From assembly GCA_025361285.1 (NCBI GenBank), contig JANYAP010000053.1, positions 1 to 55,687 on the forward strand: a stretch of 55,687 nt of DNA, given 5' to 3'. The notes below the pieces were generated by a model. That model had not been told where the DNA came from, did not search any database, and saw nothing but the letters and a program-made list of their open reading frames with translations. The stretch is from Bacteroidales bacterium. GTDB lineage: Bacteria; Bacteroidota; Bacteroidia; Bacteroidales; JAAUTT01. Shown here piece after piece: positions 1 to 55,687 of the stretch; positions within the stretch are counted from its first letter, which is position 1; each line of letters begins with the position of its first letter. The translations under genes were made by a program, and so were the position numbers.

Positions 1-231
1 TTTTTTAAGTGATTTTTTGGTGATTTTGACTTTTGGGACTGTTTTAGGATGGTTTTTTAACGAAAAATATTTACATACATGTATTAAATTGGGCAATTTA
101 AATATAAAGGGAAAGTTATGCCTATTTATTTAAATATGAGCCATTTAATACATGTATGTAAATATTTTTCGTTAAAAAACCATCCTAAAACAGTCCCAAA
201 AGTCAAAATCACTTAAAAATCACTTAAAAAA
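1..231. repeat. Long imperfect inverted repeat (about 90-bp arms)
   Basis: Bases 1-90 are repeated as reverse complement at 142-231, with about two mismatches near the outer end (positions 18-19) and a roughly 50-base spacer. The spacer is itself partly self-complementary (AATTTAAATA near 96 against TATTTAAATAT near 127). The structure would fold into a very long hairpin. It sits directly upstream of the truncated permease at 314. It may be a real mobile or hairpin element, or a fold-back artefact at a contig end; the mismatches argue weakly against a simple artefact. Confidence 0.85.
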
Positions 232-313
232 AATGGTCGGCAGCACAAAGAGCTCACCCAAATTATACAATCGCTCAATTTAGGTTAAAGTAAACGGAGC
301 CAATCGAGCCAAT

Positions 314-1672
314 ATGTTTAAATACTACACACTGTCGGGTTTGATAGTTTTTGGAACGGCATTATTAATTGCAATTGTATTGTCAATTATATCATTACCT
401 TATTTCAATCAACTTATTCAGGCAAATATTAACCTACTGGTTTTGTGTCAAGCAATGTATTTATTGCCTTTTTTATCTTTTTTGGTGTTATTGTTTTTTG
501 TCATAAGTTTTTATCCAGCTTTGCTGTTTTCGGGTATTAATCCGGTAAACCTTTTTAAAGGCAAACTTGGTAAGAGAATTAAACTAAGCAGACTTTCGAA
601 AGTGCTGTTAGTATTTCAGTTTGTGGCAACTATTGTTCTTTTTGCCACTGTAATGCTAATATCTAAGCAAATAAGATTTATGGAAAGCAAAAATCCGGGT
701 TTTAACGCAGATAATCTTATCAATCTCGAAATACACTATTCAATAAAGGATAATAACAGAATAGCAACATTTGCAAACGTACTGCGCGAAAGCCCTAATG
801 TAAAAGGTTTGGCTATGTCCGAAGGCATTCCGTTCGAAATTCATATGCGTATGGGGCAGAGAATTAACGATAAGGATTTGTCGTATATGAAAGTATTGTG
901 CGATACAGCATTTTTGCCACTGCTTGGCGTAAAATTATTGAAAGGACGTATGTTTTTACCGTCCGATAAAGACAGTTATGTTATAACAAATCAGCTTGCT
1001 AAAGATTGCGGCTTTAAAGATCCAATGAATCAAAAATTTGGTGGAGGTGTAATTATTGGCGTTGTAAATGACATACATACGCAATCGTTACATGAGTTAA
1101 ACAAAGGTGTATCATTTACTCAGTTAAGGGGAAATACACCAAACATGACTATTCGCATTGATAGTAAAAACGTTGCAAATACCATAGCATTCATAAAAAA
1201 GAAATGGCAACACTTATTTCCAGAACACTCTATTAATTATCAGGTCTATAACGAAATGATTGCACGTCAATATATTAAGGAACAAAATTTGGCAAAGTCG
1301 ATACTTATCATCACTGTACTAGCTATTTTTCTTTGTTGTTTAGGGTTAATTGGAATAGTAACAAATATCGTTGAAAGCCATACTCGCGAAATCGGCATTC
1401 GCAAAGTTAACGATGCCAAAGTATCCGAAATACTCGCAATGCTTAATTTCGACTTCGTAAAATGGGTTGCCATAGCCTTCGTAATTGCTTGCCCCATTGC
1501 ATATTACGCCATGCAAAAATGGCTTCAAAAATTTGCCTATAAAACCGAGTTAAGCTGGTGGATTTTTGCTGTGGCTGGTTTAACGGCACTTGTAATTACA
1601 ATGCTAACAGTTAGTTGGCAAAGTTGGCGTGCCGCAACGAGAAATCCGGTTGAGAGTTTGAGGAGTGAGTAA
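314..1672 (+). CDS. FtsX/MacB-like ABC transporter permease, N-terminally truncated (probable gene remnant)
   Basis: This is the C-terminal half or more of a Bacteroidetes-type ABC permease; the family is usually near 780-800 residues and this ORF has 452. Two membrane segments (about 7-30 and 40-68) complete the first FtsX domain. Another follows near 98-118, then a MacB-like periplasmic domain (about 120-315), and a second FtsX domain with segments near 325-350, 380-400 and 415-440. The second domain carries the family signature REIGIRKVNDA at about residues 357-367. The frame is open upstream of the ATG only to a TAG at 281-283, and those codons read VKVNGANRAN, which matches the equivalent signature of the first FtsX domain. 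The coding sequence therefore once continued upstream, and the stop plus the hairpin at 1-231 have replaced it. Such permeases export lipids, peptides or drugs, or signal through a partner ATPase; no partner is visible. Whether a short protein is still made is unknown. Confidence 0.8.
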   Translation: MFKYYTLSGLIVFGTALLIAIVLSIISLPYFNQLIQANINLLVLCQAMYLLPFLSFLVLLFFVISFYPALLFSGINPVNLFKGKLGKRIKLSRLSKVLLVFQFVATIVLFATVMLISKQIRFMESKNPGFNADNLINLEIHYSIKDNNRIATFANVLRESPNVKGLAMSEGIPFEIHMRMGQRINDKDLSYMKVLCDTAFLPLLGVKLLKGRMFLPSDKDSYVITNQLAKDCGFKDPMNQKFGGGVIIGVVNDIHTQSLHELNKGVSFTQLRGNTPNMTIRIDSKNVANTIAFIKKKWQHLFPEHSINYQVYNEMIARQYIKEQNLAKSILIITVLAIFLCCLGLIGIVTNIVESHTREIGIRKVNDAKVSEILAMLNFDFVKWVAIAFVIACPIAYYAMQKWLQKFAYKTELSWWIFAVAGLTALVITMLTVSWQSWRAATRNPVESLRSE

Positions 1673-1760
1673 AACAATGTCTGAATCAGGATTTATAGGA
1701 TGAAAGGATGAATAGGATGAAAGGATGAACATGATGATAAAATCCAGAAAATCGTATAAT
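1673..1760. repeat. Intergenic GGATGAA-rich repeat
   Basis: The segment begins with TGTCTGAATCAGGATTTATA and continues with AGGATGAA units (1698-1730), ending in GATGATAAAATCC. From general familiarity, this layout (CTGAATCAGGATT, a GGAT-rich middle, then a TAAAATCC end) is common in Bacteroidetes intergenic DNA. No coding frame is apparent. It may also serve as the 3' end region of the permease remnant. Confidence 0.5.
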
Positions 1761-1788
1761 GAAAAAGCCGAAGTGTAAAAAAATACAC

Positions 1789-1796
1789 TACCTTTG
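1789..1796 (+). promoter_or_regulatory. Bacteroidetes -7 box (TACCTTTG)
   Basis: TACCTTTG matches the Bacteroidetes sigma-ABfr -7 consensus TAnnTTTG and lies 34 bases before the ATG at 1831. No convincing TTTG -33 element is found 19-21 bases upstream, so this is a moderate call. Confidence 0.45.
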
Positions 1797-1830
1797 CGCC
1801 CTTAAAATTATTAACTAATCGAAAAGAAAA

Positions 1831-2046
1831 ATGCAGGTAATTGAAAATGCTTCAATCGTTTGTCGCAGTATTGGAGAAAAGGATATTTACATCGTTCAGA
1901 ACGAAAACACAGGAGAATGTATCACCCTCCAAAATTTACAAGGTATTGAATTAGAATTGGGTATGGAAGGTAGAATAGTTTACAACAACTTAACTGAAGC
2001 TCAATTGCTTAGTTTCGAACCTGTTATGGAAGAAGAGATGGCTTAA
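1831..2046 (+). CDS. Small protein of unknown function (71 aa)
   Basis: I do not recognise the family. The 71-residue product is acidic, has no signal peptide or membrane segment, and is rich in short beta-prone stretches (for example residues 16-25 and 45-52), ending in an EEEM tail. It has its own -7 box at 1789-1796, a purine-rich GAAAAGAAAA just before the ATG, and a clear terminator at 2079-2119, so it appears to be a single-gene transcription unit. These flanking signals are the main evidence that it is real. A small single-domain cytoplasmic protein is the most that can be said. Confidence 0.7.
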   Translation: MQVIENASIVCRSIGEKDIYIVQNENTGECITLQNLQGIELELGMEGRIVYNNLTEAQLLSFEPVMEEEMA

Positions 2047-2078
2047 TAAGCTACTTATCAACCTACTATAAATATTAC

Positions 2079-2119
2079 AAGCGGTTATTGAATTAAAATT
2101 CGATGCCGCTTTTTTTTTC
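2079..2119 (+). terminator. Rho-independent terminator after the 71-aa gene
   Basis: AAGCGG (2079-2084) pairs with CCGCTT (2106-2111), with an inner TTGAATT/AATTCGA pairing, and is followed by a run of nine T. It lies 33 bases after the stop codon. Confidence 0.8.
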
Positions 2120-2182
2120 ATAGCTAATTAGTCTATAAGAAAACTTTTCTTTATTCACATCATATTATTTTTAAGGTGTTCA

Positions 2183-2270
2183 TGAAATCGCTATCGCTAA
2201 GTTGTTACTTTTTTTAGAAAACTTAGCCGAAGGCGGTTTCATGAGCGAAAGCGAATAAAAAAGTAACAAG
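2183..2270. repeat. Inverted-end element, copy 1 (TTGTTACTTTTTT ... AAAAAAGTAACAA)
   Basis: Positions 2202-2214 (TTGTTACTTTTTT) and 2257-2269 (AAAAAAGTAACAA) form terminal inverted repeats around a 40-base core containing CTTAGCCGAAGGCGG and CATGAGCGAAAGCGAA. A near-identical copy lies in the opposite orientation at 47407-47476. On the left flank, 2183-2201 (TGAAATCGCTATCGCTAAG) is a second, imperfect complement of the core (2222-2241). It lies in the 455-base gap 2047-2501, which otherwise holds only the terminator above and a TATTGACATT/AATGTCAATA pair at 2315 and 2413. Confidence 0.8.
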
Positions 2271-2501
2271 AAAAATATTTAAACCTTACTATAAATACTG
2301 ACTTACAACTATGTTATTGACATTTTAATGAGTTTTCTTAGTAACACTAATTACTTCTCAATTTGTGGAAAAGCTCTACGAAAAAAAGACGAAAAATAAT
2401 ATAAGTATATGTAATGTCAATATAATCAATACATTGTAATTGCACAGTAATTTTTGGCATAACTTTCGAGGTACGTCTTATATAATTAAAAACACTATTT
2501 T

Positions 2502-3371
2502 ATGAAAACAATTTTTTATGTATTTGCTCTAGCAACAGTTTTCACTTTCGGTTGTAACCAGAAAGAGAAACAAGAAATAGCAAGATTAACAGTTGAAAAT
2601 CAGGCGCTTCAGTCGCAATCTCTTGTTAAGGATTCGTCGATTAACGATATCCTTCAATCGATGAATTCGATAGAAGAAAACCTGTCGGTAATTAAAGAAA
2701 AGGAGTCGGTTATTTCGGTAAAATCGGCGGGCAATACCGATATGTCGCCCGATGTTAGATCTCGTATCAACGAAGATATAAAGGTAATTAACGAGTTGAT
2801 GGCGAAAAACAAGAAGGACATCAGTCGTTTACGCAGGCAACTAAAGGATTCGAACATCAAAATCGAAGAATTTCAGAAAATGATTGATGCGTTAAATGCG
2901 CAACTACTTGAAAGAGACACGCAAATAGCATCGCTGAAAGACGACCTTGCAAAATTGCACTTTTCAATCGAAACGCTTAGCGCATCGATGGACACACTTA
3001 AAGGTGAAAAAGTTAAGTTGCAAGCAAATGTTCAGGAAAAAGTAAATAACCTTAACACAGCGTATTACATTACAGGAACTAAAAAGCAACTAATTGCCGA
3101 TAAGATTATTGCAAAAACTGGTGGATTTATTGGGATTGGCAAAACAAACCAGTTGAATCAGAACTTCAACGAATCGAAGTTTACAAAGGTTGATATACGC
3201 AATTTCGAAGAGATAGCAATTAACAGTAAAAAATATCAGCTAGTTACCTCACATCCATCGAATTCGTTTCAGGTTGAAACAAATAAAAATGATATTGTTG
3301 AGAAAATAAAAATTACCGATCCCGACAAATTTTGGAGTGCATCAAAATACATGGTTATTGTTATTAATTAA
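2502..3371 (+). CDS. Coiled-coil lipoprotein, function unknown
   Basis: The 289-residue protein starts with a short lipoprotein signal (FTFGC at about residues 14-18, with Cys18 as the likely lipidated residue), so it should be anchored in the cell envelope. Residues 22-185 are almost wholly helical with heptad-like leucine/isoleucine spacing, predicting a long coiled coil. The last 100 residues form a compact mixed domain that begins with YYITGTKKQL. A coiled coil followed by a WY/YY-x-x-GTKKEL-type domain recurs in uncharacterised Bacteroidetes lipoproteins. No enzyme motif is visible. It stands alone between repeats, so context gives no function; a structural or scaffolding role in the envelope is inference. 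Confidence 0.8.
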   Translation: MKTIFYVFALATVFTFGCNQKEKQEIARLTVENQALQSQSLVKDSSINDILQSMNSIEENLSVIKEKESVISVKSAGNTDMSPDVRSRINEDIKVINELMAKNKKDISRLRRQLKDSNIKIEEFQKMIDALNAQLLERDTQIASLKDDLAKLHFSIETLSASMDTLKGEKVKLQANVQEKVNNLNTAYYITGTKKQLIADKIIAKTGGFIGIGKTNQLNQNFNESKFTKVDIRNFEEIAINSKKYQLVTSHPSNSFQVETNKNDIVEKIKITDPDKFWSASKYMVIVIN

Positions 3372-3400
3372 CTAGTTAACCTATATTTTTAACATTCGTA

Positions 3401-3540
3401 CTTTAGGCTGTAGGCTTTGGGCTGTAGGCTGTAGCAGGAAGGTTAAACGATAAATAAATTCAAATTTGCGTAAAAAGCACGTTTTTATTGGTTGTAACGA
3501 AGTTCCTACAGCCTAAAGTCAAGGGTCTAAAGCCTATTTA
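3401..3540. repeat. Heptamer-bounded dispersed element, copy A
   Basis: Left arm 3404-3434 is a 7-bp array (GGCTGTA GGCTTTG GGCTGTA GGCTGTA) and the right arm 3505-3537 carries the complement (CTACAGCCTAAAG...). Between them, on the minus strand, is the family core GTAGGAACTTCGTTACAA. It is homologous to copies at 16274-16407, 28857-28986 and 49671-49801. Confidence 0.85.
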
Positions 3541-3542
3541 TA

Positions 3543-3597
3543 AGATACAATAACGAAGGCTGCCAATGGTGGCCTTCGTTATTTATTGTAATAATCT
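3543..3597. terminator. Long hairpin, probable bidirectional terminator
   Basis: ATAACGAAGGC (3550-3560) pairs exactly with GCCTTCGTTAT (3572-3582) around a short loop, with further pairing outside (AAGAT...ATCTT). It lies between the lipoprotein gene and the kinase gene. The T-run is broken (ATTTATTGT), so it may work as an mRNA 3'-end structure rather than a classical terminator. Confidence 0.55.
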
Positions 3598-3625
3598 TAT
3601 CTTTACCACATTATAAAACTACACG

Positions 3626-6178
3626 ATGCATAAGGGTTGGAATAATGCGTTGAAACGAAAAATTGCAATTAGCTACTTTCTAATTTTCGTGGCTACTGGA
3701 GTTGCTTTCATTTTATTATACAATGGCATTCAGAACATTATAACACTCGACAAGGTAAATTCGGCACCAAACGCCAAGCTTCACCAAATTTATAAACTAC
3801 TATCCCTTGTTTATAAAGCCGAAAACGAGGCGCGTACCTTTTTTCTGTCGAATAATAATACCGCTTTCGCGAAACATATTTCTACACTCAACGAAATAAG
3901 CTTAAACATAGATACACTCAATTTGTTATGCGTTTCAAGCCCCAATCAATTAAAAAACCTTAATACTTTACGAGAGTTGCTAGCCCTTAATCGAAATATA
4001 ATTAAAAGGCTCAGTAACTTGAATTTAAAAGAACAGAACGATCTGTTGTATTCCAGAGCTTTAAATGAAGCCTATTTGCAAGCCTTTGATCTTCAAACAG
4101 ATTCTAAGATTATTAAACGGGAAACTATTATACAGCACGATTCGGTTATTAACGTTACCAATAAAAGAAATTTTTTCCAAAAAGTTATAGGTATTTTTTC
4201 GACCAACAAAAACGAAATTAAATCAACGGTAAAGATTAGTTATGAGAACGTTGCACACTTCGACACTATTCACACCCCCACGCCTACCGATAGCATTGTA
4301 AAAACAATAGAAAATACCTTAGGAAATTTAAAAAATAGGCAGAAAGATATTCAGGAACAGTCGATTAGTCGCGAAAGCAAATTGCTTCACAACAATAGGC
4401 AACTTTTGGAACAAATACGCGAAATAGTTACTTCGCTCGAATCGGATGAAGTTAAAAAGTATTCCGATGTGTTAACGCAGTCGTCCAACGTGTTACAAAA
4501 AACTACGAAAGGAGCAATTTTGCTGGCCATAGTTTCCATTTTGGTAATGATTTTTTTTATTTTTCTAATTTTTAGAGATATATCTAGTAGCCGTAAACAC
4601 CAACAAGCCTTACAGTTAGCAAAGCAAAATGCCGAAGATTTAGCTAAAGCCAAAGAACAATTTTTGGCAAATATGAGCCACGAAATTCGAACTCCATTGG
4701 GCTCAATAATTGGATTTACAAGTCTTCTTCAAAAGACACAACTAGAACCAGCTCAAAAACAACACGTTATCATTATTGAAAAATCGTCGGAGCATTTATT
4801 GAGTTTGGTTAACGATATTTTGGACTTATCGAAAATGGAAGCTGGTAAATTATTGCTCGAAAAAACTGCGTTTAACTTAGCCGATTTGGTTAAGGAAGTT
4901 GCAGATAGCCTGAGCATTAAAACAAAGGAGAAAGGTCTGCAATTATTGGTGGAAATTCCAGCGCATGCGAACAAACAATTAATTGGCGATCCATATCGTA
5001 TTCGGCAGGTAATACTCAATATTTTGAGCAATGCCATAAAGTTTACCGAGAAGGGAAGTATAACAATATCAGTCGATTTGCGACTTCTTTACGAAAAATA
5101 CCGAGCTGAAATTTGCATTATCGATACTGGTATTGGAATTCCATTAGAGAAACAAAAGGAAATATTCGAGGAGTTTTCGCAGGCTGATACCAGAATTACC
5201 CGAAAATACGGAGGAACTGGTCTGGGCCTTTCCATAGCCCGAAAGTTAACTGAAATGCATGGCGGTAAAATTTCTCTCGAAAGTGCCTTGGGTAGTGGTA
5301 GTAAGTTTACTGTTAGATTGTTGCTCGAAAAATTCGATATAAACACTAATTCACCCTCCGATATTCAACATGCTTATAATAAAGTTATTCCCAATAATTT
5401 TAACGATATTTTGAAAAAATGCAAAGTGTTAGTTGTTGAGGACGACGAAGTTACTGAACTACTTTTATCGATGTTGTTTAAAAATGCCAATATAAATGGA
5501 ATTGTAGCAAAAACTGGCCTCATTGCTCTTCAATTACTTGAAAATGAATTATATGATGTTGTTTTTACCGATATTCAAATGCCAACAATGAGTGGCATCG
5601 ATTTACTTAACGCAATTCGTTCGCATAACCGCGATAGTATTCGAAATATTCCGGTTATTGCACTTACAGCTAACATATTAGCTAAAAAAAGTTTGCTTGA
5701 ACAAGGTTTTACGGGCTTTCTTTCCAAACCTTTTCGCGAAAGCGAATTGTTTGATGCAATTTATGTAGCTGTAGCAAATAAAACAGTTAATGCGCAACAA
5801 CCAACAGAAACTGAGGTTGACAATTTAGCACAACAATTGTATTCATTTACCGACATAATGCAATTTTCGGGTAACGATATGGATGCATTAAAGCTTATAG
5901 TTAAAGCCTTTGTGGTTAATTCGCGCAAAACAATTTTGGAAATGAAGGAGTTTATTGAACAACGCAATCTCGAAGGAGCATCGGCAAGAGCGCACCGACT
6001 ATTGCCCACTTTTCGTCAATTTAAGTTGCACAAAGTAATTTATGATTTGGAAAAGCTTGAGCGATACAAAGATATAGAACTATCAGATAACGAATTTAAA
6101 ACAATTGCCGAAAGAGTTATACCAAATACCGAAGAATTGCTTCAAATAGTAGGATCCGACTCGTTACTTGCTGGTTAA
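3626..6178 (+). CDS. Hybrid sensor histidine kinase with receiver and Hpt domains
   Basis: This 850-residue membrane sensor kinase runs a phosphorelay within one chain. A membrane segment near 14-34 and another near 296-318 enclose a periplasmic, mostly helical sensor region. The HisKA domain has the phospho-acceptor in FLANMSHEIRTPLG (His352). The ATPase domain follows with DTGIGIP and GGTGLGLSIA. A receiver domain comes next (VVEDDE, then FTDIQMP with Asp649, and the late lysine in SKPF). The C-terminal part (about 745-850) is helical with SARAHRLLP, fitting an Hpt domain with His790. The order His, Asp, His implies transfer to a separate response regulator, but none is encoded nearby. A TATCTTTA at 3598-3605 is a possible -7 box. 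The input signal is unknown. Confidence 0.95.
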   Translation: MHKGWNNALKRKIAISYFLIFVATGVAFILLYNGIQNIITLDKVNSAPNAKLHQIYKLLSLVYKAENEARTFFLSNNNTAFAKHISTLNEISLNIDTLNLLCVSSPNQLKNLNTLRELLALNRNIIKRLSNLNLKEQNDLLYSRALNEAYLQAFDLQTDSKIIKRETIIQHDSVINVTNKRNFFQKVIGIFSTNKNEIKSTVKISYENVAHFDTIHTPTPTDSIVKTIENTLGNLKNRQKDIQEQSISRESKLLHNNRQLLEQIREIVTSLESDEVKKYSDVLTQSSNVLQKTTKGAILLAIVSILVMIFFIFLIFRDISSSRKHQQALQLAKQNAEDLAKAKEQFLANMSHEIRTPLGSIIGFTSLLQKTQLEPAQKQHVIIIEKSSEHLLSLVNDILDLSKMEAGKLLLEKTAFNLADLVKEVADSLSIKTKEKGLQLLVEIPAHANKQLIGDPYRIRQVILNILSNAIKFTEKGSITISVDLRLLYEKYRAEICIIDTGIGIPLEKQKEIFEEFSQADTRITRKYGGTGLGLSIARKLTEMHGGKISLESALGSGSKFTVRLLLEKFDINTNSPSDIQHAYNKVIPNNFNDILKKCKVLVVEDDEVTELLLSMLFKNANINGIVAKTGLIALQLLENELYDVVFTDIQMPTMSGIDLLNAIRSHNRDSIRNIPVIALTANILAKKSLLEQGFTGFLSKPFRESELFDAIYVAVANKTVNAQQPTETEVDNLAQQLYSFTDIMQFSGNDMDALKLIVKAFVVNSRKTILEMKEFIEQRNLEGASARAHRLLPTFRQFKLHKVIYDLEKLERYKDIELSDNEFKTIAERVIPNTEELLQIVGSDSLLAG

Positions 6179-6267
6179 TAAGCCAAACCTTAGGTAGTGT
6201 AATTAAATAAGTTGTACAAACGTTTTATCAGCAAAACTCTCCACGAAGGCAATCCCTAAAAGTATGC

Positions 6268-6393
6268 TGTCATTCCAACGTAGGTCGTAACTTAACAAGG
6301 GTAAGTTATTACTATCGAACGTTCGTTTGAGATCCCGACCTACGTCGGGATGACATCGCCACCACTGCAATTCTACCCACGTCGGGATGACAT
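6268..6393. repeat. Palindromic GTCGGGATGACA-type intergenic repeat
   Basis: TGTCATTCCAACGTAGGTCG (6268-6287) is complementary, with three mismatches, to 6336-6355 (ending GTCGGGATGACA). A third partial copy, CCCACGTCGGGATGACATT, lies at 6375-6393. The loop holds a perfect CGAACGTTCG palindrome (6316-6325). Similar GTCATTCCGG-type palindromes are widespread in bacterial intergenic DNA. It fills most of the 329-base gap between the kinase and the permease; the rest (6394-6507) is AT-rich and I see no gene in it. Confidence 0.75.
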
Positions 6394-6507
6394 TAAATAG
6401 CAGGACTTATTAAATTACTATGTTACATAAATTCGCGTAATTCGTTGACAAAATTATATTGTTTGCAGATTTTAGGTATATTGCATTAAAAATATCACCT
6501 ATTAACT

Positions 6508-7995
6508 ATGTCGTCGTCAGGCTCATTCCATAAAAGTTTAAATCTGTTCGATTCCACTGCATTGGTTATGGGGTCGATGATAGGCTCAGGCATTTTTATA
6601 GTGTCGGCCGATATTGCCCGCCATACCGGTTCGGCAGGATGGTTGCTGCTTGTTTGGGCTATTACGGGCATAATGACTGTTTTTGCGGCTCTTAGCTATG
6701 GCGAACTAGCAGGAGTGATGCCCAAGGCTGGTGGCACTTATGTTTATCTTCGCGAAGCTTACTCACCACTATTCGGCTTCCTTTACGGATGGACTCTTTT
6801 TCTTGTTATTCAATGTGGTACAATTGCCGCGGTAGCAATGGCTTTTGCTAAATATTTGGGTGTTCTTTTCCCATGGATTTCGGAGGATAACTTGTTTTTT
6901 CAATTAGGCTCCGTAAAAATTAATTTTGCTCAACTAATTGCTATATTGTCCATTATGCTATTAACATGGATAAATAACAGAGGTGTTGAGCAAGGTAAAA
7001 AAATCCAAAACGTTTTCACATATTCTAAAATACTAATCCTACTGCTGATTATTGTTGTTGGGTTCGCCTTCTCCAATGGTTGGCAAACAAAATCGTGGTG
7101 GGATTCGTCGAAAACCATTTCCGACCTACACATGCCTCTCGAAGGAATAATATTAATGGTAGCCTTAGGAATTTCCATGGTTGGCTCGCTTTTCTCGTCC
7201 GATGCTTGGTACAACATAACCTTCGCTTCGTCGGAAGTTATAAACCCTAAGCGTAACATACCTCGAAGCCTCTTTCTGGGGACTCTAATAGTGGCGGTAT
7301 TGTATTTTTTGGTTAATTTAGTTTATATTAAAATACTTCCGGTATCGGGCGAATTGAATGGCTTAACAATTATGGATCAAGGTATTCAATACGCTTCGGA
7401 AGACAGGGTGGCTGCAGCTGCAATGAACCAAATATTAGGCCGCTCGGCCGAAATTATTATGGCTCTGGTAGTTGTAATTTCAACTTTTGGTTGTAATAAC
7501 GGCATTATCCTATCGGGAGCTCGTGTTTATTATGCTATGGCTTGCGATGGGCTATTCTTTAATAAAGTTACTAAATTAAATAGATTTGGAGTGCCAGGTG
7601 TAGGCTTGTGGGTGCAAGCTATTTGGAGTACTGTACTTTGTTTATCGGGAACATACAGTCAACTACTCGATTATGTAATTTTTGCAGCCCTTATTTTCAA
7701 TATACTAGTAATTATGTCCGTTTTTGTGCTTCGCTATAAACGACCCGATTTGGAACGCCCTTATAAAACAATAGGTTACCCCGTAATACCGGCTATTTAT
7801 ATTGTTTTGTGTGTATTTATAGAAATTGTGTTACTTATATACAAACCTACTTACACTTGGCCTGGGCTTATTATAGTTTTGGCAGGCGTGCCAATTTATT
7901 ATCTATGGAAATACCATCATCAAATTTTACGATGGGCTGGAATTAAAAATCATGAAACAGATAAGGTGAGAAACCAAATGCCTGAAGCAGATTAG
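6508..7995 (+). CDS. APC-superfamily amino acid permease
   Basis: A 495-residue inner-membrane transporter with about twelve hydrophobic segments. The first segment carries GSMIGSGIF (residues 22-30), the glycine-rich unwound helix that binds the amino-acid backbone in APC transporters. The helix 2-3 region reads YGELAGVMPKAGGTYVYLREAYSP, typical of the LAT/APA branch. Length and layout are normal for the family. It probably exchanges or imports amino acids; the substrate cannot be read from the sequence. It has no operon partner: a repeat lies upstream and a convergent gene downstream. The cytoplasmic tail after about 475 is short and charged. Confidence 0.92.
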   Translation: MSSSGSFHKSLNLFDSTALVMGSMIGSGIFIVSADIARHTGSAGWLLLVWAITGIMTVFAALSYGELAGVMPKAGGTYVYLREAYSPLFGFLYGWTLFLVIQCGTIAAVAMAFAKYLGVLFPWISEDNLFFQLGSVKINFAQLIAILSIMLLTWINNRGVEQGKKIQNVFTYSKILILLLIIVVGFAFSNGWQTKSWWDSSKTISDLHMPLEGIILMVALGISMVGSLFSSDAWYNITFASSEVINPKRNIPRSLFLGTLIVAVLYFLVNLVYIKILPVSGELNGLTIMDQGIQYASEDRVAAAAMNQILGRSAEIIMALVVVISTFGCNNGIILSGARVYYAMACDGLFFNKVTKLNRFGVPGVGLWVQAIWSTVLCLSGTYSQLLDYVIFAALIFNILVIMSVFVLRYKRPDLERPYKTIGYPVIPAIYIVLCVFIEIVLLIYKPTYTWPGLIIVLAGVPIYYLWKYHHQILRWAGIKNHETDKVRNQMPEAD

Positions 7996-8071
7996 GAATC
8001 ACCCACCCATTAGTTGGTAATCAGTAATTTATTAGAGTTTGAACGAAAACAATATTTGTTGAAACATTACC

Positions 8072-9100
8072 TTATTCCGACCTTTTTCGTTTTGGAAATA
8101 GGTGAATATGAGGGCGTTTAATGGTTATATGAGTGTTCCGTAATCGTCGAAGCCAGTATAAAGGGTCGTAAGTACTTATATGCCTTTCTACCTTGGCGTC
8201 GTATATATCGTTGATAGTAACCATAATAGCAGTCTCTTCCACTTCTCCAAAATGATTATTTATTGCCGTTCCAAACACCTTCATTGTAGGCGACAAATTC
8301 ATGTACGAATTTATAAGTGGTGGAATAAATTCGCCCAGTTTTCGAATTGTTTTCGATAGTACTTTGTAATCCTCCTTGTAATCGTCGTAATGAAATACTT
8401 TGGCTAGCTCGTCCTTATTCATGTGTGTTTCCATGGGTATAATTGGCGAAACTAAATTTTCGTGGTCGGAGAAATGCTTTTCGAGAAAATATAATAAATG
8501 GTTTCGGGCGTTTGCGTTATAGCTTTGATACATAGTTACTTTACCGAAAAAGTATTTCTTTTCCGGATTGTCAACAATAATTGCACCCAAGCCGTCCCAC
8601 AAATTATCGAGCGCATATAATCCTTTACGTTTAAGGCTAGTTGATTGATATGCAGGCTGAACGAACGATCGCCCAAGTTCAATCATATCTTGCAAATAAC
8701 CTTGTTTAAATTCCTCGGAAAAGTTAAATAACTCCGATGTAGATAGTTGCACATTTCCATTTGCATTAACAGTGTTTTCGTCGCATATTTTAAACCGATA
8801 ACCACCAAGTATCTGATTAGCATCGGGATCCCAAACAATAAGCTGCTTGTAGCAATTTTCGCAAGTGTCGAAATCGTCAATATCCATTTCATCGCCAGTA
8901 CCACCGCTTGCATGCCGAAACGACTCCTCCCTTAAACGACCAATTTCGCGAAGTAAGTTGGGAGAATTGTGCGCATCAAAAATATAAAGCAAATTGCCGC
9001 CATTGTTAGTGTTGCGAATAAATTTATCGGCTGTTAATTCCTTCAAAAGTAATTCGGTAGCTACCGGAGGAATAATATTTGATGTTGAATGTTTCTTCAC
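8072..9100 (-). CDS. glsB: Glycine N-acyltransferase, GNAT-like (GlsB)
   Basis: This matches the OlsB-related hemolysin-type acyltransferases (GNAT fold). In Bacteroides thetaiotaomicron the adjacent pair GlsB-GlsA makes glycine lipid: GlsB puts a fatty acyl chain on the glycine nitrogen, giving a commendamide-like product. Seen here: the family blocks LREIGRLREESFRHASGGTG (about residues 50-69), the WDPDANQILGGYR strand and MIELGRSFVQPAYQ, which together form the acyl-ACP and CoA-type binding core. The length (342) is normal. It lies 79 bases downstream of glsA on the same strand, consistent with one transcript. Glycine lipids are envelope lipids of Bacteroidetes that support stress tolerance and act on host TLR2. 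Assignment of the exact acceptor rests on gene order and family. Confidence 0.85.
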   Translation of the reverse strand: MKKHSTSNIIPPVATELLLKELTADKFIRNTNNGGNLLYIFDAHNSPNLLREIGRLREESFRHASGGTGDEMDIDDFDTCENCYKQLIVWDPDANQILGGYRFKICDENTVNANGNVQLSTSELFNFSEEFKQGYLQDMIELGRSFVQPAYQSTSLKRKGLYALDNLWDGLGAIIVDNPEKKYFFGKVTMYQSYNANARNHLLYFLEKHFSDHENLVSPIIPMETHMNKDELAKVFHYDDYKEDYKVLSKTIRKLGEFIPPLINSYMNLSPTMKVFGTAINNHFGEVEETAIMVTINDIYDAKVERHISTYDPLYWLRRLRNTHITIKRPHIHLFPKRKRSE

Positions 9101-9179
9101 TTCTATGTGGTTACTGGTTGGTTAAGTAAATATACAAAAATATCTAAAAGTTTGCAATGTTGCGGCATTTTTTCATACA

Positions 9180-10004
9180 TTAAATTTTCATGGAATATAC
9201 CGCGTTTCGAACGTGTAAAATCCAATCCGATATCGATTTACTATTGTCGAAAAGCGTGTAAGGAATAGGCTTTCCATAAACTAATTTAAGCGTTTTGTTC
9301 TGTTGATTGTACATTTCGTCGATCAAATACAACATTTCTATATTAGCCTTAATACCAATACTTTTGCGAATATTTGCCAAGTTATAAAAAAACGCGCTGT
9401 TTTTTCCGCTAAAATAAATAGGAATTATATCTCGTTGATATTTAATTGCTTTAGTAATAAAACTCTTGTGCCATGGTAGGTCGGTAATCTCTCCATTTAT
9501 TTTTCGCGAACACAGCCCAGCAGGAAAGTAAAGAATTTGATCATCCGATCGGTAAGCTTCGTCGATGCGTCGCGCATACTCAACGCTTTGCTTTCCATGC
9601 TTATTAACAGGAACAAATACGGGTTCGAGGTTTTTAACGTTAAGAAGCAAGTCGTTAACAACAAATTTTATTTTGGGAAAATATTTGCCCGTTTCGTTCA
9701 TCAAAACCAGCCCATCCAAGCCTCCAAGTGGGTGATTGCTAGCAAAAATGTAACGTCCATTTTTAGGGATATTTTCAGTATTTGCCGATTGGTATTTAAT
9801 TCCCATATCGCGCAAAACGCCACTAACAAAATCGAGTCCCAATTTATCTATGTTATTGTTAATGGCTGCATTAAGCTCATCCTGATGTGCAATCCGTTTC
9901 AGATAATTTATTGAAAAGAAAGGCAGTAGCTTGTAAAGTTTAGGATTTTTTGTCCGTAAAACTTCATCGATATCAATGAACTTATTTTCAGCAGTTAAGC
10001 TCAT
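9180..10004 (-). CDS. glsA: Lyso-glycine-lipid O-acyltransferase, PlsC-like (GlsA)
   Basis: A 274-residue 1-acylglycerol-phosphate-acyltransferase-type protein. The catalytic block is NHPLGGLDG with His91 and Asp97; the spacing is HX5D rather than the usual HX4D, a form seen in hemolysin-type acyltransferases. The second block is FPAGLCSRK. It is predicted to add the second acyl chain to the hydroxy group of the N-acyl-glycine made by the neighbouring GlsB. It lacks strong membrane segments, so is probably membrane-associated. The order glsA then glsB fits a small lipid operon. A TATCTTTA at 10047-10054 (minus strand) is a near-consensus -7 box 43 bases before the ATG. Confidence 0.85.
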   Translation of the reverse strand: MSLTAENKFIDIDEVLRTKNPKLYKLLPFFSINYLKRIAHQDELNAAINNNIDKLGLDFVSGVLRDMGIKYQSANTENIPKNGRYIFASNHPLGGLDGLVLMNETGKYFPKIKFVVNDLLLNVKNLEPVFVPVNKHGKQSVEYARRIDEAYRSDDQILYFPAGLCSRKINGEITDLPWHKSFITKAIKYQRDIIPIYFSGKNSAFFYNLANIRKSIGIKANIEMLYLIDEMYNQQNKTLKLVYGKPIPYTLFDNSKSISDWILHVRNAVYSMKI

Positions 10005-10070
10005 TTGCTTATATTTTTTAAGTTTACTGTTATTTTTAAAGAGCTGTAAAGATAATGCTTATATGTTTAA

Positions 10071-11156
10071 TCAGTTATTCTCCTCGGTTATCAAATCGAG
10101 AAATGTTTTTTCGGCAGTATTTACCCAATTTGTAAATGTACGGTCGGTATTGTCGAATTTAGGGATAAACTCAAGTAATTGATTCAAATCGAATCTGTTG
10201 CAACTAATACCTGCACCTGCTCGTATTGCGTCTATCGAATTACTTTTTTGTTCGTAATGACCCGCTGTGGGCACCATCAAAATTGGCTTGCGAAGGTACA
10301 TTGCTTCGCAAATAGATTCGAAGCCGGCTGTGCTAGCATATCCTTTACAACCTTTCATATACAACAGAAATTTAAAATCGTTAATCCGATGAAAATGAAG
10401 GTTTGGCTGTATTTCAATATCGTCATCGGCGTCCTTTTTATCCCAAAAAAAATGCGTAACCTGTTTGGGATTCGAATTGTGCCATTGAACTATTTCCTCG
10501 GCATATCCAGCATTTAGCATATAACCGAGTATATAATTGTCGTTATCGGGCGTTATTTCAAGCACTTCTTTCCGAAGCAATGGAGGCACTACAAAAAGCC
10601 TTTTATTAGGTATATTAGGCATTGAAGTAAAGGACAGCGCAAATTGTTTTTTGGCTTTAAGTGATGTAAGCCAAGTATTTAATTTAAGCATCCAGCGCTG
10701 AGTAATTTGATTACTCGGAAAAACAAAATGAGGATGGAAAAGTAAAAGCTGATGCCCAATGCAGATGTGTGGCGGTTTTGGCTTGTATAGGGCATAGGTT
10801 AAACCACCTATTAATTCGTAAAAATTAATAACTGCATCGGGCTTTGTTTCCTTTATTCGTGCGTTAATAAATGAAATGCTTTTAAAATATCTGCCCGACC
10901 GTTTTAGGTTGTAAACTATTGATCTGAAAACCATTATCCCTTTATTGTTGCTCGAACGTAAAAAATTAGGGCTTTGGTATGTATAAACTGGGGCGTGGAT
11001 TTTTTGACTGAAAAATGCCGGAATTTCTCTTTGTTCGCTTTTACCAACTAATACTTCAATTACACGGTGCCCATTTCGTGTAAGAATATCGTGCAGAGAA
11101 ATGGCCTGTGTCATATGTCCACGCCCCTCGCCTTGCACTATAAAGAGAAAAGTCAT
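10071..11156 (-). CDS. Glycosyltransferase, GT1/GT28-like (MGT fold)
   Basis: The 361-residue protein begins FLFIVQGEGRGHMTQAISL, the glycine-rich N-terminal loop of GT-B enzymes such as MurG and UGT-like transferases. The C-terminal half has the donor-binding region STAGFESICEAMYLRKPILMVP followed by GHYEQKSNS, as in PF13528-type glycosyltransferases. No signal peptide or membrane segment is seen, so it probably acts on the cytoplasmic face of the membrane. It lies between glsA (67 bases downstream) and an LpxH-like phosphoesterase (75 bases upstream), all on the minus strand, so a lipid acceptor is plausible. Sugar donor and acceptor are unknown. Confidence 0.85.
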   Translation of the reverse strand: MTFLFIVQGEGRGHMTQAISLHDILTRNGHRVIEVLVGKSEQREIPAFFSQKIHAPVYTYQSPNFLRSSNNKGIMVFRSIVYNLKRSGRYFKSISFINARIKETKPDAVINFYELIGGLTYALYKPKPPHICIGHQLLLFHPHFVFPSNQITQRWMLKLNTWLTSLKAKKQFALSFTSMPNIPNKRLFVVPPLLRKEVLEITPDNDNYILGYMLNAGYAEEIVQWHNSNPKQVTHFFWDKKDADDDIEIQPNLHFHRINDFKFLLYMKGCKGYASTAGFESICEAMYLRKPILMVPTAGHYEQKSNSIDAIRAGAGISCNRFDLNQLLEFIPKFDNTDRTFTNWVNTAEKTFLDLITEENN

Positions 11157-11231
11157 ATTTATAAATGAGTTAAAATTACATCCATCAAAACCACAAAAAA
11201 AACTATTAAAATAGCAGTCGAACCTTTTAAA

Positions 11232-11990
11232 TTATTGCTCCTCCTTTAACAAATCGGAATAATAAACAATTTTCCATACGCCATTAAAGTCCTCAACTAG
11301 AGCTGATAGCGACTCAACCCAGTCGCCTGAATTCATATACACAATATCGCCGTACAAAGAAATTACAGGCTGATGGATGTGTCCGCAAATTACACCGTCG
11401 CACCCCTTGTTTTTAGCAAGCTTTACCAATTCTAACTCGTAATCGGAGATATATGCCACGGCCGACTTCACCTTTTGCTTAATAGCTTTAGATAATGAAT
11501 AGTAAGGCAACCCCTTACGCACTCGGTAAACATTATACATCTTATTTATCCATAGAAGAATAGTATAACCAAAATCGCCAAGTTTAGCTAACCATCTAAA
11601 ATTTAAAGTTATAGAATCGAAGATATCGCCATGAATAACATAGTATTTTTTGTTATTGCTTTCAATAATATGACTTTTTACAATCGATATTTCTCCAAAT
11701 ACAATAGGCATAATGTTATCGAGAAAATCGTCGTGGTTTCCACGAAGATAAACCACTTTTGTATTCTTTTTCTCCATCATTTTTAAAACTACTCTAAAAA
11801 AACGAGTATGCTTTTTTTGCCATATACTTCCCTTTTTAAGCTGCCACCCATCAATAATATCGCCATTAAGTATAAGATTATCGCAAGTGTTACTTTTCAG
11901 AAAACGAACTACTTCCTTGGCGGCCGAATTTCTTGTACCTAAATGAATATCAGACAGTACAATGGTTTTAAAATGATTTTTTTGTAACAT
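11232..11990 (-). CDS. Calcineurin-like metallophosphoesterase, LpxH-related
   Basis: All metal-ligand motifs of the family are present: SDIHLG (Asp14, His16), NGDIIDG (Asp44), RGNHDD (Asn85, His86), HGD near residue 120 and CGHIHQP near 198. The protein resembles UDP-2,3-diacylglucosamine diphosphatase (LpxH), which cleaves the pyrophosphate in lipid A synthesis. Bacteroidetes carry several paralogues of this fold, so I do not assign lpxH. At 252 residues and without a signal peptide it should be cytoplasmic or peripheral. Its place beside a glycosyltransferase and two acyltransferases suggests a lipid or glycolipid substrate. TACCTTTA at 12003-12010 is a near-consensus -7 box on the minus strand. 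Confidence 0.85.
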   Translation of the reverse strand: MLQKNHFKTIVLSDIHLGTRNSAAKEVVRFLKSNTCDNLILNGDIIDGWQLKKGSIWQKKHTRFFRVVLKMMEKKNTKVVYLRGNHDDFLDNIMPIVFGEISIVKSHIIESNNKKYYVIHGDIFDSITLNFRWLAKLGDFGYTILLWINKMYNVYRVRKGLPYYSLSKAIKQKVKSAVAYISDYELELVKLAKNKGCDGVICGHIHQPVISLYGDIVYMNSGDWVESLSALVEDFNGVWKIVYYSDLLKEEQ

Positions 11991-12139
11991 TCTTTTTTTC
12001 GATAAAGGTAGATAAATGATATAAGGTTGATTATTAACTTAATGTTAACAAATAGTTAATATATGGATTTGAAAATGTGTTAAATATTAAAGTTTTGATT
12101 AATAAACTGTATATATTGCTAATAATAAGGCTACTATTG

Positions 12140-13567
12140 CTATATCGATTGTTTTAAAAAATTCTTGAACCAAAAGCCCGAATCCTTAATTGTGCGCTTT
12201 TGGGTTTCGAAATCGTTATAAACCATTCCAAATCGTGGTCTATATCCGAAACTCCATTCAAAGTTATCGATAAATGTCCAAGCAAAATATCCTGTAACAT
12301 TTACTCCATCCTTCTTAGCTTGTAAAATGAACTTCAAATAATTTTCAATATACGTAATTCTTTTAATATCAGCAACTTTATCATTAAGCACCTCATCTTT
12401 AAATGCTGCGCCATTCTCGGTTATTATAATTTCCTTTATTGGGTATTTTGCAAACTGTTTAATAATTTTATATATTCCTTCGGGGTAAACCTCCCAGCCC
12501 ATCTCGGTAAACTCTGCATTGTCATTGTTGGGTTTAACCCTATTTGCCCATATGTATGGCACAATACCTGGCTTAATTATTAGCCTAAAATAGTTTTGTA
12601 ACCCAATAAAGTCGAAGTCGAATATTAGTTTTTGGGCATCGCCAGGCTTAATGTACTTTTCAATTTTTTTCAGAAGTGGTAATTCTTCCATCGGATATCC
12701 CATTCCAAGAGTAGGTTCGATAAAAAGCCTGTTTAATAAGACATCCATGCGTTTAACAGCGCGTTTGTGGCAATCGGTATTTCTACTAGGTTCGATGTAC
12801 GAACAGGACAATGCCGTGCCAATATGCGCATTTGGCAAATGTTTGCGAATTATTCTACCACCTTCCGCCTGGCACATCATGGCATGATGCACGGAAGCTA
12901 AAAAACTGTTAATACCCCTGCGTCCGGGAGCATGCATACCAGTAAAATAGCCAAGAGTGGTGAATGCAGCTGGTTCATTCAAAACTATCCAATGTTTAAT
13001 GCGAGCACCGAATAGTTTAACGCATACATTCACATAATTCGAAAACCAATCTAAAATATCGCGGTTAGTCCATCCACCTTTATCTTCAAGTATTTGAGGC
13101 AAATCCCAGTGATATAGCGTTACCCATGGCTCAATACCTAATTGTAAACATTTGTCGATTACCTTATTATAAAACTCAACTCCCTTTTCATTAATATCAC
13201 CTACACCATCGGGCAATATGCGCGGCCATGAAATTGAAAGGCGAAAGTTGTTAACATTTAGGCTTTTAAGTAATTCCAGATCTTCGTCATAGTTATGATA
13301 AAAATCGCATGAAACTGAAGCATTTGAATAGTCGGAAATCTTTCCTCGTTTCTTTTCGAATCTATTCCAGATGTTTTCACTTTTGCCATCAATATTCGAA
13401 GCACCTTCGGTTTGGTGTGCCGATGTAGTAACTCCCCAAAAAAACGAATGTCCAAAAAGTTTTTTAGAAAATTCATTTTTGTCAAGTAATATACTCGAAA
13501 ACAACGAATTACAATATGGCAGTACAGCTCCCAACCCAACAAGTTTCAAAAAATCGATACGTTTCAT
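12140..13567 (-). CDS. Beta-glucosidase, glycoside hydrolase family 1, exported
   Basis: The TIM-barrel GH1 signatures are complete: FFWGVTTSAHQTEG at the start, LYHWDLPQ, the acid/base in LNEPAA (Glu198 from this start) and the nucleophile in ITENGAA (Glu384). A retaining beta-glycosidase is secure; the sugar is not. I start it at MKRIDFLKLVGLGAVLP rather than at the ATG 12 codons upstream (13603), because this gives a normal signal-like N-terminus and the upstream ATG lies inside an inverted repeat (13596-13653). The hydrophobic stretch ends in PYCNSL, so the protein could be exported, perhaps lipid-anchored. It has no sus-type transporter next to it, unlike polysaccharide-utilisation loci, and may trim glycolipid or imported oligosaccharide. 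Confidence 0.92.
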   Translation of the reverse strand: MKRIDFLKLVGLGAVLPYCNSLFSSILLDKNEFSKKLFGHSFFWGVTTSAHQTEGASNIDGKSENIWNRFEKKRGKISDYSNASVSCDFYHNYDEDLELLKSLNVNNFRLSISWPRILPDGVGDINEKGVEFYNKVIDKCLQLGIEPWVTLYHWDLPQILEDKGGWTNRDILDWFSNYVNVCVKLFGARIKHWIVLNEPAAFTTLGYFTGMHAPGRRGINSFLASVHHAMMCQAEGGRIIRKHLPNAHIGTALSCSYIEPSRNTDCHKRAVKRMDVLLNRLFIEPTLGMGYPMEELPLLKKIEKYIKPGDAQKLIFDFDFIGLQNYFRLIIKPGIVPYIWANRVKPNNDNAEFTEMGWEVYPEGIYKIIKQFAKYPIKEIIITENGAAFKDEVLNDKVADIKRITYIENYLKFILQAKKDGVNVTGYFAWTFIDNFEWSFGYRPRFGMVYNDFETQKRTIKDSGFWFKNFLKQSI

Positions 13568-13595
13568 GTGTTTATAATATTGTTTATTTGCCAGA

Positions 13596-13653
13596 TGGAA
13601 CATCCATAGTTAATCATTCCCTTGTGTGAGAATTAATTCTCATGGATGTTTCA
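13596..13653. promoter_or_regulatory. Nested inverted repeat upstream of the GH1 gene, possible operator
   Basis: TGGAACATCCAT (13596-13607) pairs with ATGGATGTTTCA (13642-13653) with one mismatch, and a perfect 16-bp palindrome TGAGAATTAATTCTCA (13627-13642) sits inside the right half. It lies between divergent genes, 29 bases before the chosen GH1 start. It fits a regulator-binding region or a hairpin in the leader. Confidence 0.5.
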
Positions 13654-13704
13654 TACACTTAAACAAAGTGGTGCCAAATATACTGCTTATATGTTTTAAT
13701 CGAT

Positions 13705-13712
13705 TACTTTTG
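13705..13712 (+). promoter_or_regulatory. -7 box (TACTTTTG) for the methyltransferase gene
   Basis: TACTTTTG fits TAnnTTTG exactly, 16 bases before the TTG start at 13728, leaving a very short leader. No clear -33 TTTG is present. Confidence 0.4.
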
Positions 13713-13727
13713 TGAAAAACTACTACA

Positions 13728-14942
13728 TTGTTAACTATTAGTTTACAGAACATTGAGGCAATAAGGTTCATTTTCAGGCAAGTTTTTACCGAAGGAAATA
13801 AGTCCGATAGAGCATTTGAAGATTTCTACCGAAAAAACAATATTGCCGAGCGCGATAAGGCTGTTATTACCAGCGAAGTATATTCGTTGTTGCGCAATTG
13901 GAGATATTTGCACGAAATACAGCAACTTTTAGAAATTTCGGTGAAGGACGAGTTTTACCTTCTCTACGAAATTCACTGCATTATTCATGATGTTGCCATT
14001 CCTCCATCGCACAAATTCAATAATATTGCGCGAAAGAAAGTACAACTTATAGCAACCTCATTTAAAGGGAATTATGCTATTGAACATTCCATGCCCGATT
14101 GGCTGTACGCTCATTGCCTTTCGGAACTTGGCGAGCAATGGATTGCAATTAGCAAGCATCTTATAAACGAAGCGCCATTGGCAATTAGGGTTAATACTGA
14201 TAAAATATCGAAACAGAACCTACAAACCCAATTACGCGAAAAGGGATTCGCCTCGGTTTTCAACATTAATGCGCCTAATGCACTCATAATAAAGCAAAAA
14301 GCAAATGTATTTAAGATGTTGGAATTTCAACAAGGTTTTTTTGAAGTTCAAGATGTTTCATCGCAAATGGTGGGTTCGTTTCTAAACCCTCAGCCTGGCT
14401 TGCGTGTGGTTGATGGATGTGCAGGAAATGGTGGTAAAACCTTACATATTAGCAATTTAATGCAAAATAAGGGTAAAATTATTGCATTAGACATTTATCA
14501 GCAGAAGCTTGATACACTAAAAAAACGTGCTCGAAGGGCTGGTTCGTCGATTATTGAAACACGACTTGTTGATTCAACAAAAGTAATAAAACGGATGCAT
14601 GGCACTGCCGACGCTGTTTTACTCGATGTACCTTGTTCTGGTTTAGGTGTGTTGAGGCGGAATCCGGAAATAAAATGGCGTTTACAACCTATCGATCTCG
14701 AAAATTTACGCAAAACACAAGCCGAAATACTTGAACGATACAGTATTATGGTAAAACCTGGTGGAAAACTGGTTTATTCAACCTGCAGTATTCTGCCAAG
14801 TGAAAACTCGTTGCAGGTTCAAGCGTTTTTAACGAAGTACAGTCTTGAATTCGAGCTTATTAGCGAACAATTTATATCGCCAGTAATGGGTTTCGATGGA
14901 TTTTATATGGCCGAAATGAAACGCAAAGATTCTGTTAAATAG
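13728..14942 (+). CDS. RsmB/NOP2-family RNA (cytosine-5) methyltransferase
   Basis: The 404-residue protein has a NusB-like helical N-terminus (about 1-130) and a class I SAM domain. The SAM motif is VDGCAGNGGK near residues 229-238. Both cysteines used by m5C RNA methyltransferases are present: Cys303 in DVPCSG and the nucleophile Cys353 in YSTCSI. This is the NOL1/NOP2/Sun family; in E. coli the relative RsmB methylates C967 of 16S rRNA, and the Bacteroidetes enzyme may act on rRNA or tRNA. The start is a TTG, the only reasonable start for a complete N-terminal domain. It is monocistronic, with an inverted-repeat element beginning at its stop codon. Confidence 0.92.
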   Translation: MLTISLQNIEAIRFIFRQVFTEGNKSDRAFEDFYRKNNIAERDKAVITSEVYSLLRNWRYLHEIQQLLEISVKDEFYLLYEIHCIIHDVAIPPSHKFNNIARKKVQLIATSFKGNYAIEHSMPDWLYAHCLSELGEQWIAISKHLINEAPLAIRVNTDKISKQNLQTQLREKGFASVFNINAPNALIIKQKANVFKMLEFQQGFFEVQDVSSQMVGSFLNPQPGLRVVDGCAGNGGKTLHISNLMQNKGKIIALDIYQQKLDTLKKRARRAGSSIIETRLVDSTKVIKRMHGTADAVLLDVPCSGLGVLRRNPEIKWRLQPIDLENLRKTQAEILERYSIMVKPGGKLVYSTCSILPSENSLQVQAFLTKYSLEFELISEQFISPVMGFDGFYMAEMKRKDSVK

Positions 14943-15085
14943 TGTCTATCCGTAATATACTGAAACAGGCGAAAACCTTTCCATTAAGTATTCGATTATA
15001 CGCTCTAATAAACTTATAATCTGTTATTATAGAAACGGTTTCGCCTGTTACTTCATTTATTTTTACTTTACGGAGGACACTAATT
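14942..15085. repeat. Inverted-repeat intergenic element (GTGTCTATCCGTAA ... TTACGGAGGACAC)
   Basis: The outer ends 14942-14955 and 15068-15080 are complementary (TCCGTAA/TTACGGA with flanking GTGTC/GACAC). An inner pair AACAGGCGAAAACC (14964-14977) and GGTTTCGCCTGTT (15037-15049) is also nearly perfect. A third related end, TTACGAATGGACGCTAATTA, at 15136-15155 overlaps the stop codon of the next gene. It begins exactly at the stop of the methyltransferase gene and may terminate both convergent genes. Confidence 0.7.
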
Positions 15086-15148
15086 ACAACTTACCTAGAT
15101 TTTATAAAATACAAAACCTTTCAGGATTTTATACATTACGAATGGACG

Positions 15149-15664
15149 CTAATTATTTAACTCCAAACAAATTGAATAATAGGTAAATGTATCGTCAATC
15201 GGCTCAAAATTATACACAATGGGACTATCGGCGGCTTTGGCCATTTCAATAAATCCAAGACCTGCCCCACCCGATTTCGAAAACTTGCCATTAGCAATAG
15301 TTTTCCTATACAAAGCCTTTAATTCATCTGCATCTAATGAATTTATAAGGTCGATTTTGCCTTTTATTTCACCAGCATGTACTTTATTTATTGGATTACG
15401 AACCGTTATTTTATATTTGCCAGGAAAATACTCTAACTTAAACGATTGATGGTATTTTGCGGCATATTCGGCATATTCGGGAAACAATTCGAAGTATTTG
15501 CAAATATTTTCAAGTGTTTCAACAACAATAGTAATTAGGCGCTTGTGAGTATTAAGGCGCTCACCAACACCAACCATTTTCTGTTTTAGCGTAATCAATA
15601 ACTCACCTATCGCATCGAACGTAAGTACTCCGTTATAATCAATAAGGAGTTTATTCTCTATCAT
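15149..15664 (-). CDS. SiaB-like protein kinase family protein (DUF6272)
   Basis: The product resembles SiaB-type proteins, which have a histidine-kinase-like ATPase fold and, in Pseudomonas, phosphorylate an anti-sigma-antagonist-type partner (SiaC) in a switch linked to cell aggregation. Seen here: an early strand DYNGVLTFDAIGEL, a helix with a conserved E near VVETLENICKY, and a glycine-rich GGAGLGFIEMAK near residue 130, like the G box of such ATPases. I prefer the internal ATG at 15664 (MIENKLLIDYNG), which starts just before the first strand; an upstream ATG at 15709 would add 15 residues. No SiaC-like or phosphatase partner is adjacent, so the circuit is incomplete here. Confidence 0.7.
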   Translation of the reverse strand: MIENKLLIDYNGVLTFDAIGELLITLKQKMVGVGERLNTHKRLITIVVETLENICKYFELFPEYAEYAAKYHQSFKLEYFPGKYKITVRNPINKVHAGEIKGKIDLINSLDADELKALYRKTIANGKFSKSGGAGLGFIEMAKAADSPIVYNFEPIDDTFTYYSICLELNN

Positions 15665-15791
15665 ACTCGGTATATTGCTGTTAGTATTGTGTAATAGTTT
15701 CAATAACAATAATACAAACTTCGAAAATTATCGGCTAAATATAACACAAATAGCCCATTCTGCTATCTCGGCATAAAAAAAAATATACATT

Positions 15792-16247
15792 TTAAGAAAC
15801 ATAGCCATTATCGACTAATAAATTGTTTTTAAACGAGGCTTCCACGGCAAGTTTGTCGCATACATTGTTTTCCTTATTCTCGGCATGCCCTTTTACCCAA
15901 ACGAATTTTACTTTATGCTTACGGTATATTTTAAAAAATCGCATCCAAAGATCGGGGTTCTTTTTTCCTACGTAATTTTTCTTTTCCCAGCCAAACACCC
16001 AGCCTTTTTCGATGGAGTCGACAACGTATTTCGAGTCGGTGTATAAGGTAACCGTGCTGTTTTCGTTTTTAAGCGATTCGAGTGCCACAATTGCACCTAG
16101 CAGCTCCATGCGGTTGTTGGTTGTAAGGGTATATCCTTGCGAAAGTTCTTTTCGGTGAATGCCCGATATCAACACAGCTCCATACCCTCCAGGTCCAGGG
16201 TTTCCGCGCGACGAACCATCGGTGTATATTGTTATTGGTGTTGGCAT
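15792..16247 (-). CDS. rnhA: Ribonuclease HI
   Basis: This cuts the RNA strand of RNA-DNA hybrids. The fold markers and the metal-binding carboxylates are all present: Asp10 (TIYTDGSSRGNPGPGG), Glu48 (NNRMELLGA), Asp71 (LYTDSKYV) and Asp131 (NNVCDKLA), plus the catalytic-loop His121 (VKGHAENKEN) and the basic handle GWEKKNYVGKKNPDLW. At 151 residues it is a normal-length stand-alone RNase HI with no hybrid-binding domain. It lies downstream of the S46 peptidase gene on the same strand, separated by repeat copy B, so it is probably transcribed separately. Confidence 0.97.
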   Translation of the reverse strand: MPTPITIYTDGSSRGNPGPGGYGAVLISGIHRKELSQGYTLTTNNRMELLGAIVALESLKNENSTVTLYTDSKYVVDSIEKGWVFGWEKKNYVGKKNPDLWMRFFKIYRKHKVKFVWVKGHAENKENNVCDKLAVEASFKNNLLVDNGYVS

Positions 16248-16273
16248 GGTATAGTTAGAATTATGAATTTATT

Positions 16274-16407
16274 AAGGCTGGAGACTGGAGACTGGCGACT
16301 GTAGACTGTAGCATAATAGTTCAAACATAATTTTTTCGAATTTATATAAAAACATAATTTTATAGTTTATAACGAAGCTCCTACAGCCTCTAGCCTTTAA
16401 ACCTAAT
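16274..16407. repeat. Heptamer-bounded dispersed element, copy B
   Basis: The left array has GGCTGGA GACTGGA GACTGGC GACTGTA GACTGTA units (16276-16310); the right end has CTCCTACAGCCTC. On the minus strand the core is GTAGGAGCTTCGTTATAA and the far end GAACTATTATGCTACAGTC, which is nearly identical to copy C (GAACTGTTATGCGACAGTC). It lies between the S46 peptidase gene and rnhA. Confidence 0.85.
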
Positions 16408-16416
16408 ACTTCTAAC

Positions 16417-18570
16417 TCATTCAATAATCTTCATCTCATCTACCAACCTTTTCGAATCGGCAAATTTATCGATTATAAACAACACGTAACGAATATCGAC
16501 ACATATAGTTTTTTGAATATCAGGCTCGTATGCAATATCGCCACTCATAGCTTCCCAGTTACCATCAAACGCCAATCCAACTAGTTCGCCGTTGGCATTT
16601 AAAACTGGGCTACCCGAGTTGCCACCAGTAATATCGTTATTAGTAGTAAAGCCAACTCGCATTTCGCCGTTATAACCATATCTACTGTAATCCTTCGATT
16701 TATATAATGCTTTTAATTTTGCAGGAACCACAAACTCAAAGCTCGTAGAGTCTTCTTTCTCCATAATTCCTTTAAGGGTAGTGTAATAGCTATAATGCAC
16801 AGCATCGCGAGGAAAATAATCGCCAACTTTGCCATAACTCATTCGCATTGTGAAATTTGCGTCGGGATAAAAAACTTTAGCCGAATCCATTTCTAAAGTT
16901 CCAGCGATATACTGGCGGTTGGCACGATCAATTTTACCGTCGAATTCGTTAATAACTCCATAAACACTGTAATATGTACGTGCTATTAACTCAGTAACCT
17001 TAAAAATTGGGTCGCGCTGTAAAGTCTTCATTTTGGGATTGTTAAGAAACTCTATTAATTTCTGCTCATCGGAAAAGATAGATTTAACGTAAAGTTTTTC
17101 GGTATATTTATCGTAGTTACCTTTGTACTTCTTAGTTATTTCGCTATAAAAATCGGGATGTAAGTCCTTGTCAACGTTTTCGTAATACAGTTTAAACATT
17201 GCCGCTGCAACCTTTTTGTCGGTGGGCGTAGAATAATCGCGAAAATGATCTTTTGTTTTCAGTCGCAAAGCCTGACTTATCACCCTTATTTTCTGCAAAC
17301 TATCGGGTTCGTTTGTTAGAACATTGTAAAACATAAAATACTGCGATGCTAACTCAAGAATTTCGGTTGATTGAAAAAACGCTTCGTTAATGTACTGCAT
17401 TGCATGATAATACTGCTTTCGGGCTGTGGTAGCTTCCTCAATTGCAGGTAGCACCTTTAAGTATTTCGTTTTTCGAATAGGATTAGCATTCAGCCATTTG
17501 CGAAATGTGTCCTCCTGATCTCGTTTCTTTTCCATAACTTTTAAAGCGTTAAGCCCGCTATTCTGGCCGATTGAGTATTTCCAATAGTTTGACGATTCGC
17601 TATATTTGGCGGCGTATTTAATACGGATTGATGGATTTGTCATCATGTCCTTCAGAAGAATATCCTGACGGATACCACGAATTTTTACCCTGTCGGGATT
17701 AACAATATCTATTAATTCCTGAACACTCCACGATGTCATATATCTATCGGTACCACCCGGGTAGCCAAGTATCATAGTAAAATCGTTCTTCTCAACACCT
17801 TTAAGCGAAATGGATAAAAACTTTTTTGGTTTAAGTGGTACATTTAGAGGCGAATATACTGCCGATTTACCTTCGGCGTTGGCGTATACGCGAAAAACAC
17901 TAAAATCGCCAGTATGGCGTGGCCACATCCAATTGTCGGTATCGCCACCAAACTTACCTATCGACGATGGTGGCGTGCCAACCAAGCGAACATCGGTGTA
18001 AACATCGTATATGAGTAAATAGAAATTATTGCCACCAAAAAAACTCGAAACTACTGCCTTATAGTTAGTTCCATCAACAGCAGCCTGTTTAATACCTTCC
18101 GAAATCTCATCTATTTTAGCCTCTCGTTCTTCCTCCGAAAGCTTACCCTTTAGTTCAGGAATAATTTTACTTGTAACATCCTCAATTTTAACGAGAAACG
18201 TTGCCGAAACATTTGGTGTAGGAAGTTCGTCTTGGAATGTTTTTGCCCAAAATCCATTCTCGAGATAATTGTGCTCTATTGAAGAGTGATACTGAATAGC
18301 CTCATAACCACAGTGATGATTGGTAAGAATAAGCCCTTGGTCGGAAACTATTTCGCCAGTACAGCCCGATCCGAAAATAACAATAGCGTCCTTCAAACTC
18401 GATTTGTTGATACTGTATATATCCTCGGCCGAAAGCTTGCAGCCCATGCCTTGCATTTTGTTAATATTCAACTGCTCAATAAGAGGCAGCAACCACATGC
18501 CTTCATCGGCGCGTAAGTAATTGATTGAAAGTGTAATACTTACGACTAAAAAGGAAGCAAATTTCTTCAT
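16417..18570 (-). CDS. S46-family dipeptidyl-peptidase, DPP7-type
   Basis: A 717-residue serine exopeptidase that removes dipeptides from peptides in the periplasm. A signal peptide covers about residues 1-21. The catalytic His85 is in LTNHHCGY, the Asp lies in the GDTDNWMWPRHTGDF block and Ser652 is in GGNSGSP. Eighteen residues after the Ser the sequence reads FDGNW, placing Gly670 where Porphyromonas DPP7 has Gly673 and DPP11 has Arg673. This predicts a preference for hydrophobic or neutral residues at P1 rather than Asp/Glu. It supports growth on peptides, in keeping with the amino-acid permease elsewhere in the window. Length is normal and the gene appears intact and monocistronic. Confidence 0.93.
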   Translation of the reverse strand: MKKFASFLVVSITLSINYLRADEGMWLLPLIEQLNINKMQGMGCKLSAEDIYSINKSSLKDAIVIFGSGCTGEIVSDQGLILTNHHCGYEAIQYHSSIEHNYLENGFWAKTFQDELPTPNVSATFLVKIEDVTSKIIPELKGKLSEEEREAKIDEISEGIKQAAVDGTNYKAVVSSFFGGNNFYLLIYDVYTDVRLVGTPPSSIGKFGGDTDNWMWPRHTGDFSVFRVYANAEGKSAVYSPLNVPLKPKKFLSISLKGVEKNDFTMILGYPGGTDRYMTSWSVQELIDIVNPDRVKIRGIRQDILLKDMMTNPSIRIKYAAKYSESSNYWKYSIGQNSGLNALKVMEKKRDQEDTFRKWLNANPIRKTKYLKVLPAIEEATTARKQYYHAMQYINEAFFQSTEILELASQYFMFYNVLTNEPDSLQKIRVISQALRLKTKDHFRDYSTPTDKKVAAAMFKLYYENVDKDLHPDFYSEITKKYKGNYDKYTEKLYVKSIFSDEQKLIEFLNNPKMKTLQRDPIFKVTELIARTYYSVYGVINEFDGKIDRANRQYIAGTLEMDSAKVFYPDANFTMRMSYGKVGDYFPRDAVHYSYYTTLKGIMEKEDSTSFEFVVPAKLKALYKSKDYSRYGYNGEMRVGFTTNNDITGGNSGSPVLNANGELVGLAFDGNWEAMSGDIAYEPDIQKTICVDIRYVLFIIDKFADSKRLVDEMKIIE

Positions 18571-18672
18571 TTTAAATATTTTTATCTTTTAAAATACAAT
18601 ATACGATTTTTTTGAAGCTTTTCAAAATGAAGGTTTTTAAATAATAGCGGGTAGAAATAATAAAAATTATAC

Positions 18673-18706
18673 CAAAAAAAAGCCACCATTTTTACAGGTA
18701 GCTTTT
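18673..18706 (-). terminator. Rho-independent terminator of the rimP-nusA-infB operon
   Basis: Read on the minus strand, AAAAGC-ACC pairs with GGT-GCTTTT and is followed by a run of about eight T. It lies 23 bases after the infB stop. Confidence 0.8.
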
Positions 18707-18728
18707 ACATTATTTGAGTAAGGTTTTT

Positions 18729-21700
18729 TTACAGTTTCTTCTTAACTTCTACTTGCGAGTATCCTTCAATAATGTCGCCAACCAAAATGCCGTCAAATTT
18801 GTGAATGTTTAAACCGCACTCATAGCCATTGGCAACCTCTTTAACATCGTCTTTAAAACGTTTCAACGACCCTAAATCGCCCGAATGTATAACAATGCCA
18901 TCGCGAATAACTCGTATTTTAGTGTTTCTGGTAATTTTGCCTTCGCGAACGTAACAGCCTGCAACAGTACCTACTTTGGTTATGGTAAATACTTCGCGTA
19001 TTTCAATGGTTGCCACAATCTCTTCGCGTATTTCTGGCGAAAGCATACCCTCCATAGCAGCTTTTAATTCTTCAATTGCATCGTAAATAATTGAGTACAA
19101 GCGAATATCTATCTGTTCTTTTTCGGCAAGTTTACGTGCATTAAGCGATGGACGTACCTGGAAGCCAATGATAATAGCATTTGAAGCGGCTGCCAGAAGA
19201 ACATCCGATTCGGATATTTGTCCTACGGCTTTATGAATAACATTTACTTGTATTTCTGGAGTTGAAAGCTTAATTAGTGAATCGGAAAGTGCTTCCACCG
19301 AGCCATCTACATCGCCTTTAACAATTACATTCAATTCCTGGAAGTTACCGATTGCTATGCGTCGACCAATTTCGTCGAGAGTAATATGTTTCTTAGTTCT
19401 AATACCTTGTTCGCGAATTAACTGACCGCGCTTAGTTGCAATTTCCTTTGCTTCCTTAATATCATTCATTACATTGAAGGTGTCGCCAGCCTGAGGAGCT
19501 CCATCGAGCCCAAGTATAAGAACTGGCGTGGCAGGACCAACAACTTTAACTTTCTGATTGCGCTCGTTGTACATTGCTTTTACGTGACCCACAAATGAGC
19601 CTGCAAGCACCACATCGCCTTGTTTTAGAGTACCTTGTTCAACTAATATGGTAACAACGTATCCCCTACCCTTATCCAACGACGACTCAATAACTGAACC
19701 CGATGCCTTTTTATTTGGGTTAGCTTTCAAATCGAGAAGTTCGGCTTCGAGCAATACTTTTTCGAGTAACAGGTCGATATTTAAGCCCGATTTTGCCGAT
19801 ATATCCTGCGATTGATACTTTCCACCCCAATCTTCAACAAGATAGTTGAGTTGAGCCAGCTCTTCCTTAATTTTTTCGGGATTAGCCTCGGGTTTATCAA
19901 CTTTGTTAATTGCAAATACAATAGGCACACCAGCTGCCGAGGCATGATTGATGGCTTCCTTAGTTTGAGGTTTCACGCCATCGTCGGCAGCAACCACAAT
20001 AATTACTACGTCGGTAATTTTTGCACCACGGGCACGCATAGCAGTAAACGCTTCGTGGCCAGGTGTATCGAGGAAAGTCATTTGCTTTCCGTTATCGAGC
20101 TTAACGCTATATGCACCAATATGTTGTGTAATGCCGCCAGCTTCTCCCGAAACTACGTTGGCACTACGAATAAAGTCGAGCAATTTGGTTTTACCGTGAT
20201 CGACGTGCCCCATTACGGTAACAATGGGTGGTCGAAACTCCAAATCTTCAGGTCGATCGGCAACTTCATCTTGCTTTATGGTTTCCTGTAAATCGATAGA
20301 AATAAACTCAACCTTATAATCAAATTCGTCGGCTACAAGTGCCATGGTTTCAGCATCTAACCGTTGATTGATAGATACAAATAAGCCCATGTTCATACAA
20401 GTTGCTATAACTTCGGTAACAGGTACGTCCATCATAGTTGCAAGTTCGTTAACCGAAACAAACTCAGTAACTTTGAGTATGTTTTTGTCTCTTTCCTGTT
20501 GATCGGCCTCATCCTGCATTCTCTGCGTAAATACATCGCGTTTATCACGACGATATTTCGAGGTTTTCGACTTATTTCCTTTATTAGTTAATCGAGCCAG
20601 AGTATCCTTAATTTGTTTTTGAACATCTTCCTCGCTAACCTCGGCACGCAATAATGGGCGGCGTTTTTTCTTGTCGAGAACAGCTCCCGAACCCGCTGGT
20701 TTGGCGTTTTTATCTCGCTTAATAAGTACTGGGCCAGTTCCTGGTTTTTTATCTTTGGCAAGAACAATAGGGCGCTGTTCCTTATTGGCAGGAGCTACAA
20801 TATTTACTTTCTCTTTAAGTTTTTTAATACGAGTGCGTTTTTTGCGCAAATCGTGTTCGCTTTGAGTTGTGGACGCGGGTTTGTCGGATGGTAATTCAAT
20901 TCGACCAACCACTGTTGGGCCAGCAAGTTTCTTTGATTGCGCTCTAATTACCTTAGGACCTGTTGATTGTGTATCATTTTCATCCTCAATAACTTCGTCT
21001 TCAATTTCGGCTTGGTTATCGTCCATCGACGCATTCTGTCGTGATCCTTCAGCCTTATTAGCAGTGGTCGCTCTTGCCTGATGATGTCGTTCCTTTCGTT
21101 CAACATCACGTTGTTCTTTCGATTTTTTTGCTGGGCGAGTACGCTGATTTATAGCATCTAAATCTATTCGTCCTACTACGCGAATGTCGCTTTCAAGGTC
21201 GGAAACCAATGTAAGCGAGTCTTCTGCAACTACTTTAGCTACAATTGGTGGCGCAACAACGGGTTTTGGATGATGTACTTTTTCCTCTTTTACTTTTTCC
21301 TTCTTAACCTCCTTTTTAGCCTCTTCGGGAATAACAGTCTCGCTTTCAGCAATATGCACTGTTTCCTTTTTCGGTTTATGCTCTTTTACTGCAACAGGTT
21401 GTTCATCAACAGCCTTTACTGGTTTGGGTTGAATAATCTCTTGAGCTTCGGCTTGAGGCTTAGAATCCGCTTTTTTCGGTTTATTGAGATTATCGATATC
21501 GATTTTACCTACAATTTTTACATCTGGCTCTTTATCGCGTTTTGTGTCGTAAATTAAAGGAGCCATTTTGCCTGTGCTCGAATCTTTAATAAGAATCTCC
21601 TTTTCAACACTTTCTTCATCATCAATAGTTTCACCTTCGTGAGCTTCGATGGTAACTGCTTCTTTTTTCTCCCTGAAACTGCGGAGATTAACTTTCTCAG

Positions 21701-21890
21701 ACTCTTTTTTTGCGTTAACGTCGGAGCTGTATTCTTTGTTTAAAAGATCGTACAGGTCGGGCGCAACCTTTGTGTTAGGGTTCGATTCGATATCGTGACC
21801 TTTTTTCTTCAGGTAATCAACGATAGTACTAATCCCAACGTTAAATTCACTGGCTAATTTACTAAGTCTTATTTCTTTCTTTTCTGTCAT
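18729..21890 (-). CDS. infB: Translation initiation factor IF-2
   Basis: A GTPase that places initiator tRNA on the 30S subunit. Residues 1-55 are the IF2_N module ([23 protein letters not shown]). Then comes a long, charged, lysine/glutamate-rich linker of about 480 residues, typical of Bacteroidetes IF-2. The G domain has GHVDHGKT (about residue 560), DTPGHEAF and NKVDKP, followed by domains II, III and IV to residue 1053. It is last in the rimP-nusA-infB operon, 68 bases after nusA, and is followed by a terminator. The length is normal for the phylum. Confidence 0.98.
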
Positions 21891-21958
21891 ACGATAACCC
21901 CTGTATTTAATATAATTCCGCAGTATTCGAGTTGCTAAGATACAATATATGAGCGATG

Positions 21959-23197
21959 TTACTCAAATTCGGTACGTATAATTCTAATTACTTCGCGTAT
22001 TGTTTCTTCTTCTAAATCGGTTCTTTTCACAAGATCCTCTACACCAAGCTCCAGTACGCTCTTGGCTGTATCGCAACCTACGGCTTTAAGTTCGTCGATA
22101 ATCCAGCCGTCGATTTCATCGGAGAAATCGTCGAGGTTAACATCTTCATCGTCTTCATCTTCCGATTCGCGGTAAACGTCAATTTCGTATCCGGTAAGTT
22201 GGCTTGCAAGTTTAATGTTTAAGCCACTTTTACCAATAGCTAGCGACACCTCGGTAGGTTTTAGATATACCTCGGCGCGTTTGTTGGCTTCGTTAAGCTT
22301 TATCGATGATATTTTTGCAGGACTTAACGACCGAGTAATAAACAATTGAATATTACTGGTATAGTTAATTACATCGATATTTTCGTTTCCTAATTCGCGC
22401 ACAATACCGTGTATTCGCGAACCCTTCATACCTACGCAGGCACCTACAGGGTCGATACGTTCGTCGTACGATTCAACTGCAACTTTGGCGCGTTCGCCTG
22501 GTATGCGTACTATTTTCTTTATAATAATTAAACCGTCGAATATTTCGGGAACTTCTAGCTCAAACAGGCGCTCGAGGAAAACGGGCGAAGTTCGAGAAAG
22601 TACAATTAACGGATTATTATTTTTCATTTCAACCCTAAGCACAACTGCTCTAATAGGATCGCCTTTGCGAAAATGATCGCTTGGTATTTGTTCGGTTTTC
22701 GGAACTATTAGTTCGTTGCCGTCGTCGTCGAGAACAAGTATTTCGCGCTTCCAAACCTGATATACTTCGCCTGTAACAATTTCGCCTACGCGATCTTTGT
22801 ATTTTCCGAAGATATTACCTTTTTCGAGTTCCAAAATACGCGATGTAAGGTTTTGACGGAGCGATAGTATAGCACGACGTCCAAAGTCGAAAAACTTAAC
22901 TTCGTCGGTAACATCTTCGCCAACTTCGTAATCGTCGTCTATTTTCTTTGCATCGGAAATAGTAATTTGCAAGTTTGGGTCGGTTATCTCGGTATCTTCA
23001 ACAACGGCGCGGTTACGCCATATTTCGAAATCGCCCTTATCGATATTAATAATGATGTCGAAATTGGTATCGGTACCATATTTTTTCAATAACATGCTTC
23101 GAAACACATCTTCCAGAACGCTCATCATTGTTGCTCTGTCGATGTTTTTTAATTCTTTAAATTCTGAGAATGTTTCTATCAAATTCAGATTTTCCAT
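21959..23197 (-). CDS. nusA: Transcription termination/antitermination protein NusA
   Basis: NusA binds RNA polymerase and nascent RNA and controls pausing, termination and antitermination. The 412 residues contain the N-terminal polymerase-binding domain (about 1-125), an S1 domain (near GEIVTGEVYQVWKREIL), and two KH domains (VGACVGMKGSRI near 277 and LAIGKSGLNIKLA near 320). An acidic stretch (SEDEDDEDVNLDDFSDE) and a short helix-hairpin-helix-like tail follow. It lacks the full pair of E. coli-type C-terminal acidic repeats, as is normal here. It lies between rimP (25 bases upstream) and infB. Confidence 0.98.
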   Translation of the reverse strand: MENLNLIETFSEFKELKNIDRATMMSVLEDVFRSMLLKKYGTDTNFDIIINIDKGDFEIWRNRAVVEDTEITDPNLQITISDAKKIDDDYEVGEDVTDEVKFFDFGRRAILSLRQNLTSRILELEKGNIFGKYKDRVGEIVTGEVYQVWKREILVLDDDGNELIVPKTEQIPSDHFRKGDPIRAVVLRVEMKNNNPLIVLSRTSPVFLERLFELEVPEIFDGLIIIKKIVRIPGERAKVAVESYDERIDPVGACVGMKGSRIHGIVRELGNENIDVINYTSNIQLFITRSLSPAKISSIKLNEANKRAEVYLKPTEVSLAIGKSGLNIKLASQLTGYEIDVYRESEDEDDEDVNLDDFSDEIDGWIIDELKAVGCDTAKSVLELGVEDLVKRTDLEEETIREVIRIIRTEFE

Positions 23198-23222
23198 TGT
23201 GTATGTCCTTTTACTATCGTGA

Positions 23223-23687
23223 TTAAAAGTTTATGACAACTTTTGTCGATTTAACTTCGTGTAATGATATGATAACTAATTCGGTAACCAATTCGGGGCG
23301 TTTTTTTCCCTCGGCTTTAATTTTCTTTTGTACTTCTAATGTAAATGTTTCATTTTCAGCAGTAATCATTTTCCCCACAGTCTTAAGGCCATTTGCAAAT
23401 ACAACTTCAACATTGCGCCCTATGTTTTTAATGTATTGTTGCCAAACCTTAAAAGGTAGCGATAGCCCTGGCGACGACACTTCCAGTTCATAATCTTCAT
23501 CTTCTCTATTAAAGTTGGCTTCTATAGCTCTGCTTAGCTTAACACACTCGGTAATGTTAGTACCTGACATGCTGTCTATTAGCACTGTAATACTATTACT
23601 AGGCGAAACTGAAATTTCCACCTCAAAGAGGTCGGTTTGCTTTAAATATTCCGACACAAACTCTCTAATTTGCTGAACAGTAATCAT
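23223..23687 (-). CDS. rimP: Ribosome maturation factor RimP
   Basis: A 154-residue assembly factor for the 30S subunit. The N-terminal alpha/beta domain contains the family block EDYELEVSSPGLSLPF (about 79-94), followed by a small SH3-like C-terminal domain. It is first in the conserved rimP-nusA-infB operon, 25 bases before nusA. Its leader has a clear promoter (23746-23776) and a stable UUCG-loop hairpin that ends 13 bases before the ATG, so access to the start may depend on this fold. Confidence 0.96.
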   Translation of the reverse strand: MITVQQIREFVSEYLKQTDLFEVEISVSPSNSITVLIDSMSGTNITECVKLSRAIEANFNREDEDYELEVSSPGLSLPFKVWQQYIKNIGRNVEVVFANGLKTVGKMITAENETFTLEVQKKIKAEGKKRPELVTELVIISLHEVKSTKVVINF

Positions 23688-23700
23688 AATATTAATAAAA

Positions 23701-23720
23701 TAGGGGACCGAAGCCCCCTA
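23701..23720 (-). promoter_or_regulatory. Leader hairpin with C(UUCG)G tetraloop before rimP
   Basis: On the minus strand TAGGGGGCTTCGGTCCCCTA folds into an 8-bp stem (one G-U pair) closed by a C(UUCG)G loop, an exceptionally stable tetraloop. It lies between the promoter and the rimP ATG, with no T-run after it, so it is not a terminator. A role in translation control or mRNA stability is inference. Confidence 0.75.
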
Positions 23721-23745
23721 ACGCGATTGAAAATTAAAATCGACA

Positions 23746-23776
23746 CAAAAGTATAACTTTTTATTTAATGTGCAAA
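23746..23776 (-). promoter_or_regulatory. Promoter of rimP-nusA-infB (TTTG-N19-TACTTTTG)
   Basis: On the minus strand TTTG (23773-23776) is followed after 19 bases by TACTTTTG (23746-23753). This matches both elements and the spacing of the Bacteroidetes primary sigma factor consensus. Confidence 0.75.
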
Positions 23777-23832
23777 ACATTTTATAATCATCAGAAATAC
23801 AGTAAATAAAAGTTTCGATGCAACTACTAAAC

Positions 23833-26800
23833 CTACATCTTATTAGGCTTCCACATATCCGATTGCTCTGATACCCAGAGCCTTAAAAAGCGTCGCCGGT
23901 TTACTCTATTTAAACGTATTGCTTCGAAGTAAATTATTATTTTTCGGAGTACATCGTAATACAATAATATGAACAAAAATGTACAGGTAAACCAAATAAA
24001 CACAAGGTTAAACCAGAAAGTATCGATAAAGTAATTGGCAATACGTTTAACAGGTGCATAGAAATGAGCCCTACCATTATTCGATTCGGGGGTACGAAAT
24101 ATCGCGTCCTTAGTTCGAACCATTTCGTTGTATTGAATATCAAATTCGAGTACTTCCTTTTCGTTAGCAACAATATCGGCCACTTGCCTATTGTAGTATT
24201 TATCCTTAAAATTGATAAACTGTTCTCTACCACCCAATTCGTAAACTAATCGGTAATAGTCGGCGTCGCGCTTAATAATTGCGCTATTATATATTGCAAC
24301 GTAATTGTTTTCAATAGTATTTAAATATTTATTTACACTTGCGCCAACTTTAGAGTTATATAAGGTATTCGATAAGCTATCGATAAGCGTTGGGGTTTGC
24401 ATTCCAAACTGATCGGATAATTTAAAAACTTCAGTTGTAATAATACCCAGTTTTTTTGAAAGTATAGTTTTATCTTTACCCGTTTTAGCTAACCGTTCAC
24501 ATTCGGCTTCGAGGTTTCGCAAGGCAGGTATAGCAAACGATTTGAAGTAATTAGCATTTTTTATTTGAGCCTCCGATTCGTAAAAATGTTTTTCGAACTT
24601 ATTACTTTTGAATTGCGTTACCATTAGCGCCTCGTAAGCCCAGCGCGAGGTCATAAAATCGCCAATAGCTGGCACGTTTTTCTCGGAGGCTATGTGATTA
24701 TGCATTTTATCGAAATCGACAACCACACCACTAAAAAGCAGTTGAGGAACCAAAATAAGTGGAACAAGTATGTATATGGTAACCACCGAATTAAGTCCCG
24801 ATGAAATATTTAAGCCTACTAAATTAGCCCAGCACGAGGTAGTAAAAAGAATAAGCGTATATTGCCAGAACATGCCCTTTATTTCGAGCATTGAATTGCT
24901 AATTACAACAAATACAACTGTTTGCAGAGCCGATATAGCGAAAAGAATAATGATTTTGGAAAACAGGTAACTCGACCGACTTAAATTCAGGAATTTTTCG
25001 CGTTTTAAAATTTTCCTATCCTTAAAAATTTCCTCGGCGCTAATAACCATGCCTAAAAACAACGACACAATTACCGCCATAAACAAAAAAGCTGGGATGT
25101 TTGGGTTTTCGCCAAAAATATAACGAGCCGCACCATCGAAAAACGTAAACCGCTTTGTAAAGTATGCCAGAATAAAGGCTAGCAAAGGAGCTTCGATAGT
25201 ATTAATGAATAAATATTGTTTATTATGAAGTTTTGCAAGTAAATCGCGGCGAAAAAAGAGCTGAAATTGCTTGTAATGACCCGGTATTTTGAAGTTGTTT
25301 CGGGGTATCGACGAGTCGTGCTCTCTCTTTGTTTTGCGCACTTCCACATCTATTTCGTCGATATATTTCTTGTACCATTCCTCGGGTGTAGTTTTACGCT
25401 TACGTGTTAATTTGCCGTTGGCGTCAACCACACGGGCTTCAACAATGCGCAATATCTGGTCGGCATTTATGTTACCGCAATTTAGGCATTCGCTTTCCTC
25501 GGCATCGGCAAAGTGCGACGCCCGTTTGAAATGCGTAATGGCCATTATAGGGTTTCCGTAGTATATAATACGCCCACCTTGATCCATTACCAGAAGTTTA
25601 TCGAGCATTTTAAATACGTCCGACGAAGGTTGATGAATGTTGGTAATTACCAACTTACCTTTTAAGGCTTGGCGTTTTAGTAATGTTAAAATTTTTTCGG
25701 AATCGGACGACGACAAGCCCGATGTAGGTTCGTCGACAAAAAGTATTGATGGTTCGCGAATTAACTCTAACGCAATATTAAGCCGTTTTCGCTGTCCTCC
25801 ACTAAGTATGGTTGTAAAAGCATCGCCAACATTAAGGTCGCGTGCCTCTAACAAATCGAAATCTACCAAAGCCCTCTCAACTACCATGGTTATTTGTTCG
25901 GTAGTATAATCGCTAAAGCAAAGTTTGGCGTTGAAATATAAGTTTTGAAAAACGGTTAATTCTTTAATTAAAAGGTCGTCCTGCGGAACAAAGCCAATAA
26001 CACCCTTTAACAACTCCTTATTTTCGTGAATATCGAAATCGTTAATTCTAATATGTCCTCGTTTGGGTTTAATATTACCATTGAGCACATTAAGTAATGT
26101 TGATTTGCCCGAACCGCTACCTCCAATAATACCTATTAATCGTCCCGAATCCTCCGAAAGATTAAATCGTTTCAAGCCATTACTGCTATTTCGGTAGCTA
26201 TATTCAATATCCTCGGCGGTAAATACAAAATTATTTTCCACTGCGGCTTGAATAAACCTTCCGGCCATTCTACTAAAATAAAGCGACCATATTTTTGAAC
26301 CTTTAATTACCGAACCAGCCGACCAAATATAAGAACGAAAAGGCTTAATATTGTGTCCGTTAATAAATAACACCATATTTCCGGAGTAGCGAAAAAGGTA
26401 TGTATTGGTGCTCGAAATATGCAGCACTACAATCCTTCCATCCATTTTTTCGCATTGCATGTGCTTTATATTCGGATTGTACGACGCTTCGTTGGCATCG
26501 ATAAAAAGAAGCATGTCGTTATCGGTAACCTTATGCAATTCGCCAAATGTAAATGCTTCAATGCTCCGAAAAATCAACTCGTCAATTTTCAATTCGCAAG
26601 CAATGCTGGTAACAATTTTAAGTTCGTTTCCAGTAAGAGCGGATCCTCGGTTAATAAAATCGAGCAAGTAAATAATAGCTATAAGCTTTTGTTCCTGCTC
26701 AAGCTCTTCGTTAATTTGCGAGCATAATTCAACAATTTTTGTGTCGTTGTAGGCATTTTGCTTAGTTGCTTCCACATCGCTCGTGTGCATTAATTCGGGG

Positions 26801-26979
26801 TGGAAGTTAGTAACCTGCTGATCGAAATAAGCGATGTATTTTTTCGCAATATCGTGGCTATATTGCCTATCGAGGTAATCCAACACAATACCGCGCTCGT
26901 TGTCGGAGAAGCCGTTTTTATTTACATCGGCAACTATTGCAAACAAACGCATTAAAGCTTTAAGGATAGTTTCGTTCAC
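23833..26979 (-). CDS. Large ABC transporter, ATPase fused to ABC2-type permease (ABCG-like)
   Basis: A 1048-residue protein. The first 270 residues are a helical region followed by a beta-rich domain, perhaps regulatory. The ATPase has Walker A GGSGSGKST (about 285), signature LSGGQRKRLNIAL (about 391) and Walker B ILFVDEPTSGLSSSD. The signature and the domain order (ATPase first, membrane domain second) resemble ABCG-type exporters. Membrane segments cluster at about 630-800, and a last segment lies near 985-1010 after a roughly 200-residue soluble insert. A four-cysteine-like cluster CLNCG lies near residue 505. Bacteroidetes homologues are of unknown substrate. The start is GTG at 26977-26979, only 12 bases after the T-run of the upstream hairpin, so there is no room for a separate promoter. 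Confidence 0.9.
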   Translation of the reverse strand: MNETILKALMRLFAIVADVNKNGFSDNERGIVLDYLDRQYSHDIAKKYIAYFDQQVTNFHPELMHTSDVEATKQNAYNDTKIVELCSQINEELEQEQKLIAIIYLLDFINRGSALTGNELKIVTSIACELKIDELIFRSIEAFTFGELHKVTDNDMLLFIDANEASYNPNIKHMQCEKMDGRIVVLHISSTNTYLFRYSGNMVLFINGHNIKPFRSYIWSAGSVIKGSKIWSLYFSRMAGRFIQAAVENNFVFTAEDIEYSYRNSSNGLKRFNLSEDSGRLIGIIGGSGSGKSTLLNVLNGNIKPKRGHIRINDFDIHENKELLKGVIGFVPQDDLLIKELTVFQNLYFNAKLCFSDYTTEQITMVVERALVDFDLLEARDLNVGDAFTTILSGGQRKRLNIALELIREPSILFVDEPTSGLSSSDSEKILTLLKRQALKGKLVITNIHQPSSDVFKMLDKLLVMDQGGRIIYYGNPIMAITHFKRASHFADAEESECLNCGNINADQILRIVEARVVDANGKLTRKRKTTPEEWYKKYIDEIDVEVRKTKREHDSSIPRNNFKIPGHYKQFQLFFRRDLLAKLHNKQYLFINTIEAPLLAFILAYFTKRFTFFDGAARYIFGENPNIPAFLFMAVIVSLFLGMVISAEEIFKDRKILKREKFLNLSRSSYLFSKIIILFAISALQTVVFVVISNSMLEIKGMFWQYTLILFTTSCWANLVGLNISSGLNSVVTIYILVPLILVPQLLFSGVVVDFDKMHNHIASEKNVPAIGDFMTSRWAYEALMVTQFKSNKFEKHFYESEAQIKNANYFKSFAIPALRNLEAECERLAKTGKDKTILSKKLGIITTEVFKLSDQFGMQTPTLIDSLSNTLYNSKVGASVNKYLNTIENNYVAIYNSAIIKRDADYYRLVYELGGREQFINFKDKYYNRQVADIVANEKEVLEFDIQYNEMVRTKDAIFRTPESNNGRAHFYAPVKRIANYFIDTFWFNLVFIWFTCTFLFILLYYDVLRKIIIYFEAIRLNRVNRRRFLRLWVSEQSDMWKPNKM

Positions 26980-26990
26980 GATTTATATGG

Positions 26991-27027
26991 TAATAAAAAC
27001 AGCCCTATGCAATAAGCCAGGGCTGTT
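26991..27027 (-). terminator. Terminator or attenuator between the lipoprotein and ABC transporter genes
   Basis: On the minus strand AACAGCCCT pairs perfectly with AGGGCTGTT (9 bp), followed by TTTTTATT. It follows the lipoprotein gene and immediately precedes the GTG start of the ABC transporter gene, so it could also regulate read-through. Confidence 0.8.
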
Positions 27028-27070
27028 AAGTGATAGAATTGAAATATGTTTCTTAAATACATTTATTTAA

Positions 27071-27904
27071 TTACACAACAACCTCATTACGAACCTTTTG
27101 AATAGTTTGCAAAATCAGCAAATAATCAGTTTCGGTAAGACCGGATTCTATTTTATCAAAAACTGGTTTTAAGACCTGTAATTGAGCTTCCAACGATTTA
27201 ATATCGGCGCTAGAGTTTTGGCTAGCTAGCACCGTCATTAATTTAAGATACGATTCTTTCTGATTCGTAATAAGCTTAACTATCTTATAGTTATGATATG
27301 TATTCTCCGAAATATGTGTTACAATGTACATCGATTCAATCCACATTCCTGCAGCCATCATTGCGGCAAGGTTGGGATTGTTTATATCGCTCAAACTGTT
27401 GTATGTGTTATGAAACGTTTTTGTTATGATATTAATAAGCGAATCCTTATTATTCATCTTTTCGCGCGCCTCATCGGTAAGCAAGTTGCTGTAATCGACA
27501 TTAATACCCAATTGATCGAGTAATGTTTTAAGAGCTTTAGCGTATAACTTAATATCTTGTTTTTGGTTATAGGTAACGGCATAAGCTAAGTCGGCACCGT
27601 AAACACCAAGGTTTATAGCTTTACTTTTTTCGGTAAAATATTTATCGGCTTTTGCAACTGAGTTAAGCGATGTTGACACATATTTCGACCCCATCTCGTT
27701 AAGCATCTTTGTTGTTTCGAACGGTGTAGGTAAAGGGTAAACAACCTCTTTCACTTCCTGCGAAATATCGCTTAATTTACTGCTATCGGTTGCTGATTGC
27801 TCGGCATTTACCGATTTATTACTGTTTTGGCACGATGTAAATATAACGCTTACTGCTATTGTAGTAATAACCAAGGTATTGTTCAATATTTTTTTAAGAT
27901 TCAT
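27071..27904 (-). CDS. Lipoprotein of unknown function
   Basis: A 277-residue predicted lipoprotein: a hydrophobic signal ends in the lipobox FTSC (Cys25), followed by a serine/asparagine-rich linker. The rest is helical, with repeated patterns such as GVYGADLAYAVTYNQKQDIKLYAKAL and AAMMAAGMWIESMYIVTHI. I recognise it as a conserved Bacteroidetes type but know no function. It has an exact -7 box at 27936-27943 and a terminator at 26991-27027. The next gene on the strand is the ABC transporter, so a functional link is possible. Confidence 0.8.
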   Translation of the reverse strand: MNLKKILNNTLVITTIAVSVIFTSCQNSNKSVNAEQSATDSSKLSDISQEVKEVVYPLPTPFETTKMLNEMGSKYVSTSLNSVAKADKYFTEKSKAINLGVYGADLAYAVTYNQKQDIKLYAKALKTLLDQLGINVDYSNLLTDEAREKMNNKDSLINIITKTFHNTYNSLSDINNPNLAAMMAAGMWIESMYIVTHISENTYHNYKIVKLITNQKESYLKLMTVLASQNSSADIKSLEAQLQVLKPVFDKIESGLTETDYLLILQTIQKVRNEVVV

Positions 27905-27935
27905 AATTACATTTTTTTAGATTATACTTTAAGTA

Positions 27936-27943
27936 CAAAGATA
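27936..27943 (-). promoter_or_regulatory. -7 box (TATCTTTG) of the lipoprotein gene
   Basis: TATCTTTG on the minus strand fits TAnnTTTG exactly, 31 bases before the ATG at 27904. The -33 region is not clear. Confidence 0.45.
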
Positions 27944-28063
27944 ATTATTGTGGCGGACAATTTTGGGTGCATTTGTAATAATTATCCAATATTTTATGGA
28001 TTAACTCAATTTGTTTAAAAAATAAGCATAAACTTCTAACGATATTATATGTATGCCAAGTGT

Positions 28064-28252
28064 TTAAGTATTTATTCGTCGCTGACGCCGAACGTAATAC
28101 ATTATAAACGAAAGAATTATAAGAAAATAAACACCTATGCTTGCATTAAAACCTTTGGTAACGGTGCTATGAATACCCATGGCTAAAAGTATAAAAAACA
28201 CTGATAGCCAAAGTATTTCGAGAAAGTACGGCATTTTACTGTGCTGGTTCAT
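28064..28252 (-). CDS. Small membrane protein (62 aa) coupled to lptC
   Basis: A short protein with two hydrophobic segments (about 9-26 and 34-53) and a basic YVRRQRR tail, so probably an inner-membrane hairpin with its ends in the cytoplasm. It overlaps the end of lptC by 17 bases, which suggests translational coupling and supports it as a real gene. No family is recognised. It could help the LptC step of lipopolysaccharide export, but this is inferred only from position. Confidence 0.6.
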   Translation of the reverse strand: MNQHSKMPYFLEILWLSVFFILLAMGIHSTVTKGFNASIGVYFLIILSFIMYYVRRQRRINT

Positions 28253-28820
28253 CTTTAAAAACTATGGTACTCCAATCGGGGCAGAGAAGTTTCCAATCGG
28301 TAAAATCTTCTTTGGCTTCTAAACCGCAATTGCCAATATGTTCGCCACCGTCGGGTGTAACTATGCGGCAATATTTTTTCGAATAAATTATGTGGCGTGT
28401 TTGATCCCAAAATAGTTCCTCGGTATTAAGCCGATCGCCTTTTTGGTTAACTACAACAACGTTTTTACGAGCTTCCCATAGGTTTTCGCGAATATAGTTT
28501 TTTACGTATAGTGCTGATATTTCAGCCTTTACGCGAAGCGAGTCGTCGTAAATATATGCATGCAATCCTTTAGGGAATTCTTTGTATGGCTTTGGTATAG
28601 AGCCATATTGATGCCATTCGGCGCTCACCATTCGAACCTGCACGTGACCCGAATCGCTGTAAAGAGATTCGAAATTGTAAGCCGATATTTCGGGTTTATT
28701 GTTTGCATCGGATAGTGCTTCAATTACTTCTAGCTTATTCTCGCACGCGGTAAAAAAAGTTAATGTTGTAACTATCGCAAAAACAATACTATATGCAGTG
28801 CTTTTTGTCATCTTTAACAA
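28236..28820 (-). CDS. lptC: LPS export system periplasmic protein LptC
   Basis: The 194-residue protein has a lipoprotein-like signal ending in FFTAC (Cys26), then a beta-rich domain typical of LptC/YrbK: YNFESLYSDSGHVQVRMVSAEWHQYG, then FPKGLHAYIYD and NQKGDRLNTEELFWDQ. LptC passes lipopolysaccharide from the inner-membrane LptBFG transporter to the LptA bridge. In E. coli it has an N-terminal anchor helix; the Bacteroidetes form usually has a lipobox. The order coaX, outer-membrane barrel, then lptC is common in Bacteroidales. Repeat copy C (28857-28986) separates it from the barrel gene. Confidence 0.88.
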   Translation of the reverse strand: MLKMTKSTAYSIVFAIVTTLTFFTACENKLEVIEALSDANNKPEISAYNFESLYSDSGHVQVRMVSAEWHQYGSIPKPYKEFPKGLHAYIYDDSLRVKAEISALYVKNYIRENLWEARKNVVVVNQKGDRLNTEELFWDQTRHIIYSKKYCRIVTPDGGEHIGNCGLEAKEDFTDWKLLCPDWSTIVFKDEPAQ

Positions 28821-28856
28821 TGAATACTAATTATTTAGTAACTATAAGGTTCATTG

Positions 28857-28986
28857 GATGTAGGCTAGAGACTGTAGGCTGTAGGAACTTCGTTAAAACC
28901 TAAAATAATCAAGCTTTTTAAGAAAAGTCGAATAAATTAATCTTTGAACTGTTATGCGACAGTCTACAGCCTACAGCCTACAGCCA
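28857..28986. repeat. Heptamer-bounded dispersed element, copy C
   Basis: It begins GTAGGCTAGAGACTGTAGGC, runs into the core GTAGGAACTTCGTTAAAACC (28881-28900) and ends with GACAGTCTACAGCC and two more CTACAGCC units (28958-28985). This copy has the cleanest facing 7-bp arrays. It lies inside what would be the coaX-to-lptC transcript. Confidence 0.85.
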
Positions 28987-28995
28987 GAAAAACAA

Positions 28996-30255
28996 CTAGT
29001 CGAATTTAGCCTTAATAAACCAAATGTCGTAAAGGGTGAAGTTGAAAAATACATTCTGGTAAGTTTCTTTAACTAAGCCACTTGTTAATGTTCCACGTTG
29101 ACCAATTTGATAGCCGATATGAAACATTGAGCGAGTGTGGCGAAAAGGCAAGCCTAACCCAAAAGTAGCACCATAATCGTTAATGTTCTGGTTTTTAAGC
29201 ATTAAGTTAGTTTGTGTAAAGTATCCGCCAACACGAAAATTTACGTGGTTTAAATATCCACGAAGTGCTTTTTCGTTGGGCGTATATTGCATTCCAACAT
29301 TAATTGAATTGCTCTGCTGCAAACCTTTTTCGTTGTCGTGCATTTTAAACTGTGTCCAGTCCTGTGTAGTATAGTCGAAACCCACAATAAATTTACTGTT
29401 TAGGTTAACTGAAGCTCCAAAACCTAAGCGGCTAGGTATAACAATGCCACTTTCGTTAGCTTCATCGAAACTTATTGTATCAATTACGGGTTTATACTCG
29501 CTTCGCGAAAAATTAGAGTACGTGCCATTTAGCGAGGCTTTATTGTCGAAAGTAGCGCCTAAAACTACCAATGAGTTTTCGCCAATTTTAAAAGTGTATT
29601 GCGCACCAATACCTGCATACAAATTGCGAACGTTATACTTTTTAGTAACAATGGTAGTAAAATATTCTCTTTTGCCGTAAAACGAATACGACTGTTCGTA
29701 ATTAAGCGTTCCGGTTAAATAATACCCATTTATTCCTACCGATAGGTTACCAAACTTAACACCAGTGCCGAAATAAAACCTATTTAAGCCTCCATTGCCT
29801 TCGAAATATTGGTCGACTAATCCAATATTCTCTTTATTGAGATCGCTTTGCCTAGTGTTAAACCCAACTTTCGTAAATGGCGTAGCGCCCAAGCTAGCAA
29901 ACATCCAACGGGTTATAGGAAAGCTAATTGCAAGGTGACTAAACGAGGCATTGTTTATGTTAAATGCAGCGGTAGAACTTTCGTAATTTGTATTGTTTCC
30001 GGCCAAGCCGAAATCGAAAATAAACGACGAAGAATCCTGCGTTGTATATGATGCTGGGTTTAAGTAGTTTATTTTATTAGGCATGCGCATACCTATACCA
30101 ACGCCACCCATTGCTCGCGAAAAACCAATTCCTTGCCGTTCCATATCACCTAAGCCATATCGCGAATAGGGCGAATATGTGTTTTTTTGCGCTGAAACTG
30201 CCGAAATTATTAAAAAAAGAAAAAAGAAAAGCGAACTAATTTGTTTGTTTAACAT
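28996..30255 (-). CDS. Outer-membrane beta-barrel protein
   Basis: A 419-residue protein with a signal peptide (cleavage after about 22, VSAQ) and an alternating-residue pattern of many amphipathic strands, ending in an aromatic-rich strand (FFNFTLYDIWFIKAKFD) as in outer-membrane proteins. The start of the mature part, YSPYSRYGLGDMERQGIGFSRAMGG, matches a conserved uncharacterised Bacteroidetes family with an OmpP1/FadL-like look. The ligand is unknown. It overlaps coaX by 20 bases, so it is translated from the same message; repeat copy C lies downstream. Confidence 0.85.
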   Translation of the reverse strand: MLNKQISSLFFFLFLIISAVSAQKNTYSPYSRYGLGDMERQGIGFSRAMGGVGIGMRMPNKINYLNPASYTTQDSSSFIFDFGLAGNNTNYESSTAAFNINNASFSHLAISFPITRWMFASLGATPFTKVGFNTRQSDLNKENIGLVDQYFEGNGGLNRFYFGTGVKFGNLSVGINGYYLTGTLNYEQSYSFYGKREYFTTIVTKKYNVRNLYAGIGAQYTFKIGENSLVVLGATFDNKASLNGTYSNFSRSEYKPVIDTISFDEANESGIVIPSRLGFGASVNLNSKFIVGFDYTTQDWTQFKMHDNEKGLQQSNSINVGMQYTPNEKALRGYLNHVNFRVGGYFTQTNLMLKNQNINDYGATFGLGLPFRHTRSMFHIGYQIGQRGTLTSGLVKETYQNVFFNFTLYDIWFIKAKFD

Positions 30256-30973
30256 TGTGGAATAGAATTCTGTTTAAGCCAATCATTACCAAATTTGAAA
30301 CCACAAATATTGCATTTTTTAGTTTAGTATCAAAGTATTTAGCATCGCCACCAGTAAATAAAACTTTTAAGTCGGGAAACGATTGCCTGAATAAATTAAT
30401 TGTGCCGTCAACCTCCATTAATATACCTTGCTGAACACCAGATGTAATAGCTTCAACAGTGGTTTTCCCGAAAAGCGCAAAATCGGGAGCCAATTGTAAT
30501 TGAGGTAATTTGGCAGTAAAATGATGTAAAGCATTGTATCTCATGGCAATTCCTGGAGAAATATTCCCTCCGAGGTACTGCCCCTTGGCATTAATAATAT
30601 CGTAGGTAATGGCTGTACCCGCATCTATTACAAGTATAGTATCGGAAGGGTTAAGATAATGAGCGCCAACTACTGCAGCGAGCCTATCGTTGCCCAGCGT
30701 TTCCTTGGTTTGGTATAGGTTGTCGATTGGCAGCGGCATTGTGTGATTTAGTACCCCGAACCACGCTAAACGAGGTTGTAGGGTTTTTATCAAGCCTTCG
30801 GGAATGTTGGAAACGCTCGAAATAATTGCCGCTTCAACATGCTTATCGTCAAGTATTTTAACAATTTTGCTGTGGCTAGCACTTTCGATAATACAAAAAT
30901 CGGTAATTTCGGAGTTGTTAAATACAGCTACTTTTGTTTGCGTGTTTCCGATGTCGATACAAAGAGAAATCAT
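30236..30973 (-). CDS. coaX: Type III pantothenate kinase
   Basis: CoaX catalyses the first step of coenzyme A synthesis, pantothenate phosphorylation. Motifs in order: SLCIDIGNTQTK (Asp7, phosphate-1), GNDRLAAVVGA, the second Asp in LVIDAGTAITYD, and GGNISPG. It belongs to the ASKHA fold and, unlike type I and II kinases, is insensitive to CoA feedback. At 245 residues it is complete. The ATG at 30973 lies 278 bases from the divergent tatD gene. Confidence 0.96.
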   Translation of the reverse strand: MISLCIDIGNTQTKVAVFNNSEITDFCIIESASHSKIVKILDDKHVEAAIISSVSNIPEGLIKTLQPRLAWFGVLNHTMPLPIDNLYQTKETLGNDRLAAVVGAHYLNPSDTILVIDAGTAITYDIINAKGQYLGGNISPGIAMRYNALHHFTAKLPQLQLAPDFALFGKTTVEAITSGVQQGILMEVDGTINLFRQSFPDLKVLFTGGDAKYFDTKLKNAIFVVSNLVMIGLNRILFHNVKQTN

Positions 30974-31029
30974 TTGTTAAGCAATTAATGAACTAAACAC
31001 TTTAGTAAATATAATAGAACTTAAGAAAT

Positions 31030-31083
31030 ACATAGAAGTAAAATGGAAATACATAGAAATAAATAGAAGTAAATAGAAGTATT
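31030..31083. repeat. 10-bp tandem repeat (AAATAGAAGT-like) between coaX and tatD
   Basis: Five consecutive 10-bp units from 31030: ACATAGAAGT, AAAATGGAAA (shifted), TACATAGAAAT, AAATAGAAGT, AAATAGAAGT. It lies in the 278-base divergent gap between coaX and tatD. The remainder of the gap is AT-rich, with a TATATTTA near 31004-31011 (minus strand) and TAAGTTTA near 31225 (plus strand) as weak -7 candidates. Confidence 0.6.
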
Positions 31084-31251
31084 TCAACGTATTACGAATA
31101 TTAAATGGAGCAGAATTAATAATTCAACCGAACTATTATAATTATTATGCAAATATAACTTACAATTGAAACTTACAACCCCATTTGAAATTGTATTCTG
31201 ATATAGAAATAGGAAGTTTTTTGCTAAGTTTACACAACTAATATTTTTTCG

Positions 31252-32025
31252 ATGGAATTTATTGATACACATACACATTTATATTTACCCGATTTTAAAA
31301 TTGATAGCTCAAAAGTAATTGAAGCTGCTTTTTCGGCGGGAGTGAACACATTGCTTTTGCCAAATATCGATATCGAATCTATCGATCCAATGCTCTTGTT
31401 ATGTAAGCAATACCCCCTAAATTGCTTTCCTATGATTGGCATACACCCTACATCGATAAAGTATAACTACATGAAACTTATTGATAATGTAAAGGATAGG
31501 CTAAAACGGCATAAATTTATTGCAATAGGCGAAGTAGGTATCGACTTATATTGGGATAAAACTTTCTATATACAACAATGCGAAGCACTTATAGCTCAAC
31601 TGGCACTGGCTCGCGAATATTCGTTACCTGTGGTTATTCATAGTCGAGAATCGTTTACCGAAATAATTAAAATACTTAACGAAAATAAAAACGATTTGCC
31701 TTATAACGGAGTATTTCATAGCTTTTCGGGCAATACCGATCAAGCTTTGGAGGCCATATCGCTTGGCTTTAAAATTGGTATTAACGGAGTGGTTACTTTT
31801 AAAAAATCCACTGCAAATGTGGTTGTACGCGATATTCCATTGGAAGCACTACTGTTAGAAACCGATGCGCCATATTTAACTCCAGTGCCTTTTCGCGGAA
31901 AGCGCAACGAAAGCTCGTATATACCTTATATAGCTCAGAAAATTGCCGAAATTAAACAGCTAAGCATTGAAGAAGTAGCACGGGTAACTACTTGTAATGC
32001 AAAGGCTTTATTCAACTTACCTTAA
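31252..32025 (+). CDS. TatD-family metal-dependent hydrolase
   Basis: A TIM-barrel amidohydrolase-type nuclease, 257 residues. Metal-binding motifs are visible: DTHTHLY at residues 5-11, the glutamate in GEVGIDLY, VIHSR, VFHSFSG and ETDAPYLTP. TatD relatives have 3'-5' DNase or RNase activity and are linked to DNA repair and oxidative stress. It lies 3 bases upstream of the asparaginase gene, so the two are probably co-transcribed, as commonly seen in Bacteroidetes. Several paralogues exist in most genomes, so I give no symbol. Confidence 0.93.
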   Translation: MEFIDTHTHLYLPDFKIDSSKVIEAAFSAGVNTLLLPNIDIESIDPMLLLCKQYPLNCFPMIGIHPTSIKYNYMKLIDNVKDRLKRHKFIAIGEVGIDLYWDKTFYIQQCEALIAQLALAREYSLPVVIHSRESFTEIIKILNENKNDLPYNGVFHSFSGNTDQALEAISLGFKIGINGVVTFKKSTANVVVRDIPLEALLLETDAPYLTPVPFRGKRNESSYIPYIAQKIAEIKQLSIEEVARVTTCNAKALFNLP

Positions 32026-32028
32026 TTT

Positions 32029-33075
32029 ATGAAGAATAAGACTAGAAAATCGGTATTGATAATTTATACCGGAGGCACTATAGGCATGGTGCAAAACCCA
32101 ATTACGAAAACGTACGAACCGTTTAATTTTAAGGAAATTAAGGCTAAAGTTCCCGAATTAAGGCGGTTCGATTGTAAAATATCGACCATTCAATTTAGCC
32201 CACCATTAGATTCGACAAACATAAACCATACCGATTGGATTAAAATGGCTACCATAATAGGCGACAACTACGTTAAATACAACGGATTTGTTATTCTTCA
32301 CGGTACCGATACAATGTCATTTTCCGCGTCGGCGTTGAGTTTTATGCTCGAAAACCTTCAAAAACCTGTAATTTTTACTGGCGCACAATTACCCATTGGA
32401 ATAGCACGCACCGATGGCCGCGAAAACCTGTTAACTGCTATTGAAATAGCCACATCGGAGCATAACTCCAAACCATCGGTGCCTGAGGTTTGTATATATT
32501 TCGAAAACAAGCTTTACCGAGGAAACCGAACGGTAAAAAACAGTGCCGAATATTTCAAAGCATTTCAGTCGTTTAACTATCCGGCTCTGGCACAAATAGG
32601 TGTGCATTTAAATTTTAATTTCGATGCAATTAATTATATTCCAGACCATTATCCGTTTACAGTTCATACTGCTTTAGATAGCCGAATTGCCATTCTGAAA
32701 TTCTTTCCTGGAATATCGAAGGAAACTATATCGCTGGTTATTAACATGCCCGACTTAAAAGGGCTGGTAATTGAGACTTTTGGAGCTGGCAATATACCTT
32801 ATAATGAATGGTTTGCTGAAGTAATCGCACAACTTATCGAACGTGGCTTGGTGGTTTTGAATGTAACACAATGCATTACGGGAAGTGTTGAAATGGGTAA
32901 ATACAAAACCAGCGAAACCCTTGCTGCTGCTGGCGTGATAAATGGATACGACATTACTACCGAAGCCGCTATTGCCAAGCTAATGTTTTTGTTAGGGAAA
33001 AATATTTCGCGAAAAGAAATTGTTGATGCCTTTAGAAAAGCTATTTGTGGAGAGATAACTATTGTAAATACATAG
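32029..33075 (+). CDS. ansA: Type I asparaginase
   Basis: This hydrolyses L-asparagine to aspartate and ammonia. The N-terminal nucleophile motif YTGGTIGM (Thr17) and the second motif ILHGTDTMSFSASALSFML (Thr and Asp of HGTDT) are both intact. The following PVIFTGAQ and ARTDGRENLLTAI are typical of cytoplasmic type I enzymes. No signal peptide, 348 residues, full length. It lies 3 bases after tatD. Downstream is a nested inverted-repeat element (33096-33238) that could end the transcript. Confidence 0.94.
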   Translation: MKNKTRKSVLIIYTGGTIGMVQNPITKTYEPFNFKEIKAKVPELRRFDCKISTIQFSPPLDSTNINHTDWIKMATIIGDNYVKYNGFVILHGTDTMSFSASALSFMLENLQKPVIFTGAQLPIGIARTDGRENLLTAIEIATSEHNSKPSVPEVCIYFENKLYRGNRTVKNSAEYFKAFQSFNYPALAQIGVHLNFNFDAINYIPDHYPFTVHTALDSRIAILKFFPGISKETISLVINMPDLKGLVIETFGAGNIPYNEWFAEVIAQLIERGLVVLNVTQCITGSVEMGKYKTSETLAAAGVINGYDITTEAAIAKLMFLLGKNISRKEIVDAFRKAICGEITIVNT

Positions 33076-33095
33076 AAACATTTCTTTATTTTTAT

Positions 33096-33238
33096 AAATT
33101 TGAGTCTGCTCCGAAATGTCAGTTTGGTGTCATTCTGGCGAAGGCCGGAATCCATAATGCTCTAATATTTAATGCATTTTGACCTTCGTCGGAATGACAC
33201 GTCATCTCAAAAGCACTTTTCAGAGTAGACTCAAATTT
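33096..33238. repeat. Nested inverted-repeat element after ansA
   Basis: The outer arms AAATTTGAGTCTGCTCCGAAA (33096-33116) and its near-perfect complement (33218-33238; two mismatches) flank an inner palindrome: GTGTCATTCTGGCGAAGGCC (33126-33145) against CCTTCGTCGGAATGACAC (33183-33200). The inner part is of the GTCATTCCGG-type repeat class also seen at 6268-6393. The 143-bp unit lies between ansA and the RES toxin gene. I see no gene in 33239-33332. Confidence 0.8.
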
Positions 33239-33332
33239 CAACTTATTTATAAAATATTCAATACGACTGGTTTGTGAAATTTTTACCAAGCTATTTATGC
33301 ACGCCTCAGTTTTATTATAAAAGACGGTCGTC

Positions 33333-33767
33333 CTAGAAATAATTTTCTATATTCACAAGCTTAACATGTTCTTTAAAATCAGGACGTTCTATATTTAAAA
33401 CATAATTATATTCGTATGGAATAACAGCTGAAGGAACTTTTAGCACTAATGTTTCTTTGCTATTATACCAATCACTACCAATTTGTTGTAAAATTGGATA
33501 AGAAGACATACTTCTCCAATTTTTTGGTAAAGTACTTATAAGAACCTGTTTTATTAAATGCTCGTTATCAGCAATTGAAATAATCAGAACTTTATAGACA
33601 TCTAGTGGCGCAATTGAGCTTTTATGGACAATTAATTCAAGCGTTGATAACGATCTCGTACTTCCAGTATAAATAACAAATTGATCACGTTTGTTCCATC
33701 TGTTTGCACAGCCTGATGATGATAATTTCGATGAATAATCGGTGGTGCTAATACGAAATACTTCCAT
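33333..33767 (-). CDS. RES-domain toxin of a type II toxin-antitoxin pair
   Basis: The 144-residue protein has the RES fold, related to ADP-ribosyl-transferase-like enzymes. Characterised members (such as MbcT) deplete NAD+. Key positions appear intact: Arg23 (GCANRWNKR), Tyr33 (YTGSTRSLSTLELIVH) with Glu44, and Ser113 in the canonical end VPSAVIPYEYNYVLN. It begins 3 bases after its antitoxin gene, the usual order. It is AT-richer and repeat-flanked, unlike the neighbouring housekeeping genes, which suits an acquired module. It is probably active, but this is not provable from the sequence. Confidence 0.9.
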   Translation of the reverse strand: MEVFRISTTDYSSKLSSSGCANRWNKRDQFVIYTGSTRSLSTLELIVHKSSIAPLDVYKVLIISIADNEHLIKQVLISTLPKNWRSMSSYPILQQIGSDWYNSKETLVLKVPSAVIPYEYNYVLNIERPDFKEHVKLVNIENYF

Positions 33768-33770
33768 GTC

Positions 33771-34202
33771 TTAAACGTTATCGCCGTATTCGATAGCTGT
33801 TACTCTGTCGTCGATAAACCTTACTCCTGTAACAGAATTTAGAAACGTAGCAGGTGCTTTACTATCAAGGAGAAAATTATCGGAAATAAGCCATTTGTCA
33901 AAACTTTCCTTCGACCCGAAAACATTAATTCCATGTTTAATTAATGAAAGAAGCACAATAATGTGTTCTTTAATATTTTCTTTGAACCTAATATTGGGGT
34001 GTCGATAAGATTTAAATGACCTTACACTAATGTTTAGCCAAATTGATATTGTTTTATCAGTCAAATTTGTTAATCCCTTTATTGTATTAATATATTCCCA
34101 ATTTATTTCTTTGGTATGTAGTATATTAAGGATTTCGCTATCACTAATTCTATCGGGAACACTACTAAGTACATTTTCATATATTGCCACATCAGTTTTC
34201 AT
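33771..34202 (-). CDS. Xre/ParS/MbcA-type antitoxin
   Basis: The 143-residue partner of the RES toxin. It contains an HTH-like segment (LTNLTDKTISIWLNISVRSFKSYRH, roughly 45-69) followed by the MbcA/ParS antitoxin domain (LIKHGINVFGSKESFDKWL, then TGVRFIDDRVTAIEYGDN), the C-terminal block that blocks the toxin active site. The upstream region has two perfect palindromes (34232-34243 and 34255-34264), fitting negative autoregulation. The order antitoxin-toxin with a 3-base gap supports tight coupling. Confidence 0.88.
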   Translation of the reverse strand: MKTDVAIYENVLSSVPDRISDSEILNILHTKEINWEYINTIKGLTNLTDKTISIWLNISVRSFKSYRHPNIRFKENIKEHIIVLLSLIKHGINVFGSKESFDKWLISDNFLLDSKAPATFLNSVTGVRFIDDRVTAIEYGDNV

Positions 34203-34231
34203 ATTTTACCAGTTTTAACAGTACAAAAATC

Positions 34232-34264
34232 GGCAATATTGCCAAGACAAACAAGCAAATTTGC
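34232..34264 (-). promoter_or_regulatory. Two palindromes upstream of the antitoxin gene, likely operator
   Basis: GGCAATATTGCC (34232-34243) and GCAAATTTGC (34255-34264) are perfect palindromes 30 and 53 bases from the antitoxin start. The first is flanked by TTGTC and TTTTTG on the minus strand, so it would overlap the promoter. They are candidates for autorepression by the antitoxin. I see no gene in the remaining gap (34265-34436). Confidence 0.6.
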
Positions 34265-34436
34265 ATTTTTACAAGAATCAAAAAAAGATACTCGAAATAG
34301 TGCTAAAGTCTTATGCTAATACCAGGTACAAATTGCAGAGTTACGAGCGTATTAACCAACACAAATACTAATAGGGAAGAAAAACTTCGCAAACCAGTTA
34401 AGCCCTTATTGGCTATCGTTTGCTGGCATGTGTAAT

Positions 34437-35345
34437 TTATTTTTCGCCTAATTTTCGTTTAAGTTCTTCTATTAATCTATTCATTTCGTTTAATGCTTTA
34501 TCCTTTTCGTTTATTACACTATCCTTTTCATTTATTACACTATCCTTTTCATTTATTGTGTCAATTAAATCGCCAATTCTACGATCCTTATTTTCTAACT
34601 CGGCAACAATTTCATCTTCAATATTCATAGTGTTAAGTATATCTTCGTCAAATACAGCTCGTTGCAACTTTCGTATTATCTCGCGATACTCTTCCGAAAA
34701 GTCGCTTTCGTTAATGTTTAAAATATGGTCGCTTTCTTTTAGGCTTTGGTCGAAAACGCTTAACATTATTTCTAATTCGTTGCGCCTTTTACCTTTCAAT
34801 TCGGGTATTTGAATTATATAGCTATCGTGCGTTAAACTTTCAATAAATACTTCTTTATGCTTTAATTGTTCGCCTGTGGCTAGGTCGATATAAGTACGGT
34901 TAACTTTTATTACTGGGGCGGTTTCAAAATCTAAACGATGTCCTAAAAAGTATATTGAAACTATAGGTAACGCCAATTTATGCTCTATCCCTTTGATTGT
35001 TTTAATGGAAGCGTTTTTGTCGGTATAATATTGCTGTCCCAAATACCTTCGAAACCGCATTATATCGGTCGGAAACTTAGCTTTCTGTATTTCAATCAAC
35101 ACCTGCTTAAATGCGCCGTTGGGTAAACGAATTTTAGCAGCAAAGTCTAACCTGTAAACAGTAAACGAAGCCTTAGGCTTATCGGTATCAATTGCAGGGC
35201 GTTCAATTTCAACAATATTATCTTTGTATTGAAACTCTAAAGTATCAATTTCCTCGCCTATTATCATAGAAATTACAAGCTTAGCTATCTTGTTGTCGTC
35301 CATTAAATATTTGAAAACTACATCGTATATCGGGTTAGCTATCTT
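34437..35345 (-). CDS. Rpn/PD-(D/E)XK nuclease family transposase-like protein
   Basis: This belongs to the recombination-promoting nuclease group, common and multicopy in Bacteroidetes. Seen here: KIANPIYDVVFKYLMDD at the start, then the nuclease core RLDFAAKI and VLIEIQKAK (Asp, then Glu-x-Gln/Lys). The last 45 residues are a coiled coil built from an exact 7-residue repeat (three INEKDSV-like units). I start at MKIANP (35345); an upstream ATG would add eight residues. These proteins bind and cut DNA and are linked to horizontal gene transfer. It sits between the toxin-antitoxin pair and the dcw cluster. Confidence 0.88.
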   Translation of the reverse strand, partial: KIANPIYDVVFKYLMDDNKIAKLVISMIIGEEIDTLEFQYKDNIVEIERPAIDTDKPKASFTVYRLDFAAKIRLPNGAFKQVLIEIQKAKFPTDIMRFRRYLGQQYYTDKNASIKTIKGIEHKLALPIVSIYFLGHRLDFETAPVIKVNRTYIDLATGEQLKHKEVFIESLTHDSYIIQIPELKGKRRNELEIMLSVFDQSLKESDHILNINESDFSEEYREIIRKLQRAVFDEDILNTMNIEDEIVAELENKDRRIGDLIDTINEKDSVINEKDSVINEKDKALNEMNRLIEELKRKLGEK

Positions 35346-35518
35346 CATAATTATAACATTTTGATGCAAATATATGATTTTTTCTTGCTGGCATCAAGGC
35401 TAAATTCAATGTTAGCATTAGTGGTCATTTTAGTTGTTAATAATTAATGTATTGTATAGAAGCATAAATGCCGAAAAAATAGCCCTTACAACATGGTAAA
35501 GAAAAAGTTATTAACAAA

Positions 35519-35553
35519 GTGGTAAAAAGTGGTAAAAAGTGGAACTAAGTGGT
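35519..35553 (+). promoter_or_regulatory. MraZ-binding boxes, four AGTGG repeats at 10-bp spacing
   Basis: AGTGG occurs at 35519, 35529, 35539 and 35549, each followed by TAAAA-like spacers, an exact 10-bp period on one helix face. In E. coli MraZ binds TGGG-type repeats separated by 5 bases upstream of its own gene, and repression of the dcw operon follows. The layout here is the Bacteroidetes counterpart, ending 42 bases before the mraZ ATG. Confidence 0.85.
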
Positions 35554-35594
35554 AAAAAAGGTGTATTTTTACATCGTTTTGTAAATAATAAGTA

Positions 35595-36068
35595 ATGACA
35601 ATATTTATAGGAGATTACACCTGCAAGATTGACGCAAAAGGACGCGTTATGTTGCCATCGGCATTTAAAAAGCAGATGCCTACGGCTGCGCAGGATAAAT
35701 TTGTTGTAAAAAAGGATATTTACGAAAAGTGTTTGGTACTTTACCCAATGGACGAATGGGAGCGCCAAAACCAGTTAATTCAGCAAAATATAAACCCTTA
35801 TAATAATGAACATAGCAAATTTTTACGCGAATATTACAAAGATACTGCTGAAGTTGAGCTAGATAGCAATAATAGGTTTCTAATTCCATCTCGCCTGCTT
35901 AATTTGGCGAATGTTGACAAAGACCAGGAAGTAATTTTAGCAGGGCAACTGGGAAAGATAGAGATTTGGTCCAAAGAACTTTACGATAAAACCAGCGACG
36001 ATGTTGGCGACTTTGGCGAACTAGCAAATAAAATTCTTGGTGGAAAATTAAATAAATCGAACGAATGA
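35595..36068 (+). CDS. mraZ: Transcriptional regulator MraZ
   Basis: The 157-residue protein has two AbrB-like (SpoVT-AbrB) modules: IGDYTCKIDAKGRVMLPSAFKKQM (about 4-27) and VELDSNNRFLIPSRLLNLANVDK (about 80-102). MraZ is a DNA-binding ring protein that represses its own promoter and the downstream division and wall operon. It is first in the cluster, with its boxes at 35519-35553, and its stop overlaps the rsmH start by four bases (ATGA). Confidence 0.96.
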   Translation: MTIFIGDYTCKIDAKGRVMLPSAFKKQMPTAAQDKFVVKKDIYEKCLVLYPMDEWERQNQLIQQNINPYNNEHSKFLREYYKDTAEVELDSNNRFLIPSRLLNLANVDKDQEVILAGQLGKIEIWSKELYDKTSDDVGDFGELANKILGGKLNKSNE

Positions 36069-36979
36069 CAGCCTATCACACACCGGTATTATTGCTCGAA
36101 AGTGTTGAGGGTTTAAACATTAGGCCTAACGGTGTGTACGTAGATGTAACTTTTGGGGGTGGAGGTCATTCTGCCGAAATATTAAAACATCTCGAAAACG
36201 GCAAACTCGTTGCTTTCGATCAGGATCTAGATGCATCGGAAAACGAAATAGACGATAGCAGATTAATATTGTGCCGAGGGAACTTCAGATTTCTAAAAAA
36301 CTTCTTGCAATATAATGGCATAACCAAAATTGATGGTTTGCTAGCCGATTTAGGAGTGTCGTCGCACCACTTCGATACCGCAGCACGAGGGTTTACCTTT
36401 CAAGGCAATTCGCCATTGGATATGCGTATGAATCAATCGGCTAAACTAACAGCCAGCGATGTTTTAAACCAATATACATTCGAAAGGCTTCGAAGTGTTT
36501 TTCGCGAATATGGCGAAGTTGATAATGCTAACCGATTGGCAAACATTATTGTAGCAGCTCGCGAGCAAACAATTTTCGCCACCAGCAACCAGTTTATTGA
36601 AGTTATAAAACCTTGTGTTCCACGAGGTGCCGAAAACAAGTATATGGCGAAGGTTTACCAGGCGTTGCGTATTGAAGTAAACCGCGAACTGGAAGCGCTT
36701 AAGTTGATGCTAAACCAATGTACTGAAGTTATGGATATAGGTAGCCGACTGGTGGTTATAACATACCATTCTTTGGAGGACCGAATAGTAAAGAACTTTA
36801 CCAAAGCTGGTAATTTCGATGGAAAAATGGAAAAAGATTTCTTCGGAAATGCCATATCGCCTTTTAAGCCAATAAGCAATAAAATTACTATTCCGTCGGA
36901 ACACGAGATTGGAATAAATAGTAGGGCGCGAAGCGCAAAATTACGCATTGCCGAACGCATTGAAATTAAACCCAACTAA
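36065..36979 (+). CDS. rsmH: 16S rRNA m4C1402 methyltransferase RsmH (MraW)
   Basis: A SAM-dependent methyltransferase for the N4 position of C1402 in 16S rRNA. The SAM-binding loop is YVDVTFGGGGHSAEIL (near residue 22). The family blocks DGLLADLGVSSHHFD, RGFTFQGNSPLDMRM and VVITYHSLEDRIVKNF follow. The inserted helical lid (about 110-210) and the length of 304 are typical. It is translationally coupled to mraZ (4-base overlap) and lies 3 bases from ftsL. Confidence 0.97.
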   Translation: MTAYHTPVLLLESVEGLNIRPNGVYVDVTFGGGGHSAEILKHLENGKLVAFDQDLDASENEIDDSRLILCRGNFRFLKNFLQYNGITKIDGLLADLGVSSHHFDTAARGFTFQGNSPLDMRMNQSAKLTASDVLNQYTFERLRSVFREYGEVDNANRLANIIVAAREQTIFATSNQFIEVIKPCVPRGAENKYMAKVYQALRIEVNRELEALKLMLNQCTEVMDIGSRLVVITYHSLEDRIVKNFTKAGNFDGKMEKDFFGNAISPFKPISNKITIPSEHEIGINSRARSAKLRIAERIEIKPN

Positions 36980-36982
36980 TTA

Positions 36983-37354
36983 ATGGCCAAGGAGAAAGAT
37001 ATAGAATTTATTGACTCGAAAGCTGAAAACTCCGACGAGAAAAAGACATCGTTTAAGGACATACTCGATGGAACAATTATAACTCGCTCGTCGATAGTTA
37101 ATCAGCTACCATTCATTCTGTTTCTGGCGTTTTTGGCAGCCATATACATTGGTAACACATATCATGCAGAAAGGGTAGTTCGCGATTTAACCAAACTTCA
37201 ACAGGAAGTTAAGGATTTGCGTGCCGAATCGATTACAACTGCTTCGGAACTTATGTTTATGAGTAAACAATCGGAAGTAATAAAAATGGTGCGCTCAGCC
37301 AATTTAAATTTGGAAGAATCGGTGAAACCGCCTATAAAGATAAAGAGGTACTGA
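36983..37354 (+). CDS. ftsL: FtsL-like cell-division protein
   Basis: The 123-residue protein has a cytoplasmic N-terminus, a single membrane segment (about 44-59, QLPFILFLAFLAAIYIG), and a periplasmic leucine-rich coiled coil (LTKLQQEVKDLRAES). This layout, together with its place between rsmH and ftsI, identifies it as FtsL, which joins FtsB and FtsQ in the divisome core. Sequence similarity of FtsL is low in all phyla, so position carries much of the weight. The gap to ftsI is filled by a 7-bp array (37356-37390). Confidence 0.85.
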   Translation: MAKEKDIEFIDSKAENSDEKKTSFKDILDGTIITRSSIVNQLPFILFLAFLAAIYIGNTYHAERVVRDLTKLQQEVKDLRAESITTASELMFMSKQSEVIKMVRSANLNLEESVKPPIKIKRY

Positions 37355-37355
37355 T

Positions 37356-37390
37356 AATTGTCAATTAAAAATTATCAATTAAAAATATCA
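37356..37390. repeat. 7-bp array in the ftsL-ftsI junction
   Basis: Five units of 7 bp: AATTGTC, AATTAAA, AATTATC, AATTAAA, AATATCA. The array fills the gap between the ftsL stop and the GTG start of ftsI almost exactly, so it lies where the ftsI ribosome-binding site should be. Confidence 0.75.
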
Positions 37391-37393
37391 TAG

Positions 37394-39511
37394 GTGTCAG
37401 TAAAAAAGGAAATATTGTTGCGTGTGGGAATGGTTTACTTCTGTTTCCTGCTTTTGGGGTTAGCAATAATCGCGAGGGTGGTGTATATTCAGTTTGTACA
37501 AGGTGCTGAATATAAGCAGAAAGAAAAATCAATATCACTCAAGGATATTACTATAGACCCTAACAGAGGCGACATTCTGGCTACCGATGGGCGTTTATTG
37601 GCAACTAGCATTCCGAATTACGAAATACGCATGGATATGAGGGCTAAAGGCCTTTTGAAGGAAGATTTCTACCAAAACCTCGATTCGTTGGCTCTTTGCC
37701 TTGCCAAACTATTGGGCGACAAGCCTAAAAGCATGTATAAACAGGAGTTAGCGCAAGCATACCGCGAAGGAAAACGCTTCTTTTTAGTTAAACGGCGAGT
37801 TGATTACATCGAATTGAAAGCTTTGAAGAAATTTCCATTGTTCAGGCTTGGCAAAAACAAAAGTGGAATGATGGCTATGCAGGAAAACCAACGGTTTCAG
37901 CCCCATGTAGGACTAGCCTCGCGCACAATTGGCTATTTAAACAAGGGCGATGCTGGCAACGTGGTTGGTATTGAAGGTAGTTTCGACAACGATTTGCGCG
38001 GTGTTAAAGGTGTACGGCTTATGCAAGTGCTTTCGGGTGGCGTATTAATGCCAATAAGCGATGATAACGAAGTGGAACCAAAGGACGGATACGATATTTT
38101 AACTTCCATAGATGTTAATATTCAAGATGTTGCAGAAAGTGCACTTCGCAAGCAATTGTCTGTTCACAACGCGCACCACGGATGTGCAATTCTTATGGAA
38201 GTTAAAACCGGTGATATTAAGGCTATTACAAATCTCGAAAAGGACGAATACGGCAATTATCGCGAGCTATATAACTATGCCATAGGCGAAAGCACCGAGC
38301 CTGGTTCGACATTTAAGTTAGCGTCGCTAATGGCGGCTTTCGAGGATGGGTATATTCAACTTACCGACACTATCGACACCGAGAATGGCACGGTAACGTA
38401 TTACGGCAAAACCATTCGCGACCACGACGACAAAGGCCTAGGTAAAATAACTGTGCAACAAGTGTTTGAACATTCATCGAACGTTGGCGTGGTAAAAATT
38501 ATTAAGAAATTTTATTCCGGAAAGGAACGCCAATTTATTGATAGACTTTACGGTATGAAGCTAAACCAAAAGCTAAACCTCGACATTAAGGGCGAAGCAA
38601 CGCCCGACATTAAATACCCTGGCGACAAGCTATGGTCGGGCATTTCGCTGCCAATGATGTCGTACGGTTACGAGGTTAAAATGGCTCCTATTCACATACT
38701 TGCATTTTACAACGCAATTGCCAATAATGGCAAAATGGTTAAGCCAAGGTTTGTTAAAGAGGTAAAGTATCACGAAAAAACGATAAAAACAATTGATACA
38801 GAAGTTATTGAATCGTCAATTTGTTCGCGTTCCACATTAAAAAAGGCACGAGCAATGTTGGAAGGGGTTGTTGAACGCGGAACAGCAAAAAACCTCAGCG
38901 GCGATGCTTTTAAAATAGCCGGAAAAACTGGCACAGCACAGATAGCAAAGCTAAAATACGGTTACAAAACCTCGGAAGGTGTTACCTATCAAGCATCGTT
39001 TGTAGGTTATTTTCCGGCCGATAACCCATTGTATTCGTGCATTGTAGTTGTAAATTCGCCATCGAACAGCGTGTATTATGGCAACGTGGTAGCAGGTCCG
39101 GTTTTTAAGGAAATTGCCGATAAAGTTTACTCAACAAGCCTCGACATTCAACCAATGTTGGATTCTGATAATGAATTAGTTGATTTGCCATTTTCGAAAA
39201 CAGGTTTAAAGAAAGATCTCGACTATGTTTTCGATAAGCTTGATATTGATGTAGATGACTCGAAAGCAAAATCGAGTTGGATTTCGACATCGAAAACTGA
39301 GGGTAAAATTAAATACAACAATCGTGTAATACAGAAAAACCTTGTACCGAACGTAGTTGATATGGGTTTGAGCGACGCCATGTTTCTGCTCGAAAATGCT
39401 GGTTTACGCGTAATTGTAAAGGGACGAGGCAAAGTAGTTAGTCAATCGGTTTCGCCTGGCGTAAAGGTAAAAACCGGAGAATCAATAACTTTAGACATGA
39501 GCTTAGGATGA
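37394..39511 (+). CDS. ftsI: Penicillin-binding protein 3 / FtsI-type transpeptidase with PASTA domain
   Basis: The septal transpeptidase that cross-links new peptidoglycan. A membrane anchor covers about 10-32; the dimerisation domain begins near 55 (ITIDPNRGDILATDG). The penicillin-binding domain has the three motifs: Ser305-Thr-Phe-Lys308 (EPGSTFKLAS), SSN (HSSNVGVV) and KTGTAQ. A PASTA domain occupies about 650-705, as in many Bacteroidetes FtsI proteins. The start is a GTG at 37394, chosen because it yields the anchor. It overlaps murE by four bases. It is 705 residues long, normal for the PASTA-bearing form. Confidence 0.95.
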   Translation: MSVKKEILLRVGMVYFCFLLLGLAIIARVVYIQFVQGAEYKQKEKSISLKDITIDPNRGDILATDGRLLATSIPNYEIRMDMRAKGLLKEDFYQNLDSLALCLAKLLGDKPKSMYKQELAQAYREGKRFFLVKRRVDYIELKALKKFPLFRLGKNKSGMMAMQENQRFQPHVGLASRTIGYLNKGDAGNVVGIEGSFDNDLRGVKGVRLMQVLSGGVLMPISDDNEVEPKDGYDILTSIDVNIQDVAESALRKQLSVHNAHHGCAILMEVKTGDIKAITNLEKDEYGNYRELYNYAIGESTEPGSTFKLASLMAAFEDGYIQLTDTIDTENGTVTYYGKTIRDHDDKGLGKITVQQVFEHSSNVGVVKIIKKFYSGKERQFIDRLYGMKLNQKLNLDIKGEATPDIKYPGDKLWSGISLPMMSYGYEVKMAPIHILAFYNAIANNGKMVKPRFVKEVKYHEKTIKTIDTEVIESSICSRSTLKKARAMLEGVVERGTAKNLSGDAFKIAGKTGTAQIAKLKYGYKTSEGVTYQASFVGYFPADNPLYSCIVVVNSPSNSVYYGNVVAGPVFKEIADKVYSTSLDIQPMLDSDNELVDLPFSKTGLKKDLDYVFDKLDIDVDDSKAKSSWISTSKTEGKIKYNNRVIQKNLVPNVVDMGLSDAMFLLENAGLRVIVKGRGKVVSQSVSPGVKVKTGESITLDMSLG

Positions 39512-40974
39512 AGACACTAGCAGAAATTATAGAAAAGCTAAAAGTGAAGCAACTAATTGGAAACGAAAACGTTGCTATTTCGAGCGTATGTTTCGATTCG
39601 CGAAAAGTAACGGACGGAAGTTTGTTTGTGGCTACTCGCGGCACGCAAACCGATGGACATCAGTTTATTGCAATTGCAATTGAAAAAGGTGCCGTGGCAA
39701 TTGTTTGCGAGCAAATGCCAACGAACACACCAACCAACGTAACTTTTGTTTTGGTTAACGATTCGGCTAATGCGCTTGGCTATATTGCATCGGCATTTTA
39801 CGGCAATCCGTCGTTGTTCTTAAACCTTGTTGGCATTACCGGAACTAACGGCAAAACCACTACAGCCACCCTGTTATACCGTATGTTTAAGCAACTTGGC
39901 TATAAGGTGGGTTTAATATCGACAGTTAAATATTTTGTGAACAATACCGAAGTAGAAGCTACGCACACAACGCCCGATGCATTGCAGCTTAACAAGTTAA
40001 TGAGCGAAATGGTTTCCGAAGGATGCGAATATTGCTTTATGGAAGTAAGCTCGCATTCGGTTGTGCAGCACCGTATTGCAGGCTTAACGTTTGCTGGCGG
40101 TATTTTTTCGAACCTTACACACGACCATCTCGATTTTCATAAAACATTCGACGAATATCTTAAAGCTAAACAGTTATTTTTTAACCAATTACCATCTCAT
40201 TCGTTCGCGTTAACAAATATCGACGACAGAAACGGTAAAATAATGGTTCAGAATACAAAGGCGAGCGTTAAAACATATACCCTTCGAGCAATGGCCGATT
40301 TTCGCTGCAAAGTGCTTGAAAGTCATTTCGATGGAACATTAATGACCATTAACAGTGCCGAAGTTTGGACACATTTTATTGGCGAATTTAATGCCTACAA
40401 CCTCACTGCAGTTTATGCTACAGCCATTTTACTTGGAGAAAAACACGACGACGTGCTCAGAATAATTTCGAACCTAACTGCTGTTTCTGGGCGTTTCGAA
40501 TACATACGGTCGCGCACTGGCATTACTGCCATTGTAGATTATGCTCACACACCCGATGCGCTCGACAATGTGTTGCGGTCTATAAACCAGATTAGAGGCG
40601 GTGCCGAGCAGTTGATTACCGTTGTTGGCGCTGGTGGCGATCGCGACCGCACTAAACGACCTGTAATGGCGCGCGTTGCAGCCGAAAATAGCACCAAAGT
40701 AATTTTAACCTCCGATAATCCTCGTAGCGAGAATCCAGAAGAAATAATTGCCGAAATGTTAACGGGTATTGATGCTTCGCTACAGCGAAAAGTGCTGCAT
40801 ATTACCGACCGACGCGAGGCAATACGCACAGCCTGCATGTTGGCACAAAAAGGCGATATTATACTTGTTGCCGGAAAAGGACACGAAGATTATCAGGAAA
40901 TTAAAGGTGTAAAACATCATTTCGATGATAAAGAGGTAATTGCAGAACAATTTGAAACACTAAGCCTTAACTAA
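39508..40974 (+). CDS. murE: UDP-MurNAc-tripeptide synthetase MurE
   Basis: MurE adds the third amino acid of the peptidoglycan stem peptide. The ATP loop is [16 protein letters not shown] near residue 110; the ligase core follows, and [11 protein letters not shown] at about residues 395-405 is present. The DNPR motif indicates meso-diaminopimelate as the residue added, as in most Gram-negatives, rather than lysine. At 488 residues it is complete. It overlaps ftsI by four bases, and mraY starts one base after its stop. murF, often next in other phyla, is absent here, as is usual in Bacteroidetes. Confidence 0.96.
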
Positions 40975-40975
40975 T

Positions 40976-42232
40976 ATGCTGTACTATTTATTTAATTATC
41001 TCGAACAGTTCGACTTCCCTGGTGCACGAATGTTTCAATACATTTCGTTTCGGTCGTCGTTGGCAATCATTACATCGGTGCTAATTGCTTTGATTATCGG
41101 GAAACGAATAATACAATACCTTCAGCGAAAGCAGGTTGGCGAAACAATACGCGAGCTTGGACTCGAAGGTCAAATGGCCAAGAAAGGCACGCCAACAATG
41201 GGCGGTATAATTATTTTAATTTCGATATTAGTCCCCACGCTCTTGTTTTGCGACTTACTAAATGTGTATGTGATACTTATGATTATTACAACCGTTTGGC
41301 TGGGCTTTATCGGTTTTATGGACGATTACATTAAAGTATTTAAAAAGGACAAAAAAGGACTGAAAGGTAAGTTTAAAATTCTGGGACAGATATCGTTAGG
41401 CATTATTGTTGGGTTAACTTTCTATTTCTCGCCACAGGTGGTTGTTAGAGAAAAGGCAGCAACGCCAACCGTGCTTCAGCAACAATTATTAGCCAATGAC
41501 AATAATGCCGAAACTTCTGCAAAGCCTGTTGCCATAGGTCGCGACATTAAAATAACCTCAACAACCATACCTTTTTTCAAGAACCAAGAATTTCATTACA
41601 AGCATATAATTGGATTTCTTGGTAATGAAGCGCAAAAACGTTGGGAATGGATTGTGGTAGTGTTAGTTGTAATATTAATTGTTACCGCAGTTTCCAACGG
41701 CGCAAATATTACCGATGGGTTGGACGGGCTAGCCTCAGGAACATCGGCAATTATAGGCGTTACGCTCGGAATTTTAGCGTACGTATCGGGGAACTTGATT
41801 TTCGCTAACTATTTAAATATAATGTACATACCAAATACTGGCGAATTAGTAATATTTATAAGCGCATTTATTGGCGCAACGGTGGGTTTTTTGTGGTACA
41901 ATACTTATCCGGCACAAGTGTTTATGGGCGATACAGGTAGTTTGTCGCTTGGCGGAATTATTGCGGTTTTTGCTATTTTAATTCGTAAAGAACTGTTAAT
42001 CCCTATATTATGTGGCATTTTTTTAGTCGAAAACCTGTCGGTAATAATGCAGGTTAGCTACTTTAAATATACACGAAAACGGTTTGGTGAAGGGCGTAGA
42101 ATATTCAAAATGGCTCCGTTACACCATCATTATCAAATGAAAGGATATCCGGAAGCGAAAATTGTTACCCGCTTTTGGATAATTGGAATTGTACTAGCTA
42201 TTTTAACCATAGTAACATTAAAAACCCGTTGA
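40976..42232 (+). CDS. mraY: Phospho-MurNAc-pentapeptide transferase MraY
   Basis: An integral membrane enzyme that attaches phospho-MurNAc-pentapeptide to undecaprenyl phosphate, giving lipid I. About ten membrane segments are visible. Catalytic and binding motifs: GFMDDYIKV (two Asp), [22 protein letters not shown] and the histidine-rich [14 protein letters not shown]. At 418 residues it is longer than the E. coli form because of a loop at about 155-215, a feature common in Bacteroidetes. It starts one base after murE and is followed by murD after 19 bases. Confidence 0.97.
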
Positions 42233-42251
42233 TTAACAACAACCTACAACA

Positions 42252-43592
42252 ATGACAGATATTAAACGAATTGTAGTTCTGGGAGGTGCCGAAAGTGGCG
42301 TTGGTGCTGCAGTGCTAGCCAAATTGAAAGGTTTCGAGGTTTTTTTGTCCGATTCGGGAATAATTCGAGGGAAATACAAGGAAGTGCTTGAGGCTTACGA
42401 TATTGATTTTGAGGAAGGTAAACACACCTCAAATAAAATTATGGATGCTGCGGAAGTTATAAAAAGCCCAGGAATATCCGAAAAAGTTGAGATAGTTAAA
42501 TCGTTGAGAGATAAAAAGATACCTATTATTTCGGAAATTGAATTTGCAGGAAGATATACCACCGCCAAAAAGATTTGCATTACTGGAAGCAACGGCAAAA
42601 CCACCACCGCCACGCTTATTCATCACATGATGAAAAAAGCAGGCATGAACGTTGGCTTAGCAGGCAATGTTGGCGAAAGCTTTGCAATGCAGGTTGCAAC
42701 ACAAAACTACGATTATTATGTTATTGAACTAAGTAGCTTTCAGTTAGACGGGATGTTCGATTTTACTGCCGATATTGCAATACTACTGAACATTACGCCC
42801 GACCATTTAGATAGGTACGATTACGAATTGCAAAATTATGTCGATTCGAAATTTCGCATAATAAATAATTTAAATCAGGACAATTTTTTCATCTTTTGTT
42901 CCGACGACGATATAACTATCAAGGAGTTAGAAAAAATTGTAACTACCGCTCAAAAACTTCCATTCTCAATAAAAACAGCAACAACTACCGCATTTATCGA
43001 GAATAACTACATGAATATCAATTATCGTGGCGACGATTTCACCATCTCGCTCGATGAATTGTCGCTTCGTGGAAAACACAATATATACAATTCCATGGCC
43101 GCAGGTATTGCAGGCAGGGTTCTAGATATACGAAAAGATATTATCCGCGAAAGCTTAATCGATTTTCAAGGTGTTGAACATCGCTTGGAACACGTTCTAA
43201 AAATACATGACGTCGATTTTATTAACGACTCGAAGGCAACTAACATTAATTCAGCATGGTACGCTCTCGAAAGCATGTCAACCCCTACTGTATGGATTGT
43301 TGGCGGACAAGATAAAGGCAACGATTACGCCGAACTAGCCGAGCTTGTAAAACAGAAAGTTAAGGCTATTGTTTGTTTAGGAATCGACAACTCAAAGATT
43401 ATTAAGGCTTTCGATGGTTTGGTGCCAACTATTATCGAAACCAAATCGATGAATGAGGCAGTAAAAAACTGCTACAAACTAGCTAAAAAAGGCGAAACAG
43501 TATTATTATCACCGGCTTGCGCAAGTTTCGATTTGTTCGAAAACTACGAAGACCGCGGAAGCCAGTTTAAAGAATGTGTGAGAGAATTGTAG
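42252..43592 (+). CDS. murD: UDP-MurNAc-L-Ala:D-Glu ligase MurD
   Basis: This adds D-glutamate to UDP-MurNAc-L-alanine. An N-terminal Rossmann domain (RIVVLGGAESGVGAAVLA) is followed by the ATP loop [13 protein letters not shown] (near residue 110), the central ligase domain and a C-terminal domain with the SKATN element (FINDSKATNINSAW). The length of 446 is normal. It is followed by a perfect 41-bp palindrome and then ftsW. Confidence 0.96.
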   Translation: MTDIKRIVVLGGAESGVGAAVLAKLKGFEVFLSDSGIIRGKYKEVLEAYDIDFEEGKHTSNKIMDAAEVIKSPGISEKVEIVKSLRDKKIPIISEIEFAGRYTTAKKICITGSNGKTTTATLIHHMMKKAGMNVGLAGNVGESFAMQVATQNYDYYVIELSSFQLDGMFDFTADIAILLNITPDHLDRYDYELQNYVDSKFRIINNLNQDNFFIFCSDDDITIKELEKIVTTAQKLPFSIKTATTTAFIENNYMNINYRGDDFTISLDELSLRGKHNIYNSMAAGIAGRVLDIRKDIIRESLIDFQGVEHRLEHVLKIHDVDFINDSKATNINSAWYALESMSTPTVWIVGGQDKGNDYAELAELVKQKVKAIVCLGIDNSKIIKAFDGLVPTIIETKSMNEAVKNCYKLAKKGETVLLSPACASFDLFENYEDRGSQFKECVREL

Positions 43593-43595
43593 TAT

Positions 43596-43637
43596 AGTAC
43601 CAAGTACTTAGTACTAAGTACTAAGTACTTGGTACTA
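43596..43637. repeat. Perfect palindromic 7-bp array between murD and ftsW
   Basis: Six 7-bp units: AGTACCA, AGTACTT, AGTACTA, AGTACTA, AGTACTT, GGTACTA. The first 41 bases (43596-43636) form a perfect palindrome around a single central base. It starts 3 bases after the murD stop and ends 14 bases before the ftsW ATG, and would form a stable hairpin in the message. Confidence 0.85.
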
Positions 43638-43651
43638 AAAAAAATAGAAAA

Positions 43652-44866
43652 ATGACCGAAACACTACGTAAATACCTTAAAGGCGATGCCGTAATATGGG
43701 GAGTGATTGTATCACTGTCTGTTATTTCGTTGCTGGCGGTATATAGTTCAACCGGTACATTGGCATACAAATACCACGAAGGCAACACTGCGTTTTATGT
43801 GATGAAGCATTTTACGTTTCAATTTATAGGCTTAGTAATTATTTTCATAACTCATTTAATACCATACAAATACTATTCGCGCCTTTCGCAATTGCTTCTT
43901 CTATTAAGCATTCCGCTACTGGCGTTAACCTTAGTTTTTGGCCGAAATTTAAACGATGCATCGCGCTGGCTTACCATTCCTGGGCTGGGGTTTTCGTTTC
44001 AAACGTCCGATTTTGCAAAGTTGGCACTTATGATGTACATAGCGCGAATGCTGTCGCTTAAACAGGACGACATTAAAGATTTTAAAAAAGCTTTTCTGCC
44101 TATAATAATACCAGTTGGCGCGGTTTGCGTACTAATTTTACCTGCAAATTTATCAACGGCACTAATGGTATTTTTGGTAAGTGTAATACTAATGTTTGTA
44201 GGTCGTATATCGCTAAAGCACTTATCGTTATTGGGATTGGTGGGTGCCGTTTTCCTTGGTCTGTTCATTTGGTTAGCTCCTATGACAAAAACCACACTTG
44301 GACACCGCGTTGAAACTTGGAAACATCGCATAGAAACCTATACCACAGGCGGAAGCGTTGAAAAACAAGATAATTTTCAGGCCGAGCAAGCAAAAATTGC
44401 TATTGCAACGGGCGGCATTATTGGAAAAGGACCAGGTAAAAGCATGCAACGCAACTTCTTACCGCACCCGTATTCCGACTTTATTTATGCCATAATTATC
44501 GAAGAATACGGTCTTTCAGGCGGCGTATTAGTTTTAACACTCTACCTATGGTTACTTTTTCGGGCTGGCATTTTAGTTCGAAAAAGCGAAAGAACATTCC
44601 CTGCCTTTTTGGCGTTTGGCTTGGCATTGATACTAATTTTTCAGGCAATGACAAATATGGCAGTAGCTGTAAATTTATTCCCAGTAACGGGTCAAACCCT
44701 GCCAATAGTGAGCATGGGAGGCTCATCGATGCTATTTAGCTATTTCGCTCTAGGCATTATTTTAAGCGTTAGTAAAGGCATTAATAAGGTAGGCAAAACA
44801 GCCGAGCCTTCTAAAACAAATAACGAACATATAACAGAACATATAGAAGATGAACAACCCGAATAA
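43652..44866 (+). CDS. ftsW: Peptidoglycan glycosyltransferase FtsW
   Basis: A SEDS-family polymerase that extends septal glycan strands with FtsI as partner. The 404-residue protein has about ten membrane segments. SEDS landmarks: DASRWLTIPGLGFSFQTSDFAKLAL, GGIIGKGPGKSMQRNFLPHPYSDFIYAIIIEEYG, and SMGGSSMLFSYFALG near the end. A hydrophilic tail follows. It overlaps murG by 17 bases. Its leader contains the 41-bp palindrome, so its translation may be tuned by RNA structure. Confidence 0.96.
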   Translation: MTETLRKYLKGDAVIWGVIVSLSVISLLAVYSSTGTLAYKYHEGNTAFYVMKHFTFQFIGLVIIFITHLIPYKYYSRLSQLLLLLSIPLLALTLVFGRNLNDASRWLTIPGLGFSFQTSDFAKLALMMYIARMLSLKQDDIKDFKKAFLPIIIPVGAVCVLILPANLSTALMVFLVSVILMFVGRISLKHLSLLGLVGAVFLGLFIWLAPMTKTTLGHRVETWKHRIETYTTGGSVEKQDNFQAEQAKIAIATGGIIGKGPGKSMQRNFLPHPYSDFIYAIIIEEYGLSGGVLVLTLYLWLLFRAGILVRKSERTFPAFLAFGLALILIFQAMTNMAVAVNLFPVTGQTLPIVSMGGSSMLFSYFALGIILSVSKGINKVGKTAEPSKTNNEHITEHIEDEQPE

Positions 44867-45956
44867 ACGAGTTATAATTAGTGGTGGAGGAACGGGAGGG
44901 CACGTGTTTCCAGCAATTGCGATAGCTAACGCACTAAAAGCTATAGATCCCGAAATAGACATTCTATTTGTTGGTGCCAAAGGGCGCATGGAAATGGAAA
45001 AAGTTCCTGCAGCAGGATATACAATTGTGGGATTGCCAATTATGGGTTTTCAACGAAAGCTATCATTCAAAAATGTTGTGGTTGTGCTGAAGTTGGTTTA
45101 CAGCCTTATTAAAGCACGCCAGATAATTAAAAAATTCAACCCTGCCGTTGCTGTAGGTGTTGGCGGATATGCCAGCGGACCCGTTTTGCGTATTGCAGCA
45201 AAATTGAATATACCAACACTAATACAGGAACAAAACTCGTACGCAGGCGTAACAAACAAACTGTTAGCTAAAAAAGCCAACAAAATTTGCGTTGCTTACG
45301 AAAATATGGATAAATTCTTCCCCAGCGAAAAAATTATCGTAACTGGAAACCCTGTACGTCAGGATTTGGAAGCAAAATCGAATAGTTTCGAAGAAGCTAT
45401 AAGATACTTTGGGCTAAACGCCAACAAGAAAACAATATTAGTTTTGGGCGGAAGCTTAGGTGCTAAAACTATTAACCAATGCTTGCTCGATAATTTAGGG
45501 AAAATATCGGCCTCGGGCGTGCAAATTATCTGGCAAACTGGCTCGAAATATTTTAACAACGTAAAAGCTCAGGTGGTTGGACGAAACATTCAAAATGTTA
45601 AAGTTCAAGATTTTATAACCCGTATGGATTTGGCGTATTCCGTAGCCAATTTAGTTATTTCGCGCGCCGGTGCTTGCACCATCTCCGAAATATGTTTGGT
45701 TGGCAAACCTTCAATACTAGTGCCTTCGCCCAATGTGGCCGAGGATCACCAAACTAAAAATGCTCAGGCATTAGTCGATAAAGATGCCGCACGAATGATT
45801 ATTGACCGTGAAGCCTCTGCGATATTAGTCGATACAGCTCTTTTTCATGTAAATAACGAACAGCTTATAAAAACTTTAGCCGAAAATGCCGCGAAAATGG
45901 CTGTTCGAAATTCGGCTCAACATATTGCCAAAGAAATAATAAAACTAATAAACTAA
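44850..45956 (+). CDS. murG: UDP-GlcNAc:lipid I GlcNAc transferase MurG
   Basis: MurG makes lipid II by adding GlcNAc to lipid I. The GT-B fold begins with the glycine-rich loop ISGGGTGGHVFPAIAIANAL (residues 8-27). The second domain has GGSLGAKTINQ and the donor loop SRAGACTISEICLVGKPSILVPSP. The length of 368 is standard. It overlaps ftsW by 17 bases and murC starts 4 bases later, so it is tightly coupled. Confidence 0.97.
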   Translation: MNNPNKRVIISGGGTGGHVFPAIAIANALKAIDPEIDILFVGAKGRMEMEKVPAAGYTIVGLPIMGFQRKLSFKNVVVVLKLVYSLIKARQIIKKFNPAVAVGVGGYASGPVLRIAAKLNIPTLIQEQNSYAGVTNKLLAKKANKICVAYENMDKFFPSEKIIVTGNPVRQDLEAKSNSFEEAIRYFGLNANKKTILVLGGSLGAKTINQCLLDNLGKISASGVQIIWQTGSKYFNNVKAQVVGRNIQNVKVQDFITRMDLAYSVANLVISRAGACTISEICLVGKPSILVPSPNVAEDHQTKNAQALVDKDAARMIIDREASAILVDTALFHVNNEQLIKTLAENAAKMAVRNSAQHIAKEIIKLIN

Positions 45957-45960
45957 TACT

Positions 45961-47340
45961 GTGAACCTTAACCAAATACATAACGTTTACTTTTTAGGCA
46001 TTGGCGGCATTGGCATGAGCGCATTGGCTCGTTATTTTATAAGCCTAAACAAGGTTGTTTCAGGTTACGACCGTGCCGAAACTCAACTTACCCGCGAACT
46101 TGCCGACGAAGGAATGGTAATTCATTACACCGAAAATGTGAAATTGATACCTAAACAGTTCCATAACAGCAAAAACACGCTGGTTATTTTCACTCCGGCG
46201 GTTCCGCAAAACCATTCCGAATTGCTATATTTTCGCCATGGCGGATTCGAAATTAAGAAACGTGCTGAAGTACTGGGAATTATATCGACCGCAAACGATG
46301 TGCTTGCCGTTGCCGGAACTCATGGAAAAACCACCACATCAACAATGGTGGCGCATTTACTTAAAAATTCGCCTACCGATTGCAACGCTTTCCTTGGCGG
46401 GATAGCAATAAACTATAATAACAATTTACTACTTTCTAAAACAAGTAGTTATGTAGTTGTTGAGGCCGACGAGTACGACCGCTCCTTCCTGAAATTAAAT
46501 CCGAAAGCAGCCATCATTACCTCTATCGATGCCGACCATTTGGACATTTACGGCACTTTCGAAGAGTACCAATCGGCATTTCGCCAGTTTGTATCTCAAA
46601 TAAAAACTGGTGGCTTTCTAATTATTAAAAAAGGACTTGAAATTGGCAACGTATCAACTAATATTCAACAATATACATACTCACTTAAGGACGAAGCCAA
46701 TTACTACGCAAAAAATATAACTATACAAAACGGTTATTATCATTACGATGTGGTAACACCCTCTAGCACAATCGAAAACGTAAAACTCGGTTTCCCCGGA
46801 TTGCTAAATGTCGAAAACTCAATTGCCGCAATAGCCATGGCACACCTTATAGGCATTGGCAACAACGATATTCGTACGGCAATGGAAAGCTTCCTAGGTG
46901 TAAAACGCCGTTTCGAATACCATATTAAAACCGACAACCTAGTGTTTATCGACGATTACGGTCATCATCCCGAGGAACTGCGATACACCATCGAGTCGGT
47001 TCGCGAAATGTTTCCAAGTAAAAAAATTACTGGAATATTTCAGCCTCATCTATTCTCGCGCACCAACGATTTCGCCACCGAATTTGCTCAAAGCCTTAGT
47101 TTGCTCAACGAGCTTATTCTACTCGAAATTTACCCTGCACGCGAGCTGCCAATGCCAGGCGTATCTTCGCAAATGGTGTTCGATAAGGTAACAATCGCAA
47201 ACAAACATCTTTGCCCTAAAGCCGATTTATTGAGTTTTATTGAAGCAATGGATATGCCCGAAGTGATAATAACCATGGGCGCTGGTGATATCGATACGTT
47301 TATTGAACCCATTAAAGAAATACTTTTAAATAGAAGCTGA
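45961..47340 (+). CDS. murC: UDP-MurNAc:L-Ala ligase MurC
   Basis: The first ligase of the stem peptide. The Rossmann start FLGIGGIGMSALARYF (about 11-26), the ATP loop AGTHGKTTTSTM (near 115), the EADEYDRSFL block and the C-terminal DDYGHHPEELRYTI are all in place. It starts with GTG (45961), 4 bases after murG. At 459 residues it is complete. It is followed by inverted-end element copy 2 and then ftsQ. Confidence 0.97.
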   Translation: MNLNQIHNVYFLGIGGIGMSALARYFISLNKVVSGYDRAETQLTRELADEGMVIHYTENVKLIPKQFHNSKNTLVIFTPAVPQNHSELLYFRHGGFEIKKRAEVLGIISTANDVLAVAGTHGKTTTSTMVAHLLKNSPTDCNAFLGGIAINYNNNLLLSKTSSYVVVEADEYDRSFLKLNPKAAIITSIDADHLDIYGTFEEYQSAFRQFVSQIKTGGFLIIKKGLEIGNVSTNIQQYTYSLKDEANYYAKNITIQNGYYHYDVVTPSSTIENVKLGFPGLLNVENSIAAIAMAHLIGIGNNDIRTAMESFLGVKRRFEYHIKTDNLVFIDDYGHHPEELRYTIESVREMFPSKKITGIFQPHLFSRTNDFATEFAQSLSLLNELILLEIYPARELPMPGVSSQMVFDKVTIANKHLCPKADLLSFIEAMDMPEVIITMGAGDIDTFIEPIKEILLNRS

Positions 47341-47406
47341 AAAAACTCATTTAAACTTAAAAAAATGAATATAACTCAATGTTTACCAATAATTTCAAAT
47401 TTTTTC

Positions 47407-47476
47407 CTTGCTACTTTTTTATTCGCTTTCGCTCATGAGAGCGCCTTCGGCTAAGTTTTCGAAAAAAGTAACCAAA
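47407..47476. repeat. Inverted-end element, copy 2 (opposite orientation to 2183-2270)
   Basis: CTTGCTACTTTTTT ... AAAAAAGTAACCAAAG bounds a core reading, as reverse complement, CGAAAACTTAGCCGAAGGCG then CTCATGAGCGAAAGCGAA. Over about 65 bases it is nearly identical to 2202-2270. It lies between murC and ftsQ and interrupts the otherwise compact cluster. Confidence 0.82.
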
Positions 47477-47518
47477 GAAGAGTTTTCATAGAGACACTAA
47501 GTAGAATTTGAATACCGA

Positions 47519-48313
47519 ATGAAGAAAGCTAAACATATCGTCCTCTGGTCTCTGGTTGCCATGTATTTGGCCGCCACACTAAGCTTTATTGCCGACAGGC
47601 AGCAACATTTGGTGTGTAACCAATTGGAGGTATGCATTGTTGACAGCCTTCGCAACGGGTTTGTATCCAATAAAAGTATTCAGGCGTTATTGCTCCGTAA
47701 AGGCATTAACCTTATCGGGAAAAATTATCGCGATATCGACCTCAAATCGCTTGAAGAAGTAGTAAACAATTACCCACCCGTGGAAAAAGCCGAAGCTTTT
47801 AAAACGGCGTCGGGCAAAGTAATTGTAGAAGTTAAACAGCGTAACCCGATATTGCGGATAATAGACCAAAATAACGAAAGCTATTACGTTGACGATAAAG
47901 GGTATATAATGAAACTGAGCGACAATTACACCTCACACGTAATAATAGCAAACGGTAATATACGCAGCAATTTTCAGCACACAAATAAAACCAATGTGTT
48001 GGAATTAGAACATCAATCCGTTGGCAAACGCTTGGTCCTTACCGATTTGTTTAAGCTAGCGCAGTTTATTGGCGATAGCAAATTTTGGAACGCTCAAATA
48101 CAGCAAATATTCGTAAATGCAGCTGGCGATATTGAGTTGATTCCCAGAGTTGGAGCGCATATAATTGTGTTTGGCGATTTTACCGAATGCGAAACAAAGT
48201 TCGAAAATCTTATGAGCTTATATACTAACGGATTACCAGCAACGGGCTGGAATAAATACGAAACAATAAATTTGAAATATAAAGGACAAGTAATTTGTAC
48301 TAAACGCGAATAA
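47519..48313 (+). CDS. ftsQ: Cell-division protein FtsQ
   Basis: The 264-residue protein has one membrane segment (about 8-24) and a periplasmic POTRA-like domain (near 45-105: FVSNKSIQALLLRKGINLIGKNYRDIDLKSLEEVV), then the beta domain. FtsQ bridges early and late division proteins. Sequence conservation is weak; the layout and its place before ftsA settle it. It is 4 bases before ftsA. It starts 43 bases after the inverted-end element. Confidence 0.9.
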   Translation: MKKAKHIVLWSLVAMYLAATLSFIADRQQHLVCNQLEVCIVDSLRNGFVSNKSIQALLLRKGINLIGKNYRDIDLKSLEEVVNNYPPVEKAEAFKTASGKVIVEVKQRNPILRIIDQNNESYYVDDKGYIMKLSDNYTSHVIIANGNIRSNFQHTNKTNVLELEHQSVGKRLVLTDLFKLAQFIGDSKFWNAQIQQIFVNAAGDIELIPRVGAHIIVFGDFTECETKFENLMSLYTNGLPATGWNKYETINLKYKGQVICTKRE

Positions 48314-48317
48314 ACCT

Positions 48318-49667
48318 ATGAATTCTAAAAAAGACTACGTAGCCGCCATCGACATTGGCACTACCAAAATTGTTGCAGTAATTGGGAAACGTACCCCAAA
48401 CCGTAAACTCGAAATTATCGGTATGAGTAAAACCGTTTCGAAAGGCGTTAAACGAGGCGTTGTGCTCAATATCGACGAAACCGTGGGTGCCATACAAACA
48501 GTTGTAAACGAGATACAACTAAAAACTGGTTTGCAACTCTCCGAAGTATTTGTTGGCATTGCTGGCCAGCACATTAAGAGCTTAAAAAATCGCGGATATA
48601 TTAATCGCGATTCGTACGACGACGAAATTACCAACGAAGAGGTAAAACGCCTTATCGACGATGCTCACAAGATAGGTATCGATATTGGCGAGGAAATAAT
48701 ACACGTACTGCCACAAAGTTTTGTGGTGGACAGCGAAACTGGCGTAAAAAACCCTGTGGGCATGTCGGGCAAACGTCTTGAAGCTAATTTCCACATCGTT
48801 GTTGGTCAAATAGCATCAATAAAAAACATCGAAAAATGTGTAAGTCGTGTAGGGCTTCGTATTCACGATGTAATGCTCGAACCATTAGCGTCGGCATCGG
48901 CCGTTTTAACCGACGACGAGCTCGAAGCTGGCGTTGCCCTCGTTGATATTGGCGGCGGCACTACCGATATTGCTGTTTATCACGAAGGTGTAATTAGGCA
49001 CACCGCGGTTATTCCGTTCGGCGGAAACGTGGTTACCAAGGACATAAAAGAAGGTTGCTCTATCCTCGACCGCCAAGCTGAAGAACTGAAAATTAAGTTC
49101 GGCTCGGCTCTTGGCGATTTGGCCGAGGAAGATAAAGTGGTTATCATTCCAGGTATTTCGGGTCGCGACTCGAAAGAGATTTCGTTCAAAAGTCTCGCAT
49201 ACATCATCCAATCGCGTATGGAAGAAATTTTCGATGCCGTAATGTTCGAAATTGAAAGCTCCGGATGCCACGAAAAACTTAGCGCAGGCATAGTTATCAC
49301 AGGTGGTGGAGCAATGTTACGCCATCTACCTCAGTTAGTGCGGTTTCGTACCGGCATGGATGTACGCATAGGCTACCCTAATGCCCATTTGGCAGGAAGC
49401 GCAACCGACGATATTAACCAACCTATGTATGCCACCAGTGTAGGCTTGCTATTGAAAGGTTACGAATTTATGGATTCGAAATGGACGGATGTTAAAACAC
49501 AGCAACCAGAAATTACGGCTGCAAAACCCGAAAAAATTGTTGAACTGGAGCTTGAACCAGCTTTTGCCAACGATATAGAACCCGAACGCAAACCCAAAGG
49601 TAGCATCTTCGATAAGCTAAAAAACACAATTACCGAGATATTCGACGAAACAGGAAGTAAAATGTAA
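48318..49667 (+). CDS. ftsA: Cell-division protein FtsA
   Basis: An actin-like ATPase that tethers FtsZ to the membrane. Phosphate-1 DIGTTKIVAVIG (residues 11-22), the SHS2/1C insert near 80-165, phosphate-2 LVDIGGGTTDIAVY (near 210) and the adenosine motif VITGGGAMLRHLPQL are present. The C-terminal helix (SIFDKLKNTITEIFDE) fits a membrane-binding amphipathic tail. 449 residues. It starts 4 bases after ftsQ. Repeat copy D follows before ftsZ. Confidence 0.97.
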   Translation: MNSKKDYVAAIDIGTTKIVAVIGKRTPNRKLEIIGMSKTVSKGVKRGVVLNIDETVGAIQTVVNEIQLKTGLQLSEVFVGIAGQHIKSLKNRGYINRDSYDDEITNEEVKRLIDDAHKIGIDIGEEIIHVLPQSFVVDSETGVKNPVGMSGKRLEANFHIVVGQIASIKNIEKCVSRVGLRIHDVMLEPLASASAVLTDDELEAGVALVDIGGGTTDIAVYHEGVIRHTAVIPFGGNVVTKDIKEGCSILDRQAEELKIKFGSALGDLAEEDKVVIIPGISGRDSKEISFKSLAYIIQSRMEEIFDAVMFEIESSGCHEKLSAGIVITGGGAMLRHLPQLVRFRTGMDVRIGYPNAHLAGSATDDINQPMYATSVGLLLKGYEFMDSKWTDVKTQQPEITAAKPEKIVELELEPAFANDIEPERKPKGSIFDKLKNTITEIFDETGSKM

Positions 49668-49670
49668 ATT

Positions 49671-49801
49671 TAGGCTAGAAGCTATTTAGGCTGGAGGCTG
49701 GAGGAGCTTCATTGGAATCAGTAAAAACGAATTATTTCCTTTCGATGCTTTCTCCTACAGCCTAAAGCCTACAGCCTGCAGCCTACAGCCTAAAGCCTAT
49801 T
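49671..49801. repeat. Heptamer-bounded dispersed element, copy D (ftsA-ftsZ junction)
   Basis: The left array TTTAGGCTGGAGGCTGGAGG (49685-49704) runs into the core GGAGCTTCATTGG, and the right array CTACAGCC-TAAAGCC-TACAGCC-TGCAGCC-TACAGCC-TAAAGCC ends at 49798. It is a shorter, more diverged core than copies A-C. It fills nearly all of the 180-base gap between ftsA and ftsZ. Confidence 0.82.
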
Positions 49802-49847
49802 AAAAGTAGTTACCATAATTCAATAAACCCCTTAAAAACAAAAAACT

Positions 49848-51308
49848 ATGGCCGAAGAACTTATAAATTTCGATTTACCGGTTGACAGATCATCAATCAT
49901 AAAGGTAATTGGCGTTGGCGGCGGTGGAAACAACGCGGTAAACTACATGTTTCGCCAAGGTATTAAGGATGTAAATTTTATGATTTGCAACACCGATGCC
50001 CAAGCATTGGAAACCAGTCCAGTAGGTGTAAAAATACAGCTCGGTGCTTCGCTTACCGAAGGGCGTGGAGCTGGCAATAAGCCCGATATTGGTCGCAAAG
50101 CTGCAGTAGAAAGCATCGAGGAAATACTCGAAATGCTTACTAAAAATACCAAAATGGTATTTATCACTGCTGGCATGGGCGGCGGTACTGGCACTGGTGC
50201 GGCGCCTGTTATTGCAAAAGCTGCAAAGGAAATGGGTATCCTTACAGTCGCAATAGTTACGCTTCCGTTTAAATTCGAAGGAAACACACGTTTACAACAA
50301 GCTATTCAGGGTATTAACGAACTTCGCGACAATGTAGATTCGCTGCTGATTATAAACAACGAAAAACTTCGCGAGATTTACGGAAACCTAAAACTTTCGG
50401 AAGCCTTTTCGAAAGCCGACAACGTGCTGGCTATGGCCGCCAAAGGTATTGCCGAAATTATTACCGTGCATGGTTATATAAACGTCGATTTTGCCGATGT
50501 GCAAACAGTTATGGCCAATAGCGGCGTGGCAATAATGGGCTCGGGGCTCTCCGAAGGCGACGATCGCGCTCTTATGGCTATTCAAATGGCTCTTACCTCG
50601 CCATTGCTTAACAACAACGACATTACTGGCGCAAAAAATATACTGCTAAACATAACCTCGGGCGTAGAGGAAATAAGCATGGACGAAGTAGGAATTATTA
50701 CCGACTATGTTACCAAATCGGTTTCGAAGGATGCGCTAATTATTTGGGGCACAGGCATCGACGAAACCCTTGGCGATCGAATAAGTGTAACAATAATAGC
50801 TACTGGTTTCGAAGCCAATAACATACCCGAATTACACATGGAAACAAAACGCGTATCGCAGGCCGAACGCATTCCGTTGTACGAAACAATAAAGCAAAGC
50901 AATAACGATCTCGATTTTCAAGTTAAAGAACGTATTAATAGCGAGGGCGCACCACAGCGAACCTTCGAATTTAGCATCCCCGAAAACAAAAACATGCCCT
51001 TATCGTTGTTTCCCAACGAAAAACTTGCCGAATTCGAGGTGAAAGTCAACCCTAAAAAGGCAGCACAGCGGGTTGAAGAACTTAAAAAGAACCATGGCAG
51101 AATGAAGGAAACAGGCTACACGTCAACCGACGAAAAGTCGAATATCGAACAGCTTGAAAACGTGCCAGCTTACGTTCGTAAAAACGTTGCTATCGACCAA
51201 AAACCGAAGGGCGACAACACTATATCGAAGGTTTCGCTTAGCACCGACGACGACAACAACGTACGCCTACGTCAAAACAATTCGTATTTGTATGATAATG
51301 TAGACTAA
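49848..51308 (+). CDS. ftsZ: Cell-division GTPase FtsZ
   Basis: A tubulin-like GTPase that forms the Z ring. The GTP motifs are VIGVGGGGNNAVNYMF (about 21-36), GGGTGTGAAPVIA (near 107-119) and NNEKLREIYG. The tubulin T7 region NVDFADVQTVMANSG follows. The core ends near residue 325. A long linker leads to VPAYVRKNV, the Bacteroidetes counterpart of the partner-binding motif that usually lies at the very end; here it lies 46 residues before the C-terminus, with a tail ending SYLYDNVD. The protein is 486 residues. It is last in the cluster. Confidence 0.98.
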   Translation: MAEELINFDLPVDRSSIIKVIGVGGGGNNAVNYMFRQGIKDVNFMICNTDAQALETSPVGVKIQLGASLTEGRGAGNKPDIGRKAAVESIEEILEMLTKNTKMVFITAGMGGGTGTGAAPVIAKAAKEMGILTVAIVTLPFKFEGNTRLQQAIQGINELRDNVDSLLIINNEKLREIYGNLKLSEAFSKADNVLAMAAKGIAEIITVHGYINVDFADVQTVMANSGVAIMGSGLSEGDDRALMAIQMALTSPLLNNNDITGAKNILLNITSGVEEISMDEVGIITDYVTKSVSKDALIIWGTGIDETLGDRISVTIIATGFEANNIPELHMETKRVSQAERIPLYETIKQSNNDLDFQVKERINSEGAPQRTFEFSIPENKNMPLSLFPNEKLAEFEVKVNPKKAAQRVEELKKNHGRMKETGYTSTDEKSNIEQLENVPAYVRKNVAIDQKPKGDNTISKVSLSTDDDNNVRLRQNNSYLYDNVD

Positions 51309-51315
51309 TTGGGAA

Positions 51316-51350
51316 TTTTTTATTTTTTATTGGCTATTTTTTATTGAGAA
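51316..51350. repeat. 7-bp array after ftsZ
   Basis: Five units of 7 bp: TTTTTTA, TTTTTTA, TTGGCTA, TTTTTTA, TTGAGAA. It begins 7 bases after the ftsZ stop. The T-rich units could aid termination, but there is no preceding hairpin. Confidence 0.65.
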
Positions 51351-51409
51351 AACATAGAGTCCTAACCTTATGAGAAAATAATATAATCGTCATCGATACC
51401 CTAATCTCT

Positions 51410-51441
51410 TTTGCGCCCTAATGTTATAAGTGTTAACTTTG
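51410..51441 (+). promoter_or_regulatory. Promoter of the Gfo/Idh/MocA gene (TTTG-N20-TAACTTTG)
   Basis: TTTG (51410-51413) and TAACTTTG (51434-51441) are separated by 20 bases, in full agreement with the Bacteroidetes promoter consensus. The ATG at 51470 lies 28 bases downstream. Confidence 0.75.
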
Positions 51442-51469
51442 ATTAGTTTAACCTCATAAAAATATCATT

Positions 51470-52519
51470 ATGGCTCAGGATAAAATAGTTGCTGGAATTG
51501 CGTCCTTCGGCATGTCGGGGAAAGTATTTCATGCTCCTTTGTTGTGTAATCACGATGGGTTTTACCTTAAAGCAATTGTTGAGCGCAGTAACGATATGGC
51601 ACGGCAATGGTATCCCGATGTGGAAAGCGTTCGTTCGTTCGACGAGTTATTGCACGATACTGAAATTGACTTAGTTATAATTAATACTCCCGACCATACT
51701 CACGCCGAGCTTGCACACAAAGCTTTAATGGCTGGCAAACATGTAGTTGTAGAAAAACCATTTACACTACACGCTGGCGAAGGCGAGGATTTACTCAATT
51801 TAGCAACTCGTAAAAGCAAGATAATAAGCGTGTTTCAGAACCGGCGTTGGGATGGCGATTTTTTAACCATCCAAAAAGTTATTAATGAAGGCTTGGTTGG
51901 CGAGCTAGTTAACTTCGAGTCCAATTTCGATCGTTTCCGAAACTATATACAGCCAAATTCGTGGAAAGAAGATTCCTCAAATGGTACAGGAACCATATAT
52001 AACCTAGGTTCGCATCTAATCGATCAGGCACTTGTGCTTTTCGGTTTGCCCGAAGCCGTAACCGCCGAGCTACGTACCCTTAGACCAGAAGGTATGGTCG
52101 ACGATTTTTTTGAAGTTCTTCTTCATTATACTGGTATGCGTGTTGCATTAAAAGCCAGCTATTTAGCTCGCGAAGCTGGTGCACGCTTTAGTTTGCATGG
52201 CACACAAGGTTCGTTTGTTAAATACGGACTTGATCCTCAAGAAAATGCACTAAAAGCAGGCCATTCGCCACAGAGCACAGATTGGGGCAAGGAAAAACCC
52301 GAAATGTGGGGCACTCTAAACACTGAAAAGCATGGCTTACACTATGTTGGAAAGCTAGAAACCATTGCTGGCAATTACATGGCATTTTACGACAATATTT
52401 ACGATGCAATTATTAACGGTAAAGAGCTAGCAGTAAAGCCCGAAGAAGCTATAAATGTTATAAGTATTATTGAGGCTGCGCTTGAGAGCTATAAGCTGAA
52501 ACGAACTATCTCATTATAA
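51470..52519 (+). CDS. Gfo/Idh/MocA-family oxidoreductase
   Basis: The 349-residue NAD(P)-dependent oxidoreductase has an N-terminal Rossmann domain (AGIASFGMSGKVFHAPLL), the family's EKPFTLHAGEGEDLL block with the catalytic-region Lys, and a C-terminal beta-sheet domain with NRRWDGDFL and YNLGSHLIDQALVLFG. Family members act on sugars or inositols as dehydrogenases or reductases; the exact substrate is not clear. It has its own promoter and is separate from the dcw cluster. A hairpin (52530-52586) follows. Confidence 0.9.
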   Translation: MAQDKIVAGIASFGMSGKVFHAPLLCNHDGFYLKAIVERSNDMARQWYPDVESVRSFDELLHDTEIDLVIINTPDHTHAELAHKALMAGKHVVVEKPFTLHAGEGEDLLNLATRKSKIISVFQNRRWDGDFLTIQKVINEGLVGELVNFESNFDRFRNYIQPNSWKEDSSNGTGTIYNLGSHLIDQALVLFGLPEAVTAELRTLRPEGMVDDFFEVLLHYTGMRVALKASYLAREAGARFSLHGTQGSFVKYGLDPQENALKAGHSPQSTDWGKEKPEMWGTLNTEKHGLHYVGKLETIAGNYMAFYDNIYDAIINGKELAVKPEEAINVISIIEAALESYKLKRTISL

Positions 52520-52522
52520 GTT

Positions 52523-52586
52523 AAAAAAAACGCAGAGGCACAGAGACACTGAGTTTAAATTCCTCTGCGTCTTGGAGTCTCTGCGT
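52523..52586 (-). terminator. Convergent terminator with CGCAGAG/CTCTGCG repeats
   Basis: ACGCAGAG (52530-52537) pairs with CTCTGCGT (52563-52570 or 52579-52586), and on the minus strand the stem is followed by eight T (52523-52530). It therefore ends the TonB receptor transcript and may also stop the convergent oxidoreductase transcript. CTCTGCGT-type repeats of this kind are common in environmental bacterial genomes. Confidence 0.75.
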
Positions 52587-52600
52587 ACAATATCAATGAG

Positions 52601-55102
52601 TTAGAAGCTAAAATTCACACCCACCAAATAGGTAGCACCAATGCGATCGGTATAAGCAAATTCCTTGCTGTCGTTGCTCGGAATAAAGTTACGGGCATTT
52701 ACATACACGCTATTTTCCTTCCAAACTTTATACGAAATCTTTATTGTAGGTATCATTTTAGCTTTTACCTTGTACATATCCGATGCGCCTAATGCATCAG
52801 CAACATCAACCTTATTCATCATAATAGTTTGTGAACTATAAAAATATGCTGTTGCAAAAATCGATAATTTATCGGTTGGCATATAATCTATAGACAACCC
52901 ACCGTAAAACGTTGGAGTACTTTTGTTGTAGGTGTCAATGGTATCGGCACTCGCAAAATCAGTTTTTGATGAGTACTGCTGATTTTTGTTAGCATTAATT
53001 TCGCCAAAACGTGTAGCATTAAAATATGGGTTAGGTACCACGTTGCCATTTATTGTAACTGTTGGAGTAATTGCAGCACCATCAGCAGCTAATGGCTTAC
53101 TAATCATTGTACTAAAGTCTTGCCAAATAGTTCTATTATAGAAATTGTTAATTTTTGTTTCCTGCAATGTTCCAAATAATCTAAAGTTTAATTCTTTATT
53201 TAAAGCCACACTAATGTTAGTGGTTATACCTTGTTGAACTGTTGTCATATCAAAGTTATGATAACTAATTGTTCCAGTTATATCTCCTAAAGATGGGCTT
53301 TTACTTAATCCCATAAATACATAAGTCCAATCGGCGTTAAAACTCATACTATCTGGTACAAAATAGCTATAATCTTTTGTCTCGGTTCTAAAAGCCTCAA
53401 TGTCAACGATAATATGTTTGCCTAATTTTGTTCTATATCCAAGTTCAATCATATCAGCTGTAGGGAGCTTTAAATTTTGGTTGCCGTTCCAAATAAGTGT
53501 GTACGACGATGGGCCGCCAGGTACAGTATTTGGTTCTATAATATTCCAATGATAATCGGCGTGAGTATCAACAATAAACGGACCACGGTTTGCTCGCGAA
53601 TAAACAGCACGTACAATATTATTATCGGTTATATTAAATGTTGAAATAAACTGGTACGTAAAATAAGTTTTGTTTGGCAAATTATACTTATCGGCACGTA
53701 AAGCTGCTATTAAGCGAAGTTTTTCGAATGGTTTGTAATCGGCACGAATAAAACCTGCCATACCAGTAAGTAATTTATCGCCATTTAAAAAACCTTCATT
53801 TTTAGCTATATCAACATAATCCTTATCGCTATAAACAGTGTTAGAATAGCTTATACCAGGACGAAGTGTTAATTTATTAAGTTTGTACTCGTACTCCAAT
53901 TGAGTATTTAAAATTTTAGGTGAAATATGCCAGGCTGGTTTACCACGCTCCACCTGCTGATTACCCCACATATAGTTAGTTTGGAAATCGAACCCGTAGG
54001 CTTTTGTTTTAAAATCGACATATTGTGTGTTCGACTTACGACCAGCATAAGGCATTTGGTGGTTTCCGAGCGATGTTAAAACAATATCGGACTCCTGCAC
54101 ACCTGTTGAAAGGTTAAAATGCACATCTTTATTTAAATCGTAAAACAAAAATGCATTTGCTCCATAATTACTCGCCGAATGTTTTTTACTAATAATTTGG
54201 TCTTTAAAATCACCCTCTGCTGGTTGTTTCTTTCTCGAAGGCATTGGATCCCAATAGGTAGTTAGAGTATCCATTTCATCGTAAGTAAAGCTCTTATTTA
54301 AATCGAAAACATAAAACTTATCATCAAACCTTTCGGCGGTAAGATAATTACCCGATACGCGAAACTTAAATTTATCGCCTACCCCACCCGATAGTCCAAG
54401 ATTTGCAATTTTGGTGTTTTGTGTTCCAACCTGAACATTTCCGTGGGCGCTTAATTTATTGCTTTCGGGCGTTTTAGTAATTATATTTATTACACCTGCC
54501 ACTGCGTTAGGCCCGTACAAAGCGCTCGATGGGCCGCGTATTACCTCGATACGTTCCACATCGTTAATATCAATTGGTAAACTTTCCCAAAAAGTACCGC
54601 CAAACGAGTAGTTATAAACAGGTCGATTGTCTATCATTACAAGCGACATAGCATCTTCGGAATAAACAAACATATTTTTTGGTGGAACGTTATCGTTTCC
54701 ACGAATGTGCATATCGTAATTACCAGTAGTTTTCTCGCGCACAATCATACCTGGCACTAAACGTAAAGCTTCGGGTATACTACGAGCACCCGATTTAATA
54801 AGCTCTTCCTTAGATATAACAGTGGTTGAAAGTGGCGATTGAAACACTTTTTCTTTTGATTTTGATGCCGACGAAACGTCCTTATTCAAAATCATTTGCA
54901 AAAGCTCGTCGGCGCTAACGCCCATAATCGATGCTAGGTTTATAAGTTCTTCGAACGGAAGGTTAAGAAGCTGTTCGTAAGTCATTTCCATAATCTCATC
55001 GCGCGTGGGTACCTTTTTATCGGTTTGCTGTGCAAATAATTGCGATGAGTAGGCTAAACAAAAGGCAAGAATAAAGATTTTGAATATATTTTGAATTTTC
55101 AT
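52601..55102 (-). CDS. TonB-dependent receptor
   Basis: An 833-residue outer-membrane receptor: signal peptide 1-24 (FAQQ), a helical region about 30-75 of the MTYEQLLNLPFEELINL type, the plug domain (VFQSPLSTTVISKEELIKSGARSIPEALRLVPGMIV, and VERIEVIRGPSSALYGPNAVAGVINIITK), then a beta-barrel ending in an aromatic strand (TYLVGVNFSF). The short LL-N-L-EEL-x-NL region before the plug is typical of receptors encoded next to YfiR-like proteins, which matches the gene upstream. There is no SusD partner. The ligand is unknown. It lies 25 bases downstream of the YfiR-like remnant. Confidence 0.93.
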   Translation of the reverse strand: MKIQNIFKIFILAFCLAYSSQLFAQQTDKKVPTRDEIMEMTYEQLLNLPFEELINLASIMGVSADELLQMILNKDVSSASKSKEKVFQSPLSTTVISKEELIKSGARSIPEALRLVPGMIVREKTTGNYDMHIRGNDNVPPKNMFVYSEDAMSLVMIDNRPVYNYSFGGTFWESLPIDINDVERIEVIRGPSSALYGPNAVAGVINIITKTPESNKLSAHGNVQVGTQNTKIANLGLSGGVGDKFKFRVSGNYLTAERFDDKFYVFDLNKSFTYDEMDTLTTYWDPMPSRKKQPAEGDFKDQIISKKHSASNYGANAFLFYDLNKDVHFNLSTGVQESDIVLTSLGNHQMPYAGRKSNTQYVDFKTKAYGFDFQTNYMWGNQQVERGKPAWHISPKILNTQLEYEYKLNKLTLRPGISYSNTVYSDKDYVDIAKNEGFLNGDKLLTGMAGFIRADYKPFEKLRLIAALRADKYNLPNKTYFTYQFISTFNITDNNIVRAVYSRANRGPFIVDTHADYHWNIIEPNTVPGGPSSYTLIWNGNQNLKLPTADMIELGYRTKLGKHIIVDIEAFRTETKDYSYFVPDSMSFNADWTYVFMGLSKSPSLGDITGTISYHNFDMTTVQQGITTNISVALNKELNFRLFGTLQETKINNFYNRTIWQDFSTMISKPLAADGAAITPTVTINGNVVPNPYFNATRFGEINANKNQQYSSKTDFASADTIDTYNKSTPTFYGGLSIDYMPTDKLSIFATAYFYSSQTIMMNKVDVADALGASDMYKVKAKMIPTIKISYKVWKENSVYVNARNFIPSNDSKEFAYTDRIGATYLVGVNFSF

Positions 55103-55127
55103 GGTTATATTATTGTTATATTAATAC

Positions 55128-55601
55128 TTAATTTACTGGTATTCCTAACGATACAAGCGATGAATTTACCTTTAAGTGATGCGATTCGATAGCACTTTTC
55201 GATATTTGAAACGATTGCTTCGTGCCTGTTTCAACAAAGTTAATACCATAAACTGCCGAATTACTATCGGTAATAATTAAAACACTTCTTCCTTCGAGTT
55301 GATGATCAGCGTCGGTTGCCGATTTTTTATGCGACGACGAAATATAAAGTATCTGCGACCCAATAGCTTCCAAAGCGCTACCAATCTTTTTTATTTCCAT
55401 GGTGGCGCTACCAATTTTTTTAATTTTGGCAATGTTTTCCAGTTCGCCAATTATTGGTGAATCGCCAAGAACCGCTATTTGAAAAGTCGAACCAGTGGTT
55501 GGCCATTCAATATAATTAGTAAAGTTGTAAATAAACAGAGCCTTAAACTCAGACCTCCTGACTTGGCGTAGTTTAAAATGTCGCAGATTTATATACCAAT
55601 T
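55128..55601 (-). pseudogene. YfiR-like (DUF4154) protein, 5'-truncated
   Basis: The frame is open from 55601 (after a TAA) to the stop at 55128 and translates to a YfiR/HmsC-type domain: SEFKALFIYNFTNYIEWP, then FQIAVLGDSPIIGELENIA and QILYISSSHKK. No ATG, GTG or TTG occurs early in the frame, and the signal peptide expected for this periplasmic family is missing. The only ATG (55400) would give a 90-residue fragment lacking the YIEWP strand. The 5' end appears lost where another coding frame, a probable transposase tail, ends at 55573. YfiR proteins restrain a diguanylate cyclase in the Yfi system; with the receptor they form a recurrent signalling unit. Confidence 0.65.
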
Positions 55602-55686
55602 TTAAATTAGTACCTGGAAATTCGGTTTCAGAGTCATTTAAATGAATGCATATTTTTTGCACAGCTTCATTGTCCCTATTGGATGC
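55573..55686 (-). CDS. C-terminal fragment of a probable transposase (runs off the window edge)
   Basis: The frame from 55686 to a TAA at 55573-55575 encodes 37 residues ending LNDSETEFPGTNLKLVYKSATF. An ending of the type LN-TET-FPGT-LRLVY resembles the C-terminus of DDE transposases from memory, but I cannot test it. It overlaps the open YfiR frame at its start and could be the insertion that removed the yfiR 5' end. The rest of the gene is outside the window. Confidence 0.4.
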   Translation of the reverse strand, partial: ASNRDNEAVQKICIHLNDSETEFPGTNLKLVYKSATF

Positions 55687-55687
55687 C

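Follow-up and report, generated by a model that had tools for sequence, protein, structure and literature searches.

The window analysed here, a contig of 55,687 nt from a Bacteroidales bacterium, carries a rimP-nusA-infB operon whose genes and leader all lie on the minus strand, a strand that the first-pass annotation had not given for the leader features. The three genes are rimP at 23223..23687 (NF002531, 153.1 bits with a cut-off of 123; PF02576), nusA with its NusA_N, S1 and KH domains at 21959..23197 (TIGR01953, 383.8 bits, cut-off 253.4) and infB, encoding IF2, at 18729..21890 (TIGR00487, 783 bits, cut-off 424.4), and the rimP AUG is located at 23687. Upstream of rimP and on the same strand lies an ABC transporter gene (23833-26979). 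Its product of 1048 aa fuses ABC_tran and ABC2_membrane, possesses long extra regions outside these domains and begins with a GTG codon in the list of open reading frames.

Immediately in front of rimP, the leader contains the hairpin UAGGGGGC-UUCG-GUCCCCUA (23701..23720, minus strand), a predicted terminator stem-loop recognized by its fold, by a terminator scan and by its conservation in relatives. It is 20 nt long, forms 8 pairs including one G.U pair around a UUCG loop and ends 13 nt before the AUG (23700-23688). Since coordinates, stem, loop and spacing were all recovered, the first-pass annotation described the sequence of this hairpin correctly; it overlooked, however, the U-rich tail UUUUAUUAAU (23691..23700, minus strand), an interrupted U-tract evident from the sequence and from the tail profile of relatives. 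Because this tail comes directly after the stem, the hairpin is terminator-like. A consensus scan of 15 kb returned 17 terminator-like sites with 13.2 expected, and this one has the highest number of G-C pairs among them. As a whole, the leader folds in an only moderately unusual way (z = -2.25, with 7 of 200 shuffles equally good), and no Shine-Dalgarno sequence is seen before the rimP AUG in the window. A small A+U-rich hairpin, CGAUU-N9-AAUCG (23724..23742, minus strand), was found by sequence and fold early in the leader, where the transcript is predicted to begin, and is kept with a shorter loop in the sister genome L002. As a candidate partner structure it was discarded, no conservation being seen beyond this sister genome.

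The predicted rimP promoter consists of a TTTG element (23776-23773, minus strand), which matches the Bacteroidota promoter consensus, a spacer of 19 nt and the box TACTTTTG (23753-23746, minus strand), which is followed after 25 nt by the hairpin. We take the two boxes to be the -33 and -7 elements, respectively, on the basis of the Bacteroidota promoter consensus, and the -7 element is identified by its sequence and by its positional conservation in relatives. By itself the promoter pattern is no rarer than chance (2 found in the window, 3.04 expected). Its place, in contrast, is conserved: 65 of 83 rows, versus 62 of 1660 dinucleotide shuffles, have TAnnTTTG at a distance of 7-32 nt upstream of the hairpin. 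The promoter sequence proposed by the first-pass annotation is present, and TAnnTTTG is also given as a -7 box in PMC9723704. A scan for promoters of the sigma-70 type showed no excess.

Conservation and spacing in the order Bacteroidales

Of 99 genomes of the same order, nearly all of them one per family, 90 yielded a RimP match, and 88 of the stretches upstream of rimP were read; the two left out (G016 and G037) are those in which the RimP match begins at a contig edge. In 84 of these 88 stretches, a script detected a hairpin whose 5′ arm is G-rich. The other four comprise one stretch at a contig edge (L088), one with the motif further up and beyond the reach of the script (L072), one with a shorter stem, AUAGGGAC...GUCCCUAU (L077), and one with a stem of other letters (L081). 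The core GGGGRC-N3-7-GYCCCC is present in 71 of 87 windows and in none of 870 dinucleotide shuffles, and a fixed score threshold of at least 18 is reached by 81 of 87 windows versus 3 of 870 shuffles; in control windows taken further upstream, score and core were each found in 1 of 87. The commonest stem core of the order is GGGGAC/GUCCCC (47/84).

The first-pass annotation had proposed comparing the leader in relatives for covarying stem pairs, and such pairs were found, so that this comparison did not refute the fold. The second pair outside the core occurs in all four Watson-Crick types (TA 25, GC 14, AT 9 and CG 7 of 71) and is Watson-Crick in 55 of 71 leaders versus a shuffle mean of 20.2, a value as high being reached in 0 of 5000 shuffles, which ignore kinship among genomes that are almost one per family. 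Outer pairs 1 and 3 likewise lie above nearly all shuffles, whereas pairs 4 to 8 do not. Behind the stem, T is found in at least 65 of 71 tails at three successive positions, position seven is mostly A (39/71), and the longest U run amounts to 4 in 50 of 84 tails. A U-tract this short could make termination weak. The profile upstream of the hairpin is flat, with no other conserved leader positions among the 71 aligned leaders.

The extra-stable UUCG loop, which the first-pass annotation had treated as a key feature, did not stand up to this comparison: loops vary from 3 to 9 nt, GNRA or UNCG loops occur in 3 of 84 and UUCG in a single one, and by predicted energy (-13.1 kcal/mol) the hairpin of the window ranks 42 of 84. 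Judged from these sequences, the UUCG loop appears incidental and peculiar to the genome of the window. CTTCGG is frequent in the window in general (36 occurrences versus 16.7 expected, above each of 100 shuffles), for which codon choice is the likely cause because most of these places appear to be coding.

The hairpin keeps a steadier distance to the promoter than to the start codon. From the end of the -7 box to the hairpin the median distance is 21 nt with a standard deviation of 5.2 (n = 107), whereas the distance from the hairpin to the start codon ranges from 10 to 112 nt with a standard deviation of 18.0 (108 loci, after removal of only L151 and L157, repeats of L003 and L006). The hairpin is present in all 110 loci scanned, and the nearest long upstream ORF, by a crude call of at least 300 codons, runs on the same strand in 26 of them and divergently in 22. 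A C-run able to pair with the G arm was seen in just 1 of 65 leaders; hence there is neither room nor a complement for an antiterminator. An ATG lies inside 19 of the 65 leaders, and these may be short reading frames.

A tRNA-Gln(UUG) gene precedes rimP on the same strand in 10 of the 88 stretches (L034, L056, L060, L063, L065, L067, L079, L082, L083 and L084), 51-210 nt before rimP and with the hairpin in between, and L086 has a tRNA-Asn gene. Several of these tRNA-bearing stretches have their sole -7 box above the tRNA. The arrangement recalls metY-rimP-nusA-infB of E. coli, with a different tRNA.

Specificity and reach of the motif

In its own genome of 3.2 Mb, GGGGRC-N3-7-GYCCCC occurs at only two places, the second of which lies between a lipoprotein gene and murF and is an ordinary terminator whose U7 is unbroken. 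Among 29 windows upstream of murF in relatives, 14 hold a terminator-like hairpin and 1, that of the genome itself, the core; four members of the genus share a GGGGC stem in front of murF. Since the murF terminators vary, the fixed letters of the rimP hairpin are no general feature of terminators in the order, as judged by this single control gene.

A covariance model was built from 12 elements of equal length, the window sequence not being among them, and within the genome of the window its top match, at 36.8 bits versus 27.4 for the next one, is the window site. Outside its training set the model recovered 55 of 75 elements as sense-strand matches at E <=0.01, so that many true variants are missed. 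It also picks up other terminators of the class, with 23 of the best 40 matches being located at rimP. Across 198 genomes of the class, at least 55 of the 150 RimP places listed (of 176) have a model match just upstream, and in at least 52 of those 55 this match is the best one of its genome among the best 150 matches. Forty of the 95 listed RimP places without a listed match were inspected by eye: 31 carry a hairpin that has GGG in its 5′ arm and is followed by a U-rich tail, one (L146) has a GGAGG stem, and 8 have none or a different stem. In a set of 80 loci, mostly from named organisms, the score was reached in 77 and in none of 80 windows inside the operon. The exact core is present in only 19 of these 80 loci because Bacteroides and its kin use GGGGC...GCUCC; the leader type of B. 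faecis and B. clarus is GGAGGGGC...GCUCC.

Outside the class, where the RimP starts are less sure, a terminator-like hairpin was scored in front of RimP in 16 of 20 genomes of the phylum, and the core is absent from the stems listed for these 20 genomes. A terminator-like stem AGUGGG...CCCACU is found upstream of RimP in L263, L265, L272, L276 and L278 and, by eye, in L268; it is perhaps the rimP-leader signature of another lineage.

A putative attenuator and its relation to known leaders

Leader terminators of this operon have been published for other bacteria as the rimP-leader (Naville and Gautheret 2010, PMC2965389). As described there, the element lies upstream of rimP in the rimP-nusA-infB operon, consists of a short stem with a G-rich 5′ arm, a C-rich 3′ arm and conserved stem letters followed by a T-stretch, shows no visible antiterminator and is placed 4-130 nt from the gene, and in each of these respects the Bacteroidales hairpin agrees with it, including the near-absence of a matching C-run and the distances to the start codon given above. 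The two differ in their letters: the published signature reads GGGc...gCCC, whereas the stems found here are GGGGAC...GUCCCC or GGGGGC...GUCCCC, in which the G-run is separated from the closing C-G pair by an A-U or G.U pair. In the window, the 5′ arm GGGGGC fits GGGc, and in the 3′ arm GUCCCC a U that forms the G.U pair stands between g and CCC. The term 'Bacteroid' is absent from the main text of PMC2965389, the supplementary species lists of which may already include Bacteroidota.

The Rfam family RF01770 ('Gammaprotebacteria rimP leader') contains as its second hairpin GGGCU..AGCCC followed by U7 just before rimP, which is of the same kind as the hairpin described here, and the E. coli K-12 leader with UGGGCUUUAGGCCC-U7 just before rimP scores 102 bits. 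As a 102-position model with two hairpins, RF01770 is nevertheless unlike the window's leader hairpin, and the window copy appeared neither among its own-genome matches down to 15.9 bits (cut-off 47) nor in the scan of the window. An Rfam search of the window returned no match at gathering score. Four sub-threshold matches in 12 relatives, two of them to sraA and overlapping the leader region, were judged to be chance because all lie below the family cut-offs.

For B. subtilis, a review (PMC12288461, citing Mondal 2016) describes autoregulation of NusA by NusA-stimulated termination in the leader and reports NusA to be important where hairpins are weak and U-tracts interrupted. The B. subtilis attenuator is likewise a leader terminator of a NusA-encoding operon, and the sites at which NusA acts resemble the element described here; according to the same review NusA dependence was tested in B. 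subtilis, whereas for the Bacteroidales hairpin we infer it. Termination 31 nt after the start has been reported for the rimP operon of S. agalactiae (PMC4448216), and NusA effects have been reported for E. coli (PMC6511841). In the same phylum, PMC9723704 lists for Flavobacterium psychrophilum a structured element in the 5′ region of rimP that has no Rfam match and is conserved in other Flavobacteriaceae genera; we liken it to the Bacteroidales hairpin by gene and phylum, the listing giving neither structure nor mechanism. The main text of a B. thetaiotaomicron transcriptome paper names neither rimP nor nusA, and no prior description of the hairpin in Bacteroidales was found among the openly accessible main texts searched.

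The leader anatomy, its conservation, the stem covariation and the fixed promoter spacing are all observed features. Given the U-rich tail, the promoter spacing, the divergent neighbours and the lack of a pairing C-run, the element is most simply read as a promoter-proximal intrinsic terminator that lacks an antiterminator. We therefore consider it probable that the element is a leader attenuator of rimP-nusA-infB, a weak intrinsic terminator for which NusA would be the most likely signal; NusA feedback is proposed as the leading signal solely by analogy with the systems above. Start site, RNA length, termination and the role of NusA are predicted from sequence as follows. Transcription would begin a few bases downstream of the TACTTTTG box, and the short hairpin with its G-rich and C-rich arms, followed by the interrupted U-tract, would form about 20 nt further on. 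As a weak terminator it would end some rounds of transcription with the release of a ~45-nt RNA, while the remaining rounds would read into rimP. NusA, as a product of the same operon, may strengthen termination at the hairpin when it is plentiful, and the stronger termination would lower its own synthesis together with that of RimP and IF2. A bolder extension, which we put forward tentatively, would make the stem letters (GGGGAC/GUCCCC) a recognition site for NusA or another protein of the operon, such that the smallest known leader (~45 nt) sets the supply of RimP, NusA and IF2 jointly in the class to which Bacteroides belongs.

For a terminator alone, so high a sequence conservation of the stem core would not be required, and this could point to a different role. 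One reading, which we regard as rather unlikely, keeps the terminator-like attenuator and gives it another reader, be it RimP, ribosomal components, NusG, Rho or a Bacteroidota-specific binder of G-rich stems. The retained core letters speak for it, set beside murF terminators that vary, and PMC2965389 already raises the possibility that the rimP-leader is recognized by its sequence, RimP being one possible candidate; in the accounts given by PMC2965389, PMC12288461 and PMC6511841, however, NusA is the sole factor with a reported effect on the operon. That the hairpin instead stabilizes or processes the 5′ end of the mRNA, with no terminator involved, agrees with its distance of about 20 nt to the promoter, which nearly all relatives keep, but is quite improbable, as neither a U-tract right after the stem nor fixed stem letters are needed for such a role.

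Leader control of the operon was suggested by the first-pass annotation too; its conserved promoter and hairpin stand and are read here as transcription attenuation, whereas its hint at translational control through the start-codon spacing is not supported, because the distance to the start codon varies far more than that to the -7 box. With the stem close to the AUG and no Shine-Dalgarno sequence seen there in the window, the hairpin might limit or guide the entry of ribosomes in a phylum that makes hardly any use of Shine-Dalgarno sequences, and yet this is improbable in view of that variable distance and of a conserved U-rich tail for which translational control has no need. The same-strand neighbour in the window would fit a hairpin that simply terminates the gene before rimP (the ABC transporter or its counterparts) and happens to lie in the rimP leader. 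This reading is extremely improbable, since the hairpin lies downstream of the rimP promoter and is kept in the 22 loci with a divergent neighbour, which largely refute this explanation.

Returning to the attenuator, this kind of switch is already known and the Bacteroidales hairpin adds a new case; the general picture of the operon is unchanged, because switches of this sort have been published for other phyla. It provides a motif for an RNA family that is absent from the Rfam version searched, and the small leader offers a system for studying NusA feedback in Bacteroidota. NusA, IF2 and RimP link transcription, the start of translation and ribosome assembly, and, if the reading is true, a class-wide promoter-proximal attenuator would explain how these three proteins are balanced in Bacteroidota without strong Shine-Dalgarno use.
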